Positions 1 through 36,202 of a DNA stretch of 36,202 nt are shown piece after piece; position 1 is the first letter of the stretch; each line of letters starts with the position of its first letter. The stretch comes from Fidelibacterota bacterium. GTDB lineage: Bacteria > Fidelibacterota > Marinisomatia > SCGC-AAA003-L08 > D37C17. Below the pieces are notes generated by a model, which made no database searches, was not told the DNA's origin, and saw nothing but the letters and a program-made list of their open reading frames with translations. Where the stretch lies: the NCBI GenBank assembly GCA_030747125.1, contig JASLLI010000009.1, positions 1 to 36,202 on the forward strand, written 5' to 3'. A program made the position numbers and the translations under genes.

Positions 1-80
1 GGGCATATCCTAAACCATAATTTTCCCTCAATATGATGTGCAGGGAATGAGAATAATTTTGTTTCCCTTTAATTCTAAAT

Positions 81-112
81 TTCCCTGTGCAGCGTACTTC
101 AAAACTGAAGTA
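81..112. other. Small hairpin upstream of valS
   Basis: A perfect 7-bp stem, TACTTCA/TGAAGTA, with a 4-base AAAC loop lies at 95-112. No T-run follows on either strand, so a terminator is not supported. Further upstream, CAGGGAA (41-47) and TTCCCTG (81-87) form another short inverted pair. I see no T-box specifier or antiterminator layout. The element may belong to the valS leader or be chance in AT-rich DNA. Confidence 0.25.
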
Positions 113-151
113 AACTTTCCCCCTCATTCAATCTTCTGATTTTACACTATC

Positions 152-2830
152 ATGGCTATCAAGGAACTGGATAAACTCTATCAACCAACAGAGGTAGAAA
201 ACCGCTGGTATTCAGTTTGGGAAGAACAGAATATTTTTACTCCAAATGATTCAAAGGATGAAACCTTCACTTTGATGATTCCACCTCCCAATGTTACCGG
301 AATTCTCACCATGGGCCATGTCCTCAACAATACCATTCAAGATGTGCTGGTACGCCGTGCCCGTATGCAGGGAAAGTCCACCCTCTGGCTGCCGGGGACC
401 GACCATGCCTCCATTGCAACAGAAGCCAAAGTGACACGCCAATTAAAAGAGCAGGGGAAAAATAAAAGGGATATTGGCAGAGAGGAATTTCTCAACCATG
501 CCTGGCAATGGAAAGATAAATATGGCGGCATCATCATTCAGCAATTGAAGAAACTGGGTGCATCCTGCGACTGGAGCAGAGAAAAGTTTACCATGGATGA
601 AAAATATTCCCGTGCCGTTTTGGAAATTTTTGTCCGTCTCTACAATGATGGACTTATCTATCGTGGTGAACGCATCATAAACTGGGACCCGCAAGGGCAG
701 ACTGCCTTGTCTGATGAGGAAGTCATCTACAAAGAAACACAGGGTCATCTCTGGTATTTCCGTTATCCTGTTAAAGACTCTGAAACACATCTTGTGGTTG
801 CAACCACCCGACCGGAAACTATGCTGGGTGATACAGGAGTTGCAGTGAACCCAAAGGATGATCGGTATTCAGACTTAGTGGGTAAAACCGTAATACTCCC
901 CATTGCTAATCGGGAAATCCCCATATTTGCCGATGACTATGTGGATATGGAATTCGGGACAGGATGTGTAAAAGTGACTCCCGCTCATGACCCTAACGAT
1001 TTTGACATGGGGCAGCGGCATGATCTGGAAATTATCAATATCATGCATCCTGATGCTGTTTTGAATGACAGGGCTCCGAAAGGATATAATGGATTAGACC
1101 GTTACGAGGCTCGAAAGAAAGTGGTAGAAGAATTGGAGGGGATGGGTCTGGTTGAAAAAATCGAAGACTATGTCCACTCAGTTGGTCACTCTGAAAGAAC
1201 GGATGCAGTCATTGAGCCATATTTATCCAAACAATGGTTTGTAAAAATGGAGTCTCTGGCTGCTGATGCACTGAAAGTAGTCACCGAAGGGAAGATAAAG
1301 TTTTATCCTCAACGCTGGGTGAAAACCTATAATCACTGGTTGGAGAATATTAAGGACTGGTGCATCTCCCGGCAGCTCTGGTGGGGGCACCGCATTCCTG
1401 TCTGGTATTGCTGCGGGAATGATGAAGGACAGTGCCAGCTGGACTGCAAAGAACCAATAGTTTCTATTGAACCTCCTGATTCCTGCCCCACCTGCGGCAG
1501 TAAAGACCTTTTTCAGGACCCTGATGTATTGGATACCTGGTTTAGTTCATGGCTGTGGCCCTTTGCCACTTTAGGCTGGCCCGATGATACCAAAGACTTG
1601 AAAAGATTCTATCCCACTCAAGATTTGGTTACAGGTCCGGATATAATCTTCTTCTGGGTTGCCCGGATGATTATGGCAGGATTGTATGTAAACAAAGAAA
1701 TTCCCTTTTCAAATGTCTATTTCACGGGAATCATCCGTGATGAAAAGGGCAGAAAAATGAGTAAGTCTCTGGGGAACTCACCTGATCCATTAGACTTATT
1801 TGAAAAGTATGGCGCTGATGCGGTGCGAGTATCTGTTCTTCTCATCGCTCCCCAGGGTCTAGATATCCTTTTCTCAGAAGAAAGACTGGAGCAGGGCAGA
1901 AACTTCATGAACAAGCTTTGGAACTCCGCCCGCTTTGTTCTCATGAATTTACCTGATGGATTACCTCCGGAATTAAACTCATTTGATGCAGATAAGCTGG
2001 ATGACTCTGACCGTTGGATTCTCTCTAAATTGAACAGGGTAATGGGTGAAGTAGATCATGCGTACACAGAGTATAAGCTGAATGAAGCTATCAAAAAGGT
2101 CTATGATTTCACCTGGGGGGATTTCTGTGATTGGTATATAGAATTTGCCAAAACCCGTTTTTACGGGTCTGATGATGCAGACTATCAAGCTGCACAAATT
2201 GTTTCTGTACATGTGATCAGGGAAATTTTAAAACTCCTTCATCCCTACTGCCCTTTTATAACAGAAGAATTATGGAATAGTTTTAAAAGGGATGAAGAGC
2301 CTTTACTAATTTCAGTAGCATGGCCTGTTGCAGATATTCAGCAAATTAATGAAAAAACTGAGAGGGATATTCAGTTGCTCATGGAGATAATTACTGCAGT
2401 AAGAAATATGCGCTCATCTCTGAATGTATCTCCCGGTAAAGTTGCCAATCTCATTGTTCGCGGAGATAGTGAACTCTGTGCTTCCATGAACCGCCAAGCT
2501 GATTACCTCCGCCGCCTGGCAAAACTGGACAGTATTGAAATGGGTACACATAAGGAAAAACCTGATCAATCCTCAACAGCAGTGGTGCAGGGATTAGAAT
2601 TGTTTCTCCCCTTGGAAGGTTTGATAGATATATCCACAGAAATAGGCCGGTTGGAAAAACAAATCACCGATATGGAAGGCAGACTTAATGCTGTTTCCCG
2701 CAAATTGGATAATGAAAATTTTGTAAACAGGGCACCTGAAAATGTGGTGACACATGAACGGAAGAAGCAGGAGGGATATCAATCAGATCTGCATAAACTC
2801 AGGCAAAACCTGGAAGCCCTCCAAATCTAA
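152..2830 (+). CDS. valS: Valyl-tRNA synthetase
   Basis: Class I aminoacyl-tRNA synthetase that charges tRNA-Val in the cytoplasm. The N-terminal PPPNVTG segment is followed by the HIGH-box variant TMGH (residues 53-56). The editing (CP1) domain follows, including the TTRPETMLGDT motif of the Val/Ile/Leu enzymes. The second signature, KMSKS, is at residues 535-539. The C-terminal 70 or so residues look like the coiled-coil arm typical of ValS. At 892 residues it is full length for the family. The start ATG has no clear Shine-Dalgarno sequence. It is the first gene of a tight plus-strand run, with recG beginning 17 bases after its stop. Identification is secure. Confidence 0.97.
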   Translation: MAIKELDKLYQPTEVENRWYSVWEEQNIFTPNDSKDETFTLMIPPPNVTGILTMGHVLNNTIQDVLVRRARMQGKSTLWLPGTDHASIATEAKVTRQLKEQGKNKRDIGREEFLNHAWQWKDKYGGIIIQQLKKLGASCDWSREKFTMDEKYSRAVLEIFVRLYNDGLIYRGERIINWDPQGQTALSDEEVIYKETQGHLWYFRYPVKDSETHLVVATTRPETMLGDTGVAVNPKDDRYSDLVGKTVILPIANREIPIFADDYVDMEFGTGCVKVTPAHDPNDFDMGQRHDLEIINIMHPDAVLNDRAPKGYNGLDRYEARKKVVEELEGMGLVEKIEDYVHSVGHSERTDAVIEPYLSKQWFVKMESLAADALKVVTEGKIKFYPQRWVKTYNHWLENIKDWCISRQLWWGHRIPVWYCCGNDEGQCQLDCKEPIVSIEPPDSCPTCGSKDLFQDPDVLDTWFSSWLWPFATLGWPDDTKDLKRFYPTQDLVTGPDIIFFWVARMIMAGLYVNKEIPFSNVYFTGIIRDEKGRKMSKSLGNSPDPLDLFEKYGADAVRVSVLLIAPQGLDILFSEERLEQGRNFMNKLWNSARFVLMNLPDGLPPELNSFDADKLDDSDRWILSKLNRVMGEVDHAYTEYKLNEAIKKVYDFTWGDFCDWYIEFAKTRFYGSDDADYQAAQIVSVHVIREILKLLHPYCPFITEELWNSFKRDEEPLLISVAWPVADIQQINEKTERDIQLLMEIITAVRNMRSSLNVSPGKVANLIVRGDSELCASMNRQADYLRRLAKLDSIEMGTHKEKPDQSSTAVVQGLELFLPLEGLIDISTEIGRLEKQITDMEGRLNAVSRKLDNENFVNRAPENVVTHERKKQEGYQSDLHKLRQNLEALQI

Positions 2831-2847
2831 ATTTATAACTTTTGCTG

Positions 2848-4950
2848 ATGACTTCGGCAACCACTTATTACCAAACCAATATAGATACAGATATTACTTA
2901 TCTGAAGGGCGTTGGGCCGCAGAGAGGCAGAGCATTAAAACAGTTCGGTATCGAAAATACAGGCCAACTCCTGTATCACTTTCCCCGGCGTTATTTAGAC
3001 CGCACCAATATCAAAAAAATCAACCAGGTTAAAATTGGCGAAGAAGCTGTTCTCATCGGGAAGGTGGAATCTTTCGGATTAAAACAGGCAGGCAGGCGCA
3101 GGTTTTTTCAATTAAATATGGATGATTCATACGGTTACCTTAGTTGTGTCTGGTTCAACGGTATCTCCTGGATTTCAGATAAATTTCAGATTGGTGACAA
3201 TATTGCTGTTTTTGGTAAAATTGAATTTCGAAACGGATTCCAGATAATTCACCCTGAATTTGACATTCTGGAAGAAGGAGAAGACCCGGTAAATACAGGG
3301 AAAATTCTTCCTCAATATGCATCCACGGCAGGCTTGAAGTCTGTGGGGTTAGACAGCAGGGGATTCCGTAAAATCATCAATATTGCACTGGAGTTGGTAT
3401 CCTCTCAAATTATTGATTATTTCACCCCTCCTTTTCGCGAAGAAGAAGAACTTTACTCCTTAATGGATGCACTCCTTCAAATTCATAATCCTACAGATGC
3501 CCATCATTTACAATCTGCAGTTTACCGATTAAAATATGATGAACATTTCTTTTTACAGCTTCTCATGGCATTAAAAAAAATGAAGAGAGATGATCAACGG
3601 GGAAGAGTCTTTTCAAAGCGGGGTGAGTATGAAAAACTCATTTTTGACCAACTTGACTTTTCCCTTACCTCAGCCCAGATTCAGGTGCTGAAAGATATCC
3701 GCAATGACTTAGGCAGCACTACACCAATGAATCGCCTGATCCAGGGAGATGTAGGTTCCGGAAAAACCATCGTAGCTATTCTGGCAGCTGCCATTGTAGT
3801 AAGTCATGGCTCTCAGGTTGCAGTGATGGCGCCTACTGAAATTTTAGCTGAACAGCATTTTAAAAGTTTTGAATTATTTTGCAAGCCAGCAGAAATGAAA
3901 ATCGCCTTGCTCACCGGAAATCTGAAAAAAGGGGAAAGGGAAGAAATTTACAACGGATTACAGAATGGTCATATTCAGATGGTGGTGGGTACGCATGCCT
4001 TGATTCAGGAGGGAGTATCTTTTCAGGATTTGGGGATGATTATAGTTGATGAACAGCATCGTTTTGGTGTTGAGCAAAGAAAAGCCCTCATAGATAAAGG
4101 CTACTCACCGGAAGTTTTAGCACTTACTGCCACCCCCATTCCCCGCACTTTGGCATTTACCATTCACGGGGATATGCAGATTTCCATTATTGATGAACTT
4201 CCCAAAAACCGCCTGCCCGTTATTACAAAAGTTGTGGAACCCTCCCGCATGGAAAAAGTTTATGATTTCATGCGAAAGGAAATGGATGCAGGCAGGCAAT
4301 GCTTTGTAATTTTCCCCATCATTGAAGAATCAGAAACGCGGGACTGGAAAGCAGCCGATACGGGCTTCAAACATCTCAGTACCTCCGTTTTTCAAAATTA
4401 CCAATTAGGATATATCCACGGGAAAATGAAAAAAGAAGAACGGGATGAACAAATGGCAGCTATGGCTGATAACCATATTCAATGCTTAGTTGCCACTACT
4501 GTGGTTGAAGTTGGAATTGACATCCCAAACTCCACGGTAATGGTAATCGAAAATGCTGAACGGTTTGGCTTAACCCAGCTACATCAATTACGGGGTAGAA
4601 TCGGCAGAGGCAGTCATCAATCTTATTGTATTTTGGTAAAACACGGCGACTCTCCGGAATCTGTACACAGACTGCAAGTGATGGAATCAACTACTGATGG
4701 TTTTAAAATTTCTGATGAAGATTTAAAATTAAGAGGTCCGGGAGAGTTTTTTGGCAAGAAGCAGCATGGTTACATCAAATCAAAAATTGCCAACTTTACT
4801 GAAGATGGTGCCATCATCAGACAAACACGAAAAAGGGCATTTGACTTAGTTGCCAATGATCCAAACCTCCAATTGGAAAGAAATCAAAAAATCAAGGAAC
4901 AATTTATAGAAAATTACCGGCATATGCTGGAATTTGTCAACATTAACTAA
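2848..4950 (+). CDS. recG: ATP-dependent DNA helicase RecG
   Basis: Superfamily 2 helicase that remodels stalled replication forks and Holliday junctions. The N-terminal wedge/OB-fold region contains the helix-hairpin-like LKGVGPQRGRAL segment and a FPRRYLD motif. The helicase core has Walker A GDVGSGKT (about residues 300-307), a DEQH box followed by RFG (about 401), TATPIPRTL and the QLRGRIGRG motif VI. The RecG C-terminal region follows, including LRGPGEFFG. An upstream in-frame TTG at 2842 would add two residues (Met-Leu); I chose the ATG at 2848. No Shine-Dalgarno sequence is evident. The 700 residues match the family's usual length. It sits between valS and the DUF2723 gene. Confidence 0.96.
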   Translation: MTSATTYYQTNIDTDITYLKGVGPQRGRALKQFGIENTGQLLYHFPRRYLDRTNIKKINQVKIGEEAVLIGKVESFGLKQAGRRRFFQLNMDDSYGYLSCVWFNGISWISDKFQIGDNIAVFGKIEFRNGFQIIHPEFDILEEGEDPVNTGKILPQYASTAGLKSVGLDSRGFRKIINIALELVSSQIIDYFTPPFREEEELYSLMDALLQIHNPTDAHHLQSAVYRLKYDEHFFLQLLMALKKMKRDDQRGRVFSKRGEYEKLIFDQLDFSLTSAQIQVLKDIRNDLGSTTPMNRLIQGDVGSGKTIVAILAAAIVVSHGSQVAVMAPTEILAEQHFKSFELFCKPAEMKIALLTGNLKKGEREEIYNGLQNGHIQMVVGTHALIQEGVSFQDLGMIIVDEQHRFGVEQRKALIDKGYSPEVLALTATPIPRTLAFTIHGDMQISIIDELPKNRLPVITKVVEPSRMEKVYDFMRKEMDAGRQCFVIFPIIEESETRDWKAADTGFKHLSTSVFQNYQLGYIHGKMKKEERDEQMAAMADNHIQCLVATTVVEVGIDIPNSTVMVIENAERFGLTQLHQLRGRIGRGSHQSYCILVKHGDSPESVHRLQVMESTTDGFKISDEDLKLRGPGEFFGKKQHGYIKSKIANFTEDGAIIRQTRKRAFDLVANDPNLQLERNQKIKEQFIENYRHMLEFVNIN

Positions 4951-4956
4951 AATCCA

Positions 4957-7833
4957 ATGAACAATACCAATAAAATATTAGCAGGGATTACCTTTTTATA
5001 TTCCCTCGTCATATACATACTCACCATGGCTCCCACTACCTCCTTTTGGGATTGCGGAGAATTCATAGCTACTTCCATCATTATGGGCGTTCCCCATCCT
5101 CCGGGTACACCTCTCTATCTGCTTTTAGGGAACTTCTTTTCACAACTCCCCACTTTTGATGATTTAGGGGCGCGGGTGAATCTCATCTCACCCCTCTTTA
5201 GTGCATTTGCTGTTATGTTTCTCTACCTCATCATCGTGCAGTTAATCGAGGAATACCGTGGCAAGGTAAATAGCTGGCCTGACGGACTTATCACCTATGG
5301 TAGTGCGCTCATAGGAGCATTCACATTTGCAGTTACAGATTCACATTGGTTTAATGCGGTGGAGGCAGAGGTTTATTCCCTCTCTACCTTTTTCACCAGT
5401 ATAGTGGTCTGGCTTATATTGAAATGGAGTAAAAATTCAGGGCATTCCGGAAATGTGCGTTACATTCTCATCATCGCCTATATGTTTGGTCTCGCCATTG
5501 GAATTCACTTATTGAATCTGTTGGCATTACCCTTTATTGCCCTCATCATTTATTTCAATAAATACGAATTCAAATGGAGTACCTTCCTGTATACCATTCT
5601 CTTCACTTTGGGAATATTCATGATCATTTACTTAGGCATTATTAAAGGGATTCCAAATCTTGCCAACAGCTATGGTTTGACAGTGCCTGCCCTTATCGTT
5701 CTGGGAATATTTGGAATAACCGCATACGCCGTAGTGAAAAGACATCCTCAGTTTTCCACTTTACTCGCCTGCCTGATACTCATTATTGTAGGCTTTTCAA
5801 CCTATACAACCATATTCATTCGTGCAACCCAACACCCTGCTATTAATGAAAATAATCCTGATTCTTTAGAAGGGGCATTGGCGTACATGAACCGTGACCA
5901 ATACGGCGACTGGAAAATTCTTGACCCTGCCTTTACATTAGCACGGGCAGAATGCTCTTATTCTTCCCGCTGGACAGAAAACAAAAATAATCCAACTTCT
6001 AAAGAAGAATTAAACTTCCTTTGGAACTATCAAATCAAAGAAATGTATCTGCGCTATTTTGCCTGGCAGTTTATTGGTAAAGAAAAACACGAAAACCGTA
6101 GCTGGGAACTGGTAACTCTGAAGGGTGATCTCATTAAAAAATTAAGAGGAATTGACTGGGGAAGGTACGGTCTGCCGTTGCCTCTCCTTTTCGGGCTTGT
6201 GGGATTGGTGTTCCATTTTAGTCGGGACTGGAAAAGAGCATTGGCAGTCCTCTCACTGTTCCTCGCAACAGGAATCATGATTATTCTCTATCTAAACCAA
6301 TATGATCCGCAGCCACGAGAGCGGGATTATTCCTATGTAGGTAGTTTCTTTACTTTTTCAATCTGGATTGGAATCGGGGTTGCAGCCTTGCAGGAGAAAA
6401 TCCGTGAATGGCTGGAAGGGGTTGAAATTGCCGCATTTGTGTCCATTGGACTGACGGGAATTGTTTTTGTGGCTATGCCTATTTCTATGCTGGCAAAGGA
6501 CTTTAAAGAGCATAACCGTGATGGAAATTATGTAGCCTGGGATTATGCCTACAACATGCTTAATTCCTGTGAGCCTAACGGAATTATTTTCACAAACGGG
6601 GATAATGATACCTTTCCCCTTTGGTATATCCAGGAAGTGGAGGGAGTCCGTAAAGATGTACGGGTAGTGAATTTAAGTCTGCTGAATACACCCTGGTATA
6701 TTGAACAATTGAAGAACGAGCCTCCGCAACTTCCATTGCAGCTGAAAGATGAGAGCATACAAAAACTGGATCCGGTCTTTGGTACCGCCTACGCACTGAA
6801 TAAATGGACGGCTAAATGGAATGAGTTGAAGTCTATGTACAATGAGTTTACCAAAGCGCAGTATGGTACTCCTTATTCTGTTGCCAATTTTGGAATTTTA
6901 AATAATTGGGGTCCGACTGAAGCCACCATTGGCAGCGGGGATGAAAAGTTTCAATGGAATATCTCCCCTAAACTGAGTAATTATCTGCGTGTTCAGGATA
7001 TTATGATACTGCAAATTCTGGAAGATGCCATGGCAACCAGACCAGTTTATTTTGCAGTAACCGTAGCACCTGGAAACCGCTTGGGTTTGGATAGCTATCT
7101 GGAGATGGAGGGGTTGGTATATCGTGTAACTTATGAAAAAGATAATGGACGGTCTTCCATGCCGCGGTTGAACTTTGACAGAATGGTACAGAATATTTCT
7201 GAAGCTCCGGATTATGAGAACAAAATTGTAAACTCTGAAGATTATTTAGAACATATAAATGCTGGAAACGGCATTTACCGCTATACCAATTTAGATAATG
7301 GAGAAGTCTTTTTTAATGAAAACATTCAACGGCTGATTCAAAATTACCGCTCCAGTTTTTTACAATTAGGTCTTGAAAAATTATATTCCGGCAATGAGGA
7401 TGATAAAGAAACCACATTGGAACTATTAGATAAAATGGAAGCGTATTTCCCCACCGCTGTCATCCCCACTACCGACGCTGATTTGGATATTCAAATTGGC
7501 AGAATATATAAACAGGCAGGCAAACCGGAGGAATTAAAAGAACGCCTTTCTCAGGTAGTTGAACGGGAAGATGTAAGTCTGGAAACCCAAATGTATGTGG
7601 GGCAAATCTACTTAAATGAATTTCAGGATTATGAAGCGGCAATATCCCATTTTGAGAGTTTGTATAATGCGTATCCTTATATTTCAGATTTTCTCTATAC
7701 ATTGGTGCAAGCCTATGCAAAAGCTGACCGCATGGAAGATGCAAAAGAAAAACTGGATTTATGGCTCATGTCTCACCCAAATGATTCACAGGCTATGGAT
7801 TGGCTTTCCATATTAAATCAAACGGTACAATAA
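4957..7833 (+). CDS. DUF2723 protein O-mannosyltransferase-like membrane enzyme with C-terminal TPR region
   Basis: Multi-spanning membrane protein of the DUF2723 (PF11028) family, within the PMT-type GT-C glycosyltransferases. These use a polyprenyl-phosphate sugar and act on the outer face of the inner membrane. The diagnostic segments are visible: WDCGEF at residues 31-36 in the first outer loop (the PMT acidic site), GVPHPPGTPLY just after, QPRERDYSYVGSF in the middle, and NGDNDTFPLWY opening a soluble region. There are about 10-12 hydrophobic helices up to about residue 510. The last 150 residues contain TPR-like helical pairs. The family includes human TMEM260, reported to O-mannosylate Ig-like IPT domains. 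The substrate here is unknown. It overlaps the next glycosyltransferase by one base, so the two are probably co-translated. Confidence 0.88.
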   Translation: MNNTNKILAGITFLYSLVIYILTMAPTTSFWDCGEFIATSIIMGVPHPPGTPLYLLLGNFFSQLPTFDDLGARVNLISPLFSAFAVMFLYLIIVQLIEEYRGKVNSWPDGLITYGSALIGAFTFAVTDSHWFNAVEAEVYSLSTFFTSIVVWLILKWSKNSGHSGNVRYILIIAYMFGLAIGIHLLNLLALPFIALIIYFNKYEFKWSTFLYTILFTLGIFMIIYLGIIKGIPNLANSYGLTVPALIVLGIFGITAYAVVKRHPQFSTLLACLILIIVGFSTYTTIFIRATQHPAINENNPDSLEGALAYMNRDQYGDWKILDPAFTLARAECSYSSRWTENKNNPTSKEELNFLWNYQIKEMYLRYFAWQFIGKEKHENRSWELVTLKGDLIKKLRGIDWGRYGLPLPLLFGLVGLVFHFSRDWKRALAVLSLFLATGIMIILYLNQYDPQPRERDYSYVGSFFTFSIWIGIGVAALQEKIREWLEGVEIAAFVSIGLTGIVFVAMPISMLAKDFKEHNRDGNYVAWDYAYNMLNSCEPNGIIFTNGDNDTFPLWYIQEVEGVRKDVRVVNLSLLNTPWYIEQLKNEPPQLPLQLKDESIQKLDPVFGTAYALNKWTAKWNELKSMYNEFTKAQYGTPYSVANFGILNNWGPTEATIGSGDEKFQWNISPKLSNYLRVQDIMILQILEDAMATRPVYFAVTVAPGNRLGLDSYLEMEGLVYRVTYEKDNGRSSMPRLNFDRMVQNISEAPDYENKIVNSEDYLEHINAGNGIYRYTNLDNGEVFFNENIQRLIQNYRSSFLQLGLEKLYSGNEDDKETTLELLDKMEAYFPTAVIPTTDADLDIQIGRIYKQAGKPEELKERLSQVVEREDVSLETQMYVGQIYLNEFQDYEAAISHFESLYNAYPYISDFLYTLVQAYAKADRMEDAKEKLDLWLMSHPNDSQAMDWLSILNQTVQ

Positions 7834-8876
7834 TGTCTGCTGACCTCTCAGTTCCTTTGGTTTCAGTTGTTATTCCCCATTATGGGGGACGGGATATTCT
7901 CAATAAATGTCTGCAGTCTTTGGAAAAATCTACCTATCCCAACCTTGAGATAATATTGGTAAATAATGCTTCTCCTGATGACAGCGTCGAGATGGTAAAT
8001 AAAAGTTTCCCTCGGGTAAAGATAGTGGAGTCCACTGAAAACCGTGGTTTTTCCGGAGGCTGTAATCTGGGAGCGAAGGAAGCAAAGGGGGAATACCTCC
8101 TCCTATTAAACAATGATACACTTCACGAAGCGGGATGGATTGAACTCTTAGTGAGCATTTTGGATACAAATCCAAATATTGCATCTGTGCAACCGAAGAT
8201 TAAGAATGTGGATTCCCCTGAATATTTTGACTATGCCGGTGCATGTGGTGGCTATATGGACTGGCTCTGCTTCCCTTTTGCCAGGGGCAGAATTTTCAGC
8301 ATGGTAGAAAAAGATGAGCAGCAATATGAGACTGCAGAAAAAATATTCTGGGCATCCGGTACCGCCTTTTTGACACGAAGTTCAGTTTACCAAAAACTCA
8401 ATGGATTGGATGAGACTCTTTTCGCCCACATGGAAGAAATTGACTATCATTGGAAGTCTCAATTAGCTGGATTTGAAGTGTGGGTGGAACCTCAATCGGT
8501 AATTTACCATCATGGTGGTGCAACTCTGCCAAAGTCCTCTCCCCAAAAAACCTATTTGAATCATAGAAACAGTTTGATTTTACTCCTCACTAATAAATCG
8601 TGGGAAGATACCATCACTGCCGTTTTCCCTCGAATGATTCTGGAATTTACCGCTTTTGTATCTGAATTATTAAAGCTGAACATTTTTCATGGATTTGCTA
8701 TTTTACGCGCATGGATATGGGTCATCATTCATCCGGCATATTTACTTTCCCGGAGAAAGTTTTTAGCTGAGCATGCAGGGTTTTCACCATGTTTGCTGTT
8801 TTCAGAAAGTATTGTGTTAGCATTCTTTCTCAGGGGGAAAAAGACTTTCAATGAATTAAATTATCATCCTGTATAA
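7833..8876 (+). CDS. Glycosyltransferase family 2
   Basis: GT-A fold glycosyltransferase of family 2, of the rhamnosyltransferase (WbbL-like) type, transferring a sugar from a nucleotide donor. Visible features are the opening VSVVIPHYGGRD, NRGFSGGCNLGAKEAKGEYLL, the NND metal/donor motif standing in for DxD, and the acceptor-side HMEEIDYHWKSQLAGFEV segment (ED-type catalytic region). A hydrophobic helix near the C-terminus suggests membrane association. The reading frame is open from a TTG at 7800. I chose the ATG at 7833 because it overlaps the stop of the upstream gene as TAATG and gives the expected N-terminus of 347 residues. This coupling to the DUF2723 enzyme suggests both build or attach the same glycan. 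Confidence 0.9.
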   Translation: MSADLSVPLVSVVIPHYGGRDILNKCLQSLEKSTYPNLEIILVNNASPDDSVEMVNKSFPRVKIVESTENRGFSGGCNLGAKEAKGEYLLLLNNDTLHEAGWIELLVSILDTNPNIASVQPKIKNVDSPEYFDYAGACGGYMDWLCFPFARGRIFSMVEKDEQQYETAEKIFWASGTAFLTRSSVYQKLNGLDETLFAHMEEIDYHWKSQLAGFEVWVEPQSVIYHHGGATLPKSSPQKTYLNHRNSLILLLTNKSWEDTITAVFPRMILEFTAFVSELLKLNIFHGFAILRAWIWVIIHPAYLLSRRKFLAEHAGFSPCLLFSESIVLAFFLRGKKTFNELNYHPV

Positions 8877-8882
8877 TCTTCG

Positions 8883-9989
8883 ATGAATAAACCTACAAAA
8901 TTTATCATTCATAATTTGTGGTGGCTGGTTCCCCTTTCCATCACTGTGTTTTTCTGGCAGCATACCTTTTCTATTTTGCTGTTGCTGAGTGTTGCTTACA
9001 TTGGCAGAATCATCTTGAACCCGGTAGTGAAATTCCTTGAGAATCACTTTGGTAACAGAAAATGGGCTGTGGCAATAACCACTCTCACTGTACTTGTTCT
9101 GTTAATATTTTTATCCGGATCCCTTTGGCCTGTCATTGCTAAACAAATAGTTTCCTTTCAATCTTTCCTTACCATGGAATCCTTTTTCAGACTTCAGGAA
9201 AAATTACTGTTTATTTCTGAAAAGTTTTTACCCACTGCTCTTTTTGAATTTATAACGCAAACCTTTAATAATCTGGACTCAGCCATTTCAGATGTCTGGG
9301 CACTTGCGTTGGAAAATATTAAAAAGGTATTGGGCAGTGCAGGAAGTCTTGCCTTTGCATTAGGTTCTGCATTTTTATCCTTTCTCATTGTTTTGGTGTT
9401 CACCATCTTCTTCCTTTTGGAGGGAGACAAATTCAGAAACACATTAGTCATGACTGTCCCCGGGAAATACTATGGACTCACCAACTCCTTGATTGAAAAA
9501 ATTGCATCACAGGTACATTCTTATATCCGAGGTCAATTACTGGCAGCACTATCCGTAGCTGTCACCTCCATTATTGGGTTATACTTTCTCCAATGGGTTA
9601 CCGGAATTTCCATTCCCTATACCATTGTCATTGGGCTTACAGCCGGTCTCTTTAATCTCATTCCCTTTGTGGGACCGGTAATGGGGATGATTCCTGCCGT
9701 TATTCTCTATCTCATCACAGATCAAACCATGCCCCTTTCCATTTTCTATGTTTTATTGATTTTAGGAGTGTTCGGAATTGTGCAGCTCATTGACAACCTG
9801 GTCATGTCTCCTTATATTCTGTCAGGTTCGGTGGGACTGCATCCCATGCTGGTGATTATTCTGGTTTTACTTGGTGGTTCAATAGGCGGTATTGTAGGTA
9901 TGCTGCTGGCAGTTCCTCTGGCAGCTATATTAAAAGTTGTCATTGAAGAGCTCATTCAGGGATTGAGAAAATTAGAAAAAACCACCTGA
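8883..9989 (+). CDS. AI-2E family transporter (PerM/YhhT-like permease)
   Basis: Polytopic inner membrane protein of the AI-2E exporter family (PF01594). It has two to three N-terminal helices, a hydrophilic central loop (about residues 85-150), then five helices. These include the family's signatures GLFNLIPFVGPVMGMIPA and the later LVMSPYILSGSVGLHP. The true substrate of most members is not known; some have been tied to AI-2 export or Na+/H+ antiport. The length of 368 residues is normal. It begins six bases after the GT2 gene and ends 11 bases before tgt, so it is likely part of the same transcript. No Shine-Dalgarno sequence precedes its ATG. Confidence 0.9.
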   Translation: MNKPTKFIIHNLWWLVPLSITVFFWQHTFSILLLLSVAYIGRIILNPVVKFLENHFGNRKWAVAITTLTVLVLLIFLSGSLWPVIAKQIVSFQSFLTMESFFRLQEKLLFISEKFLPTALFEFITQTFNNLDSAISDVWALALENIKKVLGSAGSLAFALGSAFLSFLIVLVFTIFFLLEGDKFRNTLVMTVPGKYYGLTNSLIEKIASQVHSYIRGQLLAALSVAVTSIIGLYFLQWVTGISIPYTIVIGLTAGLFNLIPFVGPVMGMIPAVILYLITDQTMPLSIFYVLLILGVFGIVQLIDNLVMSPYILSGSVGLHPMLVIILVLLGGSIGGIVGMLLAVPLAAILKVVIEELIQGLRKLEKTT

Positions 9990-10000
9990 ATTAGGTTTTT

Positions 10001-11134
10001 ATGTCCCCGGTTTTTTCCATTACCTCACATTGTGGATCTACCTCCGCCCGTTCGGGAATTCTCACTACGGACCATGGTGAGATTAGCACTCCATTCTTCA
10101 TGCCGGTTGGAACCTATGGAGCAGTCAAAACTCAATCATCAGAAGAAATTGCTGAATTCAGTACCATTTTATTGAGTAACACTTACCACCTCTATTTAAG
10201 ACCTGGAACTGAAATTTTACAAAAAGCTGGAGGTCTCCATGGCTTCATGAATTGGGACGGCGCTATACTTACTGACTCTGGTGGCTTCCAGATATTCAGC
10301 TTAGAAGGATATCGAAAAATAAGTGATGACGGAGTAACCTTTCGTTCACATTTAGATGGTTCTGAACATCATTTCACTCCGGAAATAATTGTGGATATCC
10401 AACGCATCATTGGCTCAGATTTTATGATGATGTTAGATGTGTGTCCTCCCGGTGATGCCGATCATCAAACCTGGATTGATGCATTGAACACTACTACTAA
10501 ATGGGCAAAACGGGGAATGGATCATTATAGGGCTACTGAACCTTTATACGATCATGCACAGGTTTTAATTCCGGTGGTGCAGGGAGGAACTAATAAGGAG
10601 CTTAGGAAACAGTCTGCTTTAGAACTTAACGAATTAGAGGCAGATGCCTATGCCATTGGCGGACTTGCAGTTGGTGAACCAAAACCAGAAATGCTGGAAA
10701 CGGTGGAATGGATGGATGAATTCCTGCCTAAAGAAAAACCCCGTTATCTTATGGGAGTGGGCACCCCTGCTGATCTGGTGCGCAGTGTTGCGAGGGGAGT
10801 GGATATGTTTGATTGTGTCATGCCTACCCGTAATGCCCGTAACGGGCAGTTGTTTACCTTTGATGGTAAAATGAATATTAGAAATGCCAAATTTAAAAAT
10901 GACTTTTCCCCCATTGATGATAGTGGAATTTCACCCTTGTCATCCGAATATACAAAAGCCTATCTCCATCACCTCTTTAAGACTGAAGAAATATTAGGCT
11001 ACCGCATTGCCACACAGCATAACTTGCGTTTTTACATTCACCTTATGCAAACCATGCAGGAGGAAATTAACAATGATAATTTTGAAAAATGGGCAAAGGG
11101 GTTTTTGGTGAAGTATGATGGAGGTAATATTTAA
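10001..11134 (+). CDS. tgt: tRNA-guanine transglycosylase, zinc-cysteine-less form
   Basis: Exchanges G34 of GUN-anticodon tRNAs for preQ1, the base-exchange step of queuosine synthesis. The family motifs are present: ILTDSGGFQ (general base Asp92), FRSHLDGS, GGLAVGEP, MGVGTPADLV, and VDMFDCVMPTRNARNG with the nucleophile Asp271. The usual zinc site CxCxxC-x(n)-H is broken. Aligning the conserved Y-x-x-AYLHHL, the three cysteine positions hold Gly309, Ser311 and Ser314, while the His ligand (His340 in TQHNL) remains. From memory, Bacteroidota enzymes show the same loss, so this is probably a clade form and not a dead gene. The length of 377 residues is normal. It is the last gene of the plus-strand run, convergent with the peptidase gene. 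Confidence 0.93.
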   Translation: MSPVFSITSHCGSTSARSGILTTDHGEISTPFFMPVGTYGAVKTQSSEEIAEFSTILLSNTYHLYLRPGTEILQKAGGLHGFMNWDGAILTDSGGFQIFSLEGYRKISDDGVTFRSHLDGSEHHFTPEIIVDIQRIIGSDFMMMLDVCPPGDADHQTWIDALNTTTKWAKRGMDHYRATEPLYDHAQVLIPVVQGGTNKELRKQSALELNELEADAYAIGGLAVGEPKPEMLETVEWMDEFLPKEKPRYLMGVGTPADLVRSVARGVDMFDCVMPTRNARNGQLFTFDGKMNIRNAKFKNDFSPIDDSGISPLSSEYTKAYLHHLFKTEEILGYRIATQHNLRFYIHLMQTMQEEINNDNFEKWAKGFLVKYDGGNI

Positions 11135-11178
11135 TTCTATCCATCCGAATGGCTATAACCTGTTATATGTATAGGCTT

Positions 11179-12135
11179 TTATAAATTTACAAACTTATCT
11201 GTATATTCCACCAATTTAGCAGCAATTCCTTTTTCCGTCATGGAATGACCTGCATCCTGCACCACTTCAAAATCTGCTTCCGGGAAGGCTTTATGCAGCT
11301 CCCAGGCAGAGAGCATGGGGCAGACTACATCATAGCGCCCCTGCACAATAACTGTGGGGATATGCCTGATCTTCTCAATATTGTCCAGCAGCCATTCATC
11401 GGTGTCGAAAAATCCACGGTTAGTAAAATAATGGCATTCGATGCGGGCAAAGGCTTCAGCTACTTTTGTATCTTCAAAAGCATGGAGTGATTCCTCTGAT
11501 TGAAAAAGTTTACTGGTACTGGCCTCCCAGATTGACCAAGCTTTTGCAGCTTCAATTCGCACAGTATCATCTTTTGAGGTAAGCCTTTTATAGTAAGCCG
11601 CTACCAAATTATGACGCTCATTTTCCGGGATAGGTTTCAGGTAGTGTTCCCAGGCATCGGGATAGATATTGCTCGCCCCCTCCTGATAAAACCAGTCTAT
11701 CTCCTTCTTACGGATCATAAAAATTCCACGCAGTACCAATGCTTTACATCTGTGGGGTTGAGTAATGGCATAACTGAGGGACAGAGTTGATCCCCAGCTG
11801 CCACCAAAGACTACCCATTTTTCAATGCCTAATTGTTCACGAATTTTTTCAATGTCGCTTACTAAATCCCAAGTGGTGTTTTCTTTGAGTTCAGCATGCG
11901 GTATGCTTTGGCCACATCCCCGCTGATCAAAAATGATGATGCGATATTTTTCTGGATTGAAGTACTGCCGGTAGATAGGTTCGATGCCTCCTCCTGGACC
12001 GCCATGCAGAAAAATCACCGGCTTTCCATCAGGATTGCCTGATTCTTCAACATGGATGGTGTGGAGGTCAGAGACTTTCAGTTTGAAATCGTTAAAAGGT
12101 TCAATTTTAGGGTAAAGTGCTTTCATATACTCCAT
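11179..12135 (-). CDS. pip: Proline iminopeptidase-like alpha/beta hydrolase (S33)
   Basis: Serine peptidase of family S33 that removes N-terminal proline from peptides; cytoplasmic. The oxyanion segment FLHGGPGGG lies at about residues 42-50, followed by FDQRGCGQS. The nucleophile elbow is GGSWGS with Ser113. The triad is completed by Asp269 in GRYDVVCP and His297 in DAGHS. The helical cap lies between about residues 140 and 225. The length of 318 residues is that of the classical prolyl iminopeptidase. A second Met at residue 4 is an alternative start. It is minus strand, convergent with tgt, and a 26-bp inverted repeat lies just upstream of it. The subfamily is clear; the exact substrate range is inferred. 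Confidence 0.9.
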   Translation of the reverse strand: MEYMKALYPKIEPFNDFKLKVSDLHTIHVEESGNPDGKPVIFLHGGPGGGIEPIYRQYFNPEKYRIIIFDQRGCGQSIPHAELKENTTWDLVSDIEKIREQLGIEKWVVFGGSWGSTLSLSYAITQPHRCKALVLRGIFMIRKKEIDWFYQEGASNIYPDAWEHYLKPIPENERHNLVAAYYKRLTSKDDTVRIEAAKAWSIWEASTSKLFQSEESLHAFEDTKVAEAFARIECHYFTNRGFFDTDEWLLDNIEKIRHIPTVIVQGRYDVVCPMLSAWELHKAFPEADFEVVQDAGHSMTEKGIAAKLVEYTDKFVNL

Positions 12136-12150
12136 TTTATTTTAAAGTTT

Positions 12151-12228
12151 TCATTCTGAAAACAGTGAAGAATCTCAAAATTTTATTATTACTTAATAGG
12201 TAGAGATTCTTCGTTTTATTCAGAATGA
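12151..12228. repeat. 26-bp imperfect inverted repeat
   Basis: The left arm (12151-12176) and right arm (12203-12228) are inverted copies. The outer nine bases (TCATTCTGA) and the inner ten (GAAGAATCTC) match perfectly, with a diverged seven-base middle, around a 26-base AT-rich loop. The core TCATTCTGA-n-GAAGAATCTC resembles a short dispersed intergenic repeat that I recall from Bacteroidota and other bacterial genomes. It lies upstream of the peptidase gene and 10 bases downstream of the dehydrogenase stop, where it could fold as an RNA hairpin or terminator. A single copy is seen in this window. Confidence 0.7.
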
Positions 12229-12238
12229 CAGTAATCTG

Positions 12239-13222
12239 TTAATACATTCTCTTTTTACACACTCTGTTTTTCAGAGGTTTTCCTGAGAGATACCGATTTA
12301 AATTATCTGCAAATTGTACTACTACATCCTGCTGATACTCTGGAAAATTCCCTGAAATATGAGGCGATAAAAATACATTGTCTAATGCAAACAATGGACT
12401 TTCTTTTGGCAGAGGTTCATTTTCAAATACATCTAGGGCTGCTCCTGCTATGGTATTACTTTTGAGTGCATCTATTAATTCGGTTTCGTTTATTATTTCT
12501 CCTCGAGCAATATTGATTAAAATTGCTGATGGTTTCATTTGGGATAATTGCATTTTACCAATCATATTTCTGGTAAGTGGAGTCAGTGGGCAGGCAACTA
12601 CCACATAATCACTTTCCTTTAAAAGATGATCCAACTGAGATACGGGAATAAGTTCATCTACTGTTTTTTTATGTTCCACTTTTTTCTGCAGTCGGCGGGT
12701 TGCAATGACTTTCATGTCAAAGGCTTTGGCTTTTTTTGCAACGGCTTTTCCTAAGGCACCAAATCCAATTATCCCTACTGTTTTGCTTTTAAGTTGAATA
12801 GTTTTTCGTGCCAGTTCCCATTGAGTCCATTTTCTTTCCTGTTTGAATTTTTCACACCCCTTAAATTGTTTGGACAAATACAACATCATTCCCATCACGA
12901 ACTCTGATACGGGTCCTGCATGGACTCCGCCTGCATTGGTAATTATGGTTTTACTATTCAACAGAGAGGTATGCAGACTTTGCTCAATACCTGCATTGCC
13001 AAAATGTACCCATTGCAGTTTGTCAGTAGCCTTGTAAAATTCCTCTTCTCCTAAATAGTAGGTGGTGAGAATTTCCAAATTGGGGATTTCCCGGATTAAT
13101 TCCTTATTGGTGGGAATATGGATAAATTCCATTCCATTTTCAGATTGAAGATTGGACTTCAATTCAGAGAGCAAATATTGATATTTTTCAGGATTTTTGG
13201 TAAGTTGAATGCCAATTTTCAT
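12239..13222 (-). CDS. D-isomer-specific 2-hydroxyacid dehydrogenase
   Basis: NAD(P)-dependent oxidoreductase interconverting a D-2-hydroxyacid and a 2-oxoacid. The Rossmann signature is GIIGFGALGKA (GFGALG at residues 153-158). The catalytic set is Arg240 in NIARGEIINE, Glu269 in DVFENEPLP and His288 in SPHISGN. After the dinucleotide fold, ATRR suggests basic residues that might favour NADP, but this is only a hint. At 327 residues it is of normal size. The substrate (glyoxylate, hydroxypyruvate, lactate, phosphoglycerate or other) cannot be decided from sequence; no serine or glyoxylate pathway neighbour is present. Confidence 0.88.
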   Translation of the reverse strand: MKIGIQLTKNPEKYQYLLSELKSNLQSENGMEFIHIPTNKELIREIPNLEILTTYYLGEEEFYKATDKLQWVHFGNAGIEQSLHTSLLNSKTIITNAGGVHAGPVSEFVMGMMLYLSKQFKGCEKFKQERKWTQWELARKTIQLKSKTVGIIGFGALGKAVAKKAKAFDMKVIATRRLQKKVEHKKTVDELIPVSQLDHLLKESDYVVVACPLTPLTRNMIGKMQLSQMKPSAILINIARGEIINETELIDALKSNTIAGAALDVFENEPLPKESPLFALDNVFLSPHISGNFPEYQQDVVVQFADNLNRYLSGKPLKNRVCKKRMY

Positions 13223-13235
13223 TCATTAGGTAAAC

Positions 13236-13358
13236 TTAATTGTTGGGGACATCCGGTCCAAGATGCTCAAGGATGAGTTGCAAATTCCCTAATTTATTTA
13301 GGATAATTGATGTACCTCTTCCCTTGCCTTCAGCAGGTGTACCATTGATGGTTCCACT
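13236..13358 (-). pseudogene. C-terminal remnant of an unknown gene
   Basis: Between the dehydrogenase and exonuclease genes the minus strand has 40 open codons ending in TAA, containing SGTINGTPAEGKGRG and ending LEHLGPDVPNN. The frame is closed upstream by a TAG and contains no start codon at its 5' end. The composition (Gly/Pro/Asn-rich, no obvious low-complexity bias) looks coding rather than random. I do not recognise the family. It may instead be chance open frame. Confidence 0.3.
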
Positions 13359-13415
13359 CTAATGAAAATTAAAAAGAAAGGCTGCATAGTCATTTTTTTT
13401 CTTACTACCATTTTC

Positions 13416-14066
13416 TTATGATATATACTTTCTTAATTTTTCAAACAACTGATGGGTTGCTTCCACATCCCGCATCACATAGTCATTCACTGCATCAATA
13501 TTGCCCTCTTCAAATGCCCTGGCTACAGTCTCGCCTTTTACCTCCCCTTCTTTAGGTGAGGGGATTCCGAAAGACCTACAGGCCACATCCATACTGATTG
13601 CATTGTAGTTATTCCAATTGCAGAGGAACATCATGAGGTCAATATGACTTTTATAGGAAAATCGGCGCAGGTCTTTAAAATTATAATTCTGGATATTAAT
13701 ACCATGATGGGCAGCCCTGATGATAAGGAAAGGAATATCAAATCCCAGTCCATTATAATGGACGAACCGCACGCCTTTTGTACCGGAATGGTTAATTATA
13801 TCGAAAAATGACTGCAAGGTTGCTTCTTCGTTGGCATCACAGATTACCTTGTCCCTTGAGCTACCATCCTCCTGAAGCCAACGCAGTCCAACACAGAGAA
13901 GTTTTCCAAAGAAGGGAGACGTTGAGCGGATGAGTGATTCTGCATTTTCGGGGTCATCGCCAGTGCGGTCAATATGTGCTTGCACTTTTTTTGATATCAC
14001 TTCCTCCACCTCTTCATCTAAGGGAGGTCGGGGAATGGTTTCAATGTCTAAGATGAGGTAGGCCAA
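13416..14066 (-). CDS. Predicted 3'-5' exonuclease, PolB-like (DNA_pol_B_exo2)
   Basis: DEDD-type exonuclease fold, matching the family annotated as a predicted 3'-5' exonuclease related to the PolB proofreading domain (PF10108). Exo I is LILDIETIP with Asp7 and Glu9. The central HYNGLGFDIPFL segment supplies the Exo II Asp. The C-terminal RDVEATHQLFEKL carries the last acidic residue (Asp200). The 216 residues make a stand-alone nuclease domain with no polymerase attached. Its role is probably DNA repair or nucleic-acid processing, but its substrate is not established. It is transcribed minus, directly beside the AT-rich accessory island. Confidence 0.85.
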   Translation of the reverse strand: MAYLILDIETIPRPPLDEEVEEVISKKVQAHIDRTGDDPENAESLIRSTSPFFGKLLCVGLRWLQEDGSSRDKVICDANEEATLQSFFDIINHSGTKGVRFVHYNGLGFDIPFLIIRAAHHGINIQNYNFKDLRRFSYKSHIDLMMFLCNWNNYNAISMDVACRSFGIPSPKEGEVKGETVARAFEEGNIDAVNDYVMRDVEATHQLFEKLRKYIS

Positions 14067-14379
14067 GGTTTATCCTTTTTGATACATTTTAAATAAAAAA
14101 TTGAGTAATAAATTTAATGGGATTCTTCATTGATTCTTTATTTTTGTTTAGTTCAAAAAGAATAAAATCGATAAATTGGTTGAGTGAAGAAAGATAAGAT
14201 TAAATAGTTTGTTTACTATAATTCTATATATTAAGCTTTTGACTGTAACTAAATATTATATTTTTTATTAGCATGCATAAATTCACAAAACAGCCACATA
14301 AAATTAGTGGGAATAACCCAATAAATGACAATAATAGAGTTTATCGGAATGTTGTGTGAAATTTTCAGGTTTATAAACT
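14067..14379. other. AT-rich intergenic stretch containing the left boundary of a gene cassette
   Basis: About 310 bases, strikingly AT-rich, between the exonuclease start and the acetyltransferase. I see no coding frame. The notable piece is TCGGAATGTTGTGTG at 14344-14358. It shares TCGGAAYGTTG with 15079-15089 at the far end of the acetyltransferase unit, and its GTTGTGTG is the perfect complement of CACACAAC at 14929-14936. This marks the likely recombination point (after G14351). Promoter activity for the acetyltransferase probably lies here too, but no convincing -35/-10 pair stands out. No integrase gene or clear attI layout is visible. Confidence 0.55.
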
Positions 14380-15086
14380 ATGTCTAAAGATATACGTATT
14401 GAAACAGATGCTCTTTTACTTAGGTTCTTTAACTCTAATGATATTAAAAACATATTTAAATTAAGCCAAGAAGAAGATTTAAAAAAATGGATTCCTGATC
14501 AAGTATACAAAGATGAAAAGGAAGCCAAAAATGTATTAAAATATCTAATTTCTGCTTACAATCAACCTATTTCACCTGCTGACAAACCTTTTGTATTGGG
14601 AATTGAATATAAAAAAACAAATGAAATTATTGGACATGTTGGTCTTAGCCCAATAGATAATGGAATTGAGATTGGTTATGCTATTGGTGATAAATATAAA
14701 AGACAAGGTTTTGCTACAGAGGCTGTTTCGGCAATTTCTTCTTGGGCTATTAAAAGTATAAATATTTCTGAAATATTTGGCATTGTCGCATCTGAAAATA
14801 TTGCATCATCTAGAGTTCTTGAAAAGTCAAATTATATTTTTATCAAAGAAAAAAAAATGATGCATCATAATCTTTTAAAGAATGTAAAAATATATAAATA
14901 TAAATGACAACCATAAACCTGAAAACAACACACAACACGACTTCATCACTTCGGAAAAGTCAAGCTTTCCCTGCGGGGCTGCGCCCGACATTCGACCTTT
15001 GGTCGAACGCTGCGGTCACTTTGTTCCCTTGCCTCGCTGACAAGTTTGCACATAGTAAACTTTGCTCGGTCTGATAAGTCGGAACG
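14352..15086 (+). mobile_element. Integron-type gene cassette carrying a GNAT acetyltransferase
   Basis: A 735-base unit holding one gene in the forward direction and ending in an attC-like site, as in integron cassettes. The predicted crossovers lie within GTT at 14351-14353 and 15086-15088. In the excised circle, G15086 would join the TTGTGTG at the unit's own start. The attC arms would then pair over eight bases (CACACAAC with GTTGTGTG), compared with four bases in the integrated form. That cassette-specific complementarity is the rule for integron cassettes and is hard to explain by chance. No integrase is present in this window, so it may be an integrase-less (CALIN-type) cluster or the distal end of a longer array. 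Confidence 0.65.
14380..14907 (+). CDS. GNAT-family N-acetyltransferase (RimJ/RimL-like)
   Basis: Acetyl-CoA dependent N-acetyltransferase of the Acetyltransf_3 type. The N-terminal beta strands begin IRIETDALLLRFFNSNDIKNIFKLSQEED. IIGHVGLSPIDNGIEIGYAIGDKYKRQGFATEA contains the acetyl-CoA pyrophosphate-binding loop (RQGFAT) and motif A. ASSRVLEKSNYIF is the usual C-terminal motif B. The substrate is unknown: it could be a small molecule, an antibiotic or a protein N-terminus. At 175 residues it is full length. It is visibly more AT- and Lys/Ile/Asn-rich than its neighbours, has no Shine-Dalgarno sequence, and sits alone inside the cassette described separately, which points to horizontal acquisition. 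Confidence 0.88.
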   Translation: MSKDIRIETDALLLRFFNSNDIKNIFKLSQEEDLKKWIPDQVYKDEKEAKNVLKYLISAYNQPISPADKPFVLGIEYKKTNEIIGHVGLSPIDNGIEIGYAIGDKYKRQGFATEAVSAISSWAIKSINISEIFGIVASENIASSRVLEKSNYIFIKEKKMMHHNLLKNVKIYKYK

Positions 15087-15092
15087 TTGGTA
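14929..15092 (+). other. attC-like recombination site (imperfect palindrome)
   Basis: The outer arms are CACACAAC (R'', 14929-14936) and GTTGGTA (R', 15086-15092), pairing as CAAC/GTTG. A short unpaired asymmetric spacer follows (AC against GGAAC). Then the L arms pair, GACTTCATC (L'', 14939-14947) with GATAAGTC (L', 15073-15080), eight pairs with one extra C in L''. On the bottom strand this extra base is an extrahelical G, a hallmark of attC sites. The interior holds further hairpins: TTCGACC/GGTCGAA (14991-15007, perfect 7 bp) and AAGTTT/AAACTT (15042-15062). At about 160 bases it is long for attC but near the upper range. It is much more GC-rich than the flanking gene. Confidence 0.65.
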
Positions 15093-15098
15093 TTCATA

Positions 15099-15687
15099 AT
15101 GACCCAAACACGAAAAAAAAAGAATAAAAAGAATAGCATATTTATTGCGACAAGTTTAGACGGCTATATCACTGACAAAAATGGAGGACTTGATTGGCTG
15201 CATTCCATACCAAATCCCGATAATGATGATATGGGATTTGTGGAATTCAATAACGACATAGATGCTGCTTGTTATGGGACGAACAACATTCGAAACCTTT
15301 ATTGGATTTGATATTCCTTGGCCATATGATAAACCCGTCTTCGCATTGAGCAAATAGCTAAAAGAAATACCAGAATTACATAAAGACAAAGCCTTTTTAG
15401 TCAAAGGAACTTTTAAAAAAAATTTAGAACAAATTCACGGAAAAGGATATGAGAGATTATACATTGATGGAGGAACAACAATCAGGATTTTTTTTAAAGC
15501 TGATCTGATTGATGAAATGATACTTACGACTATTCCAGTTTTATTAGGTGGTGGCTCTTCACTGTTCGGAGAGTTACCAAACGAACTGAAATTAGAGTTG
15601 ATTGGAACAAAAACATTCCTAAATCAGATAACGCAGAGATATTATAAACGAAAAAATAATACGAAATGCCCTACCTTTCATACCTGA
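15099..15687 (+). pseudogene. Broken RibD/DHFR-like reductase gene
   Basis: The N-terminal part reads NSIFIATSLDGYITDKNGGLDWL, typical of the RibD C-terminal/dihydrofolate reductase-like family (YyaP/YwjB-type). The frame breaks near 15282-15288, where one extra base in AACAACA shifts it. The other frame then restores TFETFIGFDIPWPYDKPVFALS, interrupted by a TAG at 15355-15357. It then continues through ERLYIDGGTTI and TIPVLLGGGSSLFGEL to a TGA. So there are at least two lesions. The ATG lies 12 bases after the cassette crossover G15086, the usual place for a cassette gene. Sequencing error could explain one lesion but is unlikely for both. Confidence 0.85.
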
Positions 15688-15802
15688 GATCGGTTGGCGA
15701 TAATTAAAATAAGATTCATGTTATTTAAGTCCCCCCCTTTTTTTTTTAGATTTTTATCACAGGATTCTCCAGTAAATCATAAATCAAGTAAAGAGGAAAT
15801 AG

Positions 15803-15955
15803 ATGAAACATACAATCATAACGATTCTGGCGGTTACGCTTACAACAGGTGGTATGGCACAAGATCTTAAAACAAATACCATTGTCACAGACCTTGCTGC
15901 TCTGGCTTTCGGTGGGATTGCCGGTGAATACCGGCGCGTACCCACATCTTCTTAA
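15803..15955 (+). pseudogene. Truncated secreted or outer-membrane protein start
   Basis: Fifty codons beginning MKHTIITILAVTLTTGGMAQ, a convincing signal peptide with a cleavage site after Ala-Gln, preceded by an AGAGGAAAT Shine-Dalgarno-like stretch. The mature part starts DLKTNTIVTDLAALAFGGIAGEY, which recalls the opening strand of small outer-membrane beta-barrel proteins (LKTN motif). After that the frame runs into the complement of a ribosomal protein S21 fragment and stops, so the gene has lost its remainder at about 15921-15932. The family assignment is tentative; the truncation is clear. Confidence 0.5.
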
Positions 15956-16010
15956 ATCGACGTAAGGCGCGTTCGAAGGATTCCTTTTCTCTTACCTGGG
16001 CTTCAACCAC
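15921..16010 (-). pseudogene. rpsU: Truncated ribosomal protein bS21 gene start
   Basis: Read on the minus strand, a GTG start preceded at good spacing by GGAGGTG opens a frame whose first 28 codons match bS21: VEAQVREKESFERALRRF, then KK and RAGI. Similarity ends after RAGI. The frame then crosses into the oppositely oriented truncated secreted-protein gene and stops near 15885. Normal bS21 is about 55-70 residues and ends in a basic tail, which is missing here. This is therefore a 5' fragment with its ribosome binding site, apparently moved here by recombination. The intact rpsU must be elsewhere in the genome. The GTG may be a decayed ATG. Confidence 0.75.
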
Positions 16011-16014
16011 GTAA

Positions 16015-16164
16015 ATCACCTCCAAAGGTGTCGTTTGTGGTTACCGAATTGAAGAAATTGAGGATGAATTTGAATTGTATAAAAGATGCAGACAAATGGA
16101 AAAGTTGATTGATGAATTGGCAAAAGGTCGAAAAATGGAGAATATTCTTAGATCACCAATGTAA
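16015..16164 (+). pseudogene. C-terminal remnant of an unknown gene
   Basis: An open plus-strand frame without a start, reading into [31 protein letters not shown] and MENILRSPM before TAA. The charged, helical look (Glu/Lys/Arg-rich, heptad-like leucines) suggests the coiled tail of a real protein. It begins directly behind the leader of the bS21 fragment, so another junction probably lies near 16020-16040. I do not recognise the parent protein. Confidence 0.35.
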
Positions 16165-16358
16165 ACATTAAATCTCTTTGAATCATGTTACTATCGTCCT
16201 TTTCAATCTCCTTCCTGCCTCAATTTACCCTCTCCTAAAACATAGCTCACTTCCTGTACATGGGGTTTAAGTTTGACAGGTGGTAAGCCAGTGAATATTG
16301 TAATTTCATCATCCACAAAAAACTAATCAATTGAATATATCGAGAGAAAATAATCTTA
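16165..16358. other. Intergenic stretch before the DEAD-box helicase
   Basis: Together with 15688-15802 and the three remnants between, this makes a gene-poor 670 bases. Here I see no supported gene. A minus-strand frame of 21 codons (MMKLQYSLAYHLSNLNPMYRK) is too short to call. In 15688-15802 the only marks are a C7-T10 homopolymer run at 15731-15747 and GTTGGCG at 15693, which might be the next, eroded cassette boundary. The promoter of the helicase presumably lies just upstream of 16359 in the AT-rich part. Confidence 0.3.
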
Positions 16359-18107
16359 ATGGAATCGTTTAATAATACCAAACTGAACGAAAATATCCTA
16401 ATAGCGATAAATGAAATGGGCTTTGAAAAACCCACCCTCATTCAGGCTCAGACCATACCCCATCTCATGTTTTCAAAGCAGGATCTTATTGCTACTGCCC
16501 AAACCGGTACGGGCAAAACCGGTGCATTTGGTCTGCCTGCAGTACATCTCACCCACATTGAAGAAAAGCAGACCCAAACACTGGTACTCTGTCCCACCCG
16601 GGAATTGTGCATCCAGATTGCTAAAGATTTGACCAATTTCTCTAAATATATAAACGGACTCAATATCGTAGCGGTTTATGGTGGAGCTAGTATAGATACT
16701 CAGACCAAAGCACTCCGTAAAGGTGCCCATATTGTTATCGGTACTCCCGGTAGGACAAAAGATCTCATCCGGCGGAAACGATTACATCTGGCAGATATTC
16801 GCCGTATCATTCTAGATGAAGCGGACGAAATGCTCACTATGGGTTTCAAGGATGACCTTGAGGCGATTTTGGCTGAAACACCGGAGAAAAAACAAACCAT
16901 TCTCTTTTCAGCCACCATGTTTAAAAAAATCGTATCCATTACTAAAACCTATATGCAAAATCCTGTTGAAATTTCGGCTTCACGTGTGAATTTAGGTGCC
17001 GAAAATGTGAAACATATATACTTTATGGTTCATGCCTCTGATCGATACGAGGTTCTTAAGCGCATTGCAGATATGAATCCCAATATCTACGGTATTACCT
17101 TTTGCCGCACCCGTAAGGAAACCAAGGAAATTGCCAATAAACTCATGCATGATGGCTATAATGCAGATGCCATTCACGGTGATCTATCCCAGGCTCAACG
17201 GGATGAGGTCATGGGCCAGTTCAGAAAGCGCAAACTACATATGCTGGTGGCTACTGATGTGGCTGCCCGGGGTTTGGATGTAAATGACCTGACCCATGTA
17301 ATCAACTTCAACCTGCCCGATGATGCTGAAATTTATGTACACCGCAGCGGCCGAACGGGTAGGGCTGGCAAAAGTGGAATTTCCATTGCCATCATCCATA
17401 CGCGTGAAACCCGCAAGATCAGGGAAATTGAACGGATATCAAAAATATCGTTTTCTAAAGAACGGGTTCCCAGTGGGAAGGACATTTGTCAAAAACAGCT
17501 CTATGCCCTAATAGATAAAATTAAAAAAGTTGACGTTGATGAAAATCAGATCGAACCTTTTCTCCCCACCATCTATGAGAAGCTGGAATCATTGGATAGA
17601 GAGGAACTCATCAAGCATTTTGTATCCGCTGAATTCAATCAGTTCTTGACCTATTATAAAAATGCTAAGGACATCAATCTTTCCAAGAGCAAAAAACCAA
17701 AGCAAAAAGATCAACGGGAAAAACTCAGTCGTAAGGAACGCCAATGCTCTACCTTTGAGAGCTTCTTTATTAATGTGGGTAGTAATCATAATGTGAATCC
17801 TGCCCGTTTAATGGGCATTATAAATGAAGGTTTGAATTCCCGTGATGCCATGATCGGCAGGATCGATGTGATGAAAAAATTCTCCTTCTTTGAAATTGAT
17901 GCCAGTAAAAAAAATCAAATCATTAAATCTCTCAATGGTAAAATTATCGGTGGTACTAAATTATCTGTTGAAGTGGCAAAAGAAAAACCTGAGTCCGATC
18001 TATCTTTTTCAAAGGGTAGATCATCCCGCTCAAAAGGAAGAAGTAAAAAGGAAGATAGAAAACGCAGCAAAAAAAAACAGAGTGGTTCCAGAAGACGAAA
18101 AAAATAA
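16359..18107 (+). CDS. deaD: DEAD-box ATP-dependent RNA helicase (DeaD/CsdA type)
   Basis: RNA-unwinding ATPase used in ribosome assembly, mRNA turnover and cold adaptation. All core motifs are present: Q-motif GFEKPTLIQAQTIP (21-34), motif I AQTGTGKT (47-54), Ia PTREL, DEAD at 153-156, SAT at 184-186, and motif VI HRSGRTGRAG (328-337). A DbpA/CsdA-type RNA-binding domain follows at about 465-545, ending GTKLSVEVAK. The last 30 or so residues are a strongly basic Arg/Lys/Ser tail, common in cold-shock helicases, which probably binds RNA nonspecifically. At 582 residues it is close to CsdA length. DeaD versus another paralogue is inferred from the C-terminal domain. It lies directly beside the gene-remnant island. 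Confidence 0.92.
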   Translation: MESFNNTKLNENILIAINEMGFEKPTLIQAQTIPHLMFSKQDLIATAQTGTGKTGAFGLPAVHLTHIEEKQTQTLVLCPTRELCIQIAKDLTNFSKYINGLNIVAVYGGASIDTQTKALRKGAHIVIGTPGRTKDLIRRKRLHLADIRRIILDEADEMLTMGFKDDLEAILAETPEKKQTILFSATMFKKIVSITKTYMQNPVEISASRVNLGAENVKHIYFMVHASDRYEVLKRIADMNPNIYGITFCRTRKETKEIANKLMHDGYNADAIHGDLSQAQRDEVMGQFRKRKLHMLVATDVAARGLDVNDLTHVINFNLPDDAEIYVHRSGRTGRAGKSGISIAIIHTRETRKIREIERISKISFSKERVPSGKDICQKQLYALIDKIKKVDVDENQIEPFLPTIYEKLESLDREELIKHFVSAEFNQFLTYYKNAKDINLSKSKKPKQKDQREKLSRKERQCSTFESFFINVGSNHNVNPARLMGIINEGLNSRDAMIGRIDVMKKFSFFEIDASKKNQIIKSLNGKIIGGTKLSVEVAKEKPESDLSFSKGRSSRSKGRSKKEDRKRSKKKQSGSRRRKK

Positions 18108-18343
18108 TAGAAGATAAAACTCACCAGTATTAATATGAAATATCTACCTTCCTTTCTTCCTGCATTTGCTTTTAGACAGAGCAGGTTTAATGGTTGGAAT
18201 TATCTTAGTTATTTCCTTAGGTTGGATAGCCTGCAACAGATGGGATACTTTTAAAACTCTATTCAAATAATTTGTCCCTCATCCCCTCTGGTTTAAACTA
18301 TGGGATTGACTTACATAAAAAAATTGTACAACTTCATATAGCC

Positions 18344-18847
18344 ATGAGAAAAAAAATATTACTTATTAGTGCAACCTCACGCAACAATTTAACCTTATCA
18401 AATAAAATACAGGAGATTACTGCAAACCTTGATGTTCAGTGTGACCTTATAAATCTGGAAGAATTTGAAATCCCCCTCTATACTCCTATTCAACAAAAAT
18501 CCGGCACCCCCTTACCAGTCCAGGAATTAATTCCCAGGTTTATTGATGCCTCAGGATTTATTATTTGTGCTCCTGAATACAATGGCAGCATTCCTCCTAT
18601 TTTGACCAATTTAATTGCATGGATTTCTGTATCAACAGATAAATGGAGGGATGTATTTAATGGGAAAATAGCATTAATCGGGACACATAGCGGTGGCGGT
18701 GGTAACAATTTTCTGCAGGCTATGAAAATTCAGTTGGCACATTTAGGAGCCATAGTTTTACCCCGAAATATTGTAGTTAACAGCTATGCTGAATTTAATC
18801 CGGATTCAACCAGAGAAAAAATTAAACAACTTATTGAGTTATTGTAA
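18344..18847 (+). CDS. NADPH-dependent FMN reductase
   Basis: Flavodoxin-fold reductase of the FMN_red family (SsuE/chromate reductase-like), reducing flavin or quinone-type acceptors with NAD(P)H in the cytoplasm. The opening KKILLISATSRNNLTLSNKI gives the FMN phosphate loop. PEYNGSIPPILTNLIAWIS is the family signature, and GTHSGGGGNNFLQAMKIQLAHLGA is the second flavin-binding segment. The frame is open from a TTG at 18272, but the added 24 residues look non-native. The ATG at 18344 gives the usual N-terminus and 167 residues, slightly short but complete. The physiological acceptor is unknown. Confidence 0.85.
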   Translation: MRKKILLISATSRNNLTLSNKIQEITANLDVQCDLINLEEFEIPLYTPIQQKSGTPLPVQELIPRFIDASGFIICAPEYNGSIPPILTNLIAWISVSTDKWRDVFNGKIALIGTHSGGGGNNFLQAMKIQLAHLGAIVLPRNIVVNSYAEFNPDSTREKIKQLIELL

Positions 18848-18934
18848 TTTATCTTCCTTTATTACTGCATTCATTTTTCTTAAATTCTAAAAATTCTCAC
18901 TAATATAAGGTTGAATATCAATCTCAATAATTCC

Positions 18935-19489
18935 CTATGGCTTACAACTAAACCATGGCTCGGATAATAAATCACCATCAAAATATTTTTTATCTTCTAC
19001 GCCTTTAATTTCTTTGCCGGCATCAACAGCTTTTTGATACCAGTGAATACAATCCGGATTGTTTCCTAATGCTGCATAGGCTCTTGCTTTGGACTCGTAA
19101 GCATAAGCTAAATCAAAATCTTTAAACTCATGCTCTGTAGTTAAGCGCATGGTTTCATCTGCATATTGCAATGCTTCTTTCCCCTTGCCTAACACAGCAT
19201 ATACACGGGACATCATCCAATACCCCCGCTGTTCATTTACAGGTTCAAATTTAGGTGATTTCAGCCAATGATATAATGATGCTTTTGCAAAATGTATCAT
19301 GCGTACATCATCCTGCTCATTACGGTCATCATTACCTAATAAATTCCATGTCTGGATATTCATTTCAATACCCATATAATGGTGCATCTTGTCAGCGTCG
19401 GTGTATTCACTCACCTTTTTCTCCTCCGTTTGTGTAATAGCTGTTGCCAGAATAATAAAAATTATAACCCAATGGCTAATCTGACTCAT
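18935..19489 (-). CDS. Small secreted TPR-like protein
   Basis: 184 residues with an N-terminal hydrophobic signal or anchor segment (about residues 5-21). After a linker, helical pairs resemble tetratricopeptide repeats: GYWMMSRVYAVLGKGKEALQYADE and AYESKARAYAALGNNPDCIHWYQKAVDAG both carry the small/large TPR pattern. The end contains a single conserved-looking Cys (WFSC). It is probably periplasmic and a protein-interaction module. Its ATG overlaps the stop of the upstream lipoprotein gene by four bases (ATGA), so the two are translationally coupled and likely cooperate. No specific function can be assigned. Confidence 0.75.
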   Translation of the reverse strand: MSQISHWVIIFIILATAITQTEEKKVSEYTDADKMHHYMGIEMNIQTWNLLGNDDRNEQDDVRMIHFAKASLYHWLKSPKFEPVNEQRGYWMMSRVYAVLGKGKEALQYADETMRLTTEHEFKDFDLAYAYESKARAYAALGNNPDCIHWYQKAVDAGKEIKGVEDKKYFDGDLLSEPWFSCKP

Positions 19490-19743
19490 TCAACAAATAC
19501 AATTTCAGATTCCAGAACGCCCCAATCTGTATAGGTTTTTACCTTCATTTCTCCGTCTTTTGACCAGTAGAATAAATCCTTCTCTCCTTTTCTTCCTGAG
19601 GCAAAGGATATAGGTTTGTCAAAATCATCAGGTAACTCTAATTTCAATGCTGCACCGGTAAATCGTGAGACGGCTCTGGATTGGCATGAATTGATTATTA
19701 ATAGTCCTGCAATCAGGATGCTGAAGAGTAAAATTCTCTGCAT
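19486..19743 (-). CDS. Small lipoprotein
   Basis: 85 residues starting MQRILLFSILIAGLLIINSC: a basic n-region, a hydrophobic core and a lipobox (INSC), so lipidation at Cys19 is expected. The mature part of about 66 residues contains a compact beta-rich stretch (KLELPDDFDKPISFASGRKG, then DLFYWSKDGEMKVKTYTDWG). I do not recognise the family. It lies 11 bases downstream of the 1224-residue secreted protein gene and overlaps the TPR-like gene, so the three form one minus-strand operon. It may anchor or assist the large protein at the envelope. Confidence 0.75.
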   Translation of the reverse strand: MQRILLFSILIAGLLIINSCQSRAVSRFTGAALKLELPDDFDKPISFASGRKGEKDLFYWSKDGEMKVKTYTDWGVLESEIVFVE

Positions 19744-19754
19744 TATTAATTCCT

Positions 19755-22700
19755 TTATTTATTTTCTGTAGTATCAGAGGGAGCAAAAGTATCTGTATCA
19801 CACTGCACGCATGGATTGGCAAAGACTGACAATTTATGAACATGTCTGGTGGTAAAACCATCATCATCAATGACCAATATAACCAATTCATGCTCCCCTT
19901 TATCCACATCACGGGGTGTCCATTTAAATTGATGGGCATATTCTGAAAGATGGTAATAACTAAAGGTGGCAGAATCAATTCTAAGAGCGTCCGGCCGGCT
20001 CAGTTTTCTGCCATACATATCTTTTGCTGTGAGAAAAACTGAATACTCCAGCCCTGAAAAAGCTTCGGTGGGTAGGTGGCTCATAAGCTGCGGAGCATGA
20101 TATGCGTAAATCTTAAAGGGAATGATCGTCCCCTGTTCCCCATGACCATCTTTCACTTCAAGCTGAAAATAATGCAGGCCCAAATCCTTCTCTTTGGGCG
20201 TCCAAAATAGTCTGCCGGAAAATGGATTTAATTTCATTTCTGAAAACAAAGAATCCAAGTGAAAAGAAAGTGTGTCCCCCTTATTGGGATCATGGGCAGT
20301 TAATACATAATCAAGCGTATCACCAATTGCAATGTTTATACTATCAGGACTGGTTATCACTGGAAAAGTATTTACAAACAAAGGAAATTGCTGGAGAGTT
20401 TCTTCTGCTCCGTCACTGGCTACCACTTTAATTACATGTTCGGTTTCAGTACTGTCATCTGTTGCCCAATGAATAGAATTATCATTGCTGATTTTCATAT
20501 CTCCAGGCCCTTGAATTAGAAAAAATTCCACAACATTTTTCTCATCAGGGTTGCGTGTATGCATTTTATTCTCATCTGTAGCGGTGAATTGATAAATGAA
20601 AGTGTCCCCTCTGGCAACTACTGTTTCAGGTTCACTGGTAAATACCGGAGGAGCATTTACATAGATGGAGCCTTCCCAGAGCACCGTATCAATCCCATCA
20701 TCGAGTTGAATTGAATAAGGATGGTGCCCAAGTCCTGTGCCGGTCCAATCCAACATTCCCTGGTATGAAAGGTGCATACCTGTAGGACCTTTTATCAAGT
20801 TCCACTCCAAAGTGGGATTTTGATTTAAGTCAAAACTTTCCAAATTAAAATTCAGCTTTTCATTTTCATGAATATAATGTACATCCGAAAGTCGGGATGA
20901 AATTACCGGAGGAGCATTTACATAAATTTGATAATCAAATTTTGAAACGGCAATGCCATCTGTCACCTCTACAGAGAAATCATAGTTATCCACTTGAGTG
21001 GAAAGAGGAACCCAGTCAATTCTTCCCGTGCTGTCAATCCTCATATTTTCAGGAGCATTGATTAACTCAAACTGATAAGTATTTGACGGCGGTGTCTGCA
21101 TTAACTCTAATTGAGTTGAAAACAGGGAGTTGATGCTGGCATTGAATCGGGTTTGATTTTTAGATAAATCTATATGAGGATGAACACTAATCATTATTGA
21201 GACAGAGTCTGAACTGAACCCATCTGAAATGACTAATTCAAATTCGTACTCTCCGGGGTTAATATCTGGTTGCCATAAAAACTCAGCTTTGTGTTGAATA
21301 ATTTTCGTGTATTCAATATCAACATAATGTGTATCTAACGGAATTATTTCTTCCGGCATTGTTGTAGTGTCTTCAAAGGCAAGTTCCAAGGTGAGGGTAT
21401 CCGGCACTTCAGGAATTACTGCAATTGTATCTTTAACTGCAATTTCAGGCGGTGGGACAATGGTGGTGTCTTGTGCAGCTTCCAGCGAATCTAAAGGAAC
21501 CCAAACATTTCGTCCGTCCACCAACACCTTTTTATGTGTTTTCAATTTTTCCTGATACTCCTGTTCTGAAGTTTTAAACTCTTCCACAGATTCTTCAAGT
21601 TTTTTCTTTTTGAAAGGGTCTTTCTCTTCTTCAATTTTTCCTTCAGTAAATCCTTCAAATTCTGTTTGGACTGTATCCACATATTCAGGCTCTGGTTCGG
21701 GTATATCAACCACTACTGTATCCTCCGGAGCTTCTTCAGGAACCACTACAATTGTATCTGTAATGGTAGTATCCATCTCAATTTCTGTTGGATCAGGGGG
21801 AACTAAAATGGTATCTGGTGGCAGCATTCGAAAGATGGCATCTTCTCTGCCAAAAATTTTTCTGGCGGAAATGCGTGTGTCTGCATTGTTATCCTTAACG
21901 GGAATCTCCCATTTAAAGAGCTCTCTGTTTACAATGGTAACATGGGTTTTCCTGTTTTTAAATTCTACAGGATCATTCACATAAGTCAAAAATGAATAGT
22001 TTTTGGTCACAATGGATTCAGATTGACTGAGTACTTTTTTCCCATTGACTGATTCCTGAAACAGATCCCCCTTTTTACGCATTTCCAAAGCATAGGAAAG
22101 TTCATGATACCCCAGTTGAGATGGGTTTGGAGTCCATTTCAGGGCAGGGACAGTATTATCAATTTTCATTCCTGCAGGCAGATATTCTCCGGTGAATGCT
22201 ACAAATGCCATATCAGGCTCAGGATGAATGGGATGTGAAAAGTCTTCTCCCCATGGGATTAGAAAATCAGGATTCCGGTAATAGATGCGTTGAACTCCAA
22301 GGGATGGAGGAATTTCTGAAATGCCGGCATTTGTCAGGGGCGACACCCAAATTTCCGGGTTCACTTCGTTTTGTGTAAAAATTAGATTTCCCGAGGATTC
22401 AAGTACATGAACCCGCTTATAATCACCATGTGTAAATGGTGGTCGTTCAAATTCGGAGGATAGCAGAGAATGAGTAAGGGGATCAATGCTGTAATGTGCA
22501 ATTTTTCCTGATTTACTGATTCCGGTAATAAAGATTAAGCCATTATCGGGGTAGATCACCAAATGCTGCAAATTGCTTTCCGATAATGATATTGTATTTT
22601 CACCCCAGATGTCACATAAAAGTTCCGCCTTTTTACTTACCATTACCAGATCATCCCTGCCGTCAAAGTTCATATCTACTCCCATTGGATGGACTGCGCT

Positions 22701-23429
22701 CAGGGCGGGGAAATTTTCGATATTTACTGCAGCTTCAGACCCATCAGAATGTATAATCAGGTTTCTTTCAGGACGGAATTTTTCCAATAGCAATATATCT
22801 TCCGATTCATCATTGTTAAAGTCGCCGGGAATAACTTCCACCAAACCAATAGAAGCAGAAAGAAACTCTTTTCCCAATTGATCCAGAATGAAAATATTTT
22901 CATTAATGTAGGCACAAACTAATACCATGGGGTTGGGACTTCCTTGAGTAACAATGAACATTTTCTCCCCATTAACATCTGGCTTTAGGGGTATCAGACT
23001 GCGGGGATTGTTAAGGTTAACTGTAAGGTTCTCAGGTTTTAAAATGCTTGGATTCTCTCCATAAATTCCCAAAAAATCTGAGTTGAAAACATAGAAGATG
23101 TTGGGATCGCCTTCCCTGTATGCTGCAACAATTAATTCCTGTGAACCGTCAAGTTCAAAATCTGACAGGATGCCATCCACAAAATATCCGGGATGGTTAT
23201 CCGGTAGAGTATATTCCCATAAAATTTTCACTTCAGTCTCAGTAATCTCAACATGATAAACTGATCTTGGTAGTCCCGAATCATTAAAAGCAATAAAATC
23301 AGGGTGCCCATTCATATTCATGTCACCTGTGTCAATACGGGGAATGAGGGGAATTTCCAGAGGAGCAGGATTAGCTGACAGGGTAGTGAAAGCGAAGATG
23401 AAGAAAAATATTCTTTCGCTGATCGTCAT
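19755..23429 (-). CDS. Large secreted protein with FG-GAP-like and Ig/cadherin-like repeats
   Basis: 1224 residues with a signal peptide (about 1-19). The first 300 or so residues hold FG-GAP/VCBS-like units with calcium-loop patterns such as DMNMNGHPD, DFELDGSQE, DFNNDESED and DMNFDGRDD, suggesting a beta-propeller. A Pro/Asp/Glu/Thr-rich stalk with a charged helical segment (KKKKLEESVEEFK) lies at about 535-700. From about 750 to 1205 there are five or so Ig/cadherin-like repeats (He_PIG type), each beginning near APPVI/APPVF/FPVI and ending W-x(n)-G-x-Y-x(n)-V-D-G. There is no T9SS sorting domain at the C-terminus; it ends after a CVQC pair. It is likely a surface or periplasmic adhesion or scaffold protein. 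It heads the operon with the small lipoprotein and TPR-like protein. Confidence 0.85.
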   Translation of the reverse strand: MTISERIFFFIFAFTTLSANPAPLEIPLIPRIDTGDMNMNGHPDFIAFNDSGLPRSVYHVEITETEVKILWEYTLPDNHPGYFVDGILSDFELDGSQELIVAAYREGDPNIFYVFNSDFLGIYGENPSILKPENLTVNLNNPRSLIPLKPDVNGEKMFIVTQGSPNPMVLVCAYINENIFILDQLGKEFLSASIGLVEVIPGDFNNDESEDILLLEKFRPERNLIIHSDGSEAAVNIENFPALSAVHPMGVDMNFDGRDDLVMVSKKAELLCDIWGENTISLSESNLQHLVIYPDNGLIFITGISKSGKIAHYSIDPLTHSLLSSEFERPPFTHGDYKRVHVLESSGNLIFTQNEVNPEIWVSPLTNAGISEIPPSLGVQRIYYRNPDFLIPWGEDFSHPIHPEPDMAFVAFTGEYLPAGMKIDNTVPALKWTPNPSQLGYHELSYALEMRKKGDLFQESVNGKKVLSQSESIVTKNYSFLTYVNDPVEFKNRKTHVTIVNRELFKWEIPVKDNNADTRISARKIFGREDAIFRMLPPDTILVPPDPTEIEMDTTITDTIVVVPEEAPEDTVVVDIPEPEPEYVDTVQTEFEGFTEGKIEEEKDPFKKKKLEESVEEFKTSEQEYQEKLKTHKKVLVDGRNVWVPLDSLEAAQDTTIVPPPEIAVKDTIAVIPEVPDTLTLELAFEDTTTMPEEIIPLDTHYVDIEYTKIIQHKAEFLWQPDINPGEYEFELVISDGFSSDSVSIMISVHPHIDLSKNQTRFNASINSLFSTQLELMQTPPSNTYQFELINAPENMRIDSTGRIDWVPLSTQVDNYDFSVEVTDGIAVSKFDYQIYVNAPPVISSRLSDVHYIHENEKLNFNLESFDLNQNPTLEWNLIKGPTGMHLSYQGMLDWTGTGLGHHPYSIQLDDGIDTVLWEGSIYVNAPPVFTSEPETVVARGDTFIYQFTATDENKMHTRNPDEKNVVEFFLIQGPGDMKISNDNSIHWATDDSTETEHVIKVVASDGAEETLQQFPLFVNTFPVITSPDSINIAIGDTLDYVLTAHDPNKGDTLSFHLDSLFSEMKLNPFSGRLFWTPKEKDLGLHYFQLEVKDGHGEQGTIIPFKIYAYHAPQLMSHLPTEAFSGLEYSVFLTAKDMYGRKLSRPDALRIDSATFSYYHLSEYAHQFKWTPRDVDKGEHELVILVIDDDGFTTRHVHKLSVFANPCVQCDTDTFAPSDTTENK

Positions 23430-23519
23430 TCTGTTTTTATTGAAGGAATAATATCAATAAATTTAGCAGGATTCATCACATTAAACAAACCTAACAACAC
23501 CCAAGATCGGGAATTAAAT

Positions 23520-24884
23520 TTGGCTAAATATAAAAAAATTAATCTACTTCTACTGGTTTGCAGTATTATCGCCGCCCAATCGCATATCACAATTTACAAC
23601 CAGAACAAGGCATTTGTTCAAGAACAACGAACATTGAAACTAGATAAAAAAGGGAAAAATTTAGTTCAGATTGACAGGATTCCAAAAAATGCTGACCCCG
23701 GCACCATTCTCATTCACGGAGGTGAAATAAAAGTGCAATTTATGAAATATACTTTCAACCCTGTTTCCACAACTTCATTATTAAATGCCCATATTGGTAC
23801 TGAAATAGAATTGGTAAAGTATGGAGACAATGGAGACATTACTTTCTCAACCAGTGGGGAATTAATTTCTAATAATAGCTTTCCCATTTTTGAAATTGAT
23901 GGAAAAATTGTGGTTGATCCGCCATACCACTACTTATTTTCTGAGATTCCTGAGGGAATTTCAGAAAACCCCTATCTCATGTGTCAATTGGATGCATCTA
24001 CAAAAAATCTAGATTATCATATCAGTTACCTTACTTCTGATTTTGATTGGGAGGCTGAGTACTCTCTGATTTTGACTCCTGAGTCCCCGGGAAAGATTAA
24101 CGGCTATTATGCTATTACCAATAATACACAATTAGAGTACAAAGATATTGATATTTCCCTTGTCTCAGGAGTTGTGGCGTTTCAAAACGAAACACCCAGA
24201 GGAAGACAATTTCAAAAGCGCATGACTGCTATGGCCTATGAATCACATGCAGAGGTCACCCCTGAGGTAAGTGAATCAGGAGAGTATGCAGTTTTTCATA
24301 TTCCCAAAAAATTAACCCTGTCCCCTGATTCAGAAATACGCTATACTTTTATTGACGGGAAACAAGTTAAGGTAGATCAGGTATATCATATTTCCCATTC
24401 CCTTTCCCACATTAGAAGAAATTCACCGCCACACACTACGGGAGTCCCTGTTCATACCCGTTTTGAATTTGAAGCTGGTGCAGTGGGAAATTTTCAACTT
24501 CCTGCAGGGAGTTATAAAGTGTATCATCAAAAGAAAGGTAAACTAACTTTTTTAGGTTCTTCTCGATTCGGCATTGCTGAAAAAGATACCAAAATAAAAC
24601 TGGAAACAGGAAAAGCTCATAAAATTCTCGCTCAATTTACAGTTGAAAACTTCAAATTGAATAAAGAAAGGGGCAAAGCTGTAGTTACTGCCCATTTTAC
24701 AAATTTGAAGAATGAAAACGTTACTATTGAGTGGATTGAACAGTTTAGAGATGGCAGATGGTATATCGAAAAATCAGATATTGAAGAAGAAACTCTGGAT
24801 GCATTCAATGTGAAGTTTTCAGTGGACATTAAGGCCAATTCCACCAAAGAAGTCACCTTCACTGCAATTATGGACAAAGACTAA
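23520..24884 (+). CDS. DUF4139 domain secreted protein
   Basis: 454 residues with a signal peptide (KINLLLLVCSIIAAQS). The body matches DUF4139-type proteins: beta-rich, with YHISYLTSDFDWEAEYSLILTPE, then GYYAITNNTQLEYKDIDISLVSG, and a C-terminal NLKNENVTIEWIEQFRDGRWYIEKS segment ending in a KANSTKEVTFTA strand. Function is unknown; such proteins are exported. The start is a TTG at 23520 immediately before the signal peptide. No ATG exists nearby and GGGAA lies about eight bases upstream, so TTG is accepted. It is divergent from the large FG-GAP/Ig gene across only 90 bases, so the promoters may be shared or co-regulated. Confidence 0.8.
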   Translation: MAKYKKINLLLLVCSIIAAQSHITIYNQNKAFVQEQRTLKLDKKGKNLVQIDRIPKNADPGTILIHGGEIKVQFMKYTFNPVSTTSLLNAHIGTEIELVKYGDNGDITFSTSGELISNNSFPIFEIDGKIVVDPPYHYLFSEIPEGISENPYLMCQLDASTKNLDYHISYLTSDFDWEAEYSLILTPESPGKINGYYAITNNTQLEYKDIDISLVSGVVAFQNETPRGRQFQKRMTAMAYESHAEVTPEVSESGEYAVFHIPKKLTLSPDSEIRYTFIDGKQVKVDQVYHISHSLSHIRRNSPPHTTGVPVHTRFEFEAGAVGNFQLPAGSYKVYHQKKGKLTFLGSSRFGIAEKDTKIKLETGKAHKILAQFTVENFKLNKERGKAVVTAHFTNLKNENVTIEWIEQFRDGRWYIEKSDIEEETLDAFNVKFSVDIKANSTKEVTFTAIMDKD

Positions 24885-24921
24885 GTAGTATCCGAACTCA
24901 TTCTTCTGCCTGTAAAAAATA

Positions 24922-25605
24922 ATGATTTCAACTAAATACAAACATATAATTTGGGACTGGAACGGTACCCTGCTTAATGATGGCTGGCTCTTTGTGGATG
25001 TAATGAATGACATCCTGGATAAGAGAAATATGCCCCTCTTAACCTTAGACCGCTATCGAGAAATTTTTGGCTTTCCCGTTAAGGATTACTACATCAAATT
25101 AGGTTTTGATCTGGAAGCAGAGCCTTTTGAAGAATCGGGAATGGAGTTTATTCATGCCTATGATAAAAGGCGCTATGAAGCATCCCTGTATCCGGAGGTA
25201 CTTCCTCTGTTAAAACAATTGTTAGATGGTGGTATCAAACACTCCATCCTATCAGCACAACACCAACATTTTCTGGATGACCTGGTAGAATATTATGAGA
25301 TCACTTCCTATTTTACCAGTGTGATTGGGTTAGACAACCACTATGCCACCAGCAAAATAGAAAACGGGAAAGACTATGTGAAGAAATTAAACCTTGATCC
25401 TCAAAATATTGTAATGATTGGCGATACAGATCATGATTTTGAAGTTGCAAAAGCTATGGGGGTGGACTGCATCCTTATAAGTCATGGTCACCATCATAAA
25501 TACAGATTGGAGGCAACAAATGCAATGGTCGTTGATGATTTCACCTCCCTCTCCAATTTGATTAATCAATCCTCCAATCCCTTGATATTAAATGGCGAGA
25601 AATAA
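24922..25605 (+). CDS. HAD-superfamily phosphatase (phosphoglycolate phosphatase-like)
   Basis: Haloacid dehalogenase-fold hydrolase of the PGP-like subgroup with an alpha-helical cap. Motif I is IIWDWNGTLLND: nucleophile Asp12, with Asn14 in the usual second-Asp place (the DWNGT variant occurs in a known subset). Motif II Ser is in HSILSAQ, the motif III Lys in the SKIENGKDYVKKL region, and motif IV is GDTDHDFEVAKAMG. At 227 residues it is complete. The substrate is unknown (phosphoglycolate or another small phosphate ester is possible). It lies between the DUF4139 and TPR genes with short gaps. Confidence 0.87.
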   Translation: MISTKYKHIIWDWNGTLLNDGWLFVDVMNDILDKRNMPLLTLDRYREIFGFPVKDYYIKLGFDLEAEPFEESGMEFIHAYDKRRYEASLYPEVLPLLKQLLDGGIKHSILSAQHQHFLDDLVEYYEITSYFTSVIGLDNHYATSKIENGKDYVKKLNLDPQNIVMIGDTDHDFEVAKAMGVDCILISHGHHHKYRLEATNAMVVDDFTSLSNLINQSSNPLILNGEK

Positions 25606-25661
25606 TCAGTAGGGAACTTCTCATTACTACAGTCATTCTCCCACCTCATTAACATTTTCTC

Positions 25662-27920
25662 ATGAAGGTGAATTTTAAGCAACTTTATATTTTAATTTTT
25701 TATTCTGTATTTGGTTTTTCACAGAATAGTGAACCACTTGATATTCTAGCTGGCAAGGCAGAAGCCTACTATATGAAACATGATTATACCAATGCCATCA
25801 TTCTTTATGAAGATCTGTTAGCCGTGCAGGAAGTTTCCCTCGGGGAAAGTCATTATAATATCGCTCAAACTATGGAAAGGTTGGGGGAGCTTTATGCCAT
25901 TGCAGGCATGAAAGATATTTCTGACTATTATTATAAAGAAGCGATCATTCTATTTGAGAAAAACTTTCAATCCCGCAAATCTGAATTGGAAGCACCAATC
26001 ATAAATCTCATAAAAATATATAGCCAACAAAATGATTGGGAAATGGTTGAAAAGCTTCAAATTCAACTGCAGTCATTAACCCGAATATTTCAAGATGAGA
26101 AATTGGGAGATTCTCTTTATTCCGACCCTGAGGATTCACTCATAATAGCAATAAATGACCGTGCAATTGAACTTATGGAAAAAGGAAGATCATTTATTGC
26201 GGGGGATTTATATTATGATGCTACTCTACATTTTACAGAAGCTTTTAATTATCGCACGGCTAATTTACATGTGAACTTTTTAAAAGATTTTTTTCCGGAA
26301 GATTCTCTAATACTTGCAAACCTTATAGGAAGTTTTTCTCTTCAATTACAGGAGGATACTACCGGTACCCCCTACTTTTTTTCCGCTTTATTAGATACAA
26401 ATACAACCACATCTTTAAATAATATTCGCCGGTTTATTGAACTACAGCCAAAAGATTTACGGGGCACATTATTATATGCCAACCTTCTTGTGCAAACCGG
26501 TAACTATTTTGAAGCCCTTTATCAGTTTAGAAAAATTCTATGGATTGAACCAAAGCAGTTTGATGCCCTTTTTGGCACGGCTAATTGTCTGTTTGAGATG
26601 TATGAATTTGAAGATGCAAAAATGGCCTTTGAGAAGGTATTGCAGGAGGATCCTTATCATCACACTACCTTCTATTTGTTGGGTTTGACCTTGATTGCGT
26701 TGGGTGAATTTCCAGATGCCATAGAAAATTTGACCCAGTCCCTCCTGTTGGACCCTGATAATAGTGAAACCTATTACAGATTGGGGGTATCCTATTTCCA
26801 GTTAGGGAAATACATACAGGCAAAAGAAGCCTTCAATAAAACCATTCAACTTGATCCGCAGCATGGCTCTGCTTACTATCATGCAGGAATTATTAATGAA
26901 AACATCATGGAAATAGAGAAAGCAGTGGAATCTTTTAAAAAAGGCCGTGAATTTGCACCGGAAATTGAAGATGTCCACTACAGGCTGGGTATGCTTTTAT
27001 ACCGAACCGGTGAGCTCAAACTTGCCATGGAGCCCCTTAGACAATATATTATTTTTCAGCCTGACAGCCTTCATGTGCTGGAAGCTCTGGGTGAAATTTT
27101 TATAGCAGAGAACCGGTTTCCTGAGGCAATTGACACGTATAACAGGCTGCATACTTTAAGACCTGAAGATTTATCCATAAACCTTGCCCTGGCAAATTCA
27201 TATTGGCAGCTTCAGAAATTTGAACAAGCCAGAGAAATATATGAGAAAATTCTTCTCTTCGATGATGAAAATTATGAGGTGATGGCACGGCTGGGAAACA
27301 TTTACAATGAAATGGGAGAATATAAAGAAGCTGAAATTATCTTTTTAGAGATTATTAATTGTACTCCGCCAAACATGAATATTTACTATCAGCTGGCGTT
27401 GACCTATGGAAACCAGATGAAATTCATGCCTGCCATTCTGGCATTTCAGGATGCTCTTCGCCTTGCTCCTGATGATGTAGAAATTAAATACCAGCTTGGT
27501 GTTGCCTACATGGAGTTGGAAGTTTTTAAAAAAGCCGCTCAGTATTTTGAGGACTATCTTAACCAACATCCCGAAGACGAAATCGCTTACTTTTTATTGG
27601 GAAGATGTTATTTTAATGAAGCTGACTACCCGGCTGCTCTCCTTGCTTTTCAAAAAGCTAAATCACTCTCCCATGAGGATGATAGAATTTTATATTACAT
27701 CGGATTGTCCTATGCAGGTTTAAGCGAATATAAAGACGCTGCCCTTACTTTCCGTAAAGCTATAAAATTAAACCCTGAAGGGTCTGATATCTATTTTGCT
27801 CTAGGGCGATCTTATAACAAATTGAATAAGCCAAAAAAAGTGAAAGAAACTTTGGATATTCTCTATATGTTAGATCAGGAACTCTATAGTCAACTCTCTG
27901 CTGAACTCAAAGAAGACTAA
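25662..27920 (+). CDS. Secreted multi-TPR protein
   Basis: 752 residues with a signal peptide (QLYILIFYSVFGFSQ). A short N-terminal TPR pair (about 25-110) is followed by a less regular linker and then roughly a dozen consecutive canonical 34-residue TPRs from about residue 250 to the end. Examples are DAKMAFEKVLQEDPYHHTTFY, DNSETYYRLGVSYFQLGKYIQAKEAF and DGVEIKYQLGVAYMELEVFKKAAQYF-like units with the W/LGY/A pattern. It is probably a periplasmic or outer-membrane protein-interaction scaffold; partners are not evident from the neighbourhood. It has no Shine-Dalgarno sequence. It follows the HAD gene by 56 bases and is separated by 117 bases from yaaA. Confidence 0.85.
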   Translation: MKVNFKQLYILIFYSVFGFSQNSEPLDILAGKAEAYYMKHDYTNAIILYEDLLAVQEVSLGESHYNIAQTMERLGELYAIAGMKDISDYYYKEAIILFEKNFQSRKSELEAPIINLIKIYSQQNDWEMVEKLQIQLQSLTRIFQDEKLGDSLYSDPEDSLIIAINDRAIELMEKGRSFIAGDLYYDATLHFTEAFNYRTANLHVNFLKDFFPEDSLILANLIGSFSLQLQEDTTGTPYFFSALLDTNTTTSLNNIRRFIELQPKDLRGTLLYANLLVQTGNYFEALYQFRKILWIEPKQFDALFGTANCLFEMYEFEDAKMAFEKVLQEDPYHHTTFYLLGLTLIALGEFPDAIENLTQSLLLDPDNSETYYRLGVSYFQLGKYIQAKEAFNKTIQLDPQHGSAYYHAGIINENIMEIEKAVESFKKGREFAPEIEDVHYRLGMLLYRTGELKLAMEPLRQYIIFQPDSLHVLEALGEIFIAENRFPEAIDTYNRLHTLRPEDLSINLALANSYWQLQKFEQAREIYEKILLFDDENYEVMARLGNIYNEMGEYKEAEIIFLEIINCTPPNMNIYYQLALTYGNQMKFMPAILAFQDALRLAPDDVEIKYQLGVAYMELEVFKKAAQYFEDYLNQHPEDEIAYFLLGRCYFNEADYPAALLAFQKAKSLSHEDDRILYYIGLSYAGLSEYKDAALTFRKAIKLNPEGSDIYFALGRSYNKLNKPKKVKETLDILYMLDQELYSQLSAELKED

Positions 27921-27982
27921 TTACATTCCAGGAAATTCATTTTCCAATTTCTCCCAGTTCTTTCTAAATTTCCACCCATTTT

Positions 27983-28001
27983 TTTAGATATATTATCTAA
28001 A
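27983..28001. promoter_or_regulatory. Near-perfect palindrome upstream of yaaA (candidate operator)
   Basis: TTTAGATA-TAT-TATCTAAA, two perfect 8-base arms around a 3-base centre, ends 36 bases before the yaaA start codon. This is a typical place for a repressor or activator site overlapping a promoter. The size and TA-rich symmetry resemble operator boxes of small dimeric regulators, including Fur/PerR-type sites, but it does not match a strict 7-1-7 box. YaaA is a peroxide-stress protein in E. coli, so oxidative-stress control would fit. No regulator gene lies nearby. A hairpin function is less likely with so few GC pairs. Confidence 0.45.
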
Positions 28002-28037
28002 TAATATCAATCATCAAGGAAAAATTTAGGGAGATTC

Positions 28038-28736
28038 ATGAAAATATTGGTGCCTCCGAGTGAGGGGAAAGCAAAGGTAAAACCAACTAAAACAATTTTT
28101 TCCACAACTAAGTTTCGTTTCGAACGAGAAGTGAATCAGGTCGTCCGCCTGTTAGAACTCATTGATGATGAAGATTTACGCTCAGTTTATGGTACATCCC
28201 CTGAAAAAGCAATGGGTTTCCATTTGCAAAACCAGGATATCTTCAACAGCCCTTGTGCTCCTGCGATTGAACGATATACAGGTGTAGTCTATGAACATAT
28301 TGACTGGAAGACTTTATCTGAAAAAGCCAAAAACTTCATGGAAAAACATGTGTTTATTTTTAGCGGTCTTTTTGGACTGCTCACCCCAAAAACACCCATT
28401 CCTGATTATAAATTAAAAATGAATGTACTGTCCCTTCAGCATCATTGGAATCCCATTTTATCAGATGTATTGCATGAAGAAGAAGTTATAATTGATTTAC
28501 TTCCTCAAGTACATCGCAAAGCCTATACCCCCAATAAAAAGAATGTCATTCAAGTTGATTTTCTAATTATCAATAAAGGTAAAAAATCTGCTGCAGGGCA
28601 TTTTGGTAAAGCAGTTAAAGGAGAGTTCATCCGCTACATGGCAGAAAATAATATTACCAAAGTAGATGAATTTGGCGGATTTGAATTTGACGGTTTTAAG
28701 TGGGACGGCAGTTCGTTTGTAAAAGAAGAAAGTTAA
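28038..28736 (+). CDS. yaaA: YaaA-family peroxide stress protein (DUF328)
   Basis: Member of the YaaA/UPF0246 family, which in E. coli lowers intracellular free iron and protects DNA and proteins during hydrogen-peroxide stress; a DNA-binding helix-hairpin-helix has been described in the family. Signatures seen here are MKILVPPSEGKAK at the start, AIERYTGVVYEHIDW, FIFSGLFGLLTPKTPIPDYKLKMN in the centre and FGKAVKGEFIRYMAEN near the end. The 232 residues are slightly shorter than E. coli YaaA (about 258). A GGGAG ribosome binding site precedes the ATG at good spacing. The palindrome upstream may regulate it. Confidence 0.9.
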   Translation: MKILVPPSEGKAKVKPTKTIFSTTKFRFEREVNQVVRLLELIDDEDLRSVYGTSPEKAMGFHLQNQDIFNSPCAPAIERYTGVVYEHIDWKTLSEKAKNFMEKHVFIFSGLFGLLTPKTPIPDYKLKMNVLSLQHHWNPILSDVLHEEEVIIDLLPQVHRKAYTPNKKNVIQVDFLIINKGKKSAAGHFGKAVKGEFIRYMAENNITKVDEFGGFEFDGFKWDGSSFVKEES

Positions 28737-28811
28737 TTTCTCATTTTTCAGGGAACATTTTTTAGTCTTAAAGTTTAATAAACACTTTTCAGGAGAAAAG
28801 AGGATAATACT

Positions 28812-29756
28812 ATGATACGAGTTGACAATCTCTCAAAGTCTTATGATGAAGTCAAGGCTGTTAAGTCTATTAATTTTGAATTAAATGACGGGGAAATTGT
28901 AGGGTTTCTGGGAGCTAATGGTGCAGGAAAATCTACAACCCTTAAAGTCATGACAGGCTATCTATCCCCCACCAGAGGGAATGTACATGTAAATGACCTG
29001 AACATTCTGGACAACACCCATGCAATTCAGAAACAAATCGGATACCTTCCGGAATTAAATCCACTCTACGGTGAAATGAGAGTCTATGATTTGCTTGAAT
29101 TTACCGGAAACATTCGTAATGTGACAGGAAAGGCATTTAAAACAGCACTTGCCAGAGTGATAGATCAATGTGGACTGAAAGGAGTGATTCACAAATCAGT
29201 TTCTGAATGTTCCAAAGGATACAAGCAAAGAATTGGACTTGCCTGTGCTATGATTCACGATCCTAAAATACTCATTTTGGATGAACCTGTGACAGGATTG
29301 GACCCCAACCAAATTGTTGAAATCAGAAATCTCATCAAAGATTTGGGGACAGAAAAGTTGGTGCTTATGTCCAGCCATATACTGCAGGAAATCCAAGCTA
29401 CGGTAAATCGCATCATTATCATTCATAAAGGTGAAATTGTAGCAGATGGTACCAATGAAGAGCTTATGAGCGGCTTCAGGGGGAATACTAAACTCACTCT
29501 GGAAGTAAAAAATGCTGAAGATGAAAGTATAAAAGGATTGACGGAAAAGATACCTTCCCTTAGTTTATTAGATGCAGAAGTAAAAAATGGTTCGCAGTTG
29601 CTGCAGCTGGAATATCCAAAAGATCAAGACCCCAGGGAAGCCTTATTTAAATATGCTGTAGATTCTAACTGGGTTGTTACGGAAATGAGCCCCCACTCTG
29701 CAAATCTTGAATCCATTTTCAGAACTCTTACCATGGAGGATAGTGCAATTGCGTAA
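28812..29756 (+). CDS. gldA: ABC transporter ATP-binding protein (GldA-like)
   Basis: ATPase subunit of an ABC-2 type system. Walker A is GANGAGKST (about 34-42), the signature is CSKGYKQR in the GldA-like form, and Walker B is ILILDEPVTGLD, followed by a SSHIL switch region. A C-terminal extension of about 90 residues (after ADGTNEELM) is typical of gliding/DUF4162-like ATPases. It is followed, with overlaps, by a GldF-like permease, a GldG-like protein and a DUF4340 protein. That order is conserved in many FCB bacteria. A strong AGGAG and a second GA-rich site precede the ATG. In Flavobacterium, GldAFG are needed for gliding; here an export or envelope role is the safe statement. Confidence 0.88.
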   Translation: MIRVDNLSKSYDEVKAVKSINFELNDGEIVGFLGANGAGKSTTLKVMTGYLSPTRGNVHVNDLNILDNTHAIQKQIGYLPELNPLYGEMRVYDLLEFTGNIRNVTGKAFKTALARVIDQCGLKGVIHKSVSECSKGYKQRIGLACAMIHDPKILILDEPVTGLDPNQIVEIRNLIKDLGTEKLVLMSSHILQEIQATVNRIIIIHKGEIVADGTNEELMSGFRGNTKLTLEVKNAEDESIKGLTEKIPSLSLLDAEVKNGSQLLQLEYPKDQDPREALFKYAVDSNWVVTEMSPHSANLESIFRTLTMEDSAIA

Positions 29757-30462
29757 TGTAAAAACCATATATTTTAAGGAAATGAAATCCTATTTTAATA
29801 GCCCCATGGCATATATTTTCCTGGTGATATTCACTGTTATTAACGGATATTTTTTCACGCGTACCTTTTTCTTATTCAATCAGTCAGATATGCGGTCACT
29901 CTTTAATATAGTACCGCTGGTGTATCTGTTCTTCATACCGGCTGTGACTATGAGTCTCATCGCCAGAGAGAAAAACCTGGGGACGATGGAGGTCATGTCC
30001 ACTCTCCCGCTGAAAGATTTGGATTTTGTAGCAGGCAAATTTCTGGCAGCCCTGAGCCTTGTGCTGACTGGGTTAGCTATTACCCTGGTGCATTTTTTCA
30101 CCCTCACCCAAGTGGGTACCAATATTGATTATGGTGCAGTCTTTACTGGCTATTTGGGATTGGCCTTAGCAGGTGCCGTGTATTCTGCAGTAGGAACCTT
30201 TGCCAGCAGCGTTACAGATAATCAGGTGGTTGCTTTCATTATCGGTATATTTATCGTTCTTATCTTTTTTCTCATGGATAAAATGCTCATGTTTGTGCCC
30301 GTATCCCTTACAGGAATCATCCAATATCTCAGCGTTGACTATCACCTCTCAAATATTTCCAGAGGAGTAATTGACAGCCGTAATCTTATATATTTCGGCT
30401 CCGTAGTTGGGTTCTTTTTATTCATGACAGTACGCGTCTTAGAAACAAGGAAGTGGAGTTAA
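29749..30462 (+). CDS. gldF: ABC-2 permease, GldF-like
   Basis: Membrane subunit with six predicted helices. It begins with the amphipathic LRNVKTIYFKEMKSYFNSPMAYIF typical of GldF-like ABC-2 permeases. It contains IPAVTMSLIAREKNLGTMEVMSTLPL (the conserved ABC-2 coupling loop) and ends with a hydrophobic helix and a short RVLETRKWS tail. The frame is open to a TTG at 29707 and has a GTG at 29743. GGAGGA at 29735-29740 lies eight bases before a TTG at 29749 but only two before the GTG, so TTG at 29749 is the best start (237 residues). This overlaps the ATPase gene by eight bases, consistent with translational coupling. Confidence 0.87.
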   Translation: MRNVKTIYFKEMKSYFNSPMAYIFLVIFTVINGYFFTRTFFLFNQSDMRSLFNIVPLVYLFFIPAVTMSLIAREKNLGTMEVMSTLPLKDLDFVAGKFLAALSLVLTGLAITLVHFFTLTQVGTNIDYGAVFTGYLGLALAGAVYSAVGTFASSVTDNQVVAFIIGIFIVLIFFLMDKMLMFVPVSLTGIIQYLSVDYHLSNISRGVIDSRNLIYFGSVVGFFLFMTVRVLETRKWS

Positions 30463-30464
30463 TT

Positions 30465-31991
30465 ATGGGTGCAACCAATAAAAATACATTCTTAACCTAT
30501 GTGGGCATAGTGGGAGCTATTCTCATTCTCTTTAATATCGTTTCCAGAAATTATTTCTTCCGGTGGGATTTAACGGATAATAAAATGTATAGTTTATCCG
30601 AGTCCAGTAAATCAGTAGTTGGAAAAATCGAAGACCGCCTTACCATGAAGGTTTATTTTTCTGATAACCTTCCCGGTGAATATGGAAATAATCGTCGTTA
30701 TCTGCAGGATATTCTGGAAGAGTATGCAGCTTATTCAAACGGAAATATTCATTTCGAATTTTTCAGACCTGATGATGATGAAAAAATGCAGGAAGATGCA
30801 CAAAAATCAGGGATTCAACCGGTGCAACTTCAGGTGATTGAAAATGATGCTCTTGAAGTAAAACGGGTATATATGGGAATGGTCTTTCTTTATGAAGATG
30901 AGCGGGAAACTATTCCTGTCATTCAAACCACCACAGGATTGGAATATGATATTACTACGAAAATAAAAAAGTTGGTGGATACTAACAAAGAAACCATTGC
31001 CATTGCAAAATTTTCCGGTCAGGATGAAATCAAAAACGAAAATATTTCACAGATTCTGCGTGAACGCTACAATGTGAGAACTGCTGATCTAAGTACTACC
31101 ATTGCAGAGGATGTTTCCTTGATTTTGCTAAACGGTGTTGAAGACTCCCTGAATGCTGATGAAAAGAAGAATCTGGAAGATTATCTTTCTCGTGGCGGAA
31201 ATGTACTACTGGCACAAAACCGCATTAAAACTGATATTGCAACTCAGCAGGCAAACCCTATTATTTCTGACATTTTTGATTTGTTAGAAACCCATGGGGT
31301 TCATATTGCCCCTAATCTGGTAATGGACCAACATTGCGGAAAAGTGAATGTACAACAAAACCTGGGTTTTTTACGCATCCCCGTTCCTATGGACTACCCT
31401 TTCCTTCCCATAATTAAGGAAGAAAATTTTGATGATGATAATGCCATGGTGAATGGATTGGAAGCATTGAGACTCATGTTCCCCAGTGAGATCGTTTTGG
31501 ATGACAGTTTGTTCGCACCTAACTCTCATATTACACCATTGTTTACCAGTTCAAACCGCTCTACCTCCATGGAAGAGTTTTTTAATTTGAGTCCGGACCC
31601 AAATGCTAATCCTGCTTTCAGACAGCTCAATGAAAAGGGGAAAGTATTAGGTGTTCTGGTTGAATCCACTGACCCTGAATCAGGATCAGTCAGCCAAATG
31701 GTGGTTATTCCTGATTCCAAGTTTATGGCTGATGATGGTGGCGGTGCTGCAGCAGAGAATCATATTTTCTTAATGAATGCAGCCGATTATCTCTTGGGGG
31801 ACAGGGAGCTTATTTCCCTTCGGAGCCGTGAAATTACAAACCGACCATTGGAAGAGTTAGAAGATGGCGAGAAATCACGCTGGAAGTGGATTAATATTTT
31901 ATTCCCGTCAATACTTGTGGTTGGATTTGGATTTTTAAGATTGAAAAGAGAAAATAAAAGAGCCCGTTTATTGGAGGAACTTTATGACTAA
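30465..31991 (+). CDS. gldG: GldG-like ABC-associated protein
   Basis: 508 residues. One N-terminal membrane helix (FLTYVGIVGAILILFNIVS) is followed by a large periplasmic domain and a C-terminal helix before a basic tail (LKRENKRARLLEELYD). The periplasmic part matches the ABC_transp_aux/GldG family: WDLTDNKMYSLSESSKSVV, MKVYFSDNLPGEYGNNRRYLQDILEEY, TTGLEYDITTKIKKL, and a Rossmann-like NLEDYLSRGGNVLLAQNRI. The upstream in-frame GTG at 30453 lies inside the permease gene. I chose the ATG at 30465, two bases after the permease stop, with GTGGAG in Shine-Dalgarno position. In Flavobacterium GldG works with GldF. Confidence 0.87.
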   Translation: MGATNKNTFLTYVGIVGAILILFNIVSRNYFFRWDLTDNKMYSLSESSKSVVGKIEDRLTMKVYFSDNLPGEYGNNRRYLQDILEEYAAYSNGNIHFEFFRPDDDEKMQEDAQKSGIQPVQLQVIENDALEVKRVYMGMVFLYEDERETIPVIQTTTGLEYDITTKIKKLVDTNKETIAIAKFSGQDEIKNENISQILRERYNVRTADLSTTIAEDVSLILLNGVEDSLNADEKKNLEDYLSRGGNVLLAQNRIKTDIATQQANPIISDIFDLLETHGVHIAPNLVMDQHCGKVNVQQNLGFLRIPVPMDYPFLPIIKEENFDDDNAMVNGLEALRLMFPSEIVLDDSLFAPNSHITPLFTSSNRSTSMEEFFNLSPDPNANPAFRQLNEKGKVLGVLVESTDPESGSVSQMVVIPDSKFMADDGGGAAAENHIFLMNAADYLLGDRELISLRSREITNRPLEELEDGEKSRWKWINILFPSILVVGFGFLRLKRENKRARLLEELYD

Positions 31992-32571
31992 GAATTTACA
32001 AATCGCCCTCATTGTGTTGATAGTATTCACCGGATTGTATTTTTTAAACCGCAGTTCTCAGTCCAAATTGGAAAGTACATCTCAGGCAATTTTTACTGAT
32101 GATCCTGAGGATATTTTTAAGTTTCTCATTCAAAACGGTGAAGAAGCCATTGAGTTGGCTCGTGCAGATACTACTTGGCGGATATCTGGTAATGATACCC
32201 TGAACATCAAATCCCGGTCCATTGATAATCTTTTTGATAAAGTTTTAAAAGTGAACCGTGGCACTATTATTTCTGAGAATCCTGAAAAATATAACAAATA
32301 TTCTGTGGACGATTCTTCAGGAATTCACCTTGCTGTAATTAATGCGAAGGGTGAAACGGTTGGATATTATGTATTTGGCCGTTCAAAATCGGATTATTCC
32401 CGCAGTTATGTGCGTGTGGGGAATGATCCAAAGGTGTATTTGGCAGATCAAAATGTCACTTATATGTTGGCAACACGAGCCACCTATTGGGGAGAGAAGC
32501 CAAAGGAAGAAGAGCCAGTTCCACCTCCTCCACTTCCAAATCCTGCCATAACTGACACTACAGCCATTTAA
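31984..32571 (+). CDS. DUF4340 protein
   Basis: 195 residues: a short N-terminal membrane helix (LQIALIVLIVFTGLYFLN), then a DUF4340 periplasmic domain with IFTDDPEDIFKFLIQNGEEAIELARADTTWRISG and YYVFGRSKSDYSRSYVRVGNDPKVYLADQNVTY. It ends in a Pro/Glu-rich tail (KPKEEEPVPPPPLPNP). DUF4340 proteins are usually longer (300 or more residues, with two or three repeats), so this is a short form, complete in itself because the terminator follows directly. A GGAGG ribosome binding site precedes the ATG, and the gene overlaps gldG by eight bases. It is the last member of the ABC operon, with a function that is not known. Confidence 0.85.
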   Translation: MTKNLQIALIVLIVFTGLYFLNRSSQSKLESTSQAIFTDDPEDIFKFLIQNGEEAIELARADTTWRISGNDTLNIKSRSIDNLFDKVLKVNRGTIISENPEKYNKYSVDDSSGIHLAVINAKGETVGYYVFGRSKSDYSRSYVRVGNDPKVYLADQNVTYMLATRATYWGEKPKEEEPVPPPPLPNPAITDTTAI

Positions 32572-32574
32572 GGA

Positions 32575-32601
32575 AAAGCCCCAAAACTTTGGGGCTTTTT
32601 T
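32575..32601 (+). terminator. Rho-independent terminator of the ABC/Gld operon
   Basis: A ten-base stem, AAAGCCCCAA/TTGGGGCTTT, with a four-base loop AACT, followed by a T-run (six Ts counting the stem's last three). It begins four bases after the DUF4340 stop. On the minus strand the mirror image also ends in Ts, so it may act bidirectionally between this operon and the convergent pepC gene. Confidence 0.9.
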
Positions 32602-32742
32602 ATACCTGTGCAATAATGCAATTTTATTGGAGACAGAAAAACTGCAGCACTTGAATGCCTGCTATAAATTTCATCCGATAGATTAAGCAATCCCTGGCCA
32701 ACAGGTATGCTGTTTTGTAGTTCAGTTTGTGGTATTTAGGGA

Positions 32743-34083
32743 TTATTCCGCCAGTGAACCCATGGGATCCCAAGGCGGAAGAGCAACTGCATCCCTGGTA
32801 AAAATATCCAACACCTTCTTTGGGAGGTATTTCTTATCAACCACTACCTCATACATATATTCATCAAACCAATTATCCGTCATGAGCAGATACCCTTTGT
32901 CGCCGCCTTCCTCACCCCAGCTGTTTTCTATACGCCATTTCAAGGTTTGATTCCCTTGTATATCCACGGCGGTGAGGAGCATGGCATGGGTCATGACTGA
33001 GTCACCATATTCAAGTTTGGTTTTTTTATCTATATTAAATTCAGTGCCAAACACCAAAGGCCAGTCATATAAATCCATATCCATGACACCTACTTTTCGG
33101 TGGAACATCTTAGACACATCGCAGCCAAACCACACCGCTTCTCCTGCTTTAATAGATTTTGCCGTTGCCCGCTTCATTACCTCAATCTCAACATTGGCAT
33201 AGGAGATATCCTTTCCACCATGTACATTTCCCAAATAACTTACTGTATAATGTTCATTCATTTCCTTGTTGGACATTGGGCAGTGAATAAGACACAATTT
33301 TTCATTTAAATCTACATCAATATGCTTTTTATAGAAGTCCATGGGTGTCAGATTTGAAATGCGTTTGAACTTTTTCTTTTTATCTCGGAACTGCCAATCA
33401 AAGGTTTCCGGTGGAGTACCCAAACAGACACAGAGCATAGAATAGACAACAGCAAGCATGGACTCCTTTTCCTTGCGCAGGTCAGTAAGTTTAGCACCCT
33501 TAGTGTGCATTTCTCTCAAGGAGGCGGCAAATTCTCTTAACTTTCTGGTAATAAAGCGGTTCATCATTCGGGAGTGACTGCTTTGAAAAGACTCCGGCAT
33601 GGCTGACTGAGGCATGGTACCGTATTTTTCCATGAGGTTTACAAACATATCCCACTGGCCACCATCCTGAATAGGCTCTGAAACCAACCACATCATGAGT
33701 CGGCTGTCATAGGGTTCATCTAAGGTAGAAATAATATTTTCTAAAAAGTAATTTGATTTTTCTAATTTATCGCAAAACATAAAATAATTTTGTGAGAATT
33801 CAAATTCTTTCAAATTATACTTTTCACAAATAGCAAGACGCATAAGGTTTAAGCCGGCAAAGCCCCAGCAGCGACCGCTTGCTTTTTGGTTTGTCACTTT
33901 TTTCATTTCATTAGGAATCACATGAGAAAAGGTATGGTCAACCTGCCGATATGCATCCCAGTTCATGGCAACATCCATCATGCTGCTGCGGGTGAGGGCA
34001 TTACGGGATAATCTCAATCCCGGATTAGTCTTATAAGTTTTCTGGAAGGATTTAATATTGGTTGGTGATATGGCAGCTTTCAT
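32743..34083 (-). CDS. pepC: Aminopeptidase C / bleomycin hydrolase (C1B)
   Basis: Cysteine aminopeptidase of papain family C1B, acting in the cytoplasm on peptides. The catalytic residues are visible: Gln66 and Cys72 in QKASGRCWGF, His366 in VMTHAMLL, and Asn387 in RIENSWGEEGG. The C-terminus ends in ALPPWDPMGSLAE, the conserved tail that sits in the active site and restricts cleavage to single N-terminal residues. At 446 residues it is normal for the family. It is minus strand, with tRNA-Thr immediately upstream on the same strand (30 bases), and convergent with the Gld-like operon. Confidence 0.95.
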   Translation of the reverse strand: MKAAISPTNIKSFQKTYKTNPGLRLSRNALTRSSMMDVAMNWDAYRQVDHTFSHVIPNEMKKVTNQKASGRCWGFAGLNLMRLAICEKYNLKEFEFSQNYFMFCDKLEKSNYFLENIISTLDEPYDSRLMMWLVSEPIQDGGQWDMFVNLMEKYGTMPQSAMPESFQSSHSRMMNRFITRKLREFAASLREMHTKGAKLTDLRKEKESMLAVVYSMLCVCLGTPPETFDWQFRDKKKKFKRISNLTPMDFYKKHIDVDLNEKLCLIHCPMSNKEMNEHYTVSYLGNVHGGKDISYANVEIEVMKRATAKSIKAGEAVWFGCDVSKMFHRKVGVMDMDLYDWPLVFGTEFNIDKKTKLEYGDSVMTHAMLLTAVDIQGNQTLKWRIENSWGEEGGDKGYLLMTDNWFDEYMYEVVVDKKYLPKKVLDIFTRDAVALPPWDPMGSLAE

Positions 34084-34113
34084 TTGCTCTCCTGATTTTA
34101 TTTAGTTTTTATG

Positions 34114-34186
34114 AGCCACCGAGAGGAGTCGAACCTCCGACCCACGCATTACGAATGCGTTGCTCTGCCAACTGAGCTACGGTGGC
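34114..34186 (-). tRNA. trnT: tRNA-Thr (CGU anticodon)
   Basis: On the minus strand the sequence folds as a full tRNA. The acceptor stem is GCCACCG/CGGTGGC. The D arm is GCTC-AGTTGGCA-GAGC. The anticodon stem ACGCA/TGCGT has loop TTCGTAA, giving anticodon CGT. The variable loop is GGGTC, and the T arm has the TTCGACT loop. The discriminator is T and no CCA is encoded (CAT follows). CGU reads ACG codons, so the identity is threonine. It is 73 bases long, placed just upstream of pepC on the same strand. Confidence 0.97.
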
Positions 34187-34433
34187 AATGATTTGAATTA
34201 ACTGCTTGTCCATCGTCAATCTGTATTCCAAACGATTGATATATAGTTTACAAAGAAGGAAGCTGCAGTGGTCGTGAAATTTACCTGATAATTTATAAAT
34301 TAAGTTGAGATAATTTTTATGGAATTAATAGATATTATAGCTATTTGCAGGCTTGTATATTTTTTATGGTTATTTAGGTAATTTTTGTGGAATATATGTA
34401 TGGACAATAGCAATACAATATAGGAAAATAAAA

Positions 34434-34718
34434 ATGGGAAAATCAGCAACGATACAGGCAAGAATTGACCCAGTCATTAATGCGAAAGCTCAGGAAATAT
34501 TTAATGCGCTGCATATTTCTATGTCTGTAGCAATTTCGCTTTATCTCACACAGGTTGCTCTGCATAAGGGGCTTCCCTTTAAAGTGGAAATACCCAATGA
34601 ATTAACATTACAAACATTAATAAATAGTGAGGACGGAAAAGAGCTTCATGAAGTTGATTCTGTGAAAGACCTTTTTAAGGAACTCGAAAAGTGCAACATG
34701 CTTTCCAGCTTGTTGTAA
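34434..34718 (+). CDS. RelB/DinJ-family antitoxin, apparently orphan
   Basis: 94 residues. The N-terminal ribbon-helix-helix part (KSATIQARIDPVINAKAQEIFNALHISMSVAISLYLTQVALHKGLPF) matches DinJ. It is followed by the EIPNELTLQTLINSEDGKELHEVDSVKDLFKEL tail that in DinJ wraps the toxin YafQ. The frame is open upstream to 34353, but the ATG at 34434 gives the canonical start. The usual partner (a YafQ/RelE-type toxin of about 90 residues, a few bases downstream) is absent: the next gene, 33 bases on, encodes a signal-peptide protein. No partner lies upstream either. It is therefore an orphan antitoxin, possibly a regulator or a toxin-loss remnant. Confidence 0.88.
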   Translation: MGKSATIQARIDPVINAKAQEIFNALHISMSVAISLYLTQVALHKGLPFKVEIPNELTLQTLINSEDGKELHEVDSVKDLFKELEKCNMLSSLL

Positions 34719-34751
34719 ATTGAGAATATTTCTTAAATTGATATTAAGCCA

Positions 34752-36011
34752 ATGCGTCTGATTCTATTCATAACACTCATTTCCCTTTGTTTCTCTGATG
34801 ATGATATTTTCCATATTGAATATAGTGAGGGGGTTACTACCGAAACCACCCAACAACCTGAACAAGTATCTGAAGAAACAGAATTATATTCTGGTAGATT
34901 AGATTTAGCTGCTGTTGATTGGTGTACTGGTCCAGATGATTTTAGTAGCGATTGTTGTGCATTACAAAGTCGCAAGTATGTCGTACCATCGGAATCTGGT
35001 CTGACCGAACATCATTATTGGGGTCAAGATGATGGTTCTGGTACTTGTGATGGTCATATACCTTTTAACATTTCTAATACATCTTTTGGTGTTAGCGCAT
35101 TTTGTTGTGTTCATAACAATCCTCCAGGAGGGATACCTACAATTGCTTGGGATGAAGATTCTCCAACTGGCTTTGCGGGTTTTTATATTAATACTACCGG
35201 TTGGGATACAGCATTATGTGATCCATTTGAGAATGGAGGTACTGGATTAAGTACTATTAGATGGAGGAATAATACTGAGTCTAATGAACCACCATATTAT
35301 GAAGACGATGATCCACCAGCATTATTTGAGGGTTGTAATTGTACCGATATAAACCCAACAACATATTGTGGTGGTACAATAAAATCTTGGGAAAATAATT
35401 TAGCAACAGACGATGTATGGAATACTTGTCAAATTGGAGATGAATGTGGTGTATGTGGAGGATCAGGCATCCCTGAAAATGAATGTGACTGTGATGGAAC
35501 AAAAATAGACGAATGTGGTGTATGTGGTGGGGATGGTATAATTGAACCTTTTTGTGATTGTGATGGTAATACATTAGATTGTAATGGCATCTGTGGAGGT
35601 GATAATCTACATTGTGTGGGTTGTATATACGAAACTGCCTGTAACTATGACAGCCTCGCCACCATAGATAATGGTACTTGCGAATTTGCTGAATACGGCT
35701 ATGATTGTAATGGAAATGAATTGTCCATAACTGATAGCCAACTACCTTATAGTTACAACATCAATTCTATCTACCCCAACCCCTTCAATCCTATAACAAC
35801 CATCTCATTCTCAATCCCACAATCGGGGCTTGTGTCACTTAAAGTTTACAATATATCAGGCAAATTATCCACCACCCTAAAAGATGAATATATGAATGTT
35901 GGTTATTATGACATTATTTGGGATGCTTCTAATTACCCTAGTGGAATCTATTTTGTGAAGATGGTATCTGATGGGTTTATTCAGACAGAGAAGGTGGTGT
36001 TGGTAAAGTAA
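34752..36011 (+). CDS. Cysteine-rich secreted protein with T9SS C-terminal sorting domain
   Basis: 419 residues: a short signal peptide (MRLILFITLISLCFS), then an acidic, Cys-rich body with paired cysteines (DDFSSDCCAL, FCCVHN). From about residue 230 come tandem ECGVCGG-x(n)-CDCDG units (three or so), a CNYDSLATIDNGTCEFAEYGYDCNGN unit, and from residue 341 the Por-type sorting domain YPNPFNPITTISFSIPQ... ending in KVVLVK. The sorting domain directs the protein across the outer membrane by the type IX system. The regular CxxCGG/CDCDG spacing suggests a calcium-binding or disulfide-rod surface protein of the kind common in Marinimicrobia and Bacteroidota. The ligand is unknown. Confidence 0.88.
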   Translation: MRLILFITLISLCFSDDDIFHIEYSEGVTTETTQQPEQVSEETELYSGRLDLAAVDWCTGPDDFSSDCCALQSRKYVVPSESGLTEHHYWGQDDGSGTCDGHIPFNISNTSFGVSAFCCVHNNPPGGIPTIAWDEDSPTGFAGFYINTTGWDTALCDPFENGGTGLSTIRWRNNTESNEPPYYEDDDPPALFEGCNCTDINPTTYCGGTIKSWENNLATDDVWNTCQIGDECGVCGGSGIPENECDCDGTKIDECGVCGGDGIIEPFCDCDGNTLDCNGICGGDNLHCVGCIYETACNYDSLATIDNGTCEFAEYGYDCNGNELSITDSQLPYSYNINSIYPNPFNPITTISFSIPQSGLVSLKVYNISGKLSTTLKDEYMNVGYYDIIWDASNYPSGIYFVKMVSDGFIQTEKVVLVK

Positions 36012-36101
36012 ATGAAATTGGGTTGTAATATCTTGATACAACTAATATATAATATTCGTTTTATACCTCTGGTCTAAACTTTCACCATGTATCCAAGGCA
36101 A

Positions 36102-36200
36102 TTATTCTTTAATAAATGACTGTTGTCCTTGCCTGCCGGTCGGCAGTTTCACAGGATAATCAAAAACTAAACCTCCGCTCTCCAAGAGCAAACCATACAC
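36102..36200 (-). CDS. Possible partial gene at the right edge (C-terminal end)
   Basis: The minus strand is open from the window edge for 32 codons, reading LLLESGGLVFDYPVKLPTGRQG then QQSFIKE and TAA. The LPTGRQG part is encoded by the palindrome described separately; I recall such 'GRQG' peptides where this class of repeat inserts into coding sequences. The start lies outside the window. It may instead be non-coding repeat sequence. Confidence 0.3.
   Translation of the reverse strand: MYGLLLESGGLVFDYPVKLPTGRQGQQSFIKE
36133..36146. repeat. GC-rich short palindrome (REP-like)
   Basis: CTGCCG-GT-CGGCAG, a perfect 6-base stem around a 2-base centre, extended on the left by CTTGC. It is strikingly GC-rich in an AT-rich intergenic region. 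It resembles dispersed CTGCC(G)-type palindromes that I recall from Bacteroidota and related metagenomes. Only one copy is seen here. Confidence 0.55.
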
Positions 36201-36202
36201 CC

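Follow-up and report, generated by a model that had tools for sequence, protein, structure and literature searches.

The 36,202-nucleotide stretch of Fidelibacterota DNA analyzed here (the window) carries a GNAT acetyltransferase gene that lies between two G/TT sites and is followed by an imperfect palindrome, which raises the question of whether this gene arrived as an integron cassette and, if so, what kind of integron it came from. The original prediction had proposed an isolated integron gene cassette, acquired horizontally and forming a candidate CALIN. The integron-type nature of the unit and its horizontal acquisition held up, and we consider it likely that positions 14351-15670 are the stranded, decaying remnant of an integron-type array, with cassettes that most likely belong to a platform of non-IntI type that is common in Flavobacteriaceae and present in the phylum of the host (Table 1).

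Table 1. Features of the GNAT cassette and its surroundings in the window.
Feature	Position	Strand	Remark
4.9-kb insertion relative to congener G005	14067..18934		flanking genes 68 bp apart in G005
Left boundary TCGGAATGTTG, half-site	14344..14354	+	motif search
GNAT cassette 5' end (R' box and extension)	14351..14374	+	complementary to 14913-14936 at 21/24 positions
GNAT cassette (G/TT convention)	14352..15086	+	735 bp
GNAT acetyltransferase gene, intact, 175 aa	14380..14907	+	PF13302, 4e-23
R'' box CACACAAC	14929..14936	+	motif and repeat search
L'' arm CGACTTCATCA	14938..14948	+	extrahelical C14944, G on the bottom strand
L' arm TGATAAGTCG	15072..15081	+	pairs with L''
Right boundary TCGGAACGTTG	15079..15089	+	crossover predicted between 15086 and 15087
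RibD-type cassette remnant	15087..15670	+	R'' box broken at 15670, attC lost
DUF2200-like gene, 3' fragment	16024..16162	+	name is our reading

Between the G/TT points at 14351/14352 and 15086/15087, the unit contains a single intact gene with an attC-like site at its 3' end, as is the case for integron gene cassettes. All motifs of the original prediction were found where it had placed them, and the attC layout was confirmed as well: R''/R' and L''/L' form inverted repeats with spacers, and L'' (CGACTT-C-ATCA) pairs with L' over 10 bp, leaving one extrahelical base, while GTTGGTA begins at 15086. In known integrons, the bottom strand is the recombining strand. In the joined form expected of an excised circle, the bottom strand was predicted to fold better than the top strand (-42.7 versus -38.3 kcal/mol), and the bottom strand left in place folds at -26.5 kcal/mol, the in-place palindrome being only moderately stable (z -1.6). 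The palindrome has a GC content of 52% compared to 27% for the GNAT gene, and an Rfam scan of the window yielded tRNA only.

The cassette-specific complementarity of the ends had been derived from a perfect 8-base match between the R'' box and GTTGTGTG at the left end of the unit (14351-14358). This match is not significant by itself: when the 2.9-kb region was shuffled 200 times, an 8/8 complementary pair turned up in 146 cases. However, the complementarity is real at its full length: counted from GTT, the ends of the cassette are complementary at 21 of 24 nucleotides, a value reached by none of the 200 shuffles (best shuffle, 18), and the unit ranks first among 25,092 pairs in the window (runner-up, 17). 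Both boundaries share TCGGAAYGTTG, as predicted, and a search for more such sites throughout the 1.7-Mb genome returned only these two copies, on one strand and 735 bp apart; since about 1.6 copies are expected by chance, the signal lies in their closeness on one strand rather than in their number. The left boundary is a half-site that could be either what remains of an attI-like site or the end of an attC that has been lost. Its interpretation as the attI of a resident platform was rejected, since no recombinase adjoins it.

The repeat also spans 25 nucleotides at 88% identity as an inverted repeat (14350-14374 versus 14913-14937), flanking the GNAT gene in the manner of terminal repeats, so that a transposon-like unit or a hairpin accident, i.e., a gene between chance or MITE-like repeats near an unrelated palindrome, has to be weighed. 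We regard this as highly improbable, because the repeat stops exactly at the R boxes of the attC, no target-site duplication was seen around 14350-14937, the end pattern of the GNAT cassette recurs in array cassettes, and the right GTT boundary is that of an independent cassette in other genomes (see below).

The cassette is not isolated, as had been proposed, since a RibD-type pseudogene cassette and the DUF2200-like fragment follow it. The RibD pseudogene, starting at 15099, contains a frameshift near 15270 and a TAG codon at 15355-15357, and the first 123 nucleotides of the DUF2200-like fragment are 80% identical to a Flavobacteriaceae gene located in a cassette region. As the RibD gene is dead and its attC gone, the region reads as one in decay; most probably, both cassettes arrived within an array, either in this lineage or in a donor, and decay has continued since then. 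The predicted lack of an integrase was corroborated: the genome search revealed only two Xer-type recombinases and none of IntI type, and thus no complete canonical integron; a recombinase of the Flavobacteriaceae platform family described below was not found in this genome either, which therefore lacks that integron-like platform as well. While the window resembles a CALIN in that it holds cassettes in a genome without integrase, that term in its strict sense denotes a cluster of at least two attC sites, and the window has one complete site, the left boundary being a half-site and the attC of the RibD cassette being lost.

Both cassettes lie within an insertion of 4868 bp between an exonuclease gene, to the left of the GNAT unit, and a gene at 18935. 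In two further congeners (G002 and G004), the exonuclease gene adjoins the same downstream neighborhood, an order consistent with an insertion in the window. Besides the GNAT unit, the broken RibD-type gene, and the DUF2200-like fragment, the insertion contains a DEAD helicase gene, with relatives in the same family and order, and an NADPH-reductase-like gene. Its absence from the congeners, the shift in base composition (27% GC in the GNAT gene), and the draft state of the genome (107 contigs) would also fit an assembly chimera in which Bacteroidota DNA was joined into a metagenome contig, but host genes flank the stretch on both sides within one contig, the helicase gene with its relatives in the same family lies inside it, and the RibD gene has decayed instead of reproducing a known genome, which makes a chimera very unlikely. 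In congener G005, a transposase-like ORF (REP-associated type, by our reading) was identified between the exonuclease gene and a dehydrogenase gene (L040, 2093-2638), indicating that the same neighborhood takes up DNA in another lineage as well.

Relatives of the RibD gene provided a test of the right boundary that does not depend on the palindrome. A search with the last 100 codons of the pseudogene yielded 31 loci, the best 17 of which are all from Bacteroidota, with up to 87% protein identity. The best relatives from Flavobacteriia are 73-86% identical at the DNA level, and they extend from one predicted boundary to the other, beyond which the flanks are unrelated. In blastn comparisons with loci from Maribacter flavus (L093), isolate NBU2977 (L094), Bizionia (L099), and Gramella (L103), the alignments start at 15082-15086; in these and four other loci, they stop at 15670, a position within the R'' box of the following site. 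The relatives have GTTGGCATTCAT...GAAATGCCAAC in common, the sequence outside is unrelated, and in L094, L099, and L103 the boundary is variable in its first four bases. This matches what cassette exchange would predict, and since the relatives begin at the predicted crossover, the right boundary is confirmed independently. The RibD cassette also stands out as a clear instance of a cassette exchanged between Bacteroidota and a different phylum.

For the GNAT gene, no relative was found at E 1e-25 in 398 Flavobacteriales genomes, nor in a search of genome contigs, and its attC DNA, compared with 60 relatives and plasmids, matched only itself or short stretches by chance. The motif TATACTARACGTTG alone occurs at 27 sites in Flavobacteriaceae, modestly above a reversed control and of use only because the flanks were then checked. 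Candidates from viral contigs were discarded, as none of 72 stretches with AAGTCGGAACGTTG proved to be a cassette on inspection; a strict two-arm pattern had no match in these contigs.

Starting from the hosts of the RibD relatives, we arrived at attC-like sites that form arrays in Flavobacteriaceae. A covariance model (R1) was built from 15 sites, initially chosen by complementarity; CAAC and GTTG are all that it includes from the boxes, and the variable box bases thus played no part in finding sites. On a single strand and at E < 1e-3, R1 matched 16, 16, and 14 sites in three loci (L181, L193, and L190; training sites included), and in Maribacter, a recombinase gene (L139, 8520-9653) is followed by 12 attC matches, all on the plus strand and none used in training, up to the RibD cassette. 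The L''/L' stem covaries, with double changes at 13 of 14 pairs and 90.8% paired compared to 20-46% when slid, in an alignment that was fitted to the model and thus leans towards it. A model match lies beside RibD in Maribacter (L093, 1e-9), and there is one on either side of it in Bizionia (L099, 8e-4 and 8e-3) as well as on a plasmid of Flagellimonas (L138, 3e-20 and 5e-7).

Defining cassettes as the intervals between model matches gave 49 cassettes. Their own two ends match at a rate of 0.92-1.0 at positions 1-9, in none of the 49 at position 11, and in 61-90% at positions 12-14, whereas the two boxes within one attC, which stem from neighboring cassettes, match only at 0.25-0.55 at positions 4-10. 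At position 11, A opposite C on the top strand is commonest (36/49), which gives a T.G wobble in the bottom strand. The GNAT cassette has eight matches, mismatches at positions 9-11, and matches at 12-14, a pattern also present in a cassette of the L181 array and in a cassette from the phylum of the host (L319); the match then continues for another 10 nucleotides, which is unusual, the complementarity reaching 24 nucleotides compared to typically 14 in array cassettes. The ends of the RibD cassette, with nine matches followed by three mismatches, represent a second class seen in the arrays. Neither R1 nor a second model, R2, detected the attC of the window; the site is therefore not assignable to the Flavobacteriaceae attC type, and its link to the platform is one that we infer. 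In part, this can be attributed to the limited sensitivity of the models, which also missed the RibD-flanking sites in L094 and L103.

The recombinase heading these arrays comprises PF13495 and PF00589 domains and contains the family's R, K, HxxR, H, and Y residues. Two sequences scored 243 and 229 bits with the XerA-type model NF040815 (cut-off, 220), which they pass, and 212 and 210 bits with the integron-integrase model TIGR02249, below its cut-off of 265. In an alignment with IntI proteins from the phylum of the window, the IntI-specific insertion in the catalytic domain is absent from the recombinases of both Flavobacteriaceae and the host phylum, with runs of 31 and 11 columns that are filled in IntI being empty here. 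The recombinase forms a clade apart from 19 IntI proteins in a tree obtained by a quick method with two outgroup rows and long branches. The nearest solved chains are XerC-like 4a8e (155 bits), IntI4 (2a3v, 136 bits), and XerA (5hxy, 130 bits), but unlike NF040815 proteins and IntI4, the flavobacterial recombinase heads cassette arrays and its Flavobacteriaceae members have about 100 additional N-terminal residues. This extension (L139, L141, and relatives) has no Pfam match and is missing from most homologs in the phylum of the window.

A search at 1e-50 detected the recombinase in 85 of 121 genomes from Flavobacteriaceae, about 25 of which have close homologs. A matched cassette start lies downstream at 18 of 30 recombinase loci, within 135 bp of the stop codon in 17 cases, and upstream at none; at several loci, it is found behind a palindrome such as ATAAACACAATTGTGTTTAT. 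Within the phylum of the window, 35 of 244 genomes encode the family as well, and several loci there have a GTT boundary (attI-like) shortly past the stop codon, with cassettes and R1 matches behind it. Thus, a platform consisting of a recombinase, an attI-like site, and a same-strand attC array is present in Flavobacteriaceae and in other genomes of the host phylum. Several contigs from this phylum (L232, L234, L230, and L240) break off at or just past the GTT boundary that follows the recombinase, which is what variation of the arrays within the population would lead one to expect. In congener G002, the gene of this family (L314) has neither an attI nor a cassette behind it.

In the mechanism that we propose, the recombinase without the IntI insertion would be the enzyme acting on these attC sites, with an attI-like site within about 40-135 bp of its gene and the array following in the same orientation. 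It would recognize the folded bottom strand of attC and cut at G/TT, so that single cassettes would be excised as circles and inserted at attI. As the ends of a cassette are complementary to each other and not to those of its neighbors, an attC would fold completely only in a free circle or next to a second copy of its cassette, a restriction that should favor insertion over excision.

Canonical integrases have to be considered as the source as well, since IntI proteins above the cut-off were detected in 42 of 245 genomes of the phylum, including congener G005, and the site in the window has a classical attC layout with one extrahelical base. A classical integrase, resident in congeners or once acting in trans, could hence have inserted ordinary cassettes and then been lost. 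We consider this unlikely: the relatives of the RibD cassette sit in arrays headed by the non-IntI recombinase, none of 15 RibD-type host genomes tested has an IntI above the cut-off, and the extended end complementarity with the mismatch at position 11 is a signature of the non-IntI arrays. Furthermore, the canonical IntI genes examined, many of which lie on short contigs, had no comparable array next to them. Neither a search for CGGAA[CT]GTT, which gave no clusters, nor an arm-based attC scan, weak by itself with a background of about 0.2 matches per 2.4-kb shuffle, revealed clear arrays near them. The integron origin originally assumed is thus retained in type, while the relatives suggest that it derives from the platform with a recombinase devoid of the IntI-specific domain, and not from classical integrons. 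The canonical integrase gene of G005 (C52, 5-916) lies at a contig edge, followed by a VapBC-like pair.

Compared to sedentary chromosomal and class 1 integrons (IntI, attI, attC), the platform and its cassettes share single-gene units in one orientation, the R''-L''...L'-R' site with its G/TT boundary, an attI beside the integrase gene, and cassette-specific complementarity of the R boxes. They differ in that the recombinase lacks the IntI-specific insertion, its gene precedes the cassettes and has their orientation, and the end complementarity comprises about 10 bp, a mismatch at position 11, and up to three further pairs. The additional domain of IntI has been described as necessary for integron recombination (PMC9668308) and was used as a criterion for selecting integrases in surveys (PMC2426708). 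Conservation of the insertion is incomplete in one subgroup of tyrosine recombinases that is integron-like, and the passages on this subgroup do not link members without the insertion to cassette arrays (PMC8138268). For Bacteroidetes proper, the IntegronFinder 2.0 survey reported one complete integron where earlier only cassette-less integrons were known (PMC9024848). Our literature search, for which most subscription papers and preprints were beyond reach, did not turn up any description of cassette arrays in Flavobacteriaceae or of a recombinase of this kind at their head. Overall, we lean towards an undescribed, widespread class of integrons in Flavobacteriaceae and the phylum of the window, with a recombinase without the IntI domain and with extended end complementarity plus a conserved mismatch, which would be invisible to surveys based on that domain and whose cassettes would cross phyla, with the window as one point of arrival, and reach a plasmid beside erm(F). 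Were such a recombinase to move cassettes in Flavobacteria, this would mean that a large marine pool of mobile genes has been recorded as almost empty, and a comparison of both enzymes could directly test what the domain does.

The mobilizable plasmid mentioned above is that of Flagellimonas marinaquae (NZ_CP092416.1, 5531-8440), where the RibD cassette with its two flanking attC matches adjoins erm(F) and a tyrosine recombinase annotated as xerA. Near Brumimicrobium cassettes (L092), a group II intron-type reverse transcriptase, by our reading, is encoded on the minus strand (6371-7687), and a 150-nucleotide repeat is present at 6363 and 10066. In the textbook model, the attC body travels along with its cassette. 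Among seven RibD loci (L093, L094, L097, L098, L099, L103, and L138), however, the gene and the R boxes are conserved between hosts, while the attC body after AACAA is unrelated, and the body appears to have been exchanged. In L094 and L099, the attC body after RibD resembles the host's site on the opposite side.
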